DNA from: Lysobacter sp. | Lineage (GTDB): Bacteria > Pseudomonadota > Gammaproteobacteria > Xanthomonadales > Xanthomonadaceae | Assembly: GCA_011526085.1 (NCBI GenBank) | Contig: WYBC01000035.1 | Span: 1 to 64,000 of the forward strand | Length of the DNA stretch: 64,000 nt | Direction of reading: 5' to 3' | Shown: piece by piece, positions 1 through 64,000 of the stretch | Layout of the letters: each line of letters starts with the position of its first letter | Numbering within the stretch: position 1 is the first letter of the stretch | Translations under genes and position numbers: made by a program | Notes under the pieces: model-generated | What the model saw: only the letters and a program-made list of their open reading frames with translations | What the model was told of the DNA's origin: nothing | Databases searched by the model: none

Positions 1-1827
1 GGTCGCGGCATCCAGCACGCCGTCGCCGACCGCGACGCCGGAATCCGCGGTCTGCGCGACCTGCGCGTACGCGCGCGTCTCCTGCAGGCGGCCCATCGCG
101 TCGTAGAGGTAGTCGGTGCGTTCGGTCTTCGCTTCCTTGCCCATCGCCCAGGTCGTCATCTGGCCGACGTAAATTTGATCCGCAGGCGTGAGATTGCCGA
201 GGTAATAGGACGCTTCGGAGGCGAGACCGACATAACGGCGCATCGCGATGACCTGGCCGGCAGCCGCGGCACCGCCCTTCGCGGCGGTGCCATCGCCGTA
301 GAGATATTCGGTCACACCGCCTTCCGCATCCACGACGAACCGCAGCTTCACGCCCTGATAGACATAGCGCGTGGTCAGCGCGGTGGCGACGGACGGATTC
401 TGCCCGGCTGCGGCGCCATCGGGATCGACCGCGGAGTATCGCGTTTCCGAGGTGACGAGACCGGTATACCCCAGATAGGTCCGTTCGATGCGATTGCCGA
501 GCAGATCCCACTGCCGGGTCAGGTTGCCCGCGGTATTGAACTCGGAATCGACCTGCGACAGCAGCGTTGCGCCGCGCTGCACCTTGATCTGCACGACATT
601 GCCCGCGGTGTCGTAGCTGTAGGTGGTGACATCGGAGAGGCCGTCGACCTGCGGCAACACGATCTCGATCAACTCGTGGGTCGCGGCATCGAAACGATAG
701 ACCCAGTCGCGATCGGCAGGATCCGTGACCGTGACGGATTTCGGCCCCGTGGTTTCGTCGCCATACGTGTAGAACGTGGTCTGGCCGGCGCCGTCGGCAT
801 CGTTGTCGTTGAAGTCGCCGACCGTCGTGCGGACCACGCGGCCGTCTTCGTCGTAGCCGAAGCTCACCATCGTACCGTCGCTGTACATCACCGAAGCGAC
901 GCGCAGATCCTCCGCCGACTCGGAGACGTATTGATAGGTCGTCCGGAACAGCTTGCCGTCGTTCGCGCCGACGGACGACGTGCTCCACGCATCGTCGCCC
1001 GTCTGGGCCGACATCGTCGCGACCCGGTTCGCGACATCGAGATCGACGCCGCCACCTCCTGGCGTCAGATCGGTGGTCACCGAACCGAGGCGACCCACGA
1101 TGTCGTAGGCGTACCAGACCTGGCCGCGGACGATGCCGTTTTCCCGGGTGATCACGCCGGACAGGCGACCGCTGCCGTCGTAGGCGAAGAACAGGCCGTC
1201 GGCCGTGGCGTCAAGGCCGGAAACGACGCTGAACAGGCGCCCGGTATCGATGTTGTAATTCAGGTTGTAGCTGGCGCCGCTGCTGCCCTTGACGATCGAC
1301 ACGAGCCGGCCGCCGTTGCTGCCGGATGCGTCGTAGACCTCGCGGTCCATGGTCGCACCGTCGTACCAGGTCCACGTGGTGCCGGTCGCATCGGCCAGGA
1401 TGAGATCCTGCGCGCCATCGCCGACCATCGAGACGTAGGCGTTCCGGCCGGCATCCCAGGAAAACACCACTTCGCTGCCATCGGCGAGCGTGCGCGTCAC
1501 CGTGCTGCCGGATTGATTGAGGGTGCCGGTCAGGTTCGAGATGCGCCGCTCGAAAATGTTGAGCCAGCCGTCCTGCCCCACCTGCACCTGGCGGCCGCTC
1601 TCGGTCACCTGACCGCGGCTGTTGTAGGTCCGCACGAAACCGATCGGCAGCCCGCGGGTCAGGATCGACTCGTCGATGTCCTGCAGCACCAGATTGCCGG
1701 TCGCGAGGTTGACGTACTGGCGTTCGCCGCTCTGGCCGACACCGCCGGCACCGCCCGACGCGCCTCCCAACTGGGTCAGGGAGGAATTGAACGTGCCGAG
1801 ACCGGTACCGGTGAAGACAGCAACCAT
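1..1827 (-). CDS. Large RHS/YD-repeat protein, N-terminal part (C-terminus beyond the left edge)
   Basis: 609 codons are visible from an ATG at 1827 to the window edge without a stop, so the protein is partial. The N-terminus (MVAVFTGTGLGTFNSSL) is Ser/Thr/Gly-rich and is not a Sec signal peptide. It is followed by a block (VNLATGNLVLQ ... RTYNSRGQ) of the kind found at the start of big RHS proteins. YD-repeat units then recur: FFAYDGSGRL near residue 213, WYAYDIVGRL near 241, SFGYDEDGRV near 324, TYSYDTAGN near 404 and YLYDAMGRL near 576. Such repeats usually build a beta-cage that encloses a C-terminal toxin or domain, but that end is not visible here. The gene lies 168 bp downstream of the FliA-like sigma gene, on the same strand as the whole flagellar cluster. 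The family call is firm; any link to the cluster is inference. Confidence 0.85.
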   Translation of the reverse strand, partial: MVAVFTGTGLGTFNSSLTQLGGASGGAGGVGQSGERQYVNLATGNLVLQDIDESILTRGLPIGFVRTYNSRGQVTESGRQVQVGQDGWLNIFERRISNLTGTLNQSGSTVTRTLADGSEVVFSWDAGRNAYVSMVGDGAQDLILADATGTTWTWYDGATMDREVYDASGSNGGRLVSIVKGSSGASYNLNYNIDTGRLFSVVSGLDATADGLFFAYDGSGRLSGVITRENGIVRGQVWYAYDIVGRLGSVTTDLTPGGGGVDLDVANRVATMSAQTGDDAWSTSSVGANDGKLFRTTYQYVSESAEDLRVASVMYSDGTMVSFGYDEDGRVVRTTVGDFNDNDADGAGQTTFYTYGDETTGPKSVTVTDPADRDWVYRFDAATHELIEIVLPQVDGLSDVTTYSYDTAGNVVQIKVQRGATLLSQVDSEFNTAGNLTRQWDLLGNRIERTYLGYTGLVTSETRYSAVDPDGAAAGQNPSVATALTTRYVYQGVKLRFVVDAEGGVTEYLYGDGTAAKGGAAAAGQVIAMRRYVGLASEASYYLGNLTPADQIYVGQMTTWAMGKEAKTERTDYLYDAMGRLQETRAYAQVAQTADSGVAVGDGVLDAAT

Positions 1828-1884
1828 GGGGAACCCTTTGATCTGAAGATGGTGGTGGGCGTCGTACGCCCGAACATGAGTCAC

Positions 1885-1911
1885 TCATCCCGCTTGCGAG
1901 ACGAAGGTTTA
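1885..1911 (-). promoter_or_regulatory. Candidate sigma-28 (FliA-type) promoter of the RHS gene
   Basis: On the minus strand TAAA (1911-1908) is followed after exactly 15 bases by CGGGATGA (1892-1885). The enterobacterial sigma-28 consensus is TAAAGTTT-N11-GCCGATAA, so TAAA and the spacing agree and the -10 shares G, A, T and A. The site is about 58 bases upstream of the RHS start codon and directly downstream of the FliA-like gene. The match is partial, so this is a hypothesis. Confidence 0.33.
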
Positions 1912-1995
1912 GAGGGAAATGCGATCGACGCCTGCCTGCGTTCAGCATCGCTTCCGACGACCGTCGGGGCGATTGATGCCGACGATCGAACCCGC

Positions 1996-2679
1996 TCAGC
2001 GCAGTTCGCGAAGGGCGTGGCGCAGGCGTGTCAGTGCTTCGTGATGCAACTGGGACACGCGCCCTTTCGTGAGCTGCATGTCCTCGGCGATCGCGGTGAA
2101 CGGGATGTGCTCGAAGTAATGCGCGACGACGATCCGGCGCAGGCGTTCCGGCAGCCGGCTCACCGCCGCGGTCAGGCGGGAATCGATCTGGCTGCGCTTG
2201 ACGTAGGCATAGGCATCGTCGCCGCGGTCCACCGCGGCGTGATCCAGCAGGTAGCCGATGCCCAGCCCGATGATCGCCTCGACCACGCCGTCGAAGGGAT
2301 CGTCGTCGTTGCCGTGGAAATGCGACAGGCGCTCGGCATGGCGGGAGTCGTCGCTGGTCACGCCGCGTTCGCGCAGCAGCGCGCGCAGTCCGTTGAAGAC
2401 CGCGCCGCGCACCCGGGGCTTCGCGAACGCACGGAAATCGACACCGCGCTCCGGGTCGTACCGGGTCATCGCGTCGAGCATGCCGAGTTCCGCGTTCTGG
2501 ACGAAATCGTTGCAGTCGAGGCTGTAGACGGACACGCGGCGATAGACGTTGCGGCCGACCGCGGCCGCCCAGGGCATGTACAGATGGAACAGATGATCGC
2601 GCGCCGCGATGTCGGAACTGCGGCGATATCGCTGCCAGAGTTCCGTTTCGGCGACGGATTCGATCCCCTGCGACATCAT
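1996..2679 (-). CDS. fliA: FliA-like RNA polymerase sigma factor (sigma-28 family)
   Basis: 227 aa. Sigma region 2 is clear at about residues 25-95 (LYMPWAAAVGRNVYRR, then DCNDFVQNAELGMLDAMTRYD and FRAFAKPRVRGAV). Region 4 with its helix-turn-helix is at about 175-225 (LPERLRRIVVAHYFEHIPFT, then IAEDMQLTKGRVSQLHHEAL). The middle part, where region 3 should lie, is poorly recognisable and rich in His and Asp, so this is a divergent member. It follows fliP by 10 bp as the last gene of the export/basal-body run, unlike the usual flhF-flhG-fliA-chemotaxis context. It may be a dedicated sigma factor for late products of this cluster, such as the RHS gene next door. The start could be either of two adjacent ATGs (2679 or 2676). 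Confidence 0.82.
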   Translation of the reverse strand: MMSQGIESVAETELWQRYRRSSDIAARDHLFHLYMPWAAAVGRNVYRRVSVYSLDCNDFVQNAELGMLDAMTRYDPERGVDFRAFAKPRVRGAVFNGLRALLRERGVTSDDSRHAERLSHFHGNDDDPFDGVVEAIIGLGIGYLLDHAAVDRGDDAYAYVKRSQIDSRLTAAVSRLPERLRRIVVAHYFEHIPFTAIAEDMQLTKGRVSQLHHEALTRLRHALRELR

Positions 2680-2689
2680 GAACGGGCTC

Positions 2690-3466
2690 TCAGGTCCAGT
2701 AACTGCTCAGCAGCGCCCTGGACACCAGGACCCATCCGTCGATCAGCACGAACAGCAATATCTTCAGCGGCAGGCTGATCGTCGCCGGCGGCACCATGAT
2801 CATGCCCAGCGACATCAGGACCGCGCCGACGACCAGATCGATCATCAGGAACGGCAGGAAGATGACGAAGCCGATCTGGAACGCGGTCTTCAGCTCGCTG
2901 AGCAGGAAGGCCGGCGCCAGATGGCGCATGGCGATGTCGTCGATGGTCTTCGGCGCGGGCGCGCGCGCCATTTCCAGCACCGCGCGCAGGTCGGATTCGC
3001 GCGTCTGCCGGATCATGAACTGGCGCAGCGGCACCGAGCCGCGGTCCAGCGCTTCGCGGGTGTCGATCTGTTCGGCCATGTACGGGCCGATCGCGACCTT
3101 GTTCACCTCGTCGATCACCGGCGCCATCGTGAAATACGTCAGGCAGATCGACAGGGTGATGATGACGCTGTTCGGCGGCGTCTGCGGCAGGCCGAGGGCG
3201 TGGCGCAGCAGCGACAGCACGATCACGATCCGGGTGAACGCGGTCATGCCGATCAGCATCACCGGGATCAGCGACAGCAGCGACAGCGCGACGAAATTGC
3301 GCAGCACCGGCGAATAGTCCTGCTTCAGGACATTGCCGACGGTATCGACCGGGTCGGCGGCGATGGCCGCACCGGCGACGCCGACCAGGCAGGCCAGGGC
3401 CACGATCGCCAGGCGACGCAGCGCGGTGCGCGCGGCGGTCGCGGGCCGTGCGGCGTCAGCGGGCAT
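2690..3466 (-). CDS. fliP: Flagellar export gate protein FliP
   Basis: 258 aa, normal length. FliP forms the core of the inner-membrane type III export channel with FliQ and FliR. A cleavable signal-like segment (LAIVALACLVGVAGAAIAA) precedes the conserved FliP core: a first hydrophobic segment with LSLLSLIPVMLIGMTAFTRI, then HALGLPQTPPN, and a C-terminal pair of membrane helices with FQIGFVIFLPFLMIDLVV and SLGMIMVPPATISLPLKILLFVL. An upstream in-frame extension exists but lies inside fliO. The ATG at 3466 overlaps the end of fliO by 11 bp and gives the proper N-terminus. Confidence 0.95.
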   Translation of the reverse strand: MPADAARPATAARTALRRLAIVALACLVGVAGAAIAADPVDTVGNVLKQDYSPVLRNFVALSLLSLIPVMLIGMTAFTRIVIVLSLLRHALGLPQTPPNSVIITLSICLTYFTMAPVIDEVNKVAIGPYMAEQIDTREALDRGSVPLRQFMIRQTRESDLRAVLEMARAPAPKTIDDIAMRHLAPAFLLSELKTAFQIGFVIFLPFLMIDLVVGAVLMSLGMIMVPPATISLPLKILLFVLIDGWVLVSRALLSSYWT

Positions 3467-3992
3467 CGTCGTGCGCGCGGTCGTGCGCGCGGTCGTCGTG
3501 CATGGAGTCGTCGGGTGTCGCTGCAGCATCGTTTTCGATCTCTTCGACGGAAATGTGTGACGCCTGGATCTCCGGCACGGGAACCAGGGTGGTCTGCGCG
3601 GTCGACTCGACCAGCAGGTAACGGCGCTCGCCGTCGCGGATGCGATAGACCATCGTCTTGGCGCCGACGCGCAGCGCCTGTTCGACCTGCATCTGCGGAC
3701 GGCCGGCGGCGCGTGCGGGCGCGGCGACGATCCAGCGATCGAGCAGGCCACGTTTGCGCGCGAACTGCAGCGCCACCACCAGCAGCGCCAGCAGCAGGAT
3801 CGCGGCGAACACCGCGCCCCCGGCATCGGCGGCGAGACCACCGCCTTCGTCGCGGTACGGAATCGCCTGCTGCGCGGTCTCGGCGCGCGGCTGCGCCGGC
3901 ACCGGTGCGGGCGCCGTCGCCGGGATCGTTGCCGGCGTCGCGGTGGCGGGCGCTGCCGCCGTCGCCGGCGACGCCGATGCGGTCGTCGGCAT
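3456..3992 (-). CDS. fliO: Flagellar biosynthesis protein FliO
   Basis: 178 aa. FliO is a small bitopic membrane protein that assists FliP assembly. A long Ala/Pro/Thr-rich N-terminal stretch (residues 1-45) precedes one membrane helix (about 60-80, AVFAAILLLALLVVALQFA) and a cytoplasmic domain with the FliO pattern (MQVEQALRVGAKTMVYRIRDGERRYLLVES). The C-terminus is an odd acidic His/Asp/Arg-rich tail with repeated HDDRAH/HDRAH units. The start shares one base with the fliN stop (TGATG) and the end overlaps fliP. Confidence 0.88.
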   Translation of the reverse strand: MPTTASASPATAAAPATATPATIPATAPAPVPAQPRAETAQQAIPYRDEGGGLAADAGGAVFAAILLLALLVVALQFARKRGLLDRWIVAAPARAAGRPQMQVEQALRVGAKTMVYRIRDGERRYLLVESTAQTTLVPVPEIQASHISVEEIENDAAATPDDSMHDDRAHDRAHDDAR

Positions 3993-4294
3993 CAGGCCAC
4001 TTCGATGATGCGGACGCCGAAGTGATCGTCGACCGCCAGCAGTTCGCCGCGCGCGACCGGCTTGCCGTCCAGCATCAGCGTCAGCGGCGCTTCGAGCAGT
4101 TCGTTCATCTTGACCACGTCGCCCGCCGCGAGCGAGAACAGGCGCTCGACCGACATCGTGACCGTGCCGACCTGCGCGGTCATCGCCACCTGGACATGAC
4201 CGATCAGGCCGATGTCGCGGCTGAGCGTGGCGGTGCGCGACGCGGCATCGGCGTCGGCATCGAAGGCCGGGTCTTTCGCGAGATTGGTTTTCAT
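3992..4294 (-). CDS. fliN: Flagellar switch/C-ring protein FliN
   Basis: 100 aa. FliN forms the bottom of the C-ring and docks the export ATPase complex. The SpoA fold covers residues 25-100: LIGHVQVAMTAQVGTVTMSV, then LFSLAAGDVVKMNELLEAPL and LMLDGKPVARGELLAVDDHF, ending GVRIIEVA. These are the typical beta-strands and the V-x-RGE-x-x-x-V-D pattern of FliN. The ATG at 4294 overlaps the FliM-like gene by 4 bp (ATGA). A longer in-frame reading upstream lies inside that gene and is rejected. Confidence 0.92.
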   Translation of the reverse strand: MKTNLAKDPAFDADADAASRTATLSRDIGLIGHVQVAMTAQVGTVTMSVERLFSLAAGDVVKMNELLEAPLTLMLDGKPVARGELLAVDDHFGVRIIEVA

Positions 4295-5070
4295 TTCTGG
4301 GGATTCCTCTGGAGATGGGTTTTCACGACTTTCAGCGCGCGATGGCCGTCTTCCGCGACCAGCGTGCCGCGGAGGATCTCGCCGCCGTCGCCGGCCACGA
4401 GGCGCAGGCCCGCACCGATCGGGATCGAGGTCTTGATGACTTCGCCGGGCTGGAAGGACAACGAATCGGCGAGCGGCGCGGTGCCCAGATCGAGCACCGC
4501 GTCGAAGGTGGCGTCGATCGTCTTCACCGCGTCGCGCCGCGCGACCAGCGCCTCGCCCGGCGGCATCCGCACCGGCACCAGCGCCGCGCACAGCGCCGAG
4601 TCGAAGTGCAGTTCGAAACGGATCGTGCCGACCGAGATCTGCATGCCGATGGCACCGAAACGCGCGCCGATGTCGGCCGCGGCCGGCACGCCGGACACCG
4701 GCGCCAGCGCGGTCGGCGCATTCGCCGGAAAGCACGCGCGGGCCAGATCGGTCAGCGCGCGCAGGCCGATGCCCGCCGCCAGCCCGGAGGTGTCGGCGAC
4801 GGCGAGACCGGCGAGCCTGCAGCCGAGATGCTCGAAGGTCGCGCCGGCGACGCGCAGGCTCAGCGTCGCACCGGCATCGGCGAGCGCGTACCAGCGCACG
4901 TCGGCGGCCGCGATCTCGGAGCGCTGCGCCGTCAGCAGTTCGACCTCGATCGTCGGCCGCTGGGCGGCGGTGGCCCACTGCCCGATCCAGCGCTCGGCGC
5001 GCTCCAGCGCCAGCGCGCGCAGTGCTTCCATGCGCGAGGCGCTCTGCCAGCGGAAGGGCGTGACGCTCAT
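4291..5070 (-). CDS. fliM: FliM-like (SctQ-like) switch protein without the CheY-binding peptide
   Basis: 259 aa, against about 330 for ordinary FliM. The C-terminal SpoA domain is good (VKTIDATFDAVLDLGTAPLA, then FQPGEVIKTSIPIGAGLRLV and ALKVVKTHLQR). The central part is only loosely like the CheC-type FliM middle domain. The N-terminus starts MSVTPFRWQSASRMEALRAL, with no LSQDEIDALL-type peptide. In FliM that peptide binds phosphorylated CheY, so this protein should not respond to chemotaxis signals. In length and organisation it resembles injectisome SctQ/HrcQ proteins. It lies between flgE and fliN, sharing 1 bp and 4 bp with them. Naming it FliM is positional as well as by domain. Confidence 0.78.
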   Translation of the reverse strand: MSVTPFRWQSASRMEALRALALERAERWIGQWATAAQRPTIEVELLTAQRSEIAAADVRWYALADAGATLSLRVAGATFEHLGCRLAGLAVADTSGLAAGIGLRALTDLARACFPANAPTALAPVSGVPAAADIGARFGAIGMQISVGTIRFELHFDSALCAALVPVRMPPGEALVARRDAVKTIDATFDAVLDLGTAPLADSLSFQPGEVIKTSIPIGAGLRLVAGDGGEILRGTLVAEDGHRALKVVKTHLQRNPQK

Positions 5071-6245
5071 CAGCCGCCCCGAGTGCTGTTGTAGAGCTGT
5101 TCGAGCATTTCATTGCTGACGCTCATCACGCGCGAGCTGGCCTGGTAGCCGCGCTGGATGATGATCATGTCGGCGAACTCCTGGGTCAGGTCGACGTTCG
5201 ACATTTCCAGGCTGCCGCCAGCGATGCGGCCGAAGCCGCTCTGGGTCGGACGGCCGTAGTTGACGTCGGAAATGGTGGCGCCCGAGATCAGGCGGCCGCC
5301 GTCGAGGCTGAGCGAGGCTTCGTTCGGGAAGGTCGCCAGCGCGATCTGCGGGCCGTCGCGACGCTCGGAGGCCGAGTAGATCAGCTGGAGAACGCCGCGC
5401 TCGTTGAACTTGATTTCGGTCGCGCCCAGCACGCCGTGGCCGTCGACCACCCGCGAAGTGAGGTTGCTCGCCAGACCGCTGAGCGAGGTCATGCCGTCGA
5501 GCGCGCCGGGCGTGCCGAAGTTCATCGTGATCGCCTGGGTGGTGCCGCCCGCGACCGGCAGCGCGATGGCGACGGTGTTGAAGCCCGCCACCAGCGTGCC
5601 GCCGGCGTCGAAGCGCACTTCGCCGGTGCCGATCTGGGTGCCGGCATCGTTGGTGATGCGCACCAGGAAGCTGCCCGGGGTGACCGCGGAATTGCTGGTG
5701 AAGGTGGCGGTGAGATTGTGCGAACCGCCCTGCGCGTCGAACACGCGGATGTTGTTGACCGTGCTGGTCTGCACCGGACTGCCGGCGGCGACCGCGGCGA
5801 TGTTGCCGCTGATGCGCACGTCGGTGGTGGCGACGGCCGGGATCGAGCGGTAGTTGTCCAGATCGATCGGCGCGAGGTTGCCGGTCTGGTCGTAGGCCAT
5901 CACGCGATACCCGTTGACCGAGTCGACGAGAAAGCCGTCGTTGTCGAAACGGAACTGGCCGGCGCGGGTGTAGTGCAGATTGCCGGCGAGGTCGGTGAGG
6001 ATGAAGTAGCCGTCGCCCTCGATCGCCAGATCGGTGACGTTGCCGGTCTGGCGGATGTCGCCGGACTGCGTGCGCAGACCTTCACCCGAGATGCGGGTAC
6101 CGCGTCCGCCGCCGATGTTCGAGAAGAACGAATCGCTGCCGCGGAAACCGGGCGTATTCATGTTGGCGACGTTGTTGCTGACCGTGTTCAGGCTCCTCGA
6201 AAAGCTGAAGAGACCGGAAAGGCTGTTGAAAAGTGCTTGGAACAT
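5070..6245 (-). CDS. flgE: Flagellar hook protein FlgE
   Basis: 391 aa. The start MFQALFNSLSGLF runs into the rod/hook signature SNNVANMNTPGFRGSDSFF (residues 23-41). A FlgE/F/G core follows (DLAIEGDGYFIL; TRAGQFRFDNDGFLVD), then a mid domain rich in Thr/Ala, and the C-terminal coiled-coil signature SNVDLTQEFADMIIIQRGYQ with SRVMSVSNEMLEQL. The length fits a hook protein rather than FlgF or FlgG. The ATG at 6245 has GAGGAG 6 bases upstream. An in-frame extension to 6347 runs back into flgD and is rejected. It follows flgD by 19 bp, as in other flagellar operons. Confidence 0.94.
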   Translation of the reverse strand: MFQALFNSLSGLFSFSRSLNTVSNNVANMNTPGFRGSDSFFSNIGGGRGTRISGEGLRTQSGDIRQTGNVTDLAIEGDGYFILTDLAGNLHYTRAGQFRFDNDGFLVDSVNGYRVMAYDQTGNLAPIDLDNYRSIPAVATTDVRISGNIAAVAAGSPVQTSTVNNIRVFDAQGGSHNLTATFTSNSAVTPGSFLVRITNDAGTQIGTGEVRFDAGGTLVAGFNTVAIALPVAGGTTQAITMNFGTPGALDGMTSLSGLASNLTSRVVDGHGVLGATEIKFNERGVLQLIYSASERRDGPQIALATFPNEASLSLDGGRLISGATISDVNYGRPTQSGFGRIAGGSLEMSNVDLTQEFADMIIIQRGYQASSRVMSVSNEMLEQLYNSTRGG

Positions 6246-6264
6246 GGGTGTCTCCTCAAGGTGT

Positions 6265-6678
6265 TCAGGGTCTGACGAGCGTGACTTGGGACAGGCGGAT
6301 CGAGGTCCGGACATCGGTGCCGTTGGCGACGGTGAGCTGTGCGCCATCGGAGGTGAATCGCACGGCGGTGACCGTGCCGGTGAACGCGGTGGCCAGTCCG
6401 CTGACTTCCACCTGGCGATTGAGCAGCCCCACCGCCTGGGTGGTGGCGTTCATCGACAGCAGGTCCGTCGTGTTCTGGCTGGTCTGGCGGGATTGCTCCA
6501 GCGAGGTGAACTGCGCGAGCTGGGCGAGGAACTCGCGGTTGTCCACCGGTTCCAGCGGATCCTGGAACTGCAGCTGGGTCAGGAACAGGCGGATGAAATC
6601 CTCCTGATTGATGGTGTTGTTCTGGGTGGTGTTGGTGTCCTGGGCGTTCAGGACGCCACCGATGGCATCGACCGGCAT
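6265..6678 (-). CDS. flgD: Short hook-assembly scaffold protein FlgD
   Basis: 137 aa, well below the usual 220 or so. The N-terminal signature is textbook (DFIRLFLTQLQFQDPLEPVD, then NREFLAQLAQFTSLEQ, residues 27-63). What follows (VEVSGLATAFTGTVTAVRFT ... SIRLSQVTLVRP) matches only the Tudor-like beta part. The inserted FnIII/Ig domain of normal FlgD is missing, so the hook scaffold is minimal. It lies between the FliK-position gene (4 bp upstream) and flgE. Confidence 0.9.
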   Translation of the reverse strand: MPVDAIGGVLNAQDTNTTQNNTINQEDFIRLFLTQLQFQDPLEPVDNREFLAQLAQFTSLEQSRQTSQNTTDLLSMNATTQAVGLLNRQVEVSGLATAFTGTVTAVRFTSDGAQLTVANGTDVRTSIRLSQVTLVRP

Positions 6679-6682
6679 GCGC

Positions 6683-7735
6683 TTACTCCCGTGTCCTGTC
6701 GGAATCTGGATCGCTGGCGGGGTTGCGCCAGAATTCGTGGCCGTTGACCACCACGCGCTCCAGCGAAACGCCGTGTTCGCGCGCGAATTCGCGCAGGCCG
6801 TCGACGACGCGGCGGGTCTCGTCGCCGTCCATGCGGTAGTCGCGCAACAGCACCACCGGATCGTGGCCGTCGCGTTCGATCCACTTCATCCAGCGCGACA
6901 GCCATTCCGACACCACCGGTGTCGAAGCGGCACCGATCGTCGCCGCGCCGGGCGCCTCGACGCCGCGCGCGGTGATGCGCACCACGCCGGGCGCGAACAC
7001 CGCGTCGCCGGGTACGGCCGCGCCCGACGGCAGGGTTCCGTTCTGCGGACGACCCTGCGCATCGAAATACGGCAAGCCCCCATGCCCGGGCGACGACATC
7101 GCACCGGGCGTCGCGATCGGCACCACGCCGGGCGCGACCATGCCGGGCGCGCGCAGACTCTGATCGAGCCGGCCACCGGCGGCGAGACGCCACGGCAGCG
7201 ACACCACTTCGCGTTCGCCGTTCGGCCCGCGGACATGGCATTGCAGCATCTGCGTCACGGCATCCTGCGGATCGATCACGGCAGCGACGGCAACGGCCGG
7301 ATCGCCGGAAACGAGACCAGGCGGCGTCGGCGTGGCCGGCGCGAGATCATGCGATGCGGATTCGCCCGGCGCGGGTGCGAATGGCGCAGGCAACGCGGAC
7401 GCGGGCCGCGCGGTTTCGCCCGGCGCCAGCATCGGCGGATTCGCATGCGCGGCATCGCCAGGCAGGTCCCGCGGCAACAGCGCCAGCGCGGGATCGACCA
7501 TGCCCGGCGACAGCGACGCGTCGAGCATCCCCGGCGGCAAGGATGTCGCGAGCACGGCCTGTCCCGGATCGCCGTGCTGTCCGTCGGGACCGGATCGGCC
7601 ATCGGGCAGCGAGCCGGACTCCGCACCGGGATTCGACAGCGCCCATTCCAGGAACGAGGGTACGCCGGGCGGGGATTCCTGCGCCGCCGGACGCGGCGTC
7701 GGCGGCGAAGCGGTCTGATGCAAGCGATCAATCAT
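6683..7735 (-). CDS. FliK-position protein (possible hook-length control), low similarity
   Basis: 350 aa. The first 200 or so residues are rich in Pro, Gly, Ala and Ser and likely unstructured, as in FliK rulers. The C-terminus (WLSRWMKWIERDGHDPVVLL ... DGLREFAREHGVSLERVVVN) does not show the classic FliK C-terminal pattern that I would expect around LxPxxLGxVxV. The gene sits between fliJ (8-bp overlap) and flgD, the normal place of fliK. The assignment rests on position and composition only. The start at 7735 is chosen because the in-frame extension to 7942 would lie inside fliJ. Confidence 0.55.
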   Translation of the reverse strand: MIDRLHQTASPPTPRPAAQESPPGVPSFLEWALSNPGAESGSLPDGRSGPDGQHGDPGQAVLATSLPPGMLDASLSPGMVDPALALLPRDLPGDAAHANPPMLAPGETARPASALPAPFAPAPGESASHDLAPATPTPPGLVSGDPAVAVAAVIDPQDAVTQMLQCHVRGPNGEREVVSLPWRLAAGGRLDQSLRAPGMVAPGVVPIATPGAMSSPGHGGLPYFDAQGRPQNGTLPSGAAVPGDAVFAPGVVRITARGVEAPGAATIGAASTPVVSEWLSRWMKWIERDGHDPVVLLRDYRMDGDETRRVVDGLREFAREHGVSLERVVVNGHEFWRNPASDPDSDRTRE

Positions 7736-8183
7736 GGCGATTCTCCTGGGCACCGACCGCGATGAGCGAAGCCATCCGGTCGAACAGACGTTTTTCCTCG
7801 AGGTCGTTTTCCTGCAGGACCACGCGCTCGCAGCGGGTCTCGGCGACGCGGCTCCGCGAACGCGCCTGCAGATGCTCCGAAACCGCATCGTCGCGAACGC
7901 GATTGGCGTCATCGAGCGTGTCGGTGCGTGCGCGCACGTCATCGGCGGCGCGCTGCTCGAATTCGTCGACCGCGCGCAGCCACCCGAGATCCAGCGCCTG
8001 CGCGCCGAGCAGTTCGTCGCGACGGCTCCGGATGGCGTCGACCACCGACTGCGCTTCGTCGACCGCGGCGCGTGCTTCGAGCACGCGCGCGGACGCCTGC
8101 TGGCATTCGCGTTCGGCCAGCGCTTCCTGGAACGCGCGCCAGCGCACGAGGGTGCGGATCGCGGTGGATTGTTTCGCGCTCAT
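7728..8183 (-). CDS. fliJ: Flagellar export chaperone/stalk protein FliJ
   Basis: 151 aa, strongly alpha-helical and charged, predicted coiled coil over most of its length (EALAERECQQASARVLEARA; RDDAVSEHLQARSRSRVAET). This fits FliJ, the stalk that sits in the FliI hexamer and contacts FlhA. FliJ proteins have low sequence identity, so the call leans on length, composition and position directly after fliI (4-bp ATGA overlap). Confidence 0.8.
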   Translation of the reverse strand: MSAKQSTAIRTLVRWRAFQEALAERECQQASARVLEARAAVDEAQSVVDAIRSRRDELLGAQALDLGWLRAVDEFEQRAADDVRARTDTLDDANRVRDDAVSEHLQARSRSRVAETRCERVVLQENDLEEKRLFDRMASLIAVGAQENRHD

Positions 8184-9520
8184 CCGGCGCCTCCCGGTTT
8201 CGGCACGTTCAGCGCCGCGGCGAACTGGCGCAGGCTCTCGGCGCGCGGAGAGAACTGCTTCGGCGTCTGCTGCAGCACCTTGTCCAGCGGCGCCTTGGCG
8301 TCGATGGCGGTGTCGAGCGCCGCGTTGACGCCGCGCTGGTGCGCGCCGAGTTCGATCAGGTCGCGCGAGGCCGCATACACCGCCATCTGCTTCTTCACGT
8401 CGCGCGCGACCGCCTGCTCGGGTTCGCTGGCGACATGGTTCATCAGGCGGCTGGCGCTGCGCAGCACGTCGATCGAGGGATGATGCCCGCGTGACGCGAG
8501 ATCGCGATCGAGCACGATGTGGCCGTCGAGGATCGCGCGCATGTGGTCGGTGACCGGCTCGTTCATGTCGTCGCCTTCCACCAGCACGCTGTAGACGCCG
8601 GAGATCGCGCCGCCGCTGCGCAGCCGGCCGCAGCGTTCGAGCAGGGTCGGCAGTTTGCTGAACACCGACGGCGTGTAGCCGCGGAAAGTCGGCGGCTCGC
8701 CGATGGCGAGCCCGATCTCGCGCTGCGCCATCGCGAAGCGGGTCATCGAGTCGACGATCAGCAGCACCGACTTGCCCTGGTCGCGGAAATATTCGGCCAT
8801 CGCATGCGCGGCGTGCGCGGCGTGCGCGCGCACCAGCGCGGGTTCGTCGGAGGTGGCCACGACCACGACCGAACGTTTCAGGCCCTCCGGGCCGAGCGCG
8901 TTGTCGATGAAGTCGCCGACTTCGCGTCCGCGTTCGCCGACCAGCGCGAGCACGGTCACATCGGCGACCACCTGCCGCGCGAGCATGCCGAGCAGCGTGC
9001 TCTTGCCCACGCCGCTGCCGGCCATGATGCCGACGCGCTGGCCGACGCCGAGCGTGAGCAGGCCGTCGATCGCGCGCACGCCGGTCTCGAGCACCTGTTC
9101 GATCGGCGCGCGCGCCATCGGGTTGATCGGTTCGCGATACAGCGGATAGGCATCGTCGAGGCGCAGCGGGCCGGCGTCGTCGAGCGAACGACTGAAGGCG
9201 TCGACGACGCGGCCGAGCAGCGCATCGCCCACCGGCACGGTCATCGGCCGGCCGGTGGCGCGGATGATGCTGGCGGTGGAAATGCCGGCCAGATGGGCGT
9301 AGGGCATCAGCAGCGTGCGTTCCTGACGGAAGCCGACCACTTCGGCCATGTAGCAGGTGCCGGGCTCGTGTTCGGATTCGATCTCGCACAGCTCGCCGAG
9401 CCGCGCTTCCGGGCCGATCGCCTCGATCACCAGGCCGTTGTACGACACGATGCGTCCGAGCTGGCGGCCGACCGGCAACTGGCGGAGATTGGCGAGAAGA
9501 CGGTCCCGGAAACGGTTCAC
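8180..9520 (-). CDS. fliI: Flagellum-specific export ATPase FliI
   Basis: 446 aa. FliI is the type III export ATPase related to F1-beta. The Walker A motif GSGVGKST is at residues 168-175. Walker B is at KSVLLIVDSMTRFAMAQREI, and the FliI/SctN signature PPTFRGYTPSVFSKLPTLLE follows. The start is GTG at 9520, overlapping the fliH stop as GTGA; upstream in-frame codons lie inside fliH and encode an Arg-rich nonsense extension. All catalytic elements are intact, so export should be energised. Confidence 0.96.
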   Translation of the reverse strand: MNRFRDRLLANLRQLPVGRQLGRIVSYNGLVIEAIGPEARLGELCEIESEHEPGTCYMAEVVGFRQERTLLMPYAHLAGISTASIIRATGRPMTVPVGDALLGRVVDAFSRSLDDAGPLRLDDAYPLYREPINPMARAPIEQVLETGVRAIDGLLTLGVGQRVGIMAGSGVGKSTLLGMLARQVVADVTVLALVGERGREVGDFIDNALGPEGLKRSVVVVATSDEPALVRAHAAHAAHAMAEYFRDQGKSVLLIVDSMTRFAMAQREIGLAIGEPPTFRGYTPSVFSKLPTLLERCGRLRSGGAISGVYSVLVEGDDMNEPVTDHMRAILDGHIVLDRDLASRGHHPSIDVLRSASRLMNHVASEPEQAVARDVKKQMAVYAASRDLIELGAHQRGVNAALDTAIDAKAPLDKVLQQTPKQFSPRAESLRQFAAALNVPKPGGAG

Positions 9521-10275
9521 GCGCGCGGCTCCCGTGCGACGCGGGCGTCGCGGACATTGGCGACGGTCGCGGCGCCGTCGTCGAGGCTCGCCAGCAACTG
9601 ATCCTTCAACGCATCGAGACGATGCGCGAGGCTGATGTCGTAAAGGCCTTTTTCGCTCTCGATCCGGCACTGGCCGTGCGCGAGGCGCGGGTCGCCCTCG
9701 ACCCGGATGTCGTCGCTGGCGAGCGTGGCCGCGACCGCGGCTACGAGTCCGGGATGCACGCGCAGGCGCACCGGGCGCAGCGCGTATTCGGCCAGCGCCT
9801 CGCGGCAGAAGTCGAGCACCATCGCCTCATCGCGTGCCGCTTCGGCGACGATCCGCAGGGTCGCGGCGAACGTCGCTTCGACGGTCAATGTTTCAACCTG
9901 GCGTTCGACCTCGGCGACCGCATCCGGCAACGCCGCGATCAAGGTTTCGAGCCGGCGCGTGGTCTCGGCCAGGCGCGCGGTTTCCTTCTCGAATTTCGCC
10001 TGCCACTCGCGCTCCGCAGCGGTCGCGCGCGCTTCGATTTCCTTCTCGGCGTCGCGCATGCCGGCGGCATGGCCGTCCTTGCGCGCGGCGTCGAGCACGC
10101 GTACGCGCTCCTGTTCCAGCAGCACCCGCGGATCCGGCGGCGGCGGGGCCTGCTCGGCGGCCACCACCGGCTCGCGCGGCTTGAACAGATCGCCCAGACC
10201 GACGATGCGCGCGTCCGCATCGACCCGTTCGATCCGTCCGGCGACCGGTTTGGCGGACGTCGGCGTGCCGGACAT
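9517..10275 (-). CDS. fliH: Flagellar export ATPase regulator/stator FliH
   Basis: 252 aa. A short N-terminal region and a Pro-rich linker (APPPPDPRVLL) precede a long charged helix (residues about 65-130, with an AGMRDAEKE stretch). The C-terminal FliH/V-ATPase-E-like domain follows (DEAMVLDFCREALAEYALRP, VRLRVHPG, DIRVEGDPRLAHGQCRIES), including the typical D-x-R-L-x-x-G-x-C-x-I-E-S pattern. It overlaps the FliG-like gene by 1 bp and fliI by 4 bp. Confidence 0.9.
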   Translation of the reverse strand: MSGTPTSAKPVAGRIERVDADARIVGLGDLFKPREPVVAAEQAPPPPDPRVLLEQERVRVLDAARKDGHAAGMRDAEKEIEARATAAEREWQAKFEKETARLAETTRRLETLIAALPDAVAEVERQVETLTVEATFAATLRIVAEAARDEAMVLDFCREALAEYALRPVRLRVHPGLVAAVAATLASDDIRVEGDPRLAHGQCRIESEKGLYDISLAHRLDALKDQLLASLDDGAATVANVRDARVAREPRA

Positions 10276-10730
10276 CAGGCGGCCTCCTGCGACGACAGCA
10301 GGGCCACGACTTCGGCCTTGATCGCATCGGCGACCTTCGGCGAAAGCGTGCCCATGCGCACCAGTTCCTGCTTCACTTCCTGCGCCACCGCCGGATCGAG
10401 CAGCGACACGCAGAAGTTGCGATCGATGCCGGGCCACGCCGCGAGCGCGCGTGCGAACCACACCGGCGGCAGCCGGCGCGACAGCGCGACGATCTGGTCG
10501 AGTTCGAGCGAGGTGCGCGCGGTCAGGCCGCGCACTTCCTCGGCGAGCAACTCATCGACGAGGTCGGCCACCGGCCACGGCATCGACTCGAGTTCCGCGA
10601 TCAGCCTACGCAGCGGATCGGCCGCCGCGCGCGGCATGCGCGACAGCAACTGGCGCCGGTCGCTCTTGCGCAGCGTCATCATCATCAGCGCGGTCTTGCG
10701 CTGACCCAAAGTCGTGGTGGTCGGCGTCAC
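10275..10730 (-). CDS. fliG: Strongly shortened FliG-like protein
   Basis: 151 aa, against about 330 for FliG. Residues 8-60 (GQRKTALMMMTLRKSDRRQL and on) are compatible with the FliG N-terminal domain that binds FliF. The rest (LSRRLPPVWFARALAAWPGI, then FCVSLLDPAVAQEVKQEL) could be one armadillo-like unit. The C-terminal domain with the conserved charged torque residues that face MotA is absent, and no second ORF nearby supplies it. The start is GTG at 10730, overlapping the fliF stop as GTGA. Position between fliF and fliH is exactly that of fliG. Name by position plus weak N-terminal likeness. Confidence 0.6.
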   Translation of the reverse strand: MTPTTTTLGQRKTALMMMTLRKSDRRQLLSRMPRAAADPLRRLIAELESMPWPVADLVDELLAEEVRGLTARTSLELDQIVALSRRLPPVWFARALAAWPGIDRNFCVSLLDPAVAQEVKQELVRMGTLSPKVADAIKAEVVALLSSQEAA

Positions 10731-12121
10731 CGCGGCCGGCTCCCTTCGTTCGAGCCGCCTTCGGCCAGGTTCCCTTCGGCCAGCCAGGCGCGCATCTTGC
10801 CCAGCACGGCTTCGCGTTCGGTCGGACTCAGGGCCGCGGGCTTCTTCTGCATCGCGAACGCGACGATCACGCCCAGCAGCAGGCCGAGCACGACGAAGAA
10901 CAGGATCTTGGGCAACGCCGGCAACGCGGCGACGTCGAAGCCGATCCGCACCGGCGCGCTTTCGCCCGCGGTCGCCGCCTCGTCGATTTCGATGCGACGC
11001 GCCGAGAAACCTTCCCCGCGACCGAGACGCGACACTTCCAGGCGATCGCCGCGCATCTCGTCGATGCCGGCCGCGGCCGCGATCAGCGATTCGATCCGGG
11101 TCACGTCGCCCTCGCCGAGCGAGGTCGGCAGGATCACCGCGACCGACATGCGCTTGATCTTGCCAGGCGCGCGCGAGATCTCCTCGCGCACCGTGCCGTG
11201 GAGATACTCCACGTCCTCGTTGCTGCTGCGCGCGGCGTCGTCGCGTTCGTCGGCCAGCGAATTGACCCGCTTGCGCGCGATCACGGCATCGTTGCCGAGC
11301 GGCCGCTCGTTGACCTGGCGCACCGCGTCGAAATCCAGGTCGACATCGACCGAGACGCGGTATTCGCCGTCTTCCAGCACCTGGCCGAGCAGCTCGGAGA
11401 TGCGCGACTGGATGCGCAGTTCGACCTGCGATTCACTGTCGTCCTGCACTTCCATCGCCTGCCCGCTGGACGGCGAACCACCGCTGCCGGCGAGCAATGC
11501 GCCGGTGGAGTCGAGCACGGTCACCTGCTGCAGGCTCAGCCCTTCCACCGCGGCGGCGACGAGGCTGCGGATGCCGCGGATCTGCTGGCGCGACAAGGTC
11601 TCGCCCGCGCGCAGTCCGACCGCGACCGAGGCCTTCGAGGTTTCCTGCTCGCCCACGAACAGGCCGGGGCGACGGATCGTGAGATGCACGCGCGCGGACT
11701 CGACCGCCGGCAGCGCGGCGATGGTGCGTTCGATCTCGCCCTGCAGCGCGCGCTGGTAGTTCACGCGCTGGGCGAATTCGGTGACGCCGAAGTCGGAATC
11801 GTCGAACAGCTCGAAACCGACGTTGCCGCCGCGCGGGATGCCGGCGGAGACCAGCCGCATCCGGGTTTCGTACATCACTTCTTCCGGTACCGAGATGCCG
11901 GTGCCACCGTCGACGATGGTGTGCGGCACCTTCCACTCGTCGAGCGCTTCGACGATTTCCGCGGCATCGGTTTCCTTCAGCCCGCCGAACATCAGCTGTT
12001 CGCGCGGCGACAGCAGCCACCACAGCATGCCCGCGGTGATCAGGACGATGGCGAATGCGCCGACCGCGAAGCCGATGCGGGCGCCGCGTTCGAGGGCGTT
12101 GTAGAACTTGAGGGGATTCAT
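10727..12121 (-). CDS. fliF: Flagellar MS-ring protein FliF
   Basis: 464 aa, shorter than the usual 530-560. An N-terminal membrane helix (about residues 17-37) precedes the ring-building motifs: LWWLLSPREQLMFGGLKETD, then the conserved EVMYETRMRLVSAGIPRGGN and FGVTEFAQRVNYQRALQGEI, with ALPAVESARVHLTIR and FVGEQETSKASVAVGLRAGE. The beta-collar region and a second membrane helix (about 404-424, ILFFVVLGLLLGVIVAFAM) follow. The cytoplasmic tail is only about 40 aa, so little is left for FliG binding. This fits the reduced FliG next door. There is a 67-bp gap to fliE. Confidence 0.94.
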   Translation of the reverse strand: MNPLKFYNALERGARIGFAVGAFAIVLITAGMLWWLLSPREQLMFGGLKETDAAEIVEALDEWKVPHTIVDGGTGISVPEEVMYETRMRLVSAGIPRGGNVGFELFDDSDFGVTEFAQRVNYQRALQGEIERTIAALPAVESARVHLTIRRPGLFVGEQETSKASVAVGLRAGETLSRQQIRGIRSLVAAAVEGLSLQQVTVLDSTGALLAGSGGSPSSGQAMEVQDDSESQVELRIQSRISELLGQVLEDGEYRVSVDVDLDFDAVRQVNERPLGNDAVIARKRVNSLADERDDAARSSNEDVEYLHGTVREEISRAPGKIKRMSVAVILPTSLGEGDVTRIESLIAAAAGIDEMRGDRLEVSRLGRGEGFSARRIEIDEAATAGESAPVRIGFDVAALPALPKILFFVVLGLLLGVIVAFAMQKKPAALSPTEREAVLGKMRAWLAEGNLAEGGSNEGSRPR

Positions 12122-12188
12122 TTCGGCGTCCCTGGAGATGGACTATTGGAGATGGCGGGCGTTGGCGCGGAGGATTCGGCGTGGAAGA

Positions 12189-12530
12189 TCAGAGCTGCAT
12201 GCGGGTCAGTTCCTGGTAGGCCTCCACCAGGCGATTGCGGACCTCGACCACCAGCATCAGGTCCATGCGCGCGCGTTCCATCGAGATCATCACGTCGTGC
12301 AACGGGATGTTCTCGCCCGCGGCGAGACTGCGGATCTGGCCGTCGGCCGCGCGCAGGCTCTGGTCGACGCGGCTGAGGCCGTCGCCGATCATCGATGCGA
12401 AGTCCATGCCGGACGCCTGCACGCCGGAGGCCTGCATGCCAGAAAACTGAGCGCCGGAGACGCGGTCGGCGGCGGCGACATCGGCCGCGAACGGCGTGAT
12501 GCCCGTGGGAGAGATCGCTTCGATGGACAT
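12189..12530 (-). CDS. fliE: Flagellar MS ring-rod junction protein FliE
   Basis: 113 aa. The C-terminal FliE signature is clear (MIGDGLSRVDQSLRAADGQI; LHDVMISMERARMDLMLVVE; VRNRLVEAYQELTRMQL). The N-terminal half carries a small run of near-repeats (SGMQA, SGVQA, SGM). The ATG at 12530 shares one base with the flgC stop. A GTG one codon earlier (12533) is an equally possible start. FliE is the first substrate of the export gate and plugs the MS ring to the rod. Confidence 0.92.
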   Translation of the reverse strand: MSIEAISPTGITPFAADVAAADRVSGAQFSGMQASGVQASGMDFASMIGDGLSRVDQSLRAADGQIRSLAAGENIPLHDVMISMERARMDLMLVVEVRNRLVEAYQELTRMQL

Positions 12531-12952
12531 CACTTGGCTCCGATTTCGATGGCGCGCAGCAGCATGTTGCGCAGGAAGTTGAACGAACGGACGTTGGCTT
12601 CGTAGCCGCGGCTCGCGGTCATCAGCGTGGTCATTTCCTGGACCATGTCGACAGCGGGATAGCGGACCATGCCGTCGGTGCCGGCCATCGGATGGCCCGG
12701 GTCGTAGACCTCGCGCACCGTGGCTTCGGTCTCGCCCAGCACCGGCGAACCCGACATCGGCGCAGCGCCGACGGCATCGGCGAAATCGGCCGCGTCGGCG
12801 GCATTCGCACCGTCCACGCGCCAGCGCATCGCGCTCTGGCCCGGCGCCACCGGCACGTTGGCGCCGGCGATGTTGCGGCTGGCGGCGTCCATGCGCAGAC
12901 GCTCGTAATTCATGGCGTTGCGCGACGCTTCGAGCACGGAATCGACAGGCAT
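12530..12952 (-). CDS. flgC: Proximal rod protein FlgC, atypical N-terminal motif
   Basis: 140 aa. The C-terminal FlgC signature is present (YPAVDMVQEMTTLMTASRGY, EANVRSFNFLRNMLLRAIEI). The N-terminal helix reads MRLDAAS-like as in FlgC (NYERLRMDAASRNIAGANVP), but the usual N-x-A-N-x-x-TPGY is replaced by NIAGANVPVAPG. Length is normal. It follows flgB by 2 bp and overlaps fliE by 1 bp. Confidence 0.9.
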   Translation of the reverse strand: MPVDSVLEASRNAMNYERLRMDAASRNIAGANVPVAPGQSAMRWRVDGANAADAADFADAVGAAPMSGSPVLGETEATVREVYDPGHPMAGTDGMVRYPAVDMVQEMTTLMTASRGYEANVRSFNFLRNMLLRAIEIGAK

Positions 12953-12954
12953 GT

Positions 12955-13326
12955 TCAGATCCTCCCGGCGATGGCGATGCGCATCAGCCCGAACTGGCGG
13001 CTGAGCGCTTCGGTGAGTGCCTGGTATTCGACGCCGGCGGTGGCGATGAGGCCCATCTGTTCGTCGAGCCGGATCGGGTCGTGCGTTGTTTCGGGACGGC
13101 TGGCCTGCAACTCGCGCGCGGCCGCCTCGATCAGGCGCGCCGCTGCGGCTTCGTCGCCGGTCTTCGCCACTTCGCGCAGCGCGGCTTCGATCGCGGCGAA
13201 ATCCACCTTCAGCGCGGTCGCGTCGGGCTTGCCGGCGCGGGCGACATTCATGCCCGCCACCCGGGCGCGGGCTTCGTGCAGGCCCAGGGCCAGACGCACG
13301 GCATCGATCGTGTTTTCGGCACTCAT
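12955..13326 (-). CDS. flgB: Proximal rod protein FlgB, degenerate N-terminal motif
   Basis: 123 aa. The C-terminal half is a good FlgB match (HDPIRLDEQMGLIATAGVEY, QALTEALSRQFGLMRIAIAG). The N-terminal half shows the FlgB plan, but the NIANxxTPGYKAxDVDF signature has become NVARAGKPDATALKVDF. Position directly before flgC-fliE-fliF is the conserved FlgB place. A small C-terminal rod-binding protein or FlgJ would be an alternative, but the HDPIRLDEQM string favours FlgB. Confidence 0.8.
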   Translation of the reverse strand: MSAENTIDAVRLALGLHEARARVAGMNVARAGKPDATALKVDFAAIEAALREVAKTGDEAAAARLIEAAARELQASRPETTHDPIRLDEQMGLIATAGVEYQALTEALSRQFGLMRIAIAGRI

Positions 13327-13399
13327 TCCATTCCCCTCGTTGCAGAACGTTCGTTGTCTTGAGCGCGCGTCGTCGGCGCGCGCCGTGCGGAGTCGGTCA

Positions 13400-14545
13400 T
13401 CACTGGATCATCAGTTCGCCGTCGAGCGCGCCCGCGGCCTTGATCGATTGCAGGACCGCGATCACGTCGCGGGTCGTCAGCCGCACCGCGCGCAGCGACG
13501 CCACCAGATCGGCGACGGTCGCGCCTTCCGGAATGCTCACCAGCGGCGCGTCGGCTTCGTCCGTGCGCAGGGTCGTGCGCGGCACCACCACCGACGCCAC
13601 GCCGCTGCCGGGGCGCACCAGCAGGCCGCCGGGCTGCGACACCGTGTAATCGGTGCGGATCTCGACGTTGAGATTGCCGTGCGAAATGCTGACCGCGCCC
13701 AGACGCACGTCGCCGCCGGCGACGATCGTGCCGGTGCGTTCGTTGACCACCACGCGCGCGCGGCGCTGCTGCTGGATGGTGAGGTTTTCCAGCCGCGCGA
13801 TCTCGGCGACCACGCTGTCGGGCACGCGGCCGTAATCGACCACGACCTTGCCCGCATGCTCGGCGCGCACCGCGACGCCCGGCAGCGCGCTGCGGATCGA
13901 CGCGGCGATGCGGTTGGCGTTGGTGAAATCGGCTTCGTTCAGCAGCACGCTGAGCGAACGACCGTCGCCGGCCACGCGCAGCGGCGAGGACTGTTCGACG
14001 GTGGCGCCGGACGGAATCCAGCCGACGGTCGGATGGTTCTTCTGGGTCGAGGCGGTGATGCCCTCGAACTGATAGCCGCCGACCGAGATCGCGCCCTGCG
14101 CGGTCGCGTACAGCCGACCGTCGGGACCCATCAGCGGCGTCAGCATCAGCGTGCCGCCGTTGAGGCTGCGCGCGTCGCCGGAAGACGCGACCTGCACGTC
14201 CAGCTCCTGGCCGGGCTCGGCGAACGCCGGCAGTTTCGCGGTGACGATTACCGCGGCCACGTTGCGGCTGGCGATGTCGGCTTCGCTGACGTTCACGCCG
14301 AAATTGCGCAGCGTGTTCGCCACCGACTGCACGGTGGCGCGGTTGCGGATGGAATCGCCGGAGCCGGACAGGCCGAACACAAGGCCGTAACCGGTGAGCG
14401 CGTTCTCGCGCACGCCGGCGATGCGGGCGATGTCCTTGATCTTGACCTCGGCGGCGAGGGCCGGCGCGGCGGCGGCCGACGCGAGCAGCGCGGCGAGCGC
14501 GAAAGCGGGGAGCAGCACGGTGCAGAACAGCGCGGACGGACGCAT
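13400..14545 (-). CDS. flgI: Flagellar P-ring protein FlgI
   Basis: 381 aa, normal length. The signal peptide (MRPSALFCTVLLPAFALAAL ... AAAPALAAE) is followed by the family start VKIKDIARIAGVRENALTGY, then GLVFGLSGSGDS and the conserved QSVANTLRNFGVNV. Domains continue to the C-terminal TTRDVIAVLQSIKAAGALDG with ELMIQ at the very end. It builds the periplasmic ring around the rod at the peptidoglycan. The start at 14545 shares one base with the flgH stop; upstream in-frame codons lie inside flgH. Confidence 0.96.
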   Translation of the reverse strand: MRPSALFCTVLLPAFALAALLASAAAAPALAAEVKIKDIARIAGVRENALTGYGLVFGLSGSGDSIRNRATVQSVANTLRNFGVNVSEADIASRNVAAVIVTAKLPAFAEPGQELDVQVASSGDARSLNGGTLMLTPLMGPDGRLYATAQGAISVGGYQFEGITASTQKNHPTVGWIPSGATVEQSSPLRVAGDGRSLSVLLNEADFTNANRIAASIRSALPGVAVRAEHAGKVVVDYGRVPDSVVAEIARLENLTIQQQRRARVVVNERTGTIVAGGDVRLGAVSISHGNLNVEIRTDYTVSQPGGLLVRPGSGVASVVVPRTTLRTDEADAPLVSIPEGATVADLVASLRAVRLTTRDVIAVLQSIKAAGALDGELMIQ

Positions 14546-15165
14546 CACATCAACCTCAGCCATTTGAATACGCGATAGAGGATGCTCTGGCGCTGCGATT
14601 CGCTGACCACGCCGACGCCGAGCAGTTCGAGGTCGGCATTGGCGATGCGGTTCGACCAGACCGTATTGGCGGCGCTGATGTCCTCGGGACGCACCAGACC
14701 GCTGATCCGGATCTTCTGGCGCTCGCCGTTGACGATCAGCGACTGCTCGCCTTCGATGCGCAGGTTGCCGTTGGCTTCGATCGCCATCACCTGCGCCGAC
14801 ACCTGCGTGCGCAGTTCGCCGACGCGCGTGGTCTGCGCGCCGGACGCGTTGCCGCCGTTGAGGCCGAGGGTGGCGTCGTAGGTCGTGGACGGCGAACTCA
14901 GGCCGACGCCGAGATCGAGCTCGCTGCCGGCCTCGGTGGCCGCCTGCGATTTCGCGCGCGTGGCTTCCAGCACCTGGATGGTGACGATGTCGCCGACGCG
15001 GTAGGCGCGATGGTCCGCGGCCAGGGCGCGATAACGCCCCGGATCGATGAGGCTTTCGCGTTGGCCGTCGCCCTCGCCCGCGACCGCAGGCGATGCGGCG
15101 GCGAGCAGCACCACGCACACGGCGGAGGCCACCGTCCAGGCAGGCCGGTCGTGGCGGCTGTTCAT
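14545..15165 (-). CDS. flgH: Flagellar L-ring protein FlgH
   Basis: 206 aa from the ATG at 15165; a TTG at 15183 would add six residues. A signal-type N-terminus (VASAVCVVLLAAASPAVAGE) lacks an obvious lipobox Cys, which is unusual because most FlgH proteins are lipoproteins. The core is typical: YRVGDIVTIQVLEATRAKSQ, then VMAIEANGNLRIEGEQSLIV and NGERQKIRISGLVRPEDISA, followed by NTVWSNRIANADLELLGVGV. It forms the outer-membrane ring, so the rod is expected to cross the outer membrane. Confidence 0.92.
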   Translation of the reverse strand: MNSRHDRPAWTVASAVCVVLLAAASPAVAGEGDGQRESLIDPGRYRALAADHRAYRVGDIVTIQVLEATRAKSQAATEAGSELDLGVGLSSPSTTYDATLGLNGGNASGAQTTRVGELRTQVSAQVMAIEANGNLRIEGEQSLIVNGERQKIRISGLVRPEDISAANTVWSNRIANADLELLGVGVVSESQRQSILYRVFKWLRLM

Positions 15166-15172
15166 CAGGAAT

Positions 15173-15871
15173 CTACTCTTCAAGACTCACCTTCTTTTTG
15201 TCGATGACTCGCGCGACGACCGCGCTGTCCGATGCGTCGGGACGCACCGCGATGGTTTGTCCGATGCGGCCGTCCGCGAGCGCGGTGCCGATCGTGGTGA
15301 GGTGCACCGGGCCGCGCACGACTTCGATCGTCACCTGCTGGCGCTCGGCCACGTCGGGCATCGGTTCGAAATCGGACGGCAACACCGGCGCGCCCGCGCG
15401 CACGGCGCGACGCAGGCGCTGGCCGCGCAGCGCGTCGGCATCCGCGACCGCGGATCCGTCGCAACATGTCATGTCCACGTCTTCCGCCGCGAGACGCAGC
15501 GCGTCGCCGGCGGTCCTGGCGTTGGCGGCGTCGGCGTAGGTCAGCACGCGACGGACATCGGTCGTTTCGACCCACGCCGTCACCGTGCGCACCGCGCGGC
15601 CATCGACCGTCAGCCGCACCGGCACGCCGGCGCGCGCGCGCGGCCAGCGCCCGGCGATCGCGCCGACTTCGGCCTTCGCACGACCGGCAGGCAGCGACTG
15701 ATCGCGCACGCCGGAGATCGCGACGATCCGCGCGCTGCTGCCCGCCTCGCGCAGACGCCGCGCCAGCGCGAGATCGACTTCGCGCTGGATGTCCGCGGCC
15801 GGCAGCGTCTGCGTCGCCGGAGAAGGCGAAGCGAGCGCGGCGGCCATGGCGAGGGCGAGGAGGCGGGACAT
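15173..15871 (-). CDS. flgA: P-ring assembly chaperone FlgA
   Basis: 232 aa with a signal peptide (MSRLLALAMAAALASPSPA). The C-terminal SAF-like domain is recognisable (LRGQRLRRAVRAGAPVLPSD; then VVRGPVHLTTIGTALADGRI and GQTIAVRPDASDSAVVARVI). FlgA is a periplasmic chaperone for FlgI. It is placed between flgG (29 bp upstream) and flgH, rather than in the divergent flgA-flgM arrangement seen in many gammaproteobacteria. No flgM is present here. Confidence 0.9.
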   Translation of the reverse strand: MSRLLALAMAAALASPSPATQTLPAADIQREVDLALARRLREAGSSARIVAISGVRDQSLPAGRAKAEVGAIAGRWPRARAGVPVRLTVDGRAVRTVTAWVETTDVRRVLTYADAANARTAGDALRLAAEDVDMTCCDGSAVADADALRGQRLRRAVRAGAPVLPSDFEPMPDVAERQQVTIEVVRGPVHLTTIGTALADGRIGQTIAVRPDASDSAVVARVIDKKKVSLEE

Positions 15872-15900
15872 GCGGTCGGGCGCGAGAATCGGCGTCGGAA

Positions 15901-16665
15901 TCAGCGGCGGAGGTTGTTGATGGTTTCGAGGATCTGGTCGGACGCCTGCAGCACGCGCGCGTTGAGCTGATAAGCGCGCTGGGCGAGCACGAGCGCGGTC
16001 ATTTCCTCGACCATCTCGACATTCGCCAGCTCGACGTAACCCTGCTGCACGCTGCCGAAACCGTCCTCGCCGGGACGGCCATAGGACGGCGCGCCGGCGG
16101 CGTCGGTGGCGCCGAAGCGGTTGTCGCCCAGCACGTCCAGCGCGTCTTCCGCGGCGAACGCGGTCAACTCGATCTGGCCGATCACCTGGCGGTCCGGCGA
16201 ACCCGACAGGATCGCGGTGATTTCCCCGTTCGGCGCGATGCGCACGTTCTCGGCGTCGGCGGGCATCTGGATCGGACGCGACAGGCGCAGGCCCTGGACG
16301 TTGACGAGCTGGCCTTCGGCATCGATCCGGAACTGGCCGTCGCGGCTGTAGACGAGCTGGCCGTTCTCGGCCTCGAATTCGAAGAAACCGTGGCCATCGA
16401 TCGCGAGATCCAGCGGATTCTGGGTGGCGCGCAGGTTGCCGGCCGCGAACATGGTCGAGGTCGAGTGGATGCGGGTGCCGTTGCCGCTGGAATCGACCGG
16501 AGCGCCGATGCCCGCGGACACGCCCGCGGTGGCCACTTCCACGAAATTCACCCGGCTGCGCTTGAATCCGGGCGTATGCATGTTGGCGACGTTGTTGGAG
16601 ATCACGTCGATCTGTTTCTGCTCGCTGCGCAGGCCGCTGGCCGAGATGTAGAGTGCGTCGATCAT
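15901..16665 (-). CDS. flgG: Distal rod protein FlgG
   Basis: 254 aa, normal length. MIDALYISASGLRSEQKQID runs into the intact signature SNNVANMHTPGFKRSRVNF. Next come LDLAIDGHGFFEFE and YSRDGQFRIDAEGQLVNVQG, then the C-terminal ELANVEMVEEMTALVLAQRA with YQLNARVLQASDQILETINN. In-frame sequence upstream of 16665 has no RBS and low coding quality, so the ATG at 16665 is used. Confidence 0.95.
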   Translation of the reverse strand: MIDALYISASGLRSEQKQIDVISNNVANMHTPGFKRSRVNFVEVATAGVSAGIGAPVDSSGNGTRIHSTSTMFAAGNLRATQNPLDLAIDGHGFFEFEAENGQLVYSRDGQFRIDAEGQLVNVQGLRLSRPIQMPADAENVRIAPNGEITAILSGSPDRQVIGQIELTAFAAEDALDVLGDNRFGATDAAGAPSYGRPGEDGFGSVQQGYVELANVEMVEEMTALVLAQRAYQLNARVLQASDQILETINNLRR

Positions 16666-16820
16666 GCTGGTGTCCCTGTACGGAAGTCGTGACTGCGGAG
16701 GTGGTGCGGTGGAATGGCGGTCGGTGGATCGCTTGTCTGTGGAGCCTGCCTTGCGTTGAATCGCTATTTTCTGAAGCGGTTTGCGGACTGCGCGAGGATC
16801 AGCGCGCAATCCGGTTCCCA

Positions 16821-17543
16821 TCAGTTGCCGCCGATCTGGTTGATGCCGGTGTCCATCGCCTTGTCGTAGATGGAGATCGCGCGCTGCACCGATTCGGCGT
16901 GGCGCGTGGTCTCCATCAGGCGCACGGTCTCTTCGGCGGCGTCGACGTTGGCGCGTTCGATCGCGCCCTGGACCACGCTGCCCTTCCACTCGACGAGATC
17001 GCCGTCGTAGGCGTAGGCGCCGTTGCCCACCGGATGCAGGCGCGAGGCGTCGGCGACGGCGACGATCTGCAGCTGGCCGACCGCCTGATCGGCGACGAAG
17101 ACCTGGCCGTCGCGTTCGAAGCGGACCTTGCCGGCCGGCATCTGCAGCGCGCCCGAATAGCCGACCGCGACATCGCCGCTGGCGGTGACCAGGCGGCCCT
17201 CGGCGTCGGTGCGCAGCGCGCCGGCGCGCGACAACAGATGCCTGCCGTCGCGCTCGACCACGAAGAAGCCGGGGCCGCGCAGCGCGATGTCGAGATCGTT
17301 GCCGGTCTGCGCCAGCACGCCGTCGCGCTGGTCGATCGCGGTGGACAGGCCCGTTCCCGAGCGGAGTTCCGCGGCGGTTCCCGCGCCGGCCTGCGGATCG
17401 ACGCCGGAGACGTTGAATTCGGGAATCGCGCGCACGCCGCGGTAGCCGGGCGTATGCATGTTGGCGACGTTGTGGCTGATCGTCGACAGCGTCTGCACGT
17501 CGTTGCTGAGGCTGCGGGCGATGGCTTGCAGGGTATCGGTCAT
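16821..17543 (-). CDS. flgF: Proximal/distal rod protein FlgF
   Basis: 240 aa. N-terminal STISHNVANMHTPGYRGVRA is the rod signature. DLDIALRGPGFFVVERDGRH and SRAGALRTDAEGRLVTASGD follow, with C-terminal IERANVDAAEETVRLMETTR and AESVQRAISIYDKAMDTGIN. FlgF precedes flgG here, separated by 155 bp in which I see nothing decisive. Together with FlgB, FlgC, FlgG and FliE it completes a rod. Confidence 0.92.
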   Translation of the reverse strand: MTDTLQAIARSLSNDVQTLSTISHNVANMHTPGYRGVRAIPEFNVSGVDPQAGAGTAAELRSGTGLSTAIDQRDGVLAQTGNDLDIALRGPGFFVVERDGRHLLSRAGALRTDAEGRLVTASGDVAVGYSGALQMPAGKVRFERDGQVFVADQAVGQLQIVAVADASRLHPVGNGAYAYDGDLVEWKGSVVQGAIERANVDAAEETVRLMETTRHAESVQRAISIYDKAMDTGINQIGGN

Positions 17544-17550
17544 GGGGTCC

Positions 17551-19614
17551 TCAGGCGGCAGCGGCGTGGATGGCGGCGAACGAACGCACCGGGAGATTGG
17601 TCGGGATCTCGTTCATGCCGATCACCGCGACGTAAGGCATCGAACGATGCAGCAGTCCGCGCAGCGAACGGCGCACCGGCGACGGGCACAGCACCACCGG
17701 CGGCAGATTGCGGCCCATCATCGCCTCGACCTGGCGGGTGATGTTCTTCATGAAGGCGTCGAGCTGCGACATCTCGCTGAACGGCGACGCGCGCTGTTCG
17801 CCCGGACGCACGTTCACGAGCAGCGCGCGCTCGAATTCCGGCGCCAGCGTCAGCACCTGCAGATCGCCGTTGCTGTCGCGCAGGCCCTGGCAGATCGCGG
17901 CGCCGAGGCGTTCGCGCACGCGTTCGGCGAGATCTTCCGCGCCCTTCACGGTCTTGCCGGCGTCGACCAGGGTTTCAAGGATCGCTTCGAGATTGCGGAT
18001 GCTCACCTGCTCGCGCAGCAGCAGCTGCAGCACCTTCTGGATGTCGGAATAGCTCATCACGCCCGGCACCAGTTCGTCGATCAGCGAGGCGTGCTGTTCG
18101 CGCACGCGCTGCAGCATGCGCTCGACGCTGGCACGCGTCAGCAGATCGGCGGACTGGCGCTTCACCACTTCGCCGAGATGGGTCATCAGCACCGTGTCTG
18201 GATCGACGATCGTGTAGCCCGCGCTGCGCGCGGTCTGGCGCAGCGTCTTGGCGATCCACTGCGCGGGCAGGCCGTAGGCCGGATCGCGGGTCTCCGGGCC
18301 TTCCAGTTTCTGCCGGCTGCCGCCGGGATTGATCGCCAGCAGATGGTCGAGCATCAGCTCGCCGCCGCCGACGCGATTGCCGTGGAAATGGATCTCGTAG
18401 CCGTTCGCCGGCAGTTCGCTGCGCGCGGCGGCGCTGAGCTTCGGCATCAGGAAGCCGAGATCCTGCGCGATCTGTTTGCGCAGGGTGGCGACGCGCTGCT
18501 GGAAGTCGCTGTCCTCGCCGGCGAACATCGAGGCCAGTTCGGCGCCGTAGCGCACTTCCAGCGGCTCGATCCGCATCCACTGCTGGATCTCGTCGCCCGC
18601 CTTCTGCTGCGCGGGCGTGGTTTCGCCGGCATCCTCTTCGGCCTGTTCGGCGGTGCGCGCCGCGCGCAGGCTCATCCAGACCAGCCCGCCAAGCGCGAAC
18701 AGCACCACGATCACCGGGACCTTCGGGAAGCCGGGCAGCAGCATCACCAGGAACAGCGCGAGGCCGACGATGATCAATGCCTTCGGATTCGCCAGCACCT
18801 GGCGCGGAATCTCGGCGCCGAGCTGGGCGTCGGCGGCGGCGCGGGTGATGATCACGCCGGTCGCGACCGCGATCACCAGCGACGGAATCTGGGTGACGAT
18901 GCCGTCGCCGATGGTCAGCAGGGTGAAGCGCTGCACCGCTTCGCCCCAGGGCAGGCCGAGCTGGGCGATGCCGATCGCGAGGCCGCCGACGATGTTGACG
19001 AGGATGATGATGATGCCGGCGATGGCGTCGCCCTTCACGAACTTGGTCGCACCGTCCATCGCGCCGTAGAAGTTCGCCTCCTTCTCGATCAGCGCGCGGC
19101 GGCGACGCGCTTCGTGCTCGTCGATCAGCCCCATGTTCATGTCGGCGTCGATGCTCATCTGCTTGCCGGGCATGCTGTCGAGGGTGAAGCGCGCGGCGAC
19201 TTCGGCCACGCGCTGGGCGCCGCTGGTCACCACCACGTACTGGACGACGACCAGGATCAGGAACACCACCGCGCCGACGATGTAGTTGCCGCCGACCACG
19301 AATTCGCCGATCGCGTTGATCACCCGACCGGCGTCCGCGCCTTCCAGGATCAGGCGCGTCGCGGACACGTTGAGCGCCAGCCGGAACAGCGTGACCAGCA
19401 GCAGGATGGTCGGGAAGGTCGAGAACTTCAGCGGCGTTTCGGTGAAGAACGTCACCAGCAGGATCAGCAGCGCCATGCTGATGTTCGCCACGAGCAGGAA
19501 ATCGAGCAGCGGCGACGGGATCGGCACGAACAGCACCGCCAGCACGCCGATGACCAGCGCGATCAACAGCATGTCGCGCTTGCCGGTCCACAACTGGAGG
19601 AACAACTGTCTCAT
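17551..19614 (-). CDS. flhA: Flagellar export gate protein FlhA
   Basis: 687 aa, normal length. Eight or so membrane helices fill the first 320 residues. They are interrupted by the FHIPEP-family cytoplasmic loop (AARFTLDSMPGKQMSIDADM, then RRRALIEKEANFYGAMDGAT and KFVKGDAIAGII). A linker and a C-terminal cytoplasmic ring domain (about 330-687) follow and bind chaperone-substrate complexes. The ATG at 19614 overlaps flhB by 4 bp. The domain is complete, so export function should be retained. Confidence 0.97.
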   Translation of the reverse strand: MRQLFLQLWTGKRDMLLIALVIGVLAVLFVPIPSPLLDFLLVANISMALLILLVTFFTETPLKFSTFPTILLLVTLFRLALNVSATRLILEGADAGRVINAIGEFVVGGNYIVGAVVFLILVVVQYVVVTSGAQRVAEVAARFTLDSMPGKQMSIDADMNMGLIDEHEARRRRALIEKEANFYGAMDGATKFVKGDAIAGIIIILVNIVGGLAIGIAQLGLPWGEAVQRFTLLTIGDGIVTQIPSLVIAVATGVIITRAAADAQLGAEIPRQVLANPKALIIVGLALFLVMLLPGFPKVPVIVVLFALGGLVWMSLRAARTAEQAEEDAGETTPAQQKAGDEIQQWMRIEPLEVRYGAELASMFAGEDSDFQQRVATLRKQIAQDLGFLMPKLSAAARSELPANGYEIHFHGNRVGGGELMLDHLLAINPGGSRQKLEGPETRDPAYGLPAQWIAKTLRQTARSAGYTIVDPDTVLMTHLGEVVKRQSADLLTRASVERMLQRVREQHASLIDELVPGVMSYSDIQKVLQLLLREQVSIRNLEAILETLVDAGKTVKGAEDLAERVRERLGAAICQGLRDSNGDLQVLTLAPEFERALLVNVRPGEQRASPFSEMSQLDAFMKNITRQVEAMMGRNLPPVVLCPSPVRRSLRGLLHRSMPYVAVIGMNEIPTNLPVRSFAAIHAAAA

Positions 19615-20681
19615 CCGCCCATCTCCCGCTTCGACGCCCAGATTTCACGATAGATCGGCGCGAGCGCCGCGTACTGATCGGCCGGCACCATGCCGTCGAT
19701 CTCGCATTCCCGATACAACATCCGCGCCAGCTTCGGCGAACGCACGATCGGCACCCGGTGCCGCGCCGCGATCGCGCGGATGCGCGCGCTCAGCACGCCC
19801 GCGCCCTTCGCCAGGATCACCGGCGCCAGCGTTTCGCCGGGCCGGTAGCGCAGGGCGACCGCGACGTGGGTGGGATTGGTGACGATCACGTCGGCCGACG
19901 GCACCTTGGCCAGCGCGCGGGTCTTCTTCAGCAGTTCGCGCAACTGCTGCTTCTGCTTGGACTTCACCGCCGGGTCGCCGTCGCGGCGCTTGATCTCGTC
20001 CTTCAGCTCGCGGCGGCTCATGCGCATCTTCTTCATGAACTCGCGGCGGGTGAACAGCATGTCCACCGCCGCCACCAGCGCGAGCGCCAGCAGCGTGTAG
20101 ATCGAAGCCTTGACGAAAGCGCCGTGCAGCAGCGAACCGGCACGCTGCGGCAGCGACATCGCCACCGCCTCGGCCAGCGCCGCCGCGCGGGTGATCATCA
20201 CCCAGCAGATCGCGCCGAGCAGCACGAACTTGACCGTGAGCTTGCCCAGCTCCCACAGCGTGCGCATCGAGAACACGCGCTTGAGGGTCTGCATCGGATT
20301 CATCCGCTTGAAGTCCGGCTTCAACGGATGGGTGGTGAAGATCGGCCCGGTCTGCAGCAGATGGCCGAGCACCGCCGCGACCAGCAGGCCCAGCAGCAGC
20401 GGCGTCAGCGCCTGCCACACCGGCGCGTAGGTGTTGGACATCCAGCCGACGAAGGCGCCGTCGAGCGATTTCACGTCGCCCGCGACCGAGATCATCCGCC
20501 GGGTCGCGTTGGCCAGCGCCAGCGCCACGCCCGCGCCGGTGAGCCCGACGATCGCCGCGAAGATGATCATCACCACGATGCCGGAGACTTCGATGCTCTT
20601 CGCGACCTCGCCGCGCTTGCGCGCTTCGTCGAGGCGGAACGGGGTCGGCTCTTCGGTCTTGTCCTGATCGCCCTGCGACAC
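19611..20681 (-). CDS. flhB: Flagellar export switch protein FlhB
   Basis: 356 aa. The start KTEEPTPFRLDEARKRGEVA is characteristic of FlhB. Four membrane helices follow. The C-terminal cytoplasmic domain keeps the autocleavage site NPTH at residues 269-272 (SADVIVTNPTHVAVALRYRP), which controls substrate-specificity switching. The start is GTG at 20681, two bases after the fliR stop; upstream in-frame sequence lies inside fliR. Confidence 0.96.
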   Translation of the reverse strand: MSQGDQDKTEEPTPFRLDEARKRGEVAKSIEVSGIVVMIIFAAIVGLTGAGVALALANATRRMISVAGDVKSLDGAFVGWMSNTYAPVWQALTPLLLGLLVAAVLGHLLQTGPIFTTHPLKPDFKRMNPMQTLKRVFSMRTLWELGKLTVKFVLLGAICWVMITRAAALAEAVAMSLPQRAGSLLHGAFVKASIYTLLALALVAAVDMLFTRREFMKKMRMSRRELKDEIKRRDGDPAVKSKQKQQLRELLKKTRALAKVPSADVIVTNPTHVAVALRYRPGETLAPVILAKGAGVLSARIRAIAARHRVPIVRSPKLARMLYRECEIDGMVPADQYAALAPIYREIWASKREMGG

Positions 20682-20683
20682 GG

Positions 20684-21451
20684 TCAGCCTCCCATCATCG
20701 CGGGGACGCGCGAGAACGCGTCCTGGTAGAGGCGCAGCATCAGCGCCGGCGCATAGCGCAGCGACACCACCAGCAGCATGATCGCGGCCAGCACCTTCAG
20801 CGGCAGCGCGAGGAAGAACACGTTGGCCTGCGGCATCGACCGCGTGGCGTAGGCGACGCCGACGTCGATCGCGAACAGGCCGAGCAGCACCGGCAGCGCG
20901 ACCATCAATCCGAGCAGGAAACTGCTGCCGATCAGGCCGAAAAAGCCTTCGGCGCTCGGGCGCATGCCGAGCCCGCCGATCGGCAGCACCTGGGTGCTGG
21001 CGACGAGGCCGCGATAGAGTTCCAGGTGCATGTCGAGGGTGAAGAACATCACCGTGCCGAGCAGCATCAGCGCGGTGCCGAGCAGCGATTGCGGATCGCC
21101 CTGCCCGCCCGGATTGAACAGCGTCGCGGCGCCGAGGCCGGCCTGGATGTCGATCAGCCAGCCGGACGTGTGCAGCGCGGCCTGCGGAATCATCACCACC
21201 AGGCCGAAGACCATGCCGATCGCGAGTTCGCCCAGCGCTGCGGTGATCCAGCCGGCGGCGCCGCGCGCTTCCAGAGAGAACGCACTGTCGGGCAGCGCCA
21301 GCACCGTCAGCCATGCCAGCGCCATCGCGAACACGATGCGCACCAGCGCCGGCGCCCAGCGCAGCGGCGAAAAACCGGGCAGCACCACCGCAGGCACGTA
21401 GCGCAGGAACGCCAGCACCAGCAACGCGGCGAAGTCCTCGATGCGGTCCAC
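20684..21451 (-). CDS. fliR: Flagellar export gate protein FliR
   Basis: 255 aa, about six hydrophobic segments. The family patterns are present (FLRYVPAVVLPGFSPLRWAP; ELAIGMVFGLVVMIPQAALH; GWLIDIQAGLGAATLFNPGG). The start is GTG at 21451, two bases after the fliQ stop. The junction TGACCGTG is the same as at fliR-flhB, so the coupling context was probably duplicated or is constrained. Confidence 0.94.
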   Translation of the reverse strand: MDRIEDFAALLVLAFLRYVPAVVLPGFSPLRWAPALVRIVFAMALAWLTVLALPDSAFSLEARGAAGWITAALGELAIGMVFGLVVMIPQAALHTSGWLIDIQAGLGAATLFNPGGQGDPQSLLGTALMLLGTVMFFTLDMHLELYRGLVASTQVLPIGGLGMRPSAEGFFGLIGSSFLLGLMVALPVLLGLFAIDVGVAYATRSMPQANVFFLALPLKVLAAIMLLVVSLRYAPALMLRLYQDAFSRVPAMMGG

Positions 21452-21453
21452 GG

Positions 21454-21717
21454 TCAGAGCGTCCCCGCCAGTTCGAACAGGCGCGTCGACAGCTCCATGG
21501 CGACCGAGAGCATCCAGCTGCCGAGACCGAGGCAGACCACCAGCACGACGATGAGCTTGGGCACGAAAGTCAAGGTCATTTCCTGGATCTGCGTCGCAAC
21601 CTGGATGATCGAAATGATCAAACCGACCACCAGCGTGGCCAGCAGGATGGGGGCCGACATTTTCGCGGCCGACAGCAACATGTCCGTCAGAAGACGGATG
21701 GCGAGATCGGAATCCAT
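21454..21717 (-). CDS. fliQ: Flagellar export gate protein FliQ
   Basis: 87 aa with two membrane helices (about 15-40 and 53-75), including the family stretch PILLATLVVGLIISIIQVAT followed by QIQEMTLTFVPKLIVV. Length and sequence are typical. It follows the TPR gene by 10 bp, so the two are likely co-transcribed. Confidence 0.96.
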   Translation of the reverse strand: MDSDLAIRLLTDMLLSAAKMSAPILLATLVVGLIISIIQVATQIQEMTLTFVPKLIVVLVVCLGLGSWMLSVAMELSTRLFELAGTL

Positions 21718-21727
21718 GGAACCCCCG

Positions 21728-22876
21728 TCAGCGCGGACCGGCTGTGAGCGTGCTCTTCAGTCGTTGGGCGAATTCGCGGACCGGCAGTGCGGCGAACGCA
21801 CCGTGATCCGGAAGGAGTTTCGCGATCGCAGCTTCCGAACCGTCCGCGTCCCCACGCGCCTCCATGAGCAGCGCCTGTGCGTAGCGCGCGGTCACGGCAT
21901 CGGGATCGAGACGCAACGCGCGCCTGACCGACAGTTCGGCCTCGTCGAGATCGCCACGGAGCACCGCGACGAGCGCGAGCCCGCCATGGGTGTCGCCGAA
22001 ATTGCGATCGACGTCGTAGGCCTTCCGGTAGCTGACTTCCGCACCCTCGCGATCGCCGCGAAGGAGCTGGTTCCAGGCGAGCGCATGCCAGGTGCCGATG
22101 TGGTCCGGCATCGCGACCACCGCATGTTCGAGCACTTCGCCCGCCTGCGGCAGATAGTTGCGCAGCATCAGCAGCTGGCCGTAACCGGACAGCGCCCGTC
22201 CGGAATTGGGATGACGCGCCAATGCGCGCTCGAAGAAGTTCTGCGCAGGATCGAGATCCTGTCGCCACAGGCTGATGGTCGATGCGACCAGCAGCGCTTC
22301 GTGCTGTTGTGGATCGCGTTCGAGCGCGTCGCGCGCGGCCTGCGCCGCGGCATCGAGCTGGCTGTCGTCCAGCAGCGCCAGCGATTTCACGCCCATCGCC
22401 TGCGCATCGTCCGGACGCATCGCGAGCGCGCCATCGGCATCGAGCGCGGCCTGCGCGTAGTCGCCGAGCATCGCGTTGACGCGCGATTTCAGGATCAGCA
22501 GTTCAGGCGATGGACCGAATGCGGCGAGCGCGGATTCGAGCGTCGCCATCGCCGCCTGCGGTTCCCGCATGCACAGCTGCGCGAAGGCGAGATCGTGGCG
22601 GACGGCGACGGCGTCGTTGCCCGCTTCGATGAGGGACGCGTAACCGGCAGCGGCGGCATCGTAGGCGCCGGTCGCGAGCTGACAGCGCGCGAGCCGGAAG
22701 CGAACGCCTGGCGACGGCATTGCGGTTTCGGTGAAGGATTCGAGGATTTTCTTCGCTTCTTCGATCTCGCCGGACGCGGAAAGCGCGTCGGCAAGATCGC
22801 AGGCGATGTCTTGGTTTTGTGGGTCCTGCGCGAAAAACTCCCGTAAACGCGCAGCCCGCCCTTGATGCGTGGCCAT
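21728..22876 (-). CDS. TPR-repeat protein at the head of the export-gate operon
   Basis: 382 aa, no signal peptide. At least seven tetratricopeptide units of about 34 residues can be followed, for instance ALDADGALAMRPDDAQAMGV, FFERALARHPNSGRALSGYG, SYRKAYDVDRNFGDTHGGLA and SVRRALRLDPDAVTARYAQA. TPR proteins commonly act as scaffolds or as chaperones of type III substrates. The gene is 10 bp before fliQ and has its own promoter, which makes it the first gene of the main transcription unit. No named flagellar family was recognised, and the role is inferred from context only. Confidence 0.8.
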   Translation of the reverse strand: MATHQGRAARLREFFAQDPQNQDIACDLADALSASGEIEEAKKILESFTETAMPSPGVRFRLARCQLATGAYDAAAAGYASLIEAGNDAVAVRHDLAFAQLCMREPQAAMATLESALAAFGPSPELLILKSRVNAMLGDYAQAALDADGALAMRPDDAQAMGVKSLALLDDSQLDAAAQAARDALERDPQQHEALLVASTISLWRQDLDPAQNFFERALARHPNSGRALSGYGQLLMLRNYLPQAGEVLEHAVVAMPDHIGTWHALAWNQLLRGDREGAEVSYRKAYDVDRNFGDTHGGLALVAVLRGDLDEAELSVRRALRLDPDAVTARYAQALLMEARGDADGSEAAIAKLLPDHGAFAALPVREFAQRLKSTLTAGPR

Positions 22877-22888
22877 CAGGTGATGTGT

Positions 22889-22933
22889 CTCCGTGTGGTG
22901 TCACCCCGGAGGCTTTCATCCCCATGAAAGCCT
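22889..22933 (-). promoter_or_regulatory. Structured 5' leader: two adjacent hairpins, one pairing the Shine-Dalgarno
   Basis: A perfect 10-bp stem (22910-22919 with 22924-22933, loop of four) lies in the leader of the TPR-fliQ operon. Next to it 22907-22911 can pair with 22889-22893. The latter is the CGGAG that ends 12 bases before the ATG. The two helices share bases 22910-22911, so in full they compete. This could modulate translation, but no known riboswitch consensus was matched. Confidence 0.35.
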
Positions 22934-23020
22934 GTCAGGTCTTTTTGCTCCTACGCGAAGGAACATCCCCTGTCATCAAGACCGAACTCCAGTGAAGCTG
23001 TGACGCATCGCGTGGGACAT

Positions 23021-23049
23021 ACGCTAGCCGTCTTCCGGAAGGCTGTCAA
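23021..23049 (-). promoter_or_regulatory. Sigma-70-type promoter with operator-like palindrome, before the TPR-fliQRB operon
   Basis: On the minus strand TTGACA (23049-23044) and TAGCGT (23026-23021) are separated by exactly 17 bases. The spacer contains the perfect 10-bp palindrome CTTCCGGAAG (23041-23032), well placed for a repressor or activator. The predicted start leaves a leader of about 135 bases before the TPR gene. No sigma-54 or sigma-28 element was seen here. Confidence 0.6.
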
Positions 23050-23067
23050 CGTCACACTTTGCTCATG

Positions 23068-23454
23068 TCAAGCCTGCAGATCAACGATCAACCGATTGAA
23101 AGCATTACGAAAACGATCGTCGGCCGCCAATGCGCCCGCAATGGTCTCCACCATCGGTTGCCACTCCGCATGCTCGCGCAGCTCCTGGCCGAATTCCCAC
23201 AGCAGAACTGCTTTCACCACACGTCCGCGCACCTGTTCGAGCGCATCGGCATCGTCGACGCCGGCGCCACGCACGATCTCGACGAGCTGCCTGCGCAGTT
23301 CGTCGGGATCGCGTCTCGCTTCCTGCGCCGGAATCGATGCGTTCTCGACATCGTCCGCATCGCGCTTGCGCCGCGTGTCGCCGCTCTTGCGCGACATCTC
23401 CGCGCGCAGCGCGGCGATCTGCGCGGAGAGCGACGAGAGCCGATCGATCGTCAC
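23068..23454 (-). CDS. Small unrecognised protein, second gene of the cluster
   Basis: 128 aa, acidic and helical. The N-terminal heptad-like segment (RLSSLSAQIAALRAEMSRKS) suggests a short coiled coil. A charged linker and a C-terminal helical domain (AVLLWEFGQELREHAEWQPM, then AALAADDRFRNAFNRL) follow. It has no signal peptide or membrane segment. It overlaps the preceding TPR gene by 4 bp (ATGA), so the pair is translationally coupled. I do not recognise the family. Size and composition would suit an export chaperone, which is speculation. Confidence 0.7.
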   Translation of the reverse strand: MTIDRLSSLSAQIAALRAEMSRKSGDTRRKRDADDVENASIPAQEARRDPDELRRQLVEIVRGAGVDDADALEQVRGRVVKAVLLWEFGQELREHAEWQPMVETIAGALAADDRFRNAFNRLIVDLQA

Positions 23455-24023
23455 TCGGCGTCGCCGGAACGGCCGTAGCCGTAGCCCGCGAGATAGACGG
23501 GCGCGGACGGCGCTTCGGGCGCGGACACCGGCGATGCTTCCGCCGCGCCGTTCTGCAGCAGATTGTCGCGCAGACGCTGCATGTCGCTCGTCAATGCGGG
23601 AATCTCCTGCGGAAGCAGGAGCCCCTGTTCGAGTTCGCGCACGCCGGTCTGCGCATCGCCCGCGGCGAGCGCGGACATGCCGCGCGCATACGCCGACAAC
23701 GCATCGGTGCCGGAAAACAGCGGCGAAAGCACATCGCGCGCATCGTCGGCGGCGCCCTTCATCGTCAGCAGTTGGCCGAGCTGGAAACGGGCGATGGAAA
23801 AATCGGGAGACATCGCCACGACGGTGCGGAACCCGGATTCGGCACGGTCGAACAGGCCGATCTGCGCATGCTGCGCGGCGAGGAGATAGGTGGCGTGGAG
23901 ATGTCCCGGCTCTCGCGCGAGCATCTGCTTGAGCATCGAGATCGCTTCCGAATCGCGACCTCCATTGATCGCGTCCAGCGACAGTCGCAACAGTTCCTCG
24001 TTGTCCAGATTATCGAAATTCAT
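23451..24023 (-). CDS. Small TPR protein, first gene of the cluster
   Basis: 190 aa. Three or four TPR-like helix pairs are visible (DAINGGRDSEAISMLKQMLA; HATYLLAAQHAQIGLFDRAE; ARFQLGQLLTMKGAADDARD), then a Pro/Ala-rich tail that ends in GYGYGRSGDAE. There is no signal peptide. It starts at the ATG at 24023, has a probable promoter just upstream, and is coupled to the 128-aa gene. With the TPR gene at 21728-22876 it gives two TPR proteins at the head of one flagellar-type cluster, as expected for type III substrate handling, though no specific family is recognised. Confidence 0.75.
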   Translation of the reverse strand: MNFDNLDNEELLRLSLDAINGGRDSEAISMLKQMLAREPGHLHATYLLAAQHAQIGLFDRAESGFRTVVAMSPDFSIARFQLGQLLTMKGAADDARDVLSPLFSGTDALSAYARGMSALAAGDAQTGVRELEQGLLLPQEIPALTSDMQRLRDNLLQNGAAEASPVSAPEAPSAPVYLAGYGYGRSGDAE

Positions 24024-24055
24024 GGCGAATCCTGAAGCCTCGGTAGGGTGGGCTC

Positions 24056-24086
24056 ATCATAGAGCGAGTCGCGCGGGTTTTGTCAT
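24056..24086 (-). promoter_or_regulatory. Probable promoter of the two head genes
   Basis: TATGAT (24061-24056) is one base off the sigma-70 -10 consensus. ATGACA (24086-24081) lies 19 bases upstream, which is longer than ideal. The spacing to the ATG at 24023 gives a short leader of about 25 bases. Confidence 0.4.
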
Positions 24087-24262
24087 GCGCACCCGCGACG
24101 CGCGACGCTGCGCAGCCCGCAATGACTGAAAATGGTTTCGTGCGCGTCCACGATCCGGCGGTCATCGTTTGCGCCAGACGCGCACATCACGATGCGTGCC
24201 GACGCATGCGCTCGACCTGCGCATGGCGCGCTGCAACGAACATGAACGCCATCGGCGGGTGC

Positions 24263-24340
24263 GGAGGCGGCACGAGGCACTCCCGGAGACGAGAGTCGCC
24301 GTGGTGGCGCTGGGGATACGGCATGCCTCGTGCCGCCTCC
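24263..24340. repeat. 17-bp perfect inverted repeat with a 44-base loop
   Basis: Bases 24263-24279 are the exact reverse complement of 24324-24340. The arms contain CGGCACGAGGCA and TGCCTCGTGCCG. No ORF overlaps it and no adjacent transposase exists. It could be an extragenic repeat, an end of a decayed small element, or part of an RNA. Confidence 0.6.
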
Positions 24341-24496
24341 ACCCAGTGCATATCGCGCGATTGAAGAAAAAGTTTAGGGTCGACTGCAGGAAGCGGTTGA
24401 AGACCCGCGGTTTATGTGGCGAAAGTCGCTGTTTCGCCGGTCGCGGGCGACCGTTTCGCCTATTCAGGCAAACCTGTCGGCGGCAGGGCGCGAACG

Positions 24497-24525
24497 CGCA
24501 AGAGCCGCACGAGGCGGCTCTTGCG
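24497..24525 (-). terminator. Hairpin downstream of the haloperoxidase gene
   Basis: A 12-bp perfect stem (24497-24508 with 24514-24525) with a 5-base loop lies 48 bases past the stop at 24573. No T-run follows, so termination strength is uncertain; it may instead protect the mRNA 3' end. Confidence 0.5.
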
Positions 24526-24572
24526 TCCGGAATCTCCGCTCGCGGGCCGCGCAGCGGCGCGGCCCGCGACGG

Positions 24573-26003
24573 TCAGTTGCCCGCGGTGCCGTTGATGTAG
24601 GCGCGACTCAACGCATACGCCTGCGCACCGATCCTGCGTCCGAGTTTGCGGCCTTCGAGATCGCCGTTGCGGAAGTGGATGCCGCCGTAGAGGCGCGAGA
24701 TGCCGGCCTCGTCGGCTGCGGCCGAGAACGTCGGCCACGACAAGGTGACATCCTGCGCCGGCACCACGCCGGGCTCGACCAGCGAGAAGCCCGCCGGCAC
24801 CACGACCGAGTTGGGGAAGCTGTCGCTGCCGGTGAACAGCTTCAGCACTTCCGCACCCGACGCACTGAAGGTGCTGTGGCCCGACACGTGTTCGGAGAAC
24901 GGCGGCGTGATGAAGGTCGCGACCTGGTACGGACGCCAGTTCTGCCCCTGGATCCACTTCGTGCCCTGCCCTTCGCCGCCCCAGGCCAGGATCGGCCGGT
25001 TGTTGAAGAGGTGGTGGATGGTGGTCACCGGACGCGCATAGTCGTACTGGCGCTTGTAGCCCCACACCGCGATGCCGGCGTCGAACATCGCATTGGTCAG
25101 CGCGAAGTGCATGCGGATGTCCTGCGCCAGCGTATGTCCCTTGCGATCCGACACCTGCTTCGCGAACAGGATCCAGGTGCCCGGCGGCGTTTCCGATCCC
25201 GGACCGTCGGCCCACCATTCGGCGATGGTCTTGGTGCGATCGCTCAGCGTCGCGCTGTAGGCGACGACTTCGACCGATTGGCGCCAGAATTCGAAGCTGC
25301 CCGGTTTGGCCGGTGGCGGCACCGCGAACTGGTTGTAGCGGCTGAGGCCGAAGCCCTTGACGTTGCCCCAGTGCGGCGTGAGGAAGGTCTGGATGTTGAA
25401 ACCGCCGCTGCCGTTCGGCACCGCCAGCGGCTGCCAGCGCGCGGGATCGATGATCCGGGTCGGCGTGTTGATCGGCACGTAGCCGGTGTAGTCGCTGTAG
25501 GGCGCGCCGCCGTTGATGTCGCCGAGCTGGTTCGAGCCATCGGCGCGGCGGAACTGGATCACCGCGGCCGCGGCCACGTTGCCCACGCCCTGCGGCGTGG
25601 ACAGATCGCCGGTGAAGTCGTTCGGGTTGTAACCCAGCCGCGCCATTTCGGCGTCGAACTGCGACTTGCGGGTCGGGAACAATTCGACCAGCGCGCGATA
25701 CGCGGCGTAGCTCATCGCCTTGCGGCGATTGGCGTCGGTGCGCTCGCTGGCGGGGCGGCGCAGCTCGCCGCCGAGCTGGGTGCCGTTGGCCTTGTTGTCG
25801 TAGGCCGCCCATGCGTCGTACATCGCGGTATTCACGATCGCATTGGCGCGGGCGAAGATCGGGGGCGCCATCCGCGTGGCGCGGACGGCCTGCAGCGACT
25901 GGTCGTTCCAGTCGGTGACGAGCGTGGCCGATTGGGCGCCGCCGGCGGCGCCGACGAGCAGCGCACTGGCCAGGGCGAGTCTGGTCCTGATTCCTTGTTT
26001 CAT
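24573..26003 (-). CDS. Exported PAP2 / vanadium-dependent haloperoxidase-like protein
   Basis: 476 aa from the ATG at 26003, which opens a signal peptide (MKQGIRTRLALASALLVGAA). The all-helical body carries the acid phosphatase/haloperoxidase motifs in order: K and R in WGYKRQYDYARPVTTIHHL, the PAP2 core HVSGHSTFSASGAEV, and the C-terminal SRLYGGIHFRNGDLEG with R and H. The reaction could be halide oxidation with H2O2 or phosphate-ester hydrolysis; the sequence cannot decide. It lies 286 bp downstream of the MFS gene on the same strand, in a gap where I see no clear promoter. A longer in-frame ORF to 26207 is Arg-rich noise. Confidence 0.85.
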   Translation of the reverse strand: MKQGIRTRLALASALLVGAAGGAQSATLVTDWNDQSLQAVRATRMAPPIFARANAIVNTAMYDAWAAYDNKANGTQLGGELRRPASERTDANRRKAMSYAAYRALVELFPTRKSQFDAEMARLGYNPNDFTGDLSTPQGVGNVAAAAVIQFRRADGSNQLGDINGGAPYSDYTGYVPINTPTRIIDPARWQPLAVPNGSGGFNIQTFLTPHWGNVKGFGLSRYNQFAVPPPAKPGSFEFWRQSVEVVAYSATLSDRTKTIAEWWADGPGSETPPGTWILFAKQVSDRKGHTLAQDIRMHFALTNAMFDAGIAVWGYKRQYDYARPVTTIHHLFNNRPILAWGGEGQGTKWIQGQNWRPYQVATFITPPFSEHVSGHSTFSASGAEVLKLFTGSDSFPNSVVVPAGFSLVEPGVVPAQDVTLSWPTFSAAADEAGISRLYGGIHFRNGDLEGRKLGRRIGAQAYALSRAYINGTAGN

Positions 26004-26289
26004 GCTGGTGTTTTCCGGGAGATGGATGATCGGGTGGCGCGTCGCCGCACAGCGACGGTCGGCCCCCTGCGCCTCCCGCCATGATCCGACGACGCCCCAC
26101 GTCCATGAAGGCCGCCGGGCGACGTTCTCGCCCTTGGATCGGCATCCAGGCCTCGACGACGCGCGTGGTCGGTCGAAAACGCCCACGCGGCTCGAAGCAC
26201 GGGTCAAAACGCGGAAATCCGCCGGAGGCGGACACGCGATCCCGGTGACTTGCGATCCCGATGCATGGCGATGCGCCGCGGCCGGGGAA

Positions 26290-27519
26290 TCAGGCGTCGC
26301 GCGATCCGCCGAGGGCTTTCAGCCACAGGATGCCGGCCAGCAGCAACGCCATCGGCAACAGCGTGAGCTGGAAAGCGGACTGTCCGCCGGTGCCGGCGAA
26401 CACCTGGCCGGTCACGAACGATCCGGTGGTGCCGCCGAGCGCGGAAAACACCACGATCAGGCCGGTCATCGCGGCGTGACGCGCCTTCGGCAGCGCGCTG
26501 AGCACCACCGAATTGATGGTCGGATAGATCGGCGCCAGGAAGAACCCGGTGACGGGCAACGCGAACGCGGCGAGCGGCGCATGCCGCCAACCTTCGCCGG
26601 CCGGTGCGGGTGCGCCTGCCGCCATCGGCAGGGCGATCAGCATGACGAGTGCGGTGGCGACCACGCAGGTCGACAGCAGCAGATGCCAGGGCACGCGTCG
26701 CAGCAGTTGCCCCGCGGTCAGACGACCGAGCGCGGTGAACGCCGCGAACAGGCTGGCCATCTCGACGCTGGTCGCCGTCGAGAGATGCAGGATGTCGGCA
26801 TTGAACGTCGGTAGCCAGGTGCCGATGCTCTGTTCGATCAGGACGTAAAGGAATGCGGAAATCACGAACACCGCGACCATCGGTCGAAGCGCCAGGCGCA
26901 ACATGTCGGCGAACGCGCCGAGCGAACCCTGTTCGTCGCGCGCGCGCGATTCGTCCAGCCGCACGCTGGCGAGCAGTGCGATCGCGACCACGCAGGCGAG
27001 CGCGAGCCAGGCATAGGCCTGCAACCAGACCGGATCGTCCGGCGTGCGCTGCCGCTGGATGAAGGCGCCGAACAGCCACGGCCCCGCGAGCACCCCGACC
27101 ATGAACCAGCCTTCGATCGTGCTGGTGAGGCTGGCATGGCGTTTCGGATCGTCGGTGAGCAGGCCGATGCTGGAATACACCGACACCTTCACCAGCGCGA
27201 ACGCCACACCGGTGGCGGCCAGCAGCAGTTTCACCATCCAGAAGGTGTTCATCGCCAGCATGCCCACGCAGGCGACCGCGACCAGCAGCAGGCCCGTCAT
27301 CATCGCCCTGCGGTATCCGAAGCGCGGCAGCCACGAGGCGACCAGGAAAGACACGATCGCGATCGGCAGATCCTTGTACGCATCGAGCACGCTCGCGGCC
27401 GCGCGACTGGCGCCCAGACTGGCCTGGCTCTGCAGGATCAGCGTACCGACGCTGTTGAGCAGAATCGCGAAAATCCCGTAAGTCAGGATCATCGCCAGGA
27501 TCATTCGCGTACGGGTCAT
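26290..27519 (-). CDS. MFS sugar transporter of the alpha-glucoside locus
   Basis: 409 aa, twelve predicted membrane helices arranged as two bundles, with an inter-domain loop near residues 190-215 (RLDESRARDEQGSLGAFADM). Family features include the helix 2-3 loop SWLPRFGYRRAMM and the second-half copy LGRLTAGQLLRRVPW. The ATG at 27519 is preferred; a 23-codon in-frame extension lacks an RBS and a membrane segment. It follows the TonB receptor by 103 bp containing two hairpins. It probably carries the imported disaccharide or oligosaccharide over the inner membrane; the substrate is inferred from the GH65 enzyme. Confidence 0.88.
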   Translation of the reverse strand: MTRTRMILAMILTYGIFAILLNSVGTLILQSQASLGASRAAASVLDAYKDLPIAIVSFLVASWLPRFGYRRAMMTGLLLVAVACVGMLAMNTFWMVKLLLAATGVAFALVKVSVYSSIGLLTDDPKRHASLTSTIEGWFMVGVLAGPWLFGAFIQRQRTPDDPVWLQAYAWLALACVVAIALLASVRLDESRARDEQGSLGAFADMLRLALRPMVAVFVISAFLYVLIEQSIGTWLPTFNADILHLSTATSVEMASLFAAFTALGRLTAGQLLRRVPWHLLLSTCVVATALVMLIALPMAAGAPAPAGEGWRHAPLAAFALPVTGFFLAPIYPTINSVVLSALPKARHAAMTGLIVVFSALGGTTGSFVTGQVFAGTGGQSAFQLTLLPMALLLAGILWLKALGGSRDA

Positions 27520-27551
27520 GCTTGGCTCCACGAGGACGGCATCGGGACACT

Positions 27552-27615
27552 CGGCCGGATGCGCATACGGCACGCATCCGGCCGCCACAGCGGCGCTTCC
27601 CGCGGGAAGCGCCGC
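27552..27615 (-). other. Two consecutive hairpins between TonB receptor and MFS genes
   Basis: A 12-bp stem (27552-27563 with 27573-27584) and an 11-bp stem (27590-27600 with 27605-27615, four-base loop) fill the intercistronic gap. Neither has a T-run. Such structures in operons often set the ratio of upstream to downstream mRNA by partial termination or by blocking exonucleases. Confidence 0.55.
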
Positions 27616-27622
27616 ATGCGGA

Positions 27623-30037
27623 TCACCAACGATAGGCGGCGGAGACCTGCCACGACGCGCCTTCGATCGGCCGGCCCATGAACACGCCGCCGCTGGTGGC
27701 GTTTCCGATCACGCGTGCATTGCCTTCGGTCAGCGCGATCTCGTCGGTGACGTTGCGGCCGCTGAGGGTGAACTCCCAGTGATCGCCGACGTGCGCACTG
27801 GCGCCGATGTCCCAGGTATCGTACGCCGGCAGGACCTGCCCGTTCGCCGGATCGGAGTAGCGATCGCCCACGTGGGTGTAGGTCGCGAAGGCCTTCACGT
27901 CGCCCCAACCGGTCGACCAGAGGTAGCTGGGCGTCAGGCGCAGGCGGAACTTCGGCTGACGCACCACCTGGTTGCCGCTGAACGTGCCGAAGCGGCCGTA
28001 GTCGGCCCGGAGCCAGGTCGCGTTCCACGCCAGATCGAATCCACCGAACGGACCCACCGCACCTTCGAACTCGATGCCCTTCGCCTTCGAATCGCCGATC
28101 ACCACGATGTTGTTGCCGGACTGGTCGAACGCCTGGAACGGCAGACCGACGAAATCGTTGTAGAACGCGGTGACGTACACCTCGTAGGTGCTGCCGGCCG
28201 CCTTGAGGCCGACTTCGTACTGGTCGATCTCCTGGGTCTGCGTGGCGCGATCGCGCAGGTTGTCGAACGACGGGAACTTGAAGCCCGAATTCACCCGGCC
28301 GAACACGCTCATCGCATCGTTGACGCTGTAATTGGCGCCGACCGTCCACGACGTGGCGCTGTCGTCCTGATCGATACTGCGCGGCGTGGTCGAGACCGAG
28401 GTGTTGTTGTCGTACAGCGTGTTCGGATCGCCGTCCAGATCCACCGACACCGGATCGCGGACGGTGCCGTCCACGCGCTGGCGTTCGTGACGCACGCCGG
28501 CGTCCAGGCGGAGGCGATCGGTGGCCTTCCATTCGTCGGTGACGAAGATCGCGGTGTTGCGGCCGTCGTAGTCGCCGAAGATGTTGTAGAACGAGGTGCC
28601 GACGAAACCTTCGCGGGTGGCGATGCGGCCGTCCGCCAGGGTCAGGTCGACCCGACGCGCATGGTTCTCCGCGGTCAGCAGCATGTTGTTGCCCAGCCAC
28701 CAGCGATCCTCGGACGAATAGCGCGCATGGTACAGGCCGAAGGTCAACGCATTGCGTTCGTCGAAATCGATGCTGAAACGCAGATCGTTGGTGAACGAAC
28801 GCAGATCCTTGTCGACCACCCACCAGCCCGCGGTCAGCACCTGCTGGTTCGGATCGACCGCGGCGCCGCCATTGACGAAGCGTCCGCTGCCGGTGGTGCC
28901 GTAGGTATCCGAGATGTAGTCGGCCAGCCGCACCGGATTGGCGCCGGTGAACAGGCCGTTGGTCGGCGCTTCGCCGCTGAGGACGTTGAAGCGGTCGCTG
29001 ATCGTCCAGCGCCCGATGTTCCAGTCCAGGGCCGCACCGAACACCGTGATGTCGACGCCGCGTCCGTCCGCCAGATCGCGGTTCATGGTCTGCCCGGCGA
29101 TGCCGGTGGGCAGGGTCACGCGCCGGAAATCGGGGCCGAGCAGCGTGCCGCTGGTCGCATCGATGCCGGGATAACCGGAGATATCGTCGCCATCGTTGCG
29201 GGACAGCAGCGGGATGCCGGTGTAGAACACGTTGCGGTCGTTGGTGTGGCGCGCGTAGACGGTGAACTCGCCGTCGTCCCAGCGCCGGGTCAGGGTTCCG
29301 CTGAGCTGGCCGCCCTTTTCCGCCGGGAAACCGGGATCGCGCACGCCGTCGGTCTCGCGCCAGAAGCCGCCGACGCTGTAGAACCAGCCGCTGTCGGCGC
29401 CACCCAGCGGACCGCCGTCGTACACGTCGAGACGCCGCAGCGCATCGCTGCCGAGGGTCACGCGCACGCTGCCGTCGTGTTCGTCGCCGCCCTTGCGCTG
29501 GATGAAATTGACGGTGACGCCCGGCTGGCCGTTCGAATACACCGGGCTCGGGCCGCCGCGCAGCGCTTCGACGCGTTCGATGGTGTCGTCGATGCGGAAC
29601 AGGGTCGTGTTCTCCAGGAACGACAGCGTCGGCGGCGGATAGATCGGCGAACCGTCGAGCTGCAGCGTGAAGAACGGGGCATCGCCCTCCGACGGCATGC
29701 CGCGCACGAACACGTTCGCGCCGGTGCCGCCTCCGCTGGATTCCGCCCACACGCCGGGCACGATCTTCAGCAGATCGGCGGTGCTGGTGGGCGCGGCCTC
29801 CCGGATCTGTTCGGGCGACGCGGTGGTGATCGAAAAGCTCGCGTCGCGCTTGCTCAGGCCGCGGAATTTCGCGGTACCGCTGACGACGATCGCGTCGAGT
29901 TCGTTCGCGCTCTCGTTCGCGGCCTCGTCCGCACCGGCCGGCGCGGCGCCCGCATCCTGCGCTGCGACCAGCGTCGGCGACAGTGCCGCGGCGATGGCCA
30001 ACGACAGGGCATAGCGCATCGGAATCGTGTATCGCAT
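27623..30037 (-). CDS. TonB-dependent outer-membrane receptor, probable alpha-glucoside uptake
   Basis: 804 aa. The signal peptide (ALSLAIAAALSPTLVAAQ) is followed by a TonB box-like ELDAIVVSG near residues 46-54. The plug domain contains STADLLKIVPGVWAES, NVFVRGMPSEGD and IERVEALRGGPSPVYSNGQP. The C-terminal barrel ends in Trp (WQVSAAYRW), typical for outer-membrane insertion. An AGGAGG Shine-Dalgarno sits 7 bases before the ATG. It follows the GH65 gene by 66 bp, so it is in the same operon, and in this family such receptors bring oligosaccharides to the periplasm. Confidence 0.95.
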   Translation of the reverse strand: MRYTIPMRYALSLAIAAALSPTLVAAQDAGAAPAGADEAANESANELDAIVVSGTAKFRGLSKRDASFSITTASPEQIREAAPTSTADLLKIVPGVWAESSGGGTGANVFVRGMPSEGDAPFFTLQLDGSPIYPPPTLSFLENTTLFRIDDTIERVEALRGGPSPVYSNGQPGVTVNFIQRKGGDEHDGSVRVTLGSDALRRLDVYDGGPLGGADSGWFYSVGGFWRETDGVRDPGFPAEKGGQLSGTLTRRWDDGEFTVYARHTNDRNVFYTGIPLLSRNDGDDISGYPGIDATSGTLLGPDFRRVTLPTGIAGQTMNRDLADGRGVDITVFGAALDWNIGRWTISDRFNVLSGEAPTNGLFTGANPVRLADYISDTYGTTGSGRFVNGGAAVDPNQQVLTAGWWVVDKDLRSFTNDLRFSIDFDERNALTFGLYHARYSSEDRWWLGNNMLLTAENHARRVDLTLADGRIATREGFVGTSFYNIFGDYDGRNTAIFVTDEWKATDRLRLDAGVRHERQRVDGTVRDPVSVDLDGDPNTLYDNNTSVSTTPRSIDQDDSATSWTVGANYSVNDAMSVFGRVNSGFKFPSFDNLRDRATQTQEIDQYEVGLKAAGSTYEVYVTAFYNDFVGLPFQAFDQSGNNIVVIGDSKAKGIEFEGAVGPFGGFDLAWNATWLRADYGRFGTFSGNQVVRQPKFRLRLTPSYLWSTGWGDVKAFATYTHVGDRYSDPANGQVLPAYDTWDIGASAHVGDHWEFTLSGRNVTDEIALTEGNARVIGNATSGGVFMGRPIEGASWQVSAAYRW

Positions 30038-30103
30038 GGTGTTCCCTCCTGGGAATGGGTGTGTGGATGTGCCGAAAGACCGCGGTTTCTGCGACCGCGT
30101 GCC

Positions 30104-33100
30104 TCAGGGAATGACGAAATCGGAAAGACGCAGACGGGCGATGTCGGACACCACCGCATCCGCCGGAGACAGGACCCCGGCATCGCCGACCCCGATCGCG
30201 GACATCCCCGCCGCATGGATGGCGGCAATGCCCGCGAGCGAGTCCTCGATGCCGATGCACGCGGCGGGGGATACACCGAGGGCATGTGCGGCGGCGAGGA
30301 AGATTTCAGGGTCGGGTTTGGCGCGGGAGAGTTGCGCCGCATCGACGACATGATCGAACTTGTCGGCGATGCCGAGATTCCGCAGCAGCAGCGCGGCGTT
30401 GCGGCTGGCCGAAGCGACGGCCAGCTTCAGGCCGCGTCGGCGTGCGTCCGCGAGCAGCGCATGGACGCCGTCGAACAGGCGGTCCGGCGTGATGCCGCTG
30501 ATTTCCTGCACGTAGTATTCGTTCTTGCGCGCCGCCAGCGCCAGGCGCTCCGCGGGCGGATAGTCGCGCGACGCGCGTTCCAGCAGGATGTCGAGCGAGG
30601 CCATCCGGTCGACGCCCTTCATCCGCTCGTTGTCGGCGCGCGCGAACGGCACGCCGATCTCGTCCGCCAGCCGCCGCCACGCGCGGTAGTGGGTTTCCGC
30701 GGTATCCGTCAGCACGCCGTCGAGATCGAAGATCAGCGCCTCGCAGCGGCGCGGGAACGACGCGCGCGCGGCGGATCCGCGATTCGACAAGGCACGGCTC
30801 ACCGGTGCATCGCAGCGCAGTTCGACCGGCTGTCCCTCGTGATGGATCGTCAGCGGTTCGCCTTCGTGCAGGCGATAGACGACCCCGGCACCGGTCACGT
30901 CCACCCGCAAACGGCGCCCGCGCCAGCGCAGGCCAAGGCCGTAGCCGGGCCAACCGGGCGGCAGGCTCGGCGCGAACCCGGGCGTGCCCTCGTGGACGCG
31001 CAGCCCCGCGAACCCCTGCGCCAGCGCCAGCCAACTGCCCGCCATCGCCGCCATGTGCGCGCCGTGCGCGGTGTTGCCGTGCAGATCGTCGAGATCCACG
31101 CGCAGGCTGTCGAGGAAATATCCCAGCGCCTTGTCGGCATGCCCCACTTCCGCGGCGAGGATGGCGTGCACCGGCGCGGACAGCGTGGAGTCGTGGGTGG
31201 TGACCGCTTCGTAATAGTCGAAGCAGCGCTTCTTGCAGGCGGCGTCGACATCGTCGCCCGCCAGCACCAGCGCCATCGTCACGTCGGCCTGCTTGCAGAT
31301 CTGATGCCGGTACAGCGTGAGCGGGTGGTAATCCAGCAGCAGCGGCCGATGCCCGCCCGGCTTGGGCGCAAACGGCCAGCGCGGCTTGTCGAGAAAGCTG
31401 TCGTCCTGGGCGAACACGCCAGCGCGCTCATCGTAGCCGAGGTACATCGCTTCGGCGGCGCGCGCCCACAGCGCGACTTCGCCATCGTCCAGTCCGATCC
31501 GCGCCGACAGCGCCGACAGCGCGTCCGGCGCGTCCGCACGCAGCCGATGCCACACCGCGACCGCCAGCCGCAGATGCTGCCGGGCCATGCGGTTGGTGTA
31601 GTGATTGTTGTCGACCAGGGTCGTGTATTCGTCGGGGCCGGTGACCTCGTGGATGCAGAAGGCACCGCCGCGCCGCGGATTGAAATGACCCGCCTGGGGC
31701 CAGATGCGCGCGGTCTCGAACAGCATTTCCGCGCCTGCGTCCTGCAGGAAACCGGCATCGTCGGTCGCATCGAGATACAGGCCGATGGCGTAAGCCACCG
31801 CCGCGTTGATGTGGTATGCCGCGGACCCGCTGGGATAGTGCGCCGAGCATTCGTCGCCGGCGATCGTGCGCCAGGGATACAGCGCGCCGCGCGGATGATT
31901 CATTTCGCGCGCATGCGCGCGCGCCGCATCCAGCGTGCGATGGCGGAACGACAGCATCGCCCGCGCGACGTCCGGCGCCAGCAGCACCATCGCCGGCAGC
32001 ACGAAGGCCTCGGTGTCCCAGAAGCAGTGCCCCTCGTAGCCTTCGCCGGTCATGCCCTTGGCGGCGGTTCCGTCGATGCCGTTGCGGCCGGCCGACTGGA
32101 AGATGTGGAAGAGATTGAAGCGCAGCGCGCGTTCAACCGCCGGATCGCCCGGAACGGCGACATCGGCGTCCATCCAGAACGCCGCCATCGCCGCGGCCTG
32201 GATCGCACCGATGCCGGGAACGCCCTCGGCGCATGCGCGCTGCAAGGCATCTCCGGTCCGCGTGCGCAGGCCATCCACGCGAGGACCGCTGGCGTAGGCG
32301 ACGAACTTCTCCAGCACGATTTCCCGGCCGGGCCGGATCTCCGCGGCGAAGCGCTGGGCGACGCGGCCATCGCCGCATTCATCGCCTGCCGGCTGCAGGC
32401 CCGGTCCCGGCGCATGCCGCTGTGCGGCGATCACGTGGAGATCGCCGTCGCGGCGCGCTTCATGGATCCAGCCGGTGTCGCCGTCGACCTGCGCCGCCAG
32501 GCAATGCAGGCGCTCGGCGTTGCCGGCGCCGATGCGCGGATCGTCGCCCTGCGAGTGCGCGGGACGCGCGGTGTCCAGCGACGACAGCAGCATCACGTTC
32601 CCCTCGTGATCGATCGAACGCAGCACGAAGCGGATCGCGAGCACGTCCGGCCACCCCAGCGGCACGATCCGCTCGGCGCGGATCTCGAACGTGGTGCCGC
32701 GCGCACTGCGCACGCGCATGCGGCGGCGCAGACGGCCGCCGCGCAGATCCAGCTCGCGTTCGCACGCCAGGACGCTGGCCGCGTCGACGACGAGACGTTC
32801 GCCGTCGACGAACACCGCGATGCCCTTGCCTTCCGCCACCGGGACACGGGTGTCGCTGTTGCGCGCGAATCCGGCGAGCCGCTCGTGGTAATGGATCGGC
32901 GAACGCGCATGGACGCCGGCGAGGAAGGTGCCGTCGGTCGGGCCGACGGCCTCCTCGAACCCGGCGCGGACGCCCAGCGATCCGTTGGACAGCGCGAACA
33001 GCGTTTCTTCCAGCGCCGCCTGCGCCGGGTCGAAACCGGCGCGATGCATCCGCCACACGCTGTCCATCGGGCCGGGGGCCGGGCTGCTGTCTGCGTCCAT

Positions 33101-33130
33101 CGTCGGTTGCCCACGCTGCGGCTCGTTCAC
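30104..33130 (-). CDS. Fusion of GH65 disaccharide phosphorylase and beta-phosphoglucomutase
   Basis: 1008 aa. Residues about 20-770 are a GH65 phosphorylase: N-terminal sandwich (SLGVRAGFEEA), the (alpha/alpha)6 barrel with GHCFWDTEAFVLP, the catalytic acid E501 in HEVTGPDEY, and KQADVTMALVL. Residues about 795-1008 are a HAD-type beta-phosphoglucomutase with D802 and D804 in LIFDLDGVLTDTAETHYRAW, and the late motif SRAKPDPEIFL. Together they would turn maltose, trehalose or kojibiose plus phosphate into glucose and beta-glucose 1-phosphate, then glucose 6-phosphate. In many bacteria these are two adjacent genes. The start is GTG at 33130 with AGGA upstream; an ATG at 33100 is possible. Cytoplasmic. 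Confidence 0.95.
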   Translation of the reverse strand: MNEPQRGQPTMDADSSPAPGPMDSVWRMHRAGFDPAQAALEETLFALSNGSLGVRAGFEEAVGPTDGTFLAGVHARSPIHYHERLAGFARNSDTRVPVAEGKGIAVFVDGERLVVDAASVLACERELDLRGGRLRRRMRVRSARGTTFEIRAERIVPLGWPDVLAIRFVLRSIDHEGNVMLLSSLDTARPAHSQGDDPRIGAGNAERLHCLAAQVDGDTGWIHEARRDGDLHVIAAQRHAPGPGLQPAGDECGDGRVAQRFAAEIRPGREIVLEKFVAYASGPRVDGLRTRTGDALQRACAEGVPGIGAIQAAAMAAFWMDADVAVPGDPAVERALRFNLFHIFQSAGRNGIDGTAAKGMTGEGYEGHCFWDTEAFVLPAMVLLAPDVARAMLSFRHRTLDAARAHAREMNHPRGALYPWRTIAGDECSAHYPSGSAAYHINAAVAYAIGLYLDATDDAGFLQDAGAEMLFETARIWPQAGHFNPRRGGAFCIHEVTGPDEYTTLVDNNHYTNRMARQHLRLAVAVWHRLRADAPDALSALSARIGLDDGEVALWARAAEAMYLGYDERAGVFAQDDSFLDKPRWPFAPKPGGHRPLLLDYHPLTLYRHQICKQADVTMALVLAGDDVDAACKKRCFDYYEAVTTHDSTLSAPVHAILAAEVGHADKALGYFLDSLRVDLDDLHGNTAHGAHMAAMAGSWLALAQGFAGLRVHEGTPGFAPSLPPGWPGYGLGLRWRGRRLRVDVTGAGVVYRLHEGEPLTIHHEGQPVELRCDAPVSRALSNRGSAARASFPRRCEALIFDLDGVLTDTAETHYRAWRRLADEIGVPFARADNERMKGVDRMASLDILLERASRDYPPAERLALAARKNEYYVQEISGITPDRLFDGVHALLADARRRGLKLAVASASRNAALLLRNLGIADKFDHVVDAAQLSRAKPDPEIFLAAAHALGVSPAACIGIEDSLAGIAAIHAAGMSAIGVGDAGVLSPADAVVSDIARLRLSDFVIP

Positions 33131-33172
33131 GCCAGTCCTGCACTTTTCGACTCGCCCCGGATGGGCGGCGCA

Positions 33173-33215
33173 ACCTTAGGCACCGCATGTTATCGATGTC
33201 AAGATATCGATAACA
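33173..33215 (-). promoter_or_regulatory. Promoter with overlapping LacI-type operator for the GH65 operon
   Basis: TGTTATCGAT (33188-33197) and ATCGATAACA (33206-33215) are perfect inverted arms separated by 8 bases. On the minus strand a consensus TTGACA (33202-33197) lies between and within the arms, and TAAGGT (33178-33173) is 18 bases downstream. Binding of a repressor would cover the -35 element. The adjacent upstream gene encodes a LacI-family regulator, the likely ligand-controlled binder. Confidence 0.72.
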
Positions 33216-33425
33216 GCCATCTTCGAATGCACGGGAGCGCACAGCGCCGTCCCGGTCATCCCGGGCGGCAAACCGCTGATTTTCATGGCGTTGAGGGGCG
33301 GCGACGGCCGCGTTTTCGGGGCGCCGGACAGCACCGGAATTGCTGCGACGCAACAGCCGCGTGCGTGATGGGCGACCCGCGATGGGTCACCTCGATGGGG
33401 CACCGCAATGAATCACCGCGATCGA

Positions 33426-34463
33426 TCAGGTCGCGCGCACCACCAGCCGGGTGGGCAACATCTCGGACTGCGCGACGTCGCCGTCGATCAGCGCGCGCAC
33501 CTTGCGTGCGAGCAGGACGCCCGCCTCCACGAAATCCTGGTGGACCGAGGTCAACGCCGGGACGTAGGTCGCGCCCAGCAGGGTGTCGTCGAAGCCCGCC
33601 ACCGAGACATCCCCGGGAACCGTCCGGCCGAGTTCGCCGAGCGCCCGCATCGCACCGATCGCGACCAGATCGCTCGCCGCGAACACCGCATCGATCCTGG
33701 GGTTCGCGCGCAGCAGCGCGCGCGTCGCATCGGCGCCCGCGGCGACCGTGAACGCCGGCACGGTCGCCATCGTGGGCACGATGCCCGCGCGCGCCAGCGC
33801 CTCGGCGAATCCTTCGTGGCGCTCGGCGAATTCGCCGTGGGCCGGATCGCCGAGGAACGCCGGATGCCGACGGCCGAGCGCGATGAAGCGCTCCGCCACG
33901 TGGGCGCCGCCGGCGCGGTTGTCGCTGCCGACCACCACCTGCGACTCGTGGCGACTCACCGCGCCCCAGACCACCATCGGCCGGCCCCAGGATTGCACTT
34001 CGTGCATCGCATCCTCATGCGCGCCCTGGCCGAGCAGGATCACGCCGTCGGCCGCCTGCACCGCGGGCGTGGCCGCCGCCTGCAGCGAAGTCAGCAGCAC
34101 GCTGTAGCCGTGCGAGGTCAATTCCTGGGTGATGCCGCCGAGCAGATCGAGCGGATACGCGCCGGACATCTGACGCTCCGGACTGGGCGTCATCTCCACC
34201 ACCACTGCGACCGTCATGCTCCGGCGGAGGCGCAGATTCCGCGCGCTGATGTTGAATGCGTAACCGTGGCGGTTCGCGATCTCGCGGATCCGCGCCCGGG
34301 TCTCGGGATTCACCAGCGGACTGTCGCGCAGCGCGCGCGAGACCGTGATCGCGGAAACGCCGGCGATCGCGGCCAGATCGGCCATCGTCGGCCCGGTCTC
34401 GGCCGCGCTCGCGCTGCGCTGCCCGCGCTTGTCCGGACGCGGGTCCCGCTCGGCGCCGGTCAT
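33426..34463 (-). CDS. LacI-family transcriptional repressor of the alpha-glucoside operon
   Basis: 345 aa from the ATG at 34463. The N-terminal helix-turn-helix and hinge helix are clear (TMADLAAIAGVSAITVSRAL, then SPLVNPETRARIREIANRHG, residues about 26-75). A periplasmic-binding-protein-like sensor domain follows (VILLGQGAHE; FIALGRRHPAFLGDPAHGE; AVFAASDLVAIGAMRALGEL; VSVAGFDDTLLGATYVPALT). It ends 295 bp before the operon it most likely controls. A much longer in-frame ORF upstream is antisense to parC and is noise. Confidence 0.93.
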   Translation of the reverse strand: MTGAERDPRPDKRGQRSASAAETGPTMADLAAIAGVSAITVSRALRDSPLVNPETRARIREIANRHGYAFNISARNLRLRRSMTVAVVVEMTPSPERQMSGAYPLDLLGGITQELTSHGYSVLLTSLQAAATPAVQAADGVILLGQGAHEDAMHEVQSWGRPMVVWGAVSRHESQVVVGSDNRAGGAHVAERFIALGRRHPAFLGDPAHGEFAERHEGFAEALARAGIVPTMATVPAFTVAAGADATRALLRANPRIDAVFAASDLVAIGAMRALGELGRTVPGDVSVAGFDDTLLGATYVPALTSVHQDFVEAGVLLARKVRALIDGDVAQSEMLPTRLVVRAT

Positions 34464-34622
34464 TCGCGCGGCTCCGTCGCGTCCGCGGCGCTGCGCGGGG
34501 CGGAGACGGGTGCGGGCGTCGGTCGTGTCGGCATGCCCGGAAATTACTCCATCGCCGGGCCGGATGCGAGCGCGACCATCGGCGATACGACGCGGGTGGC
34601 CGATGGTTTCGCGGCCAACTGG

Positions 34623-34628
34623 TAAGAT
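34623..34628 (+). promoter_or_regulatory. Possible -10 element of parC
   Basis: TAAGAT lies 27 bases before the parC ATG in the divergent lacI-parC gap. No good -35 is visible at the right distance, so only the -10 is proposed. Confidence 0.25.
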
Positions 34629-34655
34629 TCGCGCTTCGTTTCGACGGACGCCACG

Positions 34656-36899
34656 ATGGCCGACACGCTCCGCCCCGCTTTCCACGGTTTCGAACAGATT
34701 CCGCTGCGCGAATACGCCGAACGCGCCTATCTCGACTATTCGATGTACGTGGTCCTCGACCGCGCCCTGCCCTTCCTCGGCGACGGCCTGAAACCGGTGC
34801 AGCGGCGGATCGTCTATGCGATGAGCGAGCTGGGTCTCAACGCGGGCGCCAAGCCGAAGAAATCGGCGCGCACCGTCGGCGACGTGATCGGCAAATACCA
34901 TCCTCACGGCGACAGCGCCTGCTACGAAGCGCTGGTGCTGATGGCGCAGCCGTTTTCCTACCGCTATCCGCTGATCGACGGCCAGGGCAACTTCGGCTCC
35001 AGCGACGACCCGAAATCGTTCGCGGCGATGCGTTATACCGAATCCAAGCTGACCCCGATCGCCGAAGTGCTGCTCGGCGAACTCGGCCAGGGCACGGTCG
35101 ACTGGGACCCGAACTTCGACGGCACCCTGGAAGAGCCGACCTGGCTGCCCGCGCGGTTGCCGCATCTGCTGCTCAACGGCACCACCGGCATCGCGGTGGG
35201 CATGGCCACCGACGTGCCGCCGCACAACCTCAACGAGATCGTCAGCGCCTGCGTGCGCCTGCTCGACGATCCCGATGCGACCGTGCGCGACCTCTGCGAA
35301 CACGTGCGCGGCCCGGACTACCCGACAACCGCGGAAATCATCACCCCCGTCGCCGACCTGCAGGCGATGTACGAAACCGGCCACGGCAGCGTGCGCGCCC
35401 GCGCCACCTTCGTGCGGGAACAGCAGAACATCGTGATCACCGCGCTGCCCTACCAGGTCAGCCCGAGCAAGGTGATCGAGCAGATCGCGCAGCAGATGCG
35501 CGCGAAGAAGCTGCCGTGGCTGGAAGACATCCGCGACGAATCCGACCACGCCAATCCGACCCGGATCGTGCTGATCCCGCGCAGCAACCGCGTCGATGTC
35601 GAACAGCTGATGGGGCATCTGTTCGTCACCACCGACCTGGAAAAAAGCTATCGCGTCAACATGAACGTGATCGGCCTCGACGGCCGCCCGCAGGTCAAAA
35701 ACCTGAAAATGCTGCTCGGCGAGTGGCTGGCGTTCCGCAGCGACACCGTGACCCGGCGCCTGAAGCATCGCCTGGAAAAAGTGGAGCGCAGGTTGCACCT
35801 GCTGGAAGGCCTGCTGGTCGCGTTCCTCAATCTCGATGAAGTCATCCGCATCATCCGCACAGAGGACGAGCCGAAACCCGCGCTGATCGCGCGCTTCGGC
35901 CTGAGCGAGGACCAGGCCGACTACATCCTCGACACCAAGCTGAAACAGTTGGCGCGCCTGGAAGAAATGAAGATCCGCGGCGAGCAGGACGAACTCGCCG
36001 CCGAACGCGACAAACTGATGTCGATCCTCGACAGCAAATCGAAGCTCAAGAAACTGCTGAAGGACGAACTGCTGGCGGACGCGAAGAAATTCGGCGATGC
36101 GCGGATGTCGCCGCTGGTCGCGCGCGAAGCCGCGCAGGCCATCGACGAGACCGAACTGGTCGCCAGCGAACCGATGACCATCGTGCTGAGCGAGAAGGGC
36201 TGGATCCGCGCGGCCAAGGGCCACGACATCGACGCCGCCGCGCTGAGCTATCGCGACGGCGACAGCCTGCTGTGCGCGGTGCGCGGCCGCAGCACCCAGC
36301 AGGTCGCGTTCCTCGACGGCACCGGCCGCAGCTATTCGTCGCTGGCGCATACCCTGCCCTCGGCGCGCGGCAACGGCGAGCCGCTGACCGGGCGGTTCTC
36401 GCCGCCGGCCGGCACGGGGTTCCAGACCATGGCCACCGGCGGCAACGACGACCGCTTCGTCCTGGCGTCGTCGCACGGCTACGGTTTCGTCACCCGCTTC
36501 GAGAACCTCACCGGCCGCAACAAGGCCGGCAAGGCGATGCTCTCGCTCACGCCGGGCTCGACCGTGCTGACGCCGGTGCAGGCCGGCAATGTCGACACCG
36601 ACCGGATCGTGGCGGTCACCAGCGCCGGTCATCTGCTGGCGTTCCCGCTGGCGGAACTGCCGGAACTCGACAAGGGCAAAGGCAACAAGATCATCGAGAT
36701 CCCGAAGGCCAAGCGCGGCACCGAACGCGTGGTCGCGCTGGCGGTGGTACCGCCGGGCGGCACGCTGACGGTGAAATCCGGCACCCGCACGATGTCGCTG
36801 TCGTTCAAGGAGCTCGATCCCTACATCGGCGCCCGCGGCAGCCGCGGCGGTCTGCTGCCGCGCGGCTGGCAGAAGGTCGACGCGCTCGGAGTGGAATGA
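34656..36899 (+). CDS. parC: DNA topoisomerase IV subunit A
   Basis: 747 aa, typical length for ParC. The winged-helix/CAP part has [20 protein letters not shown] and [20 protein letters not shown] (the quinolone-resistance region, with Ser70 and no obvious substitution pattern to interpret). The catalytic Tyr127 is in [10 protein letters not shown]. The tower and coiled coil follow ([20 protein letters not shown]), then the C-terminal beta-pinwheel. It decatenates daughter chromosomes as a ParC2ParE2 complex; parE is not in the window. The stop overlaps the tpm start. Confidence 0.97.
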
Positions 36900-37570
36900 T
36901 GGATCCCGACTTCTGGCGCCGGCGCTGGCAGGACAACGAGATCGGCTTCCACCAGGCCGAACCGACGCCGCTGCTGCAGAAACACTGGCCCGCGGTCGGC
37001 GCACCGGCGGGCGGCAAGGTCTTCGTGCCGCTCGCGGGCAAGTCGCTGGACATGCTCTGGTTCGCGGCGCAGGGCCATCGCGTGCTCGGCGTGGAGCTGT
37101 CGCCGCTCGCGGTGGCGCAGTTCTTCGACGAGCACGCGCTGCAGCCCGAGATCTTCGAGACGCGCTACGGCATCCACCACCGCGCCGGCGCCATCGAACT
37201 GATCTGCGGCGATGCGTTCGCGCTCGACGCGGCCATCCTCGCCGACTGCAGCGCCGTGTTCGATCGCGCCGCGCTGATCGCGCTGCCGCCGGCACTGCGC
37301 GAACGCTATGTCGCCGAACTGCATCCGCGGTTGCCCGCGGACTGCCGCGGACTGTTGATCACCCTCGAGTATCCGCAGCACGAAAAGGCCGGCCCGCCGT
37401 TCGCGGTCGCCGAAGCCGAAGTGCGCGAACGCTACGGCCCGCAGTGGTCGGTCGAATTGCTCGAACGACGCGACATCCTCGCGACCCAGCCGCGATTCGT
37501 CGAGGACGGGGTCACCGCGCTGGACACCTGCGTATACCGGCTGGCGCGGCGCCGGATCGCCGCCGGCTGA
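36899..37570 (+). CDS. tpm: Thiopurine S-methyltransferase
   Basis: 223 aa from the ATG at 36899; an ATG one codon earlier (36896) is also possible. Family signatures are present: [20 protein letters not shown], then GGKVFVPLAGKSLDMLWFAA (SAM site), GVELSPLAVAQFF and VFDRAALIALPPALRERYV. It transfers a methyl group from SAM to thiopurines, and in bacteria also to selenite or tellurite species. It shares bases with the parC stop, so it is translationally coupled to it. Confidence 0.93.
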   Translation: MDPDFWRRRWQDNEIGFHQAEPTPLLQKHWPAVGAPAGGKVFVPLAGKSLDMLWFAAQGHRVLGVELSPLAVAQFFDEHALQPEIFETRYGIHHRAGAIELICGDAFALDAAILADCSAVFDRAALIALPPALRERYVAELHPRLPADCRGLLITLEYPQHEKAGPPFAVAEAEVRERYGPQWSVELLERRDILATQPRFVEDGVTALDTCVYRLARRRIAAG

Positions 37571-37623
37571 CGGCAGCCACGCGCGACCGCGCCGGCGTCG
37601 CATCGCCGCCACACGCAACCGGG

Positions 37624-37629
37624 TAAGAT
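37624..37629 (+). promoter_or_regulatory. Possible -10 element of the penicillin-acylase gene
   Basis: TAAGAT with the same GGTAAGAT context as before parC. No clear -35. The leader would be about 90 bases. Confidence 0.25.
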
Positions 37630-37725
37630 CGCCCGACCGCGGCGCTCTCGCCGACGGCCCGCTTCCGCGCAGGCGCACGACCCGCGTCGCGACCGCGCAT
37701 CGACCGCACACCAAGGATGTTCCGC

Positions 37726-40107
37726 ATGCTGAAATGGCTCAAACGCATCGCCCTGTTCCTGCTGCTGGTCGCTGTCGTGGGCGCGGGCGCCGGTTGGTGG
37801 CTGCTGCGCGGCAGTCTCGCGCCCCTGGACGGCGAACTCGCGCTGGATGGCCTCTCCGCACCGGTCACGGTACAGCGCGACGCCAACGGCACCGTCACCA
37901 TCGACGCCGCCAACGAGACCGATGCGATGCGCGCGCTGGGCTACGTGCACGCGCAGGAGCGCTATTTCGAAATGGACCTGATGCGTCGCGTCGCCGCCGG
38001 CGAGTTGTCGGCGCTGTTCGGCCCGATCGCGATCGAAAAGGACAAACAGCAGCGGGTGCACCGCATCCGCGCGCGCGTGCAAGCGGACCTCGCGTCGATG
38101 GCCGACGGCAAGCGTCCGCAGCTGGAGGCCTATACCGCCGGGGCGAACGCCGGGCTCGCCGCGCTGCGCACCCGGCCGTGGCCGTATCTGCTGCTGCGGC
38201 AGACGCCGGAGCCCTGGAAGCTCGAAGACGCTGCGCTGGTCGGCTATGCGATGTATTTCGACCTGCAGGACGCAAGCAATGCGCGCGAACTGGCGATGTG
38301 GCGGATCAAGCCGCATCTCCCGCCCGCGCTGTACGCGCTGCTCGCGCGCGACGGCACGCGCTGGGACGCACCGCTGATGGGTGCGACGCGTGGCGACGCG
38401 GTGCTGCCCACCGCGGACGAAGTCGATCTGCGCAAGCTGCCCGGCCCGCCCGGCGAACGCCACGGCGTGGCCGCGGACGACATCGTGCCGGGCAGCAACA
38501 ACTTCGCGATCGGCGGCGCGCTCACCGCCGACGGACGCGCGATCGTCGCCAACGACATGCATCTCGGCCTGCGCGCGCCGAACATCTGGTTCCGCGCGCG
38601 CCTGCGCTATGCCGACGCGCGCGCGACGGGCGGCAAGGTCGACGTCACCGGGTTCACCCTGCCCGGCCTGCCGGCGATGGTGGTCGGCAGCAATACTCAC
38701 GTGGCCTGGGCCTTCACCAACAGCTACGCCGACACCGCGGACTGGCGCATCCACACCGCCTGCGGCGGCGCGAAGGGCGATGCGGTTGCCGACGCATCCG
38801 CCTGCGTGAAACCGAAGTCGCATGCGGAAGTGATCGCGGTCGCCGGCGGCGCGCCGGTGGAATTCGAGGTCGAGGAAACCGACTGGGGTCCGGTGCTGCA
38901 CCGCGAGGGCGATCGCCTGTTCGCGCTGCGCTGGAACGCGCATGCGAAGGGCGCGCTCGGATTCGGCCTGACCGAATTCCCGATCGCCCGCGATCTCGAC
39001 CACGTGCTGGCGCTGGCCGACCGCAGCGCGGTGCCGGCGCAGAACCTCGTCGTCGGCGACGCCAGCGGCCGCATCGCATGGCGGGTGATTGGCCCGCTGG
39101 CGCAGCGTGCACCCGGTTGCGATGCCGATGAACCGCGGACCGATCTCGAACAGACGGCGGTCTGCGCGCCCTGGACCGTCGCCACCGACCGCTCGCCGAA
39201 TCTGATCGATCCCGCCGCGCATCGGCTGTGGACCGCCAACCACCGAACGCTGGACGGCGCCGCGCTGGCCCAGGTGGGCGACGGCGGCTTCGCCTTCGGC
39301 GCCCGCGCACGGCAGATCCGCAACGATCTGTTCGCGCGCGAGCGCTTCACCGAGCGCGATCTGCTGGCGGTGCAGCTCGACGACCGCGCCGTGTTCCTCG
39401 GCGAATGGCACACGCTGCTGCGCGACACCGCCGCGCGCGCGAAGACGCCGGCGCTGACCGAACTGGCCGCGGCGTCGAAACGCTGGGAAGGCCGCGCCAG
39501 CCAGGATTCGGTGAGCTATCGCATCGTGCGCGCATGGCGGCTCGCGGTGCACGAGCGCGTCGCCGAAGGCCTGACCGCACCCGCGCATGCGGCGCTGGGC
39601 GAGTCCTTCGAGATGCCGCCGTTCCAGCAACTGGAGGGCGTGGTGTGGCCGCTGCTGCAGCAACGTCCGGCGCATCTGCTGTCGCGCAAGTACGCGAGCT
39701 GGGACGCGCTGCTGGAAGATGCGGCGAAAGACATCCGCGACGAACTGAAAGCGCAGGGCCCGCTGTCCGCGCGCACCTGGGGCGAGCGCAACACAGCCAC
39801 GATCTGCCATCCGCTGGCGAAAGCCATCCCGCTGGTCGGCAAGCGCCTGCTGTGCATGCCGCCGGATCGACTCGCCGGCGATGGCGGCATGCCGCGCGTG
39901 GTCGGCCCGGATTTCGGCGCCTCCGAGCGCATGGTGGTCGCGCCCGGACACGAAGCCGACGGCATCACCCACATGCCCGGCGGCCAGAGCGGACATTTCC
40001 TGTCGCCGTTCTGGGGCGCGGGCCACGACGACTGGGTGCAGGGGCGGTCGACGCCGTTCCTGCCGGGCGCGACCAAGTACACGCTGAAACTCGCGCCTTC
40101 GCGATAG
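37726..40107 (+). CDS. Penicillin acylase family N-terminal nucleophile hydrolase
   Basis: 793 aa. A signal anchor (MLKWLKRIALFLLLVAVVGA) directs it to the periplasm. The alpha-chain contains ALGYVHAQERYFEMDLMRRV and AAGELSALFG. Autoproteolysis is expected just before Ser257 in VPGSNNFAIGG, which becomes the N-terminal nucleophile of the beta-chain. The GLRAPNIWFRARLRY and HVAWAFTNSYAD segments belong to the active-site environment. Substrates in the family range from beta-lactams to acyl-homoserine lactones; none can be chosen here. AAGGA sits 8 bases before the ATG at 37726, which favours it over the in-frame ATG at 37717. Confidence 0.92.
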   Translation: MLKWLKRIALFLLLVAVVGAGAGWWLLRGSLAPLDGELALDGLSAPVTVQRDANGTVTIDAANETDAMRALGYVHAQERYFEMDLMRRVAAGELSALFGPIAIEKDKQQRVHRIRARVQADLASMADGKRPQLEAYTAGANAGLAALRTRPWPYLLLRQTPEPWKLEDAALVGYAMYFDLQDASNARELAMWRIKPHLPPALYALLARDGTRWDAPLMGATRGDAVLPTADEVDLRKLPGPPGERHGVAADDIVPGSNNFAIGGALTADGRAIVANDMHLGLRAPNIWFRARLRYADARATGGKVDVTGFTLPGLPAMVVGSNTHVAWAFTNSYADTADWRIHTACGGAKGDAVADASACVKPKSHAEVIAVAGGAPVEFEVEETDWGPVLHREGDRLFALRWNAHAKGALGFGLTEFPIARDLDHVLALADRSAVPAQNLVVGDASGRIAWRVIGPLAQRAPGCDADEPRTDLEQTAVCAPWTVATDRSPNLIDPAAHRLWTANHRTLDGAALAQVGDGGFAFGARARQIRNDLFARERFTERDLLAVQLDDRAVFLGEWHTLLRDTAARAKTPALTELAAASKRWEGRASQDSVSYRIVRAWRLAVHERVAEGLTAPAHAALGESFEMPPFQQLEGVVWPLLQQRPAHLLSRKYASWDALLEDAAKDIRDELKAQGPLSARTWGERNTATICHPLAKAIPLVGKRLLCMPPDRLAGDGGMPRVVGPDFGASERMVVAPGHEADGITHMPGGQSGHFLSPFWGAGHDDWVQGRSTPFLPGATKYTLKLAPSR

Positions 40108-40115
40108 CAGGCGCT

Positions 40116-40200
40116 GTAGGAGGGCCTTCAGGCCCGAGCTTTTTGCCGTTGCCGAAAAGCTCGGGCCTGAAGGCCCTCCTACGCCTGAAGGCCCTCCTAC
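40116..40200. repeat. REP-type palindrome cluster (GTAGGA family), likely bidirectional terminator
   Basis: A 28-bp perfect stem pairs 40116-40143 with 40155-40182. Each arm is itself a REP unit: GTAGGA, then GGGCC and GGCCC around TTCA. The last 18 bases of the right arm (40165-40182) are repeated directly at 40183-40200. The array lies between the convergent acylase and asnB genes, and the T and A runs flanking the loop would help terminate both. Confidence 0.85.
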
Positions 40201-40207
40201 GGGAGGA

Positions 40208-41923
40208 TCACGCGCTTGCCAGCGCCGCCTGATGCACGCCCGCCACCGCGCGACCCGACGGGTCCGCGGCGTTCGCGAAGGCCGCGTCCCAGGCGATCGC
40301 GGCCGGCGACGAACAGGCGATCGACTTGCCGCCCGGCACCGTGTGCGCGCAGCCGTCGCCGGGGAACGCTTCGTCGAAGATCCGGCGATAGAAATACGCT
40401 TCCTTCGTCTGCGGCGGGTTGATCGGGAAGCGCTGCTCGGCCGCGGCGAAATCGGCGTCGCTCACATGCGCTTCGGCATGCGCCTTCAGCCCGTCGATCC
40501 AACCGTAGCCGACGCCGTCGCTGAACTGTTCCTTCTGCCGCCACAGGATCTCCTCGGGCAGATAGCCCTCGAAGGCCTCGCGCAGCACCGCCTTCTCGAT
40601 CCTGCGCGAGCCGTCCGCCTGCACGCCCGCCATCTTCGCGGTGGCGTCCATCCGCATCGCCACATCCAGGAATTCGGTATCGAGGAACGGCACCCGCGCC
40701 TCCACGCCCCAGGCCATCATCGATTTGTTCGCGCGCAGGCAATCGTAGTTGTACAGCGCATCGAGCTTGCGGATGGTCTCGGCGTGGAATTCGCGCGCGT
40801 TCGGCGCCTTGTGGAAATACAGGTAACCGCCGAAGACCTCGTCGCTGCCCTCGCCCGAGAGCACCATCTTCACGCCCATCGCCTTGATCCGGCGCGCGAG
40901 CAGGAACATCGGCGTGGACGCGCGGATCGTGGTCACGTCGTAGGTCTCGACGTGGCGGATCACTTCCGGCAGCGCGTCCAGCCCTTCCTCGAAGGTATAG
41001 GTGAAGCCGTGGTGCACCGTGCCCAGCGCCTTCGCCGCGACTTCGGCGGCGGCCAGATCCGGCGACCCTTTCAGACCGATGGCGAAAGAATGCAGCCGCG
41101 GCCACCAGGCCTCGCTCTGGTCGCCGTCCTCGACGCGGCGGCGGGCGAAACGCGCGGCGCAGGCCGCGACCAGCGAGGAATCCAGTCCGCCCGACAGCAG
41201 CACGCCGTAAGGCACGTCGCTCATCAATTGCCGATGCACGGCCGCCTCGAAGGCTTCGCGCAGTTCGCGCGGCGACACCTGTACGCCGACGGTCGCGTCG
41301 TGATCGCGCCAGGCGCGTTCGTAGTAACGATGCAGCTCGCCGGTGGCGCTGTCGAACCAGTGACCCGGCGGGAACTGGGCGACATCGTCGCAGACCCGCA
41401 CCAGCGCCTTCATTTCCGACGCCACCCAGACGCGACCGTCGGCATCGTGGCCCCAATACAGCGGACACACGCCGATGGGATCGCGGGCGATGATGAAGCG
41501 GCCGGCGGCGCGATCCCACAGCACGAAGGCGAAAATGCCGTTGAGGCGATCGAGCCAAGCACCGATGTCGCCCGCGTCGCGGGCTTTGCTCTCGGCGTAG
41601 AGCGCGTTGATCACTTCGCAATCGGAACCGGTCTGGAACGCGTACGGCTTGCGCAGCGCGCCTTCGAGCGCGCGATGGTTGTAGATCTCGCCGTTCACGG
41701 CCAGGGTCAGATCACCGTCTTCCGAATGCAGCGGCTGCGCGCCGCCGGCGGGATCGACGATGGCCAGACGCTCATGCACCAGCAGCGCGCGCGGTTCGAC
41801 GTGCACGCCGGACCAGTCGGGGCCGCGATGCCGTTGTCGCGCGGACAGCGACAGCGCGAGCGGTCGGAGCGGGCCGAGATCGGCACCGGGACGCAGATCG
41901 AACACACCGAGAATCGAACACAT
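40208..41923 (-). CDS. asnB: Glutamine-hydrolysing asparagine synthetase B
   Basis: 571 aa. Cys2 (MCSILGVFD) is the class II glutaminase nucleophile, with RHRGPDWSGV and VNGEIYNHR in the same domain. The synthetase domain has the PP-loop SGGLDSS at 244-250, then SGEGSDEVFGGYLYFHKAPN. It makes Asn from Asp, Gln and ATP. AGGAG sits 7 bases before the ATG. A 94-base leader segment with alternative hairpins and an Asn-rich ORF lies upstream, pointing to control by asparagine supply. Confidence 0.97.
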   Translation of the reverse strand: MCSILGVFDLRPGADLGPLRPLALSLSARQRHRGPDWSGVHVEPRALLVHERLAIVDPAGGAQPLHSEDGDLTLAVNGEIYNHRALEGALRKPYAFQTGSDCEVINALYAESKARDAGDIGAWLDRLNGIFAFVLWDRAAGRFIIARDPIGVCPLYWGHDADGRVWVASEMKALVRVCDDVAQFPPGHWFDSATGELHRYYERAWRDHDATVGVQVSPRELREAFEAAVHRQLMSDVPYGVLLSGGLDSSLVAACAARFARRRVEDGDQSEAWWPRLHSFAIGLKGSPDLAAAEVAAKALGTVHHGFTYTFEEGLDALPEVIRHVETYDVTTIRASTPMFLLARRIKAMGVKMVLSGEGSDEVFGGYLYFHKAPNAREFHAETIRKLDALYNYDCLRANKSMMAWGVEARVPFLDTEFLDVAMRMDATAKMAGVQADGSRRIEKAVLREAFEGYLPEEILWRQKEQFSDGVGYGWIDGLKAHAEAHVSDADFAAAEQRFPINPPQTKEAYFYRRIFDEAFPGDGCAHTVPGGKSIACSSPAAIAWDAAFANAADPSGRAVAGVHQAALASA

Positions 41924-41959
41924 GGGAGAACTCCTGAGGGGGTTTGTGTTTTCCGGGGT

Positions 41960-41997
41960 CCGAAAGCGCGAAACCCGCGCTTTCGGCGCGGGTTTCG
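41960..41997 (-). promoter_or_regulatory. Mutually exclusive hairpins between the Asn-rich leader ORF and asnB
   Basis: Hairpin A pairs 41969-41980 with 41986-41997 (12 bp, 5-base loop). Hairpin B pairs 41960-41969 with 41977-41986 (10 bp, 7-base loop). They share bases and cannot form together. In transcription order A can form first and B second, as in antiterminator/terminator pairs. No T-run follows either, so the output could be Rho-dependent or act on translation. Confidence 0.62.
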
Positions 41998-42022
41998 GGG
42001 ACTGGGGCGGTATCGCTGGAGC

Positions 42023-42118
42023 TTATGCCTGGTCGCCGTTTCGCCTCGCGCGCACGGTGTTTCCGCAATTATTGTTGCGGTTGTTCGGGCGATTGCGATT
42101 GGAGGAACGGCGGGTCAT
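42023..42118 (-). CDS. Asparagine-rich leader peptide of asnB (attenuation candidate)
   Basis: A 31-codon ORF from ATG 42118 to TAA 42023, too short for ordinary gene calling. Nine codons are Asn (positions 7, 9, 12, 13, 15, 16, 17, 20 and 27), with five of them within positions 12-17. Four of the nine are AAT although neighbouring genes use mostly AAC. The predicted transcription start coincides with the A of the ATG, so the mRNA may be leaderless. The stop lies 26 bases before hairpin A. In known his, leu and trp leaders, ribosome stalling at such codon runs senses charged tRNA; here the matching sensor would be Asn-tRNA. The downstream gene makes asparagine. Confidence 0.72.
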   Translation of the reverse strand: MTRRSSNRNRPNNRNNNCGNTVRARRNGDQA

Positions 42119-42124
42119 GACCCA

Positions 42125-42154
42125 ACCCTAACCCGCGCCCCGCGACGATTGCAA
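42125..42154 (-). promoter_or_regulatory. Promoter of the asnB leader transcript
   Basis: TTGCAA (42154-42149) and TAGGGT (42130-42125) are 18 bases apart on the minus strand. Transcription should begin about 7 bases after the -10, that is at or next to the leader-peptide ATG (42118). Confidence 0.5.
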
Positions 42155-42207
42155 GCCCGGGCGACCGAAATCGATGCCATCCCGCCGCCACGCCGCAGGA
42201 GCCGGTC

Positions 42208-43014
42208 TCACAGCGTCGCCAGCGCCTCGCGGACGGCGGACAGCGCGCGCTGGATCTGCACCGGGTCTTCGGGCGCATGCGCCTGCCCCGGCAGTTCGAC
42301 CAGGGTGCAGGCGTTGCCGAGCGCGCGCAGCGCGGCGCAGGCGCGACGCGACTGCCCGACCGGCACGATCTCGTCGGCGCTGCCGTGCACGATCAGCGTC
42401 GGCGGCATGCCGCGGACGAGGTGATGCTGCGGCGACGCGGCGCGGGCGGGCTGGCCATCGAGCAGCTTCGCCACGGTCGGCCGCACCCAGTCGGGCCCGT
42501 CGTCGGGCAACGGCCCGAGGTCCCACGGCCCCCACAGCACGATCAATCGTGCCGGGCGCTTCGCCGGATCGGGATCGCGCGCGGCCCATGCCGCGAGGTG
42601 GCCGCCGGCGGAACCACCGAGCAGCGCGATCCGCCGCGGATCGATGCGGAGATCGCCGGCATGCGCACGCAGCCACGCCAGCACCTCGGCGACGTCATCG
42701 GCCGGCATCGGCCATCGCACACCGTCCTGCGAGGTCAGCCGGTAATCCATGCTGAAGGCGACCACGCCCTCGCGCGCGGCGAGCATCGCCAGATCACGCA
42801 GTTCGCCGCGATCGCCCGCGGCCCAGCCGCCGCCATGGATCATCAGCACCGCGGGACGCGCCGTGCGTTCTTCGACGTCCGCGGGTTCGTAGACATCGAC
42901 CGCCAGCCGATGCGCGCCGACGCGCTCGGTGCGGGTCGCATCGGCGGTCGCATGTCCGCAGGCCGCCAGCGACGACATCCACAGCAGCGCCGCCAGGACG
43001 CGCGACAGCGTCAT
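42208..43014 (-). CDS. Lipoprotein alpha/beta-hydrolase (HSL-type esterase)
   Basis: 268 aa. A lipoprotein signal peptide ends in the lipobox SLAAC with Cys19. The hormone-sensitive-lipase plan follows: oxyanion motif HGGGWAAGD, nucleophile elbow [11 protein letters not shown], acid Asp in HGSADEIVP and His in [11 protein letters not shown]. It is probably anchored on the outer or inner membrane facing the periplasm and cleaves short-chain esters; the substrate is unknown. It overlaps dapE by 4 bp (ATGA) although the two functions are unrelated, so it rides in the dapE operon. Confidence 0.88.
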
Positions 43015-44156
43015 CGCGGCACGAGCATCCGCTGGATGATCGCGAAATACAGATCGGGCAGCCGTTCGAGATCGGCGACCGACACATGCTCGTCGACCTT
43101 GTGGATGCTGGCGTTGACCGGACCGATCTCGACGCACTGCGCGCCGAGCGGCGCGATGAAACGCGCGTCCGAGGTGCCGCCCGCGGTGTTCTCCTCCGGC
43201 GGCGCGCCGGCGAACGCGGTCAGCACGTCGCGCGCGGCCGCGCGCAGCGGACCTTCCGGGGTGTAGAACGGCTCGCCGCCGCGGTGCCAGCGGATCTGAT
43301 ACTCGAGGCCATGCCCGCGCAGGATCGCATCGCACTGCGCTTCGAGACGTTCCGCGGTCCAGGTCGGGTTGTAGCGGAGATTGAACAGCACCTGCAGCTC
43401 ACCGGGAATCACGTTGTTGGCGCCGGTGCCCGCATGGATGTTGCTGATCTGCAGACTGGTCGGCGGAAAATTCTCGTAACCCTCGTCCCAGCGCCACGCC
43501 GCGAGCTGCGCCAGCGCCGGCATCGCCTGATGGATCGGATTGCGCGCCTTCTCCGGATAGGCCACATGGCCCTGGATGCCCTTCACGGTCAGGGTCGCCG
43601 ACAGCGTCCCGCGCCGACCGACCCGCAGCAGATCGCCGAGCGCGGCCTTCGACGAAGGCTCGCCGGTGATGCACCAGTCGATGCGCTGGCCGCGCTCGCG
43701 GAAGACGTTCGCGACCTTCGGCACGCCGTCGATGGCATCGCCCTCTTCGTCCGAGGTCAACAACAGCCCGACGGTCCCGGCATGGTCCGGATGCGCGGCG
43801 ACGAAACGTTCCAGCGCGACCACGAATGCGGCGACGCTGGCCTTCATGTCCGCCGTGCCGCGACCGTAGAGATGACCGTCGCGGACGGTGGGCTCGAAAG
43901 GATCGCTGGCCCACCGATCGACCGGCCCCGTCGGCACCACATCGGTGTGACCCAGCAGCATCAGCACGGGGCCGCCCTCGCCGCCGGTGCCCGCATGCGT
44001 GGCCCAGAGATTGTCGGTCTGGCCGAAGCGCAGATGCTCGCAGCGGAAACACGCGCGCTCGAGCCGCGCCGCGACCAGCGCCTGGCAGCCCGCGTCCTCG
44101 GTGGTGATCGAACGGCGCGCGACCAGATCGCAGGTGAGATCGAATACGTCCGACAT
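43011..44156 (-). CDS. dapE: Succinyl-diaminopimelate desuccinylase
   Basis: 381 aa from the ATG at 44156. Zinc-site motifs: [11 protein letters not shown], then [16 protein letters not shown] and [14 protein letters not shown]. The dimerisation lid domain has [20 protein letters not shown], and the C-terminal HEHV-like region reads [13 protein letters not shown]. It produces LL-diaminopimelate for lysine and peptidoglycan. It shares one base with the ArsC-like gene upstream. Confidence 0.97.
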
Positions 44157-44512
44157 CAGCCGACTCCGAAGCGTTTCTTGAAACCGTTGTCGCTGAAGCC
44201 CTGGCTGACGACGCCGTCGTCGGTCACGACGACCGGCCGCCGGATCAGCTGCGGATACTCCTTCAGCAACAGCTTCCACTCGGCGTCGGAACCCGGCGCT
44301 TTGCGGTTGTCCGGCAACTGCCGCCAGGTGGTCGACGATTTGTTGATCATCGCCTCCCAGCCGCCGAGCGCCTCCTTCCAGACGACCAGCGTCTCCGGCG
44401 TCTGCCGCTGATCGCGATAATCGACGACGTCGTGCGCGATCTCGAAACGCTTCAGCCAGTTGCGGGCTTTCTTGCAGGTGTCGCAGTTGTTGAGACCGTA
44501 GAGCGTGGTCAT
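44156..44512 (-). CDS. ArsC/Spx-family thioredoxin-fold protein (YffB-like)
   Basis: 118 aa. [19 protein letters not shown] holds the CxxC motif, and [10 protein letters not shown] plus [18 protein letters not shown] fit the ArsC-family protein found next to dapE in E. coli (YffB). These proteins are not proven arsenate reductases and may act on glutathione-linked disulfides. Coupled to dapE by a 1-bp overlap. Confidence 0.88.
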
Positions 44513-44526
44513 GATGCTGTTCTTCC

Positions 44527-44549
44527 GTAGAGCGGAGCGAAGCTCCGCC
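44527..44549 (+). repeat. REP element, GTAG followed by a 7-bp hairpin (copy 1)
   Basis: GTAG at 44527-44530, then GCGGAGC-GAA-GCTCCGC. GTAG plus a small hairpin is the layout of REP elements in Stenotrophomonas and relatives. A second copy lies inverted at 45075-45097 with a compensatory base change in the stem. Confidence 0.75.
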
Positions 44550-44584
44550 GCGATGGAATTGAGGGCGAGGCCAACATGTCATTG

Positions 44585-45013
44585 CTAGTCATATGCCGAC
44601 CCGCGAGAAGAAAAATCGACGAGCAGGATCTTCTTGTGCTCAAGATCAGGCCAATAGACAAGCCGGAAATCGCCAATCCTGAACCTCCAAAATCCCGCCA
44701 AATCGCCGCCAAGCGATTTAACGGTATCTCCATGTGGGGAGATCGGAGATTCATATATTTTTGCAACTGCCTCAAGAATCCTTCCCTGAAGCTTTCTGTC
44801 GATACCAGACACGGACCTCCGAAAGTCATCGGTCATTCCGATGGACCATTCAGGAAAGACAGGGCCTTGAAAGAGCGTTCGCGGATAGCTTGGATCCCAC
44901 ACTCTCCGCAAAAAACCAGAAAGCTCTTCACCGAAAGAGAACCATAGACTGTGATCCAGCCTCACAGAGCCGAGCAACGCATCAATCGGCAGACCCTCTT
45001 TTTCACTTTCCAT
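44585..45013 (-). CDS. RelE/ParE-family toxin with an unrecognised N-terminal extension, no antitoxin seen
   Basis: 142 aa. Residues 60-142 are a RelE-type toxin: [20 protein letters not shown], then [20 protein letters not shown] with [20 protein letters not shown] (the K-x-L-x-G ... R-x-R-x-G-x-x-R pattern). Such toxins cleave mRNA on the ribosome. Residues 1-59 match nothing I recognise, so the true start could be the ATG at 44836, although neither start has a strong RBS. By eye base composition is close to half A+T, unlike its neighbours. No antitoxin-sized ORF lies on either side, so it may be solitary, fused or regulated in trans. Confidence 0.68.
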
Positions 45014-45074
45014 TGCGCATTAGCTCATAAAGGACAACGGGTCGGCTTCGTATCATCGTAACCGGCAGCGGAGT

Positions 45075-45097
45075 GGCGGATCTTCGATCCGCTCTAC
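45075..45097 (-). repeat. REP element, GTAG followed by a 7-bp hairpin (copy 2, inverted)
   Basis: On the minus strand GTAG (45097-45094) precedes GCGGATC-GAA-GATCCGC. Relative to copy 1 at 44527 the stem has G-C replaced by T-A on both arms. The pair brackets the toxin islet in inverted orientation. Confidence 0.75.
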
Positions 45098-45103
45098 AGA
45101 TCA

Positions 45104-45949
45104 TCAGTCCGCAAGCCCGCGGAGCAAGTCGTTGATCGACGTCTTGCTCCGCGTCTTTTCGTCGACCTGCTTGACGATCACCGCGCAGTACAGCGAATGC
45201 GAACCGTCGGCGGCCGGCAACTGGCCCGAGACCACAACGCTGCCCGGCGGCACCGAGCCGTAGGAAATTTCGCCGGTGGCGCGATTGTAGACGCGGGTGC
45301 TCTGGCCCAGGAACACGCCCATGCCGATCACGCTGTGATGACCGACGACGAAACCCTCGACCACTTCCGAACGCGCGCCGATGAAGCAGTGGTCCTCGAT
45401 GATCGTCGGCGAGGCCTGCAACGGTTCGAGCACGCCGCCGATGCCGGCGCCGCCGGAGAGGTGGCAATGCTTGCCGATCTGCGCGCAGCTGCCGACCGTG
45501 GCCCAGGTGTCGACCATCGTGCCCTCGCCCACGTAGGCGCCGATGTTCACGAAGCTCGGCATCAGCACCACGTCGCGGGCGATGTGCGCGCCGCGACGCG
45601 CGATCGCCCCCGGCACCACGCGCACGCCGAGGCTGCGGAACCGCGCCTCGTCGTAGCCCTCGAACCGCGCCGGTACCTTGTCCCAGAACGGCGCCGGCTG
45701 CGCGTCGATCAGCTGCATGTCCTGGGTGCGAAAGAACAGCAGCACCGCCTTCTTCAGCCATTCGTTGACGGTCCAGCCACCGGCGTCGTTCGGCGCGGCC
45801 ACGCGGAATTCGCCGGATTCGAGCCCGGCGATGGCGCGATCGACCGCGGGGCGCACGCGGTCGGCGATCTCATCCGCGGTCAATTCCGCGCGGCGCTCCC
45901 AGGCGCTGTCGATGAGGGACTGCAGTTCGGTGGTGGACTCGGTGTTCAT
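45104..45949 (-). CDS. dapD: Tetrahydrodipicolinate N-succinyltransferase
   Basis: 281 aa. An N-terminal helical domain ([20 protein letters not shown]) precedes the left-handed beta-helix of hexapeptide repeats ([20 protein letters not shown]; then [20 protein letters not shown] and [20 protein letters not shown]). It performs the succinylation step of the lysine/DAP pathway, two steps before DapE. An in-frame extension to 46171 lies inside glnD and is rejected. It is separated from glnD by 64 bp. Confidence 0.97.
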
Positions 45950-46013
45950 GCGGCGGGACGTCTTCTTCGTGGGGAGTGGCGATACGGAGTCGAGGATCGA
46001 TGCGTCGATGGAT

Positions 46014-48647
46014 TCATGGCGGCGACGCGGCGTCGAGCGCGGCGCGCAGCGCTTCGCGCAGGGCCTCGCTGCGCGCGTCGTCCAGCGGGCGGTCGTCGGC
46101 GTCGGCGATGAGGAACAGATCTTCCGCGCGCTCGCCGAAGGTGGCGATGCGTGCGTCGTGGACGCGCACATGCTGCTGGCGCAACACGTGGGTCACGTCG
46201 GCGAGCAGGCCCGGGCGATCGGTGCAGATCAGGCTCATCCGCGTGCGCTGGCCGTTGGCCGCAGGCTCCAGCCCGATCCGCGGTGCGATGCGGAAATGCT
46301 TCAGATGCCGCGGCTGGGTGCGCCGCGACGGCAACAGGCGGTCGAGATCGCCGGCCAACGCGCGCTGCAGCGCGACCTCGATCTGCGCCGGCGCGGGTGG
46401 GTTCTGCGGATCGCTCGGCAACACCTGGAAGGTGTCGAAAATGCTGCCGCCGGGGCCGTCCAGCGCGCGCGCCTGCTGGATCGCCAGTCCCAGGCGGTCG
46501 AGGGTGATGACGATCGCCGCGAACAGACCGTCGCGGTCGGGCGTCCGCACGAACACCTCGTAACCGCCGGCATCGCCGCGCAGCAGCCGCGCACCGACCA
46601 CGGTGGCGGCGCTTTCGGCGCCGTACAGCGCTGCGGCCTGCCATGCGATCTGGTCGGGCCGGCTGCGCAGGAAATTCTCGTCGGGCATGCACGCGAACAG
46701 CGCATCGATGTCGGCATCGGTGAAACCGTCGCCCGCGAGCAGATCGCGGGCCGCCACCTGGTTCTCGGCGATGCGCTCGTCGGCCGCCACCGGATGCTCC
46801 AGCCCGCGGCGCAGCGCGAAGCGCGTGGCCGTGTGCAGATCGGCCAGCAACCGATCCTTCCACGCGTTCCACAGCTTCGGCGAGGTGCCGGCGATGTCGG
46901 CGCAGGTCAGCAGATAGAGGTGATCGAGACGTTGTCGATCGGCGACCGCAGTGGCGAAACGATGGATCACCTCCGGATCGGTGATGTCCTGTTTCTGCGC
47001 GGTTACCGACATCAGCAGATGCTTGCGCACCAGCCATTCGACCAGCGCGGTATCGGCTTCGGACAGACCGTGCGCTTCGCAGAACTCGCGCGCGTCGACG
47101 GCGCCCAGTTCGGAATGATCGCCGCCGCGGCCCTTGCCGATGTCGTGGAACAGGCCGGCGAGCAGCAGCAGTTCCGGTTTGCGCAGCGATGGCCACACCG
47201 TATGCGCGTTCGAGAATCGCTCGTCGCCGCTGCCGGCGGCGAAGATCGCGAGATTGCGCAGCACCGCGAGCGTGTGCTGGTCGACGGTATAGACATGGAA
47301 CAGATCGAACTGCATCCGCCCCGAGACCTGCGCGAACGCCGGAATCCAGCGCCCGAGCACGCCCAGCCGCGCCATCCGCTCCAGCACCTTCACCGGTTGC
47401 GGCCCGCGCAGCAGCGCCATGAAGCGTTCGCGCAGCGCCGGTGTCGCCTCGTCGTAGGCCGGGATCTTCGGCAGGGTCTCGGCCAGCGCCCATGCGGTCA
47501 TCGAATGCAGGCCACGACTTTCCGGGTGCGCCGCCCACACGCCGAACAGTTCGAAGACTTCGGCCGCGCCCTGCTGCAACCACGCGCGATCGCGCGCGGC
47601 GACATAGCCGCGGCGCAATTCGAAACGCTCATCCAGCGGCTGCGTTTCACCGGCGCCTTCGAGCTGTTCCTCGAACCGCTGCAACAGACGGTCGTTGATG
47701 CGCAGCACACGTCCGGCGCTGCGATAGAAGCCCTGCATCATCTGTTCGACCGCGAGGCTGTCGGCGTCGTCGGTGTGCCCGAGCCGCGTGGCCAGCGGCT
47801 TCTGGTAATCGAAGCGCAGCCGCTCCTCGCGACGGCCGGCGACCAGATGCAGGCCGAACCGCAGCCGCGACAGCGCCTTGCGCTCGCGCTCGAGCGTGTC
47901 GAATTCCACCGCGCCGATCTGGCCGAAGGTCAGCATCGACTCGAGATTGCCGCTGCCCAGCAACCGCTGCGCCATCCAGCGCAGGGTCTGGATGTCGCGC
48001 AGGCCGCCGGGCCCGTCCTTGAGGTTGGGTTCGAGATTGTCGGCGGTGTCGCCGAAGCGCGCATGGCGCTGGCGCTGTTCTTCGACCTTGACCCGGAAGA
48101 ACGCGCGCGCCGGCCACACCCGGTCCGGCGCGATCGCCGCGCGCAGCGCCTGCCGTGCCGCGTCGTCGGCCACCAGACCGCGCCATTCCATCAACGCGGT
48201 CAACACGGTCTGGTCGGCGGCGGCTTCGGTGCACTGCACCGGCGAACGCACCGCCTGGCTCGCCTGCAGTCCTGCATCCCACAGCAGGGCGAGAAACCGC
48301 GCCAGCGCGTCGCGATGCGCCTGCTGCGCGGCATCGTCGCCCAGCACCAGCAGATCGATGTCGGACTGCGGGAACAGCTCACCGCGGCCGTAACCGCCGA
48401 CCGCGAACAACGAGAGTCCGGCGTCCGCGGGAATGCAGCGCGCCCAGGCCTCGCGGATCGCGGCATCGACCGCACCGGCACGGCCGGCGACCAGCGCATC
48501 GACCTCTTCGCCGCGATCGAAGCGCACCGCAAGCGCCGCGTCGCTGCGCGCCAGCGCGGCGCGTGCGGCCGCCGCCCAGGCGGCGTCGCCGTCGGGCGTG
48601 GAAGGAGGAGAACTGCCGTCCGCGGGGGGCTGGGCAGCGGCGTTCAT
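46014..48647 (-). CDS. glnD: PII uridylyltransferase / uridylyl-removing enzyme GlnD
   Basis: 877 aa, complete domain set. The nucleotidyltransferase domain has [20 protein letters not shown]. The GlnD helical domain follows, then the HD phosphohydrolase domain ([20 protein letters not shown]). Two C-terminal ACT domains sense glutamine (about 690-760 and 800-870; [20 protein letters not shown]). It uridylylates PII proteins under nitrogen limitation. It starts 4 bp after the map stop. Confidence 0.97.
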
Positions 48648-48651
48648 CGGC

Positions 48652-49431
48652 TCAGAGGTCGTTGTCGTCGCCGGGCAGGCGGGTGAGGATCTCGACGCCG
48701 GTCTCGGTGACGGCGATGGTGTGTTCCCACTGCGCCGAAAGCTTGCGGTCCTTGGTCACCACGGTCCAGCCATCGGGCATCAACCGAGTGTGGCGGCTGC
48801 CTTCGTTGATCATCGGCTCGATCGTGAAGGTCATGCCCGGCTTCAGCACGATGCTGTCGCTGTGCGGCGTGTAGTAGTGCAGCACCTGCGGGTCTTCGTG
48901 ATAGATGCGGCCGATGCCATGGCCGCAATATTCGCGCACCACCGAGAAACGCTCGGATTCGGCGTAGGTCTGGATCGCGCGGCCGATATCGCCGAGGGTC
49001 GCGCCCGGCCTGACGGTGCGGATGCCGCGGAACATCGCTTCGCGGGTCACCTCGACCAGGCGCTTCGCCATCACCGAGGGCGTGCCGACGTAATACATGC
49101 GGCTGGTGTCGCCGTGCCAGCCGTCCTTGATGACGGTGACATCGATGTTGATGATGTCGCCTTCCTTCAGCACCTTGGTCGGCCCGGGAATGCCGTGGCA
49201 GATCACGTTGTTGACGGAAGTGCAGACCGTGGCGGGGAAGCCGCGGTAGCCGACATTAGCGGGAATCGCCTGCTGCACGTTGACGATGTGGTCGTGGCAG
49301 ACGCGGTCCAGATCGGCGGTGGTCGCGCCCGGCTTCACGTGCGGGGCGACGATCTGCAGCACCTCGGCGGCCAGCCGGCCGGCGACGCGCATGCGTTCGA
49401 TGTCTTCGGGAGTCTTGATGGTCATGGCCAT
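48652..49431 (-). CDS. map: Type I methionine aminopeptidase
   Basis: 259 aa. Metal ligands of the pita-bread fold are all visible: the two Asp in INIDVTVIKDGWHGDTSRMY, His in CGHGIGRIYHEDPQVL, Glu in GMTFTIEPMINEG and Glu in WEHTIAVTETG. It removes initiator Met from nascent proteins. In E. coli map lies directly upstream of and divergent from rpsB; here five kilobases of fimbrial genes intervene. Confidence 0.97.
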   Translation of the reverse strand: MAMTIKTPEDIERMRVAGRLAAEVLQIVAPHVKPGATTADLDRVCHDHIVNVQQAIPANVGYRGFPATVCTSVNNVICHGIPGPTKVLKEGDIINIDVTVIKDGWHGDTSRMYYVGTPSVMAKRLVEVTREAMFRGIRTVRPGATLGDIGRAIQTYAESERFSVVREYCGHGIGRIYHEDPQVLHYYTPHSDSIVLKPGMTFTIEPMINEGSRHTRLMPDGWTVVTKDRKLSAQWEHTIAVTETGVEILTRLPGDDNDL

Positions 49432-49760
49432 GCCGCCATTATCACCGATTCCTACCGTTTCTGAACGACTCGCATTCCCGGCAACGGCCGAATCGGCGGA
49501 TGGCGATGCGCGCCGTCAATGGTACCGGTGGCGTACCTCCCCCCACCAGCCCGCGCGCCGCATCAGCGTCGCCGTCGGATGCGCATCGAACCATGCGGAA
49601 AAACAAGCAGTGCCGACATCGTCGGATAGACGGGGGCGAACGCATTGCAGGATGCCTGGCGGACGCGATGAAAGACGCCGTCAATCGACGCGGCAGCCGG
49701 TGGCGTTTCCATCCGAAAAACCCCGCGATAGCCTGAATATATGGATGAAACCACTCATCG

Positions 49761-49772
49761 GAAAGCGCTTTC
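49761..49772. promoter_or_regulatory. Perfect 12-bp palindrome, LacI/CcpA-like operator upstream of the fimbriae
   Basis: GAAAGCGCTTTC is a perfect palindrome with the central CG typical of LacI/GalR-family operators. It lies 71 bases before the major-subunit ATG, in the promoter zone. It differs from the ATCGAT-based operator of the GH65 operon, so another regulator is expected. Confidence 0.45.
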
Positions 49773-49801
49773 AAATGGATTCATTTGCGCACGAGAATTC
49801 C

Positions 49802-49820
49802 CACGGCATCACATGCCGTG
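49802..49820 (+). other. Leader hairpin of the fimbrial operon
   Basis: CACGGCAT and ATGCCGTG form an 8-bp stem with a 3-base loop ending 10 bases before the GGGAGAA Shine-Dalgarno of the first fimbrial gene. It may stabilise the abundant subunit mRNA. Confidence 0.45.
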
Positions 49821-49842
49821 CTGCCCACAGGGAGAACGTGCA

Positions 49843-50337
49843 ATGAACGCTCGCCGTCTTTCGATCTTCGCCTCCGCTCTGTTCGCACTGTCCGCCGGCC
49901 CCGCCCTGGCCGCCGATACCACCACGTTCAACGTCACGGTCACGATCACCACGGTGTGCAATGTCGATGCCGCGGCCGCCACCGACGTTGCCTTCGGCTC
50001 CCAGCCCTCCACCGCCACCAACATCGATGCCGCTGGCGCGCTCAGCGTGCAGTGCACGACCTCGGCCCCGTACGCCATCACCCTGGACAACGGCCTGAAC
50101 GGCGCCAGCGTCAGCACCCGCGCCATGAACAGCGGCGCAACCCTCGTCCCCTACCAGCTCTATCGGGACGTCGCGCGCGGCCCGGGCGACGTCTGGGGGT
50201 CGACGGCCGGCGTCGATGACTACACCGGCACCGGCAACGGCGCGGTGCAGAACATTCCGGTGTACGGCCGGGTGGCCAGCGCGAACTTCCCGGCCGGCAG
50301 CTACGCCGACGTGGTGACGGCCACGATCATCTACTGA
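49843..50337 (+). CDS. Major fimbrial subunit, spore coat U (SCPU/Csu) domain
   Basis: 164 aa. The signal peptide (LSIFASALFALSAGPALAAD) precedes one SCPU domain with the archaic-pilin pattern: TFNVTVTITTVCNVDAAAAT, then DVAFGSQPS, paired Cys, YAITLDNGLNGA, LVPYQLYRD and a C-terminal GRVASANFPAGSYADVVTAT ending in Tyr. The start is the ATG at 49843 with a GGGAGAA RBS. Subunits of this class polymerise by donor-strand exchange into thin Csu-type pili that help attachment to surfaces. Confidence 0.92.
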   Translation: MNARRLSIFASALFALSAGPALAADTTTFNVTVTITTVCNVDAAAATDVAFGSQPSTATNIDAAGALSVQCTTSAPYAITLDNGLNGASVSTRAMNSGATLVPYQLYRDVARGPGDVWGSTAGVDDYTGTGNGAVQNIPVYGRVASANFPAGSYADVVTATIIY

Positions 50338-50352
50338 CAACGCCGCCCCGAC

Positions 50353-51105
50353 GTGGATGCGCGGCGCACACGGGCATGGCGATCGGCTTCCGCAGCGGCA
50401 ATGGCGGCCGCGATGTTCGCGGCCGCCGCCCACGGCGCCAGCCTGCAGGTCTCGCCGACCTCCGTGGTCGTGCCGGCCTCGCAGAACGCCGGCGGACTGA
50501 CGCTGGAGAACACCGGCGGCACACCTTTGCACGGCCAGGTCCGGGTGTTCCGCTGGCGGCAGAAGGACGGCGTCGACCAGCTGGAACCGGCACGCGACCT
50601 CGTCGTCAGCCCGCCGATGCTGCGCCTGTCGCCCGGACAGCGCCAGCTGGTGCGGGTGATCCGGCCCGGCGCCCCACCGGTCGGCGAGGAAACCGCTTAC
50701 CGGCTGATCGTCGACGAGTTGCCGGACCCGGTCGCGCCCGACGATGCCCGGCACGGTCTGCGCTTCATGCTGCAGTACGTGATCCCGGTCTTCCTGCTGC
50801 CAGCCGACGGCCCGCCTCCCTCTCCTGAACTGCACGCACGCCGCGTGCAGGCCAGCGGTCGCGCGGTGCTGGAGCTGCACAACACCGGCCGACAGCACGC
50901 CCAGATCGCGGATCTGCAATACGTCGCCCCCGACGGACGCCGCCACGCCATCGCTCCCGGTCTGTCCGGCTACGTGCTGCCGGGGCAGGTCCGCCACTGG
51001 CCGCTGCCGGCGATCGCTCTCCCGCCGGCTTCCGGCGCCTTCCAGGCAAGGATCAACGGTGAACCGGTCGCGCAGACACTGCCAATGGACGAGGCTGATC
51101 GGTGA
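50353..51105 (+). CDS. Csu-type periplasmic pilus chaperone
   Basis: 250 aa with a GTG start at 50353, 15 bp after the subunit stop. The signal segment (AAAMAAAMFAAAAHGASLQV) precedes a two-domain Ig-like chaperone: LQVSPTSVVVPASQNAGGLT, then RVFRWRQKDGVDQLEPARDL with VVSPPMLRLSPGQRQLVRVI (the conserved Arg and hydrophobic G1-type strand), and HGLRFMLQYVIPVFL. It caps pilin subunits before the usher. Its end overlaps the usher gene by 47 bp. Confidence 0.9.
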   Translation: MDARRTRAWRSASAAAMAAAMFAAAAHGASLQVSPTSVVVPASQNAGGLTLENTGGTPLHGQVRVFRWRQKDGVDQLEPARDLVVSPPMLRLSPGQRQLVRVIRPGAPPVGEETAYRLIVDELPDPVAPDDARHGLRFMLQYVIPVFLLPADGPPPSPELHARRVQASGRAVLELHNTGRQHAQIADLQYVAPDGRRHAIAPGLSGYVLPGQVRHWPLPAIALPPASGAFQARINGEPVAQTLPMDEADR

Positions 51106-53419
51106 GGCCTTGCTGCCGGTCGCGTTCGCGACGGCGGCGTGGCCGGCCAGCGCAGCCGCACTGATCGCGGGCAGCGCGCCGGACGTCGACGGCGTGCCGC
51201 TGTACCTGGAAGTGACCATCAACCGTTCGCGCACGCCGGTGCTGGCCGCGTTCGTGCTGCACGACCGGCGCTTCTTCGCGAGCGCGAGCACGCTGCGGCT
51301 GCTGGGGTTCCGCATCGAAGCCGACAACGACCGCGCGTGGGCGCTGGACGAGATCCCCGGCGCGGTGGTGCGCTACGACGAGGCCACGCAGCGGCTCGAG
51401 ATCGACGTCCCGCTGGCGCAGCTGGCGCTGCCGCTGACCGTGCTGAACCGCCCCGGGGACAGCGTGCCGGTGCCCGGCGACAGCCCGCCCGGGCTGCTGG
51501 TGAACTATGACCTCGACGCCAGCCGCCAGCGCGGCGGCGACAACCTGGTCGCGACCCTGGATACGCGGCTGTTCGGCGTCGGCGACGGCGTGCTGGACAA
51601 CGTCGCGGTGCTGCGTGCCTCGCGCCCCGACGGTGCGCATGGCTGGCGGGGCGACAGCGTGCGCCTGGACACCCGCTGGACGCGGTCGTTCCCGGCGTCG
51701 GCCGTCGACCTCACCCTGGGTGACACCTACAGCGGTTTCCTCGACTGGACCCGCCCGCTGCGGATGGGCGGGATCACGGTCGGCCGCAACTTCGCGTTGC
51801 AGCCCTACCGCATCACCGCGCCGCTGCCGACCTTCCTCGGCGAGGCGGCGGTACCCTCGAGCGTCGAGCTGTACGTCAACGGCCTGCGCCAGTACGGCGG
51901 CGAACTGCCGACCGGACCGTTCCAGCTGAGCGCGGTGCCCGGCCTCGACGGCGTGGGCATGGCGCGGATCGTGGTGACCGACGCCTACGGCCGTACCCGC
52001 ACGCTGGACATGCCCTTCTACGCCACGCAGCGACTGCTGTCGAAGGGATTGTCGGACTGGTCGCTGTCCGTGGGCACGGTGCGTGAGGATTACGGGCTGC
52101 GCTCCTTCTCGTACGCCAGCGACCTCGTCGGCAGCGGCACGCTGCGCTTCGGCGTCAGCGACCGCTTCACGTTCGAAGCGCACGCCGAAGGCACCGCGGG
52201 CGTGACCAACGCCGGCGCCGGCGGCATCTGGCTGTTGGGCCGTGGCGGCGTGCTGGGCGCGGCGCTGGCGGGCAGCACCGCGTCCGACGGCACCGGCACG
52301 CGGACGTCGCTGTCGTACCAGTGGAACAACGGCCACTTCAATGTCGCCGTCGACCACCAGCGCAGCCACGGCGACTACCGCGACGTCGCCTCGCGCTACG
52401 GCCCGCTGCCGGCGCGCACCAGCCAGCGCGTGCTGGCCGGGCACACCTCGCACGCGCTGGGCAACCTCAGCCTGACCTACGTGAAGCTGGACATGGACGC
52501 CGGCGAGACCTCGCGCTATGCCGGCGCGTTCTGGTCACGCAGCTTTTCGCGCGGCTGGGCGGCGTACCTCACGGTCAACCAGAACCTGGACGACCACCGC
52601 GACCGCAGCGCCACGCTCGGGGTCTCGGTCGCCCTGCCCGGCGCACGTGCGAGCGCGGCGTGGCAGCGCAACGGCACCCGCGACAGCGCCGTGGTGGACA
52701 TCGCCCGTCCGGTGCCCGGCGACGGCGGTTTCGGCTGGCGGGTGCAGGCGCGCGGCGGCGACACCGGCGGCGGCGGGCTGGCCGAAGCGGCCTGGATCAC
52801 CGACGTCGGCCGCTTCGGGCTGGGCGTGGCCAGCAGCGACGGGCGCGCCGACGCTTACGCCAACGCCGCGGGCGCACTGGTGCTGATGGACGGACATGCC
52901 TACGCCGCGCGTCAGGTCGACGACGCCTTCGCCGTGGTCTCCACCGACGGCGTGGCAGGAGTGCCGGTGAAGCTGGAGAACCGCATGATCGGCCTCACCG
53001 GTGCGGACGGGACGCTGCTGGTGACGCGGCTGAACGCCTGGCAGCGCAACAAGCTGTCGATCGACCCGCTGGCATTGCCGGCGAACCTGCGCATCGGCGA
53101 GATCGACCGGATCGCCACGCCGCGCACCCGAGCCGGCGTGCGCGTGCGCTTCGAGTTGACGCCCCTGCGCGCGGCCGTGCTCGTGCTGCAGGACGCCGCT
53201 GGCCGGCCGTTGCCGATGGGCAGCACGGTGCAGCCGGAAGGCGGCGACACGACGATGGTCGGGCGCGACGGCGAGGCCTATCTCGAAGCGCTGCAGTCGC
53301 ACAACGTCCTGCACGTGCAGACACCCGGGGGGACCTGCCGGATCGCCTTCGATGCGCCGCGGACGGACGACGTCATCCCGCGGATCGGTCCGCTGACCTG
53401 CCTTCCGGAGGCGCCATGA
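51059..53419 (+). CDS. Csu-type outer-membrane usher
   Basis: 786 aa, within the range of archaic ushers. The start is GTG at 51059 with AAGGA 6 bases before it. The signal peptide ([20 protein letters not shown]) is followed by a periplasmic domain ([20 protein letters not shown]). The barrel contains [20 protein letters not shown], then [20 protein letters not shown] and the plug-type [41 protein letters not shown]-terminal domains end with CRIAFDAPR. It secretes and anchors the pilus. Confidence 0.94.
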
Positions 53420-54450
53420 GCCCTCGTCCGTCGTGGCCCGCCCTTCCCCTGCTACTGGCGCTGGCGCTCAACTTGCTGCTGCCCGCGCCGCCGGCGCACG
53501 CAGCGACCGACTGTTCGGCGAGCAGCCCGACCACGCTCGCCTTCGGCACGGTATCCACCACCGGCGCCACCGACACCTCGGTCACCTTCAACGTCACCTG
53601 CAACACGTTCGGGCTGTCGCTGCTGGCGAACGCCAAGGTGCGGATGTGCCTGAACATCACCGATGGCGCCAGCGGCGGCGGCAACGTCGCGCCGCGCCGG
53701 ATGCTCAACGGTTTCGCCGACCCGCTGCAGTTCCAGCTCTACACCGACGCCGCGCGCACCCAGGTCTGGGGCGCGCTGGGCACCAGCGGGGCACCCAACC
53801 CGGCGCAGTTGGATTTCGACTACGCCGTCCCGGTGCTGGGCGGCAGCCAGACCCTGTCGATCACGCTCTACGGCCGCATCCCGGCGCAGACGTTCACCGC
53901 CGGCAATTACGCGAACGCCTTCACCGGCGCCTACACGTCGATCGATTTCCGTTACGCCGAAACCCTGCTCGGCACCGCCGCCTATCCACCCTCCTGCACC
54001 AGCGGCGGCAGCGGCGGCAACAGCTTCGGCAACGCCTTCCCGTTCACCGCCACCGCGGACGTGCCGGCCGAATGCCGGGCCTACGCGGTGTCGGACCTTG
54101 CGTTCGGCACCATTCCGGGCCTGATCGCCGCCGATGTCGACCAGGACACCACCTTTTCGATGACCTGCACCGGCCGGACGGCCTGGAACGTCGGTCTCGA
54201 CGACGGCCTCAACGCCAGCGGCGGTACCCGCCGGATGCGCCGCGGCGCCGGCAGCGACCACGTGACCTACGAGCTCTACACCACTCCCGCCCGCACCGTG
54301 CGCTGGGGCGACACGATCGGCACGGATACGGTGACCGGCACGGGCACCGGCACCACCCAGTCGCTGACCGTCCACGGCCGCATTCCGGCGCCGCAATCGG
54401 TGCCGGCGGGCAGCTACAGCGACACGATCACGGTGACGATCACCTACTAG
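53416..54450 (+). CDS. Two-domain SCPU protein, probable fimbrial tip adhesin
   Basis: 344 aa. The signal peptide ([20 protein letters not shown]) is followed by two SCPU domains, residues about 30-180 and 195-344. Each has the paired Cys, a DxLxFG-like strand ([24 protein letters not shown]), a QLYTD/ELYTT strand and a GRIPA ... AGxY ending. A Gly/Ser-rich linker ([10 protein letters not shown]) separates them. In Csu systems the last gene encodes the tip adhesin (CsuE-like). It overlaps the usher stop (ATGA) and has GGAGG as RBS. Confidence 0.88.
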
Positions 54451-54473
54451 CCCGGCCCCCGGACCTTCGCGGT

Positions 54474-54502
54474 TTGCCCCGCACCGGCGGACCGGCTACA
54501 AT
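54474..54502 (+). promoter_or_regulatory. Promoter of rpsB
   Basis: TTGCCC (54474-54479) and TACAAT (54497-54502) with a 17-base spacer. It begins within 25 bases of the tip-adhesin stop. The start point near 54509 gives rpsB a leader of about 210 bases, long enough for S2 autoregulation. Confidence 0.68.
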
Positions 54503-54722
54503 CCCGCGGCTTCGCAGGGCCCCATGCCCCGCGAACCGCCCACGACGGGCGCCACCGTCGAATCCACACCCGCCGCACAGTCCCGTTCCGGGGTGTTCCT
54601 CGTCACGCACGAGGAATCTGGAAACGGCGCGACGGGGAGGCCCAACCCCGGAACCACGCCCCGCGCCCGCGGAGGCACCGCCACACTCTCCCGGCGGCCG
54701 GTTCCCCATTCGGAGTCATGCA

Positions 54723-55559
54723 ATGCCCCAGATCACCATGCGCCAGATGCTGGAAGCCGGCGTCCATTTCGGCCACCAGACCCGTTACTGGAACCCGAAG
54801 ATGGGTCCGTACATCTTCGGCGCCCGCGGCAAGATCCACATCATCAACCTCGAGAAGACCGTTCCGCTGTTCAACGACGCGATGAACTTCATCTCGGGCG
54901 TGGCCCAGCGTCGCGGCGTCATCCTGTTCCTCGGCACCAAGCGCAGCGCGCGCGACACCGTGAAGGAAGAAGCCGAGCGTTGCGGCATGCCGTACATGAC
55001 CCAGCGCTGGCTGGGCGGCACGCTGACCAACTTCCGCACCGTGAAGCAGTCGGTCGCCCGCCTGAAGGAACTGGAAGCCGGCGAAACCGACGGCACCTTC
55101 CAGAAGCTGGTCAAGCACGAAGTGCTGAACCTGCGTCGCGAGCGCGAGAAGCTGGACGCCTCGCTCGGCGGCATCAAGGACATGAACCGCCTGCCCGACG
55201 CGCTGTTCGTGATCGACATCGGCCATGAAGACATCGCGATCAAGGAAGCCAAGAAGCTCGGCATCCCGGTCATCGCGGTCGTCGACACCAACTACGATCC
55301 GGGTCTGGTCGACTACCCGATCCCAGGCAACGACGACGCCATCCGCGCCGTGCAGCTGTACGCCCGCGCCGCCGCCGACTCCGTGCTCGAAGGCAAGGCC
55401 GCCGCACCGTCGGCCGCTTCGGTCCGCGAAGAAGACTTCGGCGATGCCGACGGCGAAGGCAAGGGCGACAAGCGCGGTCCGCGCGGTCCGCGCGGCGCCG
55501 GCAAGAAGCCGGAAGGCAAGAAGCCTGAAGCCGCTGCCGACGCGCCCGCCGCCGAGTAA
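54723..55559 (+). CDS. rpsB: 30S ribosomal protein S2
   Basis: 278 aa. [40 protein letters not shown] and [20 protein letters not shown] are unmistakable. The C-terminal tail after residue 240 is a charged extension rich in Gly, Lys, Glu and Ala ([20 protein letters not shown]), longer than in E. coli. It is followed by a REP pair and tsf. Confidence 0.98.
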
Positions 55560-55623
55560 TTCCACGGGGGTCATCCCCGTGTCATGCGGCCGCGCGACCA
55601 TGCGCGGCCGCTTCCCGACACCT

Positions 55624-55710
55624 GTAGGAGCGGCTTCAGCCGCGATCCGCGCCCGCCCGCCGTGTGCGCAGGCATCGCATCAGCGCCGTCGCGGCTGAAG
55701 CCGCTCCTAC
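55624..55710. repeat. Inverted REP pair (GTAGGA family) between rpsB and tsf
   Basis: 22-base arms at 55624-55645 and 55689-55710 are exact reverse complements with a 43-base loop. Each arm is GTAGGA followed by GCGGC and GCCGC around TTCA. Against the units at 40116 both stem arms changed together, so the small hairpin is conserved. It sits inside the rpsB-tsf operon and may tune relative expression. Confidence 0.85.
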
Positions 55711-55736
55711 GACACTAGAGAATCGAGAGAGATCCC

Positions 55737-56615
<879 letters not shown>

Positions 56616-56637
56616 TCCACGGCCAAGATTGAAACGG

Positions 56638-56665
56638 AAAACCCGCAGGCGACTGCGGGTTTTTT
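56638..56665 (+). terminator. Intrinsic terminator after tsf
   Basis: A 10-bp stem (56638-56647 with 56654-56663) with a 6-base loop ends in a run of six T at 56660-56665. A classical Rho-independent terminator, so pyrH is transcribed separately. Confidence 0.92.
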
Positions 56666-56713
56666 GTTGCCTCGACGCATGCCCGGCATACCGCTGGACG
56701 GAAGCGGCGGCTT

Positions 56714-58606
56714 TCAGCAAGGCCTCGACGGGGTGCACAGCTCGAGGATGAGGGCGGCATGGGCCGGCACCGTCAGCGTGCTGCCGAGCGGCGCAGCGGT
56801 CCCGGTCAGCGCATCGCGCGCGACGTTGGCGTCTTTCAGGCCTTCCGCGAATCGATCCAGCCGCAGTTCGACCGCCTTGTCGTTGCGGCCCAGTACCACC
56901 ATCAGTCGCTGCCGGTCGTCGTCGCGGAAATAGACGTAGACGCCATCGCGCGGCAGGTAATGCAGGAATCGGCCGCGATGCACCGCGGTCGCGGTCTTGC
57001 GCCAGTTGAGCAGCGTGCGCAGCCAGCGCTGGGCTTCGGCCTGGCGCGGCGACAGGCCGGCACCGGTGAAGGCGTTCACGCGATCGCCGGCCCAGCCGCC
57101 GGGGAAGTCGCGGCGCGTGGCCGCATCGTCGCGAACGGTCGGGCTGGTCATCAGCACTTCCGTGCCGTAGTAGATCTGTGGAATGCGCGGGATGGTCGCC
57201 AGATGCACCAGCGCGATGCGGAAACTGTCGTCGTTTTCGCCGAGCACGCTGTAGAGCCGCGGCATGTCGTGATTGCCCTCTAATGCCACCAGCGCGGTCG
57301 GCGCGCTGTACTGGCGGTCGTCGACCATCGCCTCGTAGAGCCTGCGCAGGCCGCCGGCATACTCGTTCGCGGGTTCGTTCAGCGCGATGCGCACGGCTTC
57401 GCTGAGCGGGAAATCCATCATGTTGGGCATGCCGGGCTTGCCGTCGACCCAGCCGTTCTGCCAGCGCGCGACGACGGACGGGTTGTCGCTCCATTCTTCG
57501 CCGACCATCGAGAAATCCGGATATTCGGCGCGAATGCGGCGGGTCCATTCGGCCAGGAAGGCGCCGTCCGAATAACCGTAGGTGTCGACGCGCAGGCCGG
57601 ACAGATCGGCGTACTCGATCCACCAGATCGCGTTCTGGATGAGATAGGTCGCCAGCAACGGCTGTTTCTGGTTGAGATCGGGCATGGTCGGCGCGAACCA
57701 GCCCTGGGTGAAGTCGTCGCGATCGCTCCGGGCGGCGTACGGGTCGGCGAGCGCGGTGCGGCCGTGCCGCGTCGGCTCGTATCGGCCCTGGTGGGTGAGC
57801 CAGTCGGCGGTCGGCGGATCCTTCATCCAGACATGACCATCGCCGATGTGATTGGGCACCACGTCCTGGATCACGCCGATGCCCCGGGTGCGCGCCTCGG
57901 CGACGAAATCGCGGTACTGGACGTTGCTGCCGTAGCGCGGATCGATGCGGTACAGATCGGTGGCTGCATAGCCGTGGTACGAGTACGCCGATTGCGCGTT
58001 CTCGATCAGCGGGGTCGGCCAGATCATGGTGTAGCCCATGCCCGCGATATGGTCGAGATGATCGCGCATGCCGCGCAGATCTCCGCCGTGCCGGCCGCCG
58101 GGGTTGTCGCGATCCGCGGCCTCGGCGTACCCGGCGACGCGGTCGTTGCCGGGATCGCCGTTGGCGAAGCGGTCCGGCATCAGATTGAGGATGACGTCGC
58201 GATTGTCGAACCCGCGTCGCTGCGCGGAGCCGGGCGCGCGCTGTAGCAGCGGATAGCGCAGCATGACGATGCCTTCCTTGCGCGCGAAGCGGAAAGTCAA
58301 ATCGCCGGGCGCGGCATCGGCGGCGATCAGCAGATCGATGAACAGATAGTTCGGGCTGTCGCCGCGGGCGATCCCGACGATCTTCGCGCGCGGCGTGTCG
58401 TCGAGCGTCGGCTCGCTCGCTCCGATCCCGGGGCCCTGCACCATCAACTGCAGCCGCGCATCGCGCATGCCCACCCACCAGTTCGGAGGATAGACCTCAG
58501 GCTTCGACGACGCCCCGCCCGTGGCGGGAACCGCGAACGTCGCCATGCACAGGCACATCGCCAAAGCGAAGGCGGCGAGCGGCCGCGTCAAAAAACTGCA
58601 CGTCAT
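56714..58606 (-). CDS. Exported GH13 alpha-amylase/cyclomaltodextrinase-like enzyme
   Basis: 630 aa from the ATG at 58606 with AGGGA upstream. The signal peptide (PLAAFALAMCLCMATFAVPA) is followed by an N-terminal beta-sandwich (VYPPNWWVGMRDARLQLMVQ), as in cyclomaltodextrinase-type enzymes. The (beta/alpha)8 barrel shows VVPNHIGDGH, nucleophile D341 in GLRVDTYGYSDG, acid/base E370 in MVGEEWSDN and D447 in GNHDMPRL. A C-terminal all-beta domain ends near ALILELCTP. It should cleave maltodextrins outside the cytoplasm, feeding the TonB/GH65 locus elsewhere in the window. It lies in the tsf-pyrH gap, convergent with tsf. Confidence 0.94.
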   Translation of the reverse strand: MTCSFLTRPLAAFALAMCLCMATFAVPATGGASSKPEVYPPNWWVGMRDARLQLMVQGPGIGASEPTLDDTPRAKIVGIARGDSPNYLFIDLLIAADAAPGDLTFRFARKEGIVMLRYPLLQRAPGSAQRRGFDNRDVILNLMPDRFANGDPGNDRVAGYAEAADRDNPGGRHGGDLRGMRDHLDHIAGMGYTMIWPTPLIENAQSAYSYHGYAATDLYRIDPRYGSNVQYRDFVAEARTRGIGVIQDVVPNHIGDGHVWMKDPPTADWLTHQGRYEPTRHGRTALADPYAARSDRDDFTQGWFAPTMPDLNQKQPLLATYLIQNAIWWIEYADLSGLRVDTYGYSDGAFLAEWTRRIRAEYPDFSMVGEEWSDNPSVVARWQNGWVDGKPGMPNMMDFPLSEAVRIALNEPANEYAGGLRRLYEAMVDDRQYSAPTALVALEGNHDMPRLYSVLGENDDSFRIALVHLATIPRIPQIYYGTEVLMTSPTVRDDAATRRDFPGGWAGDRVNAFTGAGLSPRQAEAQRWLRTLLNWRKTATAVHRGRFLHYLPRDGVYVYFRDDDRQRLMVVLGRNDKAVELRLDRFAEGLKDANVARDALTGTAAPLGSTLTVPAHAALILELCTPSRPC

Positions 58607-58739
58607 CGTCAATTCCCTCGTTCGGGCCGGTGTCGGCAGCGGCGTGTTCCGCATCCGGAATGATCGATCACCCGGGAATCGATCACGTCGCTCCACCGCG
58701 CGGCGTGCCGCCAGCATCGCATGCGGCACGGCGCCCCCT

Positions 58740-59477
58740 TCAATCCATCAACGCGCCGAGCAGACCGCCGCCGCCGGACGAACCGCCGCCCTGCTGGAAA
58801 TAGACCTCTTCGTAGGGCTGCACCACCACCCAGCCCTCGCCCGCGAAGCGCAACTGGATGCTTTCGCCCGAACCGCGGCCGATCAGCGTCTTGATGTTGA
58901 TGTCGGTGACGATCTCCGGCGACAGCCCGCCGGACCAGGCCACGGTCGCGTTCGGGTCGGTGAACACCGGCCCCGTGGTCGCGTTGACCGGCAGGGTCAG
59001 CGGTTCGTAATGCGACGTGATCGCGACCAGGCCGTGGCCGCTCAGCTTCACGTTGAACAGGCCGCCGGTCATCATCCCCGCGGCCTTGCGCATCATCTTG
59101 ATCTCGTTGGTGATCGTGGACTCGGTGGCGAGCACGTCGTTGCCGTTGACGAAGATCGATTCGCCCTGCAGTCGCAGCACGGTGATCTTCTTGCCGACAT
59201 CGGCCAGATAGACGCGGCCCTGGCCTTCGATCTTCATCAGCGTCATGCCCTCGCCGCTGACGGCCTTCTTCAGCAGGTTGCCCAGCCCCTGTTCGAGCAT
59301 GCCCTGACGGGTGAACTTCACCCCGCCCTTGCGCGCGATCATCGAACCGGCCTTGGCCCAGACCAGGCCGTCGACGCGGACTTCGAGCATGTGCGAGCTT
59401 TCCAGCTCGAAGGCATCCCCGGAGAGATCCTTCTCCCTGGTGGTGGACAGGAATTCCTGGAGGGTCTTGGCGGCCAT
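58740..59477 (-). CDS. AIM24/TIGR00266-family protein
   Basis: 245 aa, no signal peptide. The family beta-prism pattern is clear: [20 protein letters not shown], then [48 protein letters not shown] and LQLRF-type strand [20 protein letters not shown]. It ends in a Gly/Ser-rich tail. The molecular role in bacteria is not established. An in-frame extension to 59552 has no RBS. Confidence 0.88.
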
Positions 59478-59566
59478 GGGGTCCTCGGTTGTGGACGATC
59501 GGTGCGGACATTGTCGATGCACGGCCACTCCGGCACCATCCCGGAAAGTCACCCCGCGGAGTCATC

Positions 59567-59923
59567 ATGCCCTCGATCGTCGCCATCCCCCACACCGCCG
59601 CCGGTGCGGAACGCACGCCGGTCGCGGCGGATCGCCTCGTCGCCGGGACGCCGACCCAGGCCGTGGCCAACGCCTACTCCGACCCGGGGCAGGCCTTCCA
59701 CTGCGGCGTCTGGGAAGGCGACGTGGGCGCCTGGCGGGTGCACTACACCGAGCACGAGTTCTGCCACATGCTCGCCGGCCGGGTCCGCATCCGCGGCGAC
59801 GACGGCAGCGAGACGGTCGTGGCCGCCGGCGAGAGCTTCGTGATTCCGGCCGGTTTCCGCGGCATCTGGGACGTTCTGGAACCGGCACGCAAGCTCTACG
59901 CGGTCTACGAGCCGGCGGGCTGA
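59567..59923 (+). CDS. Small cupin-domain protein (DUF861/EutQ-like)
   Basis: 118 aa, single cupin. [20 protein letters not shown] with LAGRVRI forms cupin motif 1, and [20 protein letters not shown] is motif 2. The usual His pair is partly present. It has GGAG 6 bases before the ATG at 59567. Such proteins bind small ligands or metals; the function is unknown. It is divergent from the AIM24 gene and 62 bp upstream of pyrH. Confidence 0.85.
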
Positions 59924-59947
59924 GTCGGAACTCGTCGCGGCTGGCGT

Positions 59948-59953
59948 TAGAAT
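59948..59953 (+). promoter_or_regulatory. Possible -10 element of pyrH
   Basis: TAGAAT lies 33 bases before the pyrH ATG. A -35 is not evident. Confidence 0.28.
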
Positions 59954-59985
59954 CGCGGGGTTTGCCCACGCCTCCGGAGTCCGCC

Positions 59986-60708
59986 ATGTCCCAGCTTGCC
60001 TATCGCCGCGTCCTGCTCAAACTTTCCGGCGAGGCCCTGATGGGCGACGAGGATTACGGCATCGACCCCAAGGTCATCGGCCGTCTCGCCCGCGAGGTGA
60101 TCGAAGCGCGCGACGCCGGCGCCGAAGTCGCGCTGGTGATCGGCGGCGGCAACATTTTCCGCGGCGCCGGCCTCGCCGCCGGCGGCATGGACCGGGTCAC
60201 CGGCGACCAGATGGGCATGCTCGCCACCGTCATCAACGCGCTGGCGATGCAGGATGCGCTGGAGAAACTCGGCGCCAAATGCCGGGTGATGTCGGCGATC
60301 AAGATCAACGACGTCTGCGAGGATTACATCCGCCGTCGCGCGGTGCGCCATCTCGAGAAGGGCCGCATCACCATCTTCGCCGCCGGCACCGGCAATCCCT
60401 TCTTCACCACCGATTCCGGCGCCGCGCTGCGCGCGATCGAGATCGGCGCCGATCTGCTGCTGAAGGCGACCAAGGTCGACGGCGTCTACGACAAGGATCC
60501 GAAAAAGCACCCCGACGCCGTGCGCTACGACACCCTGACCTACGACGAAGTGATCTCGCGCGACCTGCAGGTGATGGACACCGCCGCCTTCGCGCTGTGC
60601 CGCGACAGCCGGCTGCCGCTGCGCATCTTCGACATGGGACAGCCGGGCGTGCTGCTGCGCATCCTGCGCGGCGAGAAGATCGGCACGCTGGTCACGCCCG
60701 GTCGCTGA
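59986..60708 (+). CDS. pyrH: UMP kinase
   Basis: 240 aa. [20 protein letters not shown], then [40 protein letters not shown] and [20 protein letters not shown] with [19 protein letters not shown] are the bacterial UMP kinase signatures of the amino-acid kinase fold. It phosphorylates UMP to UDP. The ATG at 59986 has CCGGAG upstream. frr, normally next, is not present here; a peptidase follows on the other strand. Confidence 0.97.
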
Positions 60709-60738
60709 AACGCCGCGCGCCGACAGCCCAAGCGACAA

Positions 60739-60770
60739 CGGAAAACGGCGCCGCGAGGCGCCGTTTTCCG
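60739..60770. terminator. Bidirectional terminator between pyrH and the S9 peptidase gene
   Basis: A 14-bp perfect stem (60739-60752 with 60757-60770) with a 4-base loop. The arms carry AAAA and TTTT at their ends, giving a short T-tract in both directions. Confidence 0.8.
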
Positions 60771-60788
60771 TGATGCCGCCATGTACGA

Positions 60789-62795
60789 TTACTTCTTCGC
60801 AGCCGGCGCCACCGGCTCACGGCCGCCGAGATGGCGGGCGAAGAACTGGAACAGTTTCGTGTAGTACGCGATCTGGTTCTCTTCCTTCACGAAACCGTGG
60901 CCTTCGGTGGAGTAGTACATCTCCTCCACCGGCTTGCCGGCGGCGCGCAGCGCCTGCGCCATCGCTTCGGAATGCGACTGCGGCGCGCGGACGTCGGCGC
61001 CGCCGGCGGCGAGGAACACCGGCACCTTGATCCGCGAAGCGAGCTTGTTCGGCGACGAGCCGTCGAGCTGGTCCTTGCCCAGCGCTTCGGACAGGAAATC
61101 GCGGCCGTACGAGGACTGGCTGATGTCGCCACGCCCCCACAGCATCTTCAGGTCGTAGACGCCGACATAACCGACGGCGCAGCGGTAGAGGTCGGGCTCC
61201 TTGGCGACGCCCATCAGCGAGGCGTAACCGCCATAGCTCGCGCCGTAAATGCAGATCCGGTTGCGGTCGGCGATGCCTTCGCGGATCGCCCACTGGGTGG
61301 CGTCGGTCAGGTCGTCCTGCATGGTCAGGCCCCACTGCTTGTGGCCCAGCTCGAGGAACGACTTGCCGTAACCGCCGGAGCCGCGGAAATTCACCTGCAG
61401 CACGCCATAGCCGTGCGAGGCCATCATCTGCACGTCCTGGTTGTAGCCCCACAGATCCTGCACGCCGAACGGGCCGCCGTGCGGATGGATGATCAGCGGG
61501 AGATTCTTGCCGCTGCTGCCCGCGGGCACGGTCAGCAGTGCTTCGACCTCGACGCCGTCGCGCGCCTTGAAGTAGACCGGCGTCATCGTGCCGAGGCGAT
61601 CCGGCTTCAGCCAGTCGGCACGGCTCATGAAGCGGTCGGCCTTCTTGGCCTGGGTGTCGAAAATGAAGAGATCGCCGGGATTGCGGTCGTCGAACACTTC
61701 GAGCAACGCGTAACGGCCGTCGACCGTCGCGGACGTCACCAGGACCACGCTGCCCGGGAAGCTCGACTGCAGCGCGCGATGGAGCTTGGCATCGGCCGAG
61801 GCCGGATCGAAATACTCGAAGCGCGGCTTTCCGCCCAGGAACACCACGCCGATGGGATAACGCTTGCCGACCGCACGCACCAGACCGGCCGGATCGTGCA
61901 ACTCGTCGCGCACCACCTGCTTCATGGTCTGGGTGGCGACATCGAACGCGCGGATCGAATCCGGACCCTGGAGTTCCTCGGCCTGCAGATAGGCGGTGGC
62001 ATTGTCGGCGCTGAAACCGAGCGCGCTCACGACCGTGCCGCTCGCGGTCTCGTCGTTGATCAGTTGCCATTCGGACTTGTCGTCCTTGCGGTAATACAGC
62101 ACCGAATCGAAATCGCGGTTCAGACCCTCGGCGAAGCGGACCTGCCCGGCGTGATCGACGAGGAAGCTCGCGCCGCGCGCCGGCGCGCGCGCGACCGGCT
62201 TGCGGGTGCCGGTGAACACGTTCATGCGTTCGAGCGAGGTGAACGGGATTTCGCCGGCGGCGAAGGGCGTCACCGCGACCAGCACCTCGTCGTCGTCGTC
62301 GATGAGGGTGTCGACCATCTGGATGCTGATGCCCTCGGCCTTGGCGCGTCCGCCCGCGCGCGAGGCCGATGCGCTGGCGCGCGCGCCGGCGATGATGCCC
62401 TGCTTGCTGCCGTCGGCATTGGTGCCCCAGATCTCGCCGAAGCTCACCGGTTGTTCCAGGCCACCGGCGCGTTCGCCCACCGTGAACAGCAGGCGGTCGT
62501 CGCTGACCCACCAGAAATCCGCGACATGGGTGTTGCGGTTCTTCAGGGTGACGTGGCCGTAGGGCTTGCTCTCGCCCGGCTTGAGGATGACCAGGACGGT
62601 CTTGTCGTCGACCGTCAGCGGGACCGTCGCGGCGACATAGGTGCCCTTGGGCGAGAGCCTCACGTCGACGAAGCGGTCGTCGCGGATGTAGTCGCCGAGG
62701 TCGTAGGGTTGCACCGCGGTCGGTGCGGGCGATTGGGCGATGGCGCCGGCCGAGACCGACAGCAGCGCGGCGAGCAGCAAAAACGTCTTTTTCAT
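60789..62795 (-). CDS. Exported prolyl-oligopeptidase family (S9) peptidase
   Basis: 668 aa from the ATG at 62795, which opens a signal peptide (MKKTFLLLAALLSVSAGAIA). A beta-propeller domain (residues about 30-390) precedes the catalytic alpha/beta-hydrolase domain: HPHGGPFGVQDLWGYNQDVQ, nucleophile Ser520 in YGASYGGYASLMG, Asp in AAGGADVRAPQSHSEAM and His in STEGHGFVKEENQIAYY. It cleaves oligopeptides in the periplasm. The ORF stays open upstream into the relic of a sister gene, but RBS and signal peptide mark 62795 as the start. Confidence 0.95.
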   Translation of the reverse strand: MKKTFLLLAALLSVSAGAIAQSPAPTAVQPYDLGDYIRDDRFVDVRLSPKGTYVAATVPLTVDDKTVLVILKPGESKPYGHVTLKNRNTHVADFWWVSDDRLLFTVGERAGGLEQPVSFGEIWGTNADGSKQGIIAGARASASASRAGGRAKAEGISIQMVDTLIDDDDEVLVAVTPFAAGEIPFTSLERMNVFTGTRKPVARAPARGASFLVDHAGQVRFAEGLNRDFDSVLYYRKDDKSEWQLINDETASGTVVSALGFSADNATAYLQAEELQGPDSIRAFDVATQTMKQVVRDELHDPAGLVRAVGKRYPIGVVFLGGKPRFEYFDPASADAKLHRALQSSFPGSVVLVTSATVDGRYALLEVFDDRNPGDLFIFDTQAKKADRFMSRADWLKPDRLGTMTPVYFKARDGVEVEALLTVPAGSSGKNLPLIIHPHGGPFGVQDLWGYNQDVQMMASHGYGVLQVNFRGSGGYGKSFLELGHKQWGLTMQDDLTDATQWAIREGIADRNRICIYGASYGGYASLMGVAKEPDLYRCAVGYVGVYDLKMLWGRGDISQSSYGRDFLSEALGKDQLDGSSPNKLASRIKVPVFLAAGGADVRAPQSHSEAMAQALRAAGKPVEEMYYSTEGHGFVKEENQIAYYTKLFQFFARHLGGREPVAPAAKK

Positions 62796-62898
62796 GGATT
62801 CCCCGGGATGAATCGAGCGGGCACAGTGTATCGGCAGCACGGCAGCGGCGCATGGGCCGGAAGGAGCGTGCCGCCCCCGGGACCGGCACGCCGGGCGG

Positions 62899-63110
62899 TC
62901 ATTCCTTCGCCGGTACCGCCGCCACGGCCGGGGCCGGTCGCCAATGTGCTTCTGCAGGAAGGTCGGCAGCCTGCCCCAGAAATCGCGCTCGTTCTCGATC
63001 TTGCAGAACCCGTAGCCCTCGGCCGGGTAATAGTGCGCCTGGACCGCAACATCGGCGTTGCCAAGCACTTTTCCATCAGCTCGGCGATGGATCTCGCGTG
63101 ATGTTCCTCA
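62899..63110 (-). pseudogene. 3' relic of a second S9 peptidase gene, two frameshifts
   Basis: Translated in three successive frames the minus strand gives HHARSIAELMEK, then LGNADVAVQAHYYPAEGYGF with CKIENERDFWGRLPTFLQKH, then PAPAVAAVPAKE and a TGA stop at 62899. This parallels the intact neighbour's C-terminus (HSEAMAQALRAAGKPVEEMY, STEGHGFVKEEN, FQFFARHLGG, VAPAAKK). The catalytic His environment is kept, but everything upstream is missing and rmlD begins 22 bp away. It is the remnant of a tandem duplicate. Confidence 0.78.
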
Positions 63111-63131
63111 TGAAGGTGCGAAGCGGAATGG

Positions 63132-64000
63132 TCAACGGGTCGCGATGGATCGCAGACTGTCGAGCATGCCGTCCAGCCCCTTGCGCCACGTCGGCGGATC
63201 GATATCGAAGTCCGAGCGCAGCCGGGTGGTATCGAGTACCGAATACGCCGGCCGCTTCGCCGGAGTCGGATAGTCGGCGGTCGCGATCGGCACGATCCGC
63301 GGCACGCGCGACAGCAGGCCGCGGGCATGCGCATCGGCGATGATGGCTTCGGCGAAGCCGTGCCACGAAGTCTCGCCGGCGGCGGTGAGATGCCACAGCC
63401 CCGACGGAACCGACGGCTGCGCGAGCGCGGCGGCGGTGATGTCCGCGATCAGTGCGGCAGGCGTGGGCGTGCCGCGCTGGTCGGCGACCACACGCAGTTC
63501 GTCGCGCTCGGCGGCGAGCCGCAGCATGGTGCGCATGAAATTCCTGCCATGCGCGGCGTAGACCCAAGCGGTGCGGAAGATCCGATGCGGCGCACCGCTG
63601 GCGCGGATCGCGTCCTCGCCGGCGAGCTTGCTGGCGCCGTAGACGCCGAGCGGCGCGGTGGCGTCGTCTTCGCGGTACGGGCGCGCCCCGTTGCCGTCGA
63701 AGACGTAGTCAGTGGAGTAATGCACCATCAGCGTGCCGCGTGCGGCGCAGGCCTCGGCGATGCGCGCGGGCGCCTCGGCATTGGCGCGGAACGCCGCATC
63801 GCGGTCGGATTCCGCCTTGTCGACGGCGGTGTAGGCGGCGGCATTGACGACGATGTCGGGCGCGATGCGTTCGATCAGCGCAGGCAGCGCGGCCGGCACA
63901 TCGAAATCGGCGCGCTCGCAGACCGTGCCGTCCTCGAACGCACCGCTGCGCGTGGTCGCGACCACTTCGCCGAGCGGTGCGAGACTGCGGCGCAGTTCGT
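63132..64000 (-). CDS. rmlD: dTDP-4-dehydrorhamnose reductase, N-terminus beyond the right edge
   Basis: About 289 codons are visible; the reading frame continues to the window end (ELRRSLAPLGEVVATTRSGA), so only the first few residues with the Rossmann GxxGxxG are missing. NAAAYTAVDKAESDRDAAFR, then HYSTDYVFDGNGARPYREDD, APLGVYGASKLAGEDAIRAS (catalytic YxxxK) and RTAWVYAAHGRNFMRTML are RmlD hallmarks. It makes dTDP-L-rhamnose for surface polysaccharide; other rml genes would be expected to the right. Confidence 0.95.
   Translation of the reverse strand, partial: ELRRSLAPLGEVVATTRSGAFEDGTVCERADFDVPAALPALIERIAPDIVVNAAAYTAVDKAESDRDAAFRANAEAPARIAEACAARGTLMVHYSTDYVFDGNGARPYREDDATAPLGVYGASKLAGEDAIRASGAPHRIFRTAWVYAAHGRNFMRTMLRLAAERDELRVVADQRGTPTPAALIADITAAALAQPSVPSGLWHLTAAGETSWHGFAEAIIADAHARGLLSRVPRIVPIATADYPTPAKRPAYSVLDTTRLRSDFDIDPPTWRKGLDGMLDSLRSIATR

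Follow-up and report, generated by a model that had tools for sequence, protein, structure and literature searches.

A candidate asparagine-responsive leader peptide attenuator upstream of asnB in Lysobacter and its relatives

Ribosome-mediated attenuators are known for the his, leu, trp, thr, phe and ilv operons of proteobacteria. Asparagine genes of Firmicutes are preceded by Asn-specific T-box riboswitches, and T-boxes directly bind uncharged tRNA. The mechanism of ribosome-mediated attenuation is described in the accessible parts of PMC9413887 and PMC1262725, the latter of which also covers Cys leader peptides of Actinobacteria that have no obvious terminator and for which Rho was suggested. 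Among the papers listed by full-text literature searches there was no asnB leader peptide, and the word asparagine is absent from the accessible part of PMC2965389; an earlier mention is possible, for example in Vitreschak et al. 2004 on proteobacterial attenuators or in Xanthomonas transcriptome work. Here, we analyze a short Asn-rich open reading frame (ORF) upstream of asnB in Lysobacter sp. and conclude that this leader is very probably a ribosome-mediated attenuator that sets asnB expression by the supply of Asn-tRNA. Like classical attenuators, it combines a short ORF rich in codons for the amino acid of the downstream enzyme with a proposed antiterminator and a terminator-like hairpin that would share one arm and, in most relatives, a U-rich terminator tail. 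Unlike them, it would sense asparagine, its start is probably leaderless, and in the genus studied here the U-tract is poor and an additional hairpin (B) competes with the terminator hairpin, so that only one of the two can form. It would resemble the Asn T-box in reading Asn-tRNA charging to control asparagine supply, but its sensor would be a translated ORF instead of an RNA that binds the tRNA directly. With the Cys leaders, as far as they are described in the accessible part of PMC1262725, it shares a codon run of the relevant amino acid upstream of a biosynthetic gene, whereas amino acid and phylum differ and a hairpin follows the asnB leader. We rate as new the amino acid (Asn), the probable leaderless start and the derived three-hairpin form in this genus. 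If the reading is right, asparagine is to be added to the few amino acids for which sensing by leader peptides is known. The case would come from the order of Xanthomonas, Stenotrophomonas and Lysobacter and would offer an example of a sensing ORF that probably begins at the 5' end of its transcript.

The window, by which we mean the whole 64,000-nucleotide stretch analyzed (contig WYBC01000035.1), and six relatives contain no Rfam family at gathering score. The best match to Leu_leader reached 19.1 bits against a cut-off of 50, at model positions 120-145 of 148 and spanning only the hairpin called A below, and the window gave no covariance-model match to a T-box riboswitch. The leader ORF (MTRRSSNRNRPNNRNNNCGNTVRARRNGDQA) lies on the minus strand at 42118..42023 and is supported by its sequence, its conservation in relatives and a window-wide Asn count. 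As the earlier note had claimed, it has 31 codons and stands before asnB; nine codons are Asn (four AAT and five AAC), and five of these fall in codon positions 12-17 (AAC AAC CGC AAC AAT AAT; 42068..42085, minus strand), the proposed stall codons. Among 110,738 stop-free 12-residue stretches in the six frames of the window, only eight hold at least six Asn and all eight lie within the leader ORF, and the 4.2-Mb genome has a single occurrence of AAYAAYNNNAAYAAYAAY.

The leader stop is followed after 99 nt by the start of asnB (571 codons, 40208..41923, minus strand), which makes the amino acid that is enriched in the leader. Its assignment as glutamine-hydrolysing asparagine synthase B, also taken from the earlier note, is borne out by a match to NCBIfam NF006949 (839 bits, E 1.4e-252). 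A Shine-Dalgarno-like AGGAG precedes it at 41931..41935 (minus strand), and an SD-like sequence, by a loose pattern, lies upstream of asnB in 98/103 of the loci introduced below. The genome, which is 97% complete, encodes an asparaginyl-tRNA synthetase (AsnRS) and gave no match to AsnA, and hence this asnB is probably its main asparagine synthetase; asnB itself aside, E 0.001 is reached by just two weaker asnB matches, near each other in C29.

A promoter-like pair stands immediately ahead of the leader, with a -35-like element TTGCAA (42149..42154, minus strand) and a -10-like element TAGGGT (42125..42130, minus strand) that ends 6 nt upstream of the leader ATG. It is the best-scoring pair in a scan for -35/-10 pairs ending 5-8 nt before an in-frame ATG, a gap imposed by the scan itself; a generic sigma-70 scan listed no promoter-like site within 41000..43000, this pair included. 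In a control run on the 97 loci with an ATG start (L027 and L119 have no scorable start), the pair scored at least 9 in 92 compared with 3.7% of shuffles, and TTG was found at -35 in 94 compared with 8.0 expected from shuffles. AGGA- or GGAG-like letters ahead of the leader ATG occur in 19/101 loci and are, by eye, mostly the CAGGAT of the -10 element itself. Given that the promoter-like pair ends just upstream of the ATG, the transcript likely starts at or next to it, and because the -10 element occupies the place of a leader Shine-Dalgarno sequence, the ORF is probably leaderless in most loci. The start on the ATG put forward in the earlier note is thus likely, judged from the position of the promoter-like pair. 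In the locus L169, from a family further removed within the order, the Asn leader is preceded, by eye, by about 30 nt of 5' untranslated sequence and may therefore not be leaderless.

Relatives of asnB were drawn from three sources: named genomes (the best 80 of a longer list), the same genus (11 genomes counting the window's own) and the order, in which 234 of 298 genomes had an asnB match and 64 had none. Among the order matches listed, 60 upstream stretches were picked by hand at about one to three per genus, and 25 divergent asnB loci (61-69% identity) were added from the order. The best-80 list and the picking by hand make the loci a non-random sample. The close set consists of 106 non-redundant loci, in which asnB identity is about 70% or higher. 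L118, L121, L138, L146 and L156 were dropped as repeats of L037, L018, L021, L035 and L024, with which they share an identical leader. L004 and L084 are one genome, and both copies (leader with 8 Asn, present in alignment A1) are outside the counts of 103 and 106. L020, L026 and L031, oddly labelled records whose upstream regions have no leader ORF, are in the 106 and out of the 103, and L131, also without a leader, is in both.

The densest 12-residue Asn stretch of each locus was compared with 40 dinucleotide shuffles. Its density was unreached by any shuffle in 88/106 loci, and 94/106 loci have at least four Asn per 12 residues, while the opposite strand of the same regions has a maximum of 1-3 in 106/106. 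The 12 loci with at most three Asn comprise the four without a leader (L020, L026, L031 and L131) and eight in which a leader thinned to three Asn is still recognizable by eye. Asn-rich leaders hence precede asnB in most sampled loci, in the window's family and in two further families of the order. The earlier note had named a comparison of the matching ORF in relatives as one check on its reading, and the enrichment is present there, which leaves the reading standing. With these data, a chance low-complexity ORF, for which we found no supporting point, has a practically negligible probability, given the Asn enrichment over shuffles, the conservation in sampled relatives and the uniqueness of the leader in window and genome.

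None of the 38 loci from outside the order (L046-L083) exceeded all of its own shuffles, and among the 25 divergent loci one has a leader resembling the asnB leader. In L169 a plausible leader (MFAIYNTINTTNNRLLRSAGSF), followed by a terminator of its own, can be recognized by eye, and the Asn density of this leader is reached by 3/40 shuffles. L172 beats its shuffles, although the three Asn concerned lie a long way from asnB. L165-L168 and L170-L172 carry a divergent asnB (63-65% identity) and no leader in families that otherwise have one, as if the gene and its control had been replaced together.

The peptides themselves share little across the order, by eye, except Asn and, within clades, the 3' part that would also serve as antiterminator. 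This bears on whether the product could be a self-acting, Asn/Arg-rich small protein whose position before asnB is incidental. Leader peptides can act in trans, as set out for peTrpL in the accessible part of PMC7298713, but such a protein would be expected neither from this low similarity nor from the scans of six leader peptides, which gave nothing at cut-off in Pfam or NCBIfam, and it leaves the near-constant hairpin distance and the alternative pairing described below unexplained. We consider it very improbable.

The conserved feature is the amino acid and not the DNA, given that the third base of the Asn codons varies (337 AAC and 312 AAT over 103 loci). The AAT share of the Asn codons is 48% in leaders (312/645; 102 loci from L001-L158, L131 left out) compared with 17% in asnB (55/320), while the other C/T-ending codons, pooled, show no skew (15% in leaders, 18% in asnB). 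A subset test gave 46% against 17% (Fisher p 3e-14). The AAT share is 52% beside another Asn and 38% for isolated Asn, and alternation of AAT and AAC within runs is slight (162 alternating neighbours, 141 expected). The Asn-specific AAU excess bears on which codon of a pair senses better. The queuosine state of tRNA-Asn is linked to AAU decoding, and the excess could mean that the leader answers to AAU decoding, for example through that state, or to a general slowing of translation instead of to asparagine. AAC nevertheless makes up the other half of the Asn codons, alternation may explain part of the excess (although isolated Asn are also 38% AAT), and an asparagine synthetase downstream fits an asparagine signal, so that we give this explanation little credence. 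The linkage to asnB is no independent test of the asparagine signal, since the loci were found through asnB; 17 secondary model matches were inspected for other genes.

Attenuation by Asn-tRNA supply would also account for what follows the leader. A hairpin lies 3' of the leader in 49/49 loci examined first and 103/103 later (L131, having no leader, discounted), with the search confined to about 130 nt past the leader stop. The spacing from stop to hairpin is near-constant at 19-38 nt (median 26.5, 102 loci without L131), and the distance from stop to asnB varies between 78 and 341 nt. In the 92 loci outside the window's genus, the GC core of the hairpin is followed by a mean of 7.6 U in 10. 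In Xanthomonas and Stenotrophomonas the 3' end of the leader (GGCCGATGCGGG) repeats the 3' region of the terminator, which makes pairing with the terminator 5' arm (2:3) possible. This pairing is stronger than that of shuffled leader ends in 65/92 loci at 0.05 and in 47/92 at 0.01. There is also a matched change, with GGUCGAUGCGGG accompanied by CCCGCAUCGACC in L012 where L011 has GGCCGAUGCGGG with CCCGCAUCGGCC; it falls in the terminator loop and hence speaks for 2:3. In an alignment of 23 sequences, one 2:3 pair has changed on both sides, as in 369/500 shuffles, and the covariation score is reached by 14/500. The switch of the relatives thus looks classical, with an antiterminator formed by the leader 3' end and the terminator 5' arm set against the terminator.

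Three further calculations were not taken as support. Cognate leader and arm pairs have a mean of -22.0 kcal/mol compared with -18.5 kcal/mol for non-cognate pairs, yet, because relatives share sequence, cognate leaders reach a median rank of only 0.23. A 1:2 hairpin has 80% of cells paired with weak covariation and was rejected. Equilibrium folding of the complete region under several ribosome positions was dropped given that the terminator prevails in most loci regardless: it exceeds 0.5 in the untranslated state in 94 of 103 loci, and falls below 0.5 at any stall position in only 29/103. Since equilibrium folding favours the terminator even with a stalled ribosome, the attenuator model needs a kinetic argument.

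In the proposed mechanism, transcription would begin at the leader ATG and a ribosome would translate the leader. With ample charged Asn-tRNA the ribosome would reach the leader stop and cover segment 2, so that hairpin A (3:4) forms and transcription ends ahead of asnB. With scarce Asn-tRNA it would stall in the Asn cluster and leave segment 2 free to pair with segment 3 (2:3), which would block A and allow asnB to be transcribed. Conserved Asn-rich leaders, near-constant spacing from stop to hairpin and 2:3 pairing outside the genus favour the Asn attenuator suggested in the earlier note. The conserved Asn-rich ORF, the promoter-like position and the hairpin spacing come from computation, as do two features of most relatives, namely the hairpin with a U-rich tail and, outside the genus, the 2:3 complementarity. 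From these we infer where transcription would start, that the leader would be translated, that ribosomes would stall, that transcription would terminate and that asparagine would govern the outcome.

Hairpin A of the window (3:4; 11 bp, GAAACCCGCGC/GCGCGGGUUUC; 41970..41996, minus strand) is terminator-like, and its GC core is followed by UUUCGCGCUU, with 5 U in 10. Hairpin B (4':5; 10 bp, CCGAAAGCGC/GCGCUUUCGG; 41960..41986, minus strand) is built in part from the A loop and the A 3' arm. Both hairpins of the earlier note, which exclude one another, were found, reading along the transcript, at 41996..41970 (A) and 41986..41960 (B), and both were placed by the sequence and the genus alignment. 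All 11 pairs of A are invariant in the 11 sequences, so that covariation speaks neither for nor against it. B has all cells paired in the same 11 sequences, with one pair that is A-U in five, G-C in five and G-U in one; its covariation score is reached by 5/500 shuffles, in sequences that are related. The covarying position sits in the A loop, which speaks for B being a real structure. The proposed partner of the A 5' arm in the antiterminator is segment 2 in the leader 3' part (GCGCGAGG; 42044..42051, minus strand), as folded by RNAalifold on the genus alignment from the stall position. The 2:3 duplex exceeds shuffles at 0.05 in 0/10 sequences of the genus, and since it is not above chance there, the exact switch in this genus is uncertain. 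RNAalifold also gave a weak inner helix inside 2:3 (GG-GAC-GGC with GCC-GUC-CC; 41998..42037, minus strand), three pairs of which are broken in L087 and L088 and one pair of which falls on a gap of the alignment in all ten sequences besides that of the window.

From the stall (leader position 64), RNAalifold predicts 2:3 plus the inner helix once segment 3 has emerged, A once segment 4 has emerged, and 2:3 plus B once segment 5 has followed. When folding begins at the leader stop, A and B differ little in energy (-21.4 and -21.9 kcal/mol), and A can form before B because its arms are made first. In partition functions, all ten genus sequences have more B and less A when stalled than at the stop for at least one of two stall positions, with best values of P(B) of 0.14-0.98 when stalled compared with 0.00-0.13 at the stop. 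Against the A/B model, A reaches 0.92-0.99 with the ribosome stalled as long as segment 5 has yet to be transcribed, and two of the ten sequences have much B without any ribosome (0.46 in L090 and 0.64 in L093), which that model does not predict. The A/B switch of the earlier note thus stands in part: both hairpins exist in the window's genus, but the relatives appear to have the classical alternation of antiterminator and terminator instead. As to covarying stems, B covaries in the genus, A is invariant and 2:3 covariation is modest in the alignment of 23 sequences. Among the loci sampled, we saw the A/B pair in the window's genus alone, and the U-tract of that genus is poor. There, B, which uses the A 3' arm and the sequence of the would-be U-tract, would lock the read-through state. 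This genus is best explained by a derived form, in which the U-tract is poor and a second hairpin, which covaries, is incompatible with the terminator hairpin.

In the window's genus, the data support the sensor well, and its output is what we infer. The leader could sense Asn-tRNA there and act through Rho or through exposure of the asnB ribosome-binding site, and not through intrinsic termination. The tail after the GC core of A is U-poor (5 U in 10 in 8/10 genus loci, 6 and 7 in the other two), covariation is seen for B and none for A, and one consensus fold allows pairing between the Shine-Dalgarno GGAG and a CUCC that lies upstream of A; attenuators acting at the level of translation are known, according to the accessible part of PMC9413887. 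However, this anti-SD pairing is short and, by eye, missing from L087 and L088, and in the neighbouring genera L016 and L043 have an ordinary terminator hairpin yet interrupted tails, for example UUCGUCGUUUC. At the corresponding position most relatives carry a terminator with a U-rich tail, which points to transcription attenuation as the likely ancestral output. We therefore regard an output through Rho or the ribosome-binding site as unlikely, though well short of negligible. Tentative, and less likely than not, is a broader proposal built on the attenuator reading. It holds that the Asn attenuator class is absent from the searched sources, and that the window's genus may have traded the U-tract terminator for a reversible three-way switch (2:3 plus B with a stalled ribosome, otherwise A). 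Its Asn codons, skewed almost threefold to AAU, would be tuned to feel small falls in Asn-tRNA or a changed wobble modification. With its many genera and varied hairpins, the attenuator family would offer a natural series for how attenuators swap parts yet keep their logic.

A covariance model built from 23 asnB leaders matches the window element at 9.3e-9 in its own genome. Matches of model R1 in 76/119 family genomes were rejected as a measure of prevalence, given the one-clade model, the strict filters and weaker matches that include terminators, opposite-strand matches and ilvC leaders. We inspected 17 of the 18 stretches behind weaker matches (L194 left out). Seven are plain terminators by eye, and ten (L185-L187, L189, L191-L193, L195, L201 and L202, all of the window's family) are branched-chain leaders of the ILVVVLITSP type with a terminator before an ilvC-like frame, for example MLHRHTPPTHDLRTAPSAASILVVVLITSPTGAGRTGV; the IlvC identity was taken from a family scan on one fragment. 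The asnB leader is like them in layout and in that part of the leader 3' end is repeated in the terminator, whereas they have Ile/Leu/Val codons and a ketol-acid reductoisomerase downstream. They are predicted branched-chain leaders built like the asnB leader and serve as an internal yardstick. In the window's own genome, no ilvC leader was seen by eye in 620 nt, almost all of it upstream of ilvC. One weak model match in that genome, at L197 1538-1614 (C21), is a terminator just past a tRNA-Asn (GTT) gene, a proximity that is probably coincidence. Another, at 56573-56667 of the window, is by eye an ordinary gene-end terminator with a clean T-run, unlike hairpin A.
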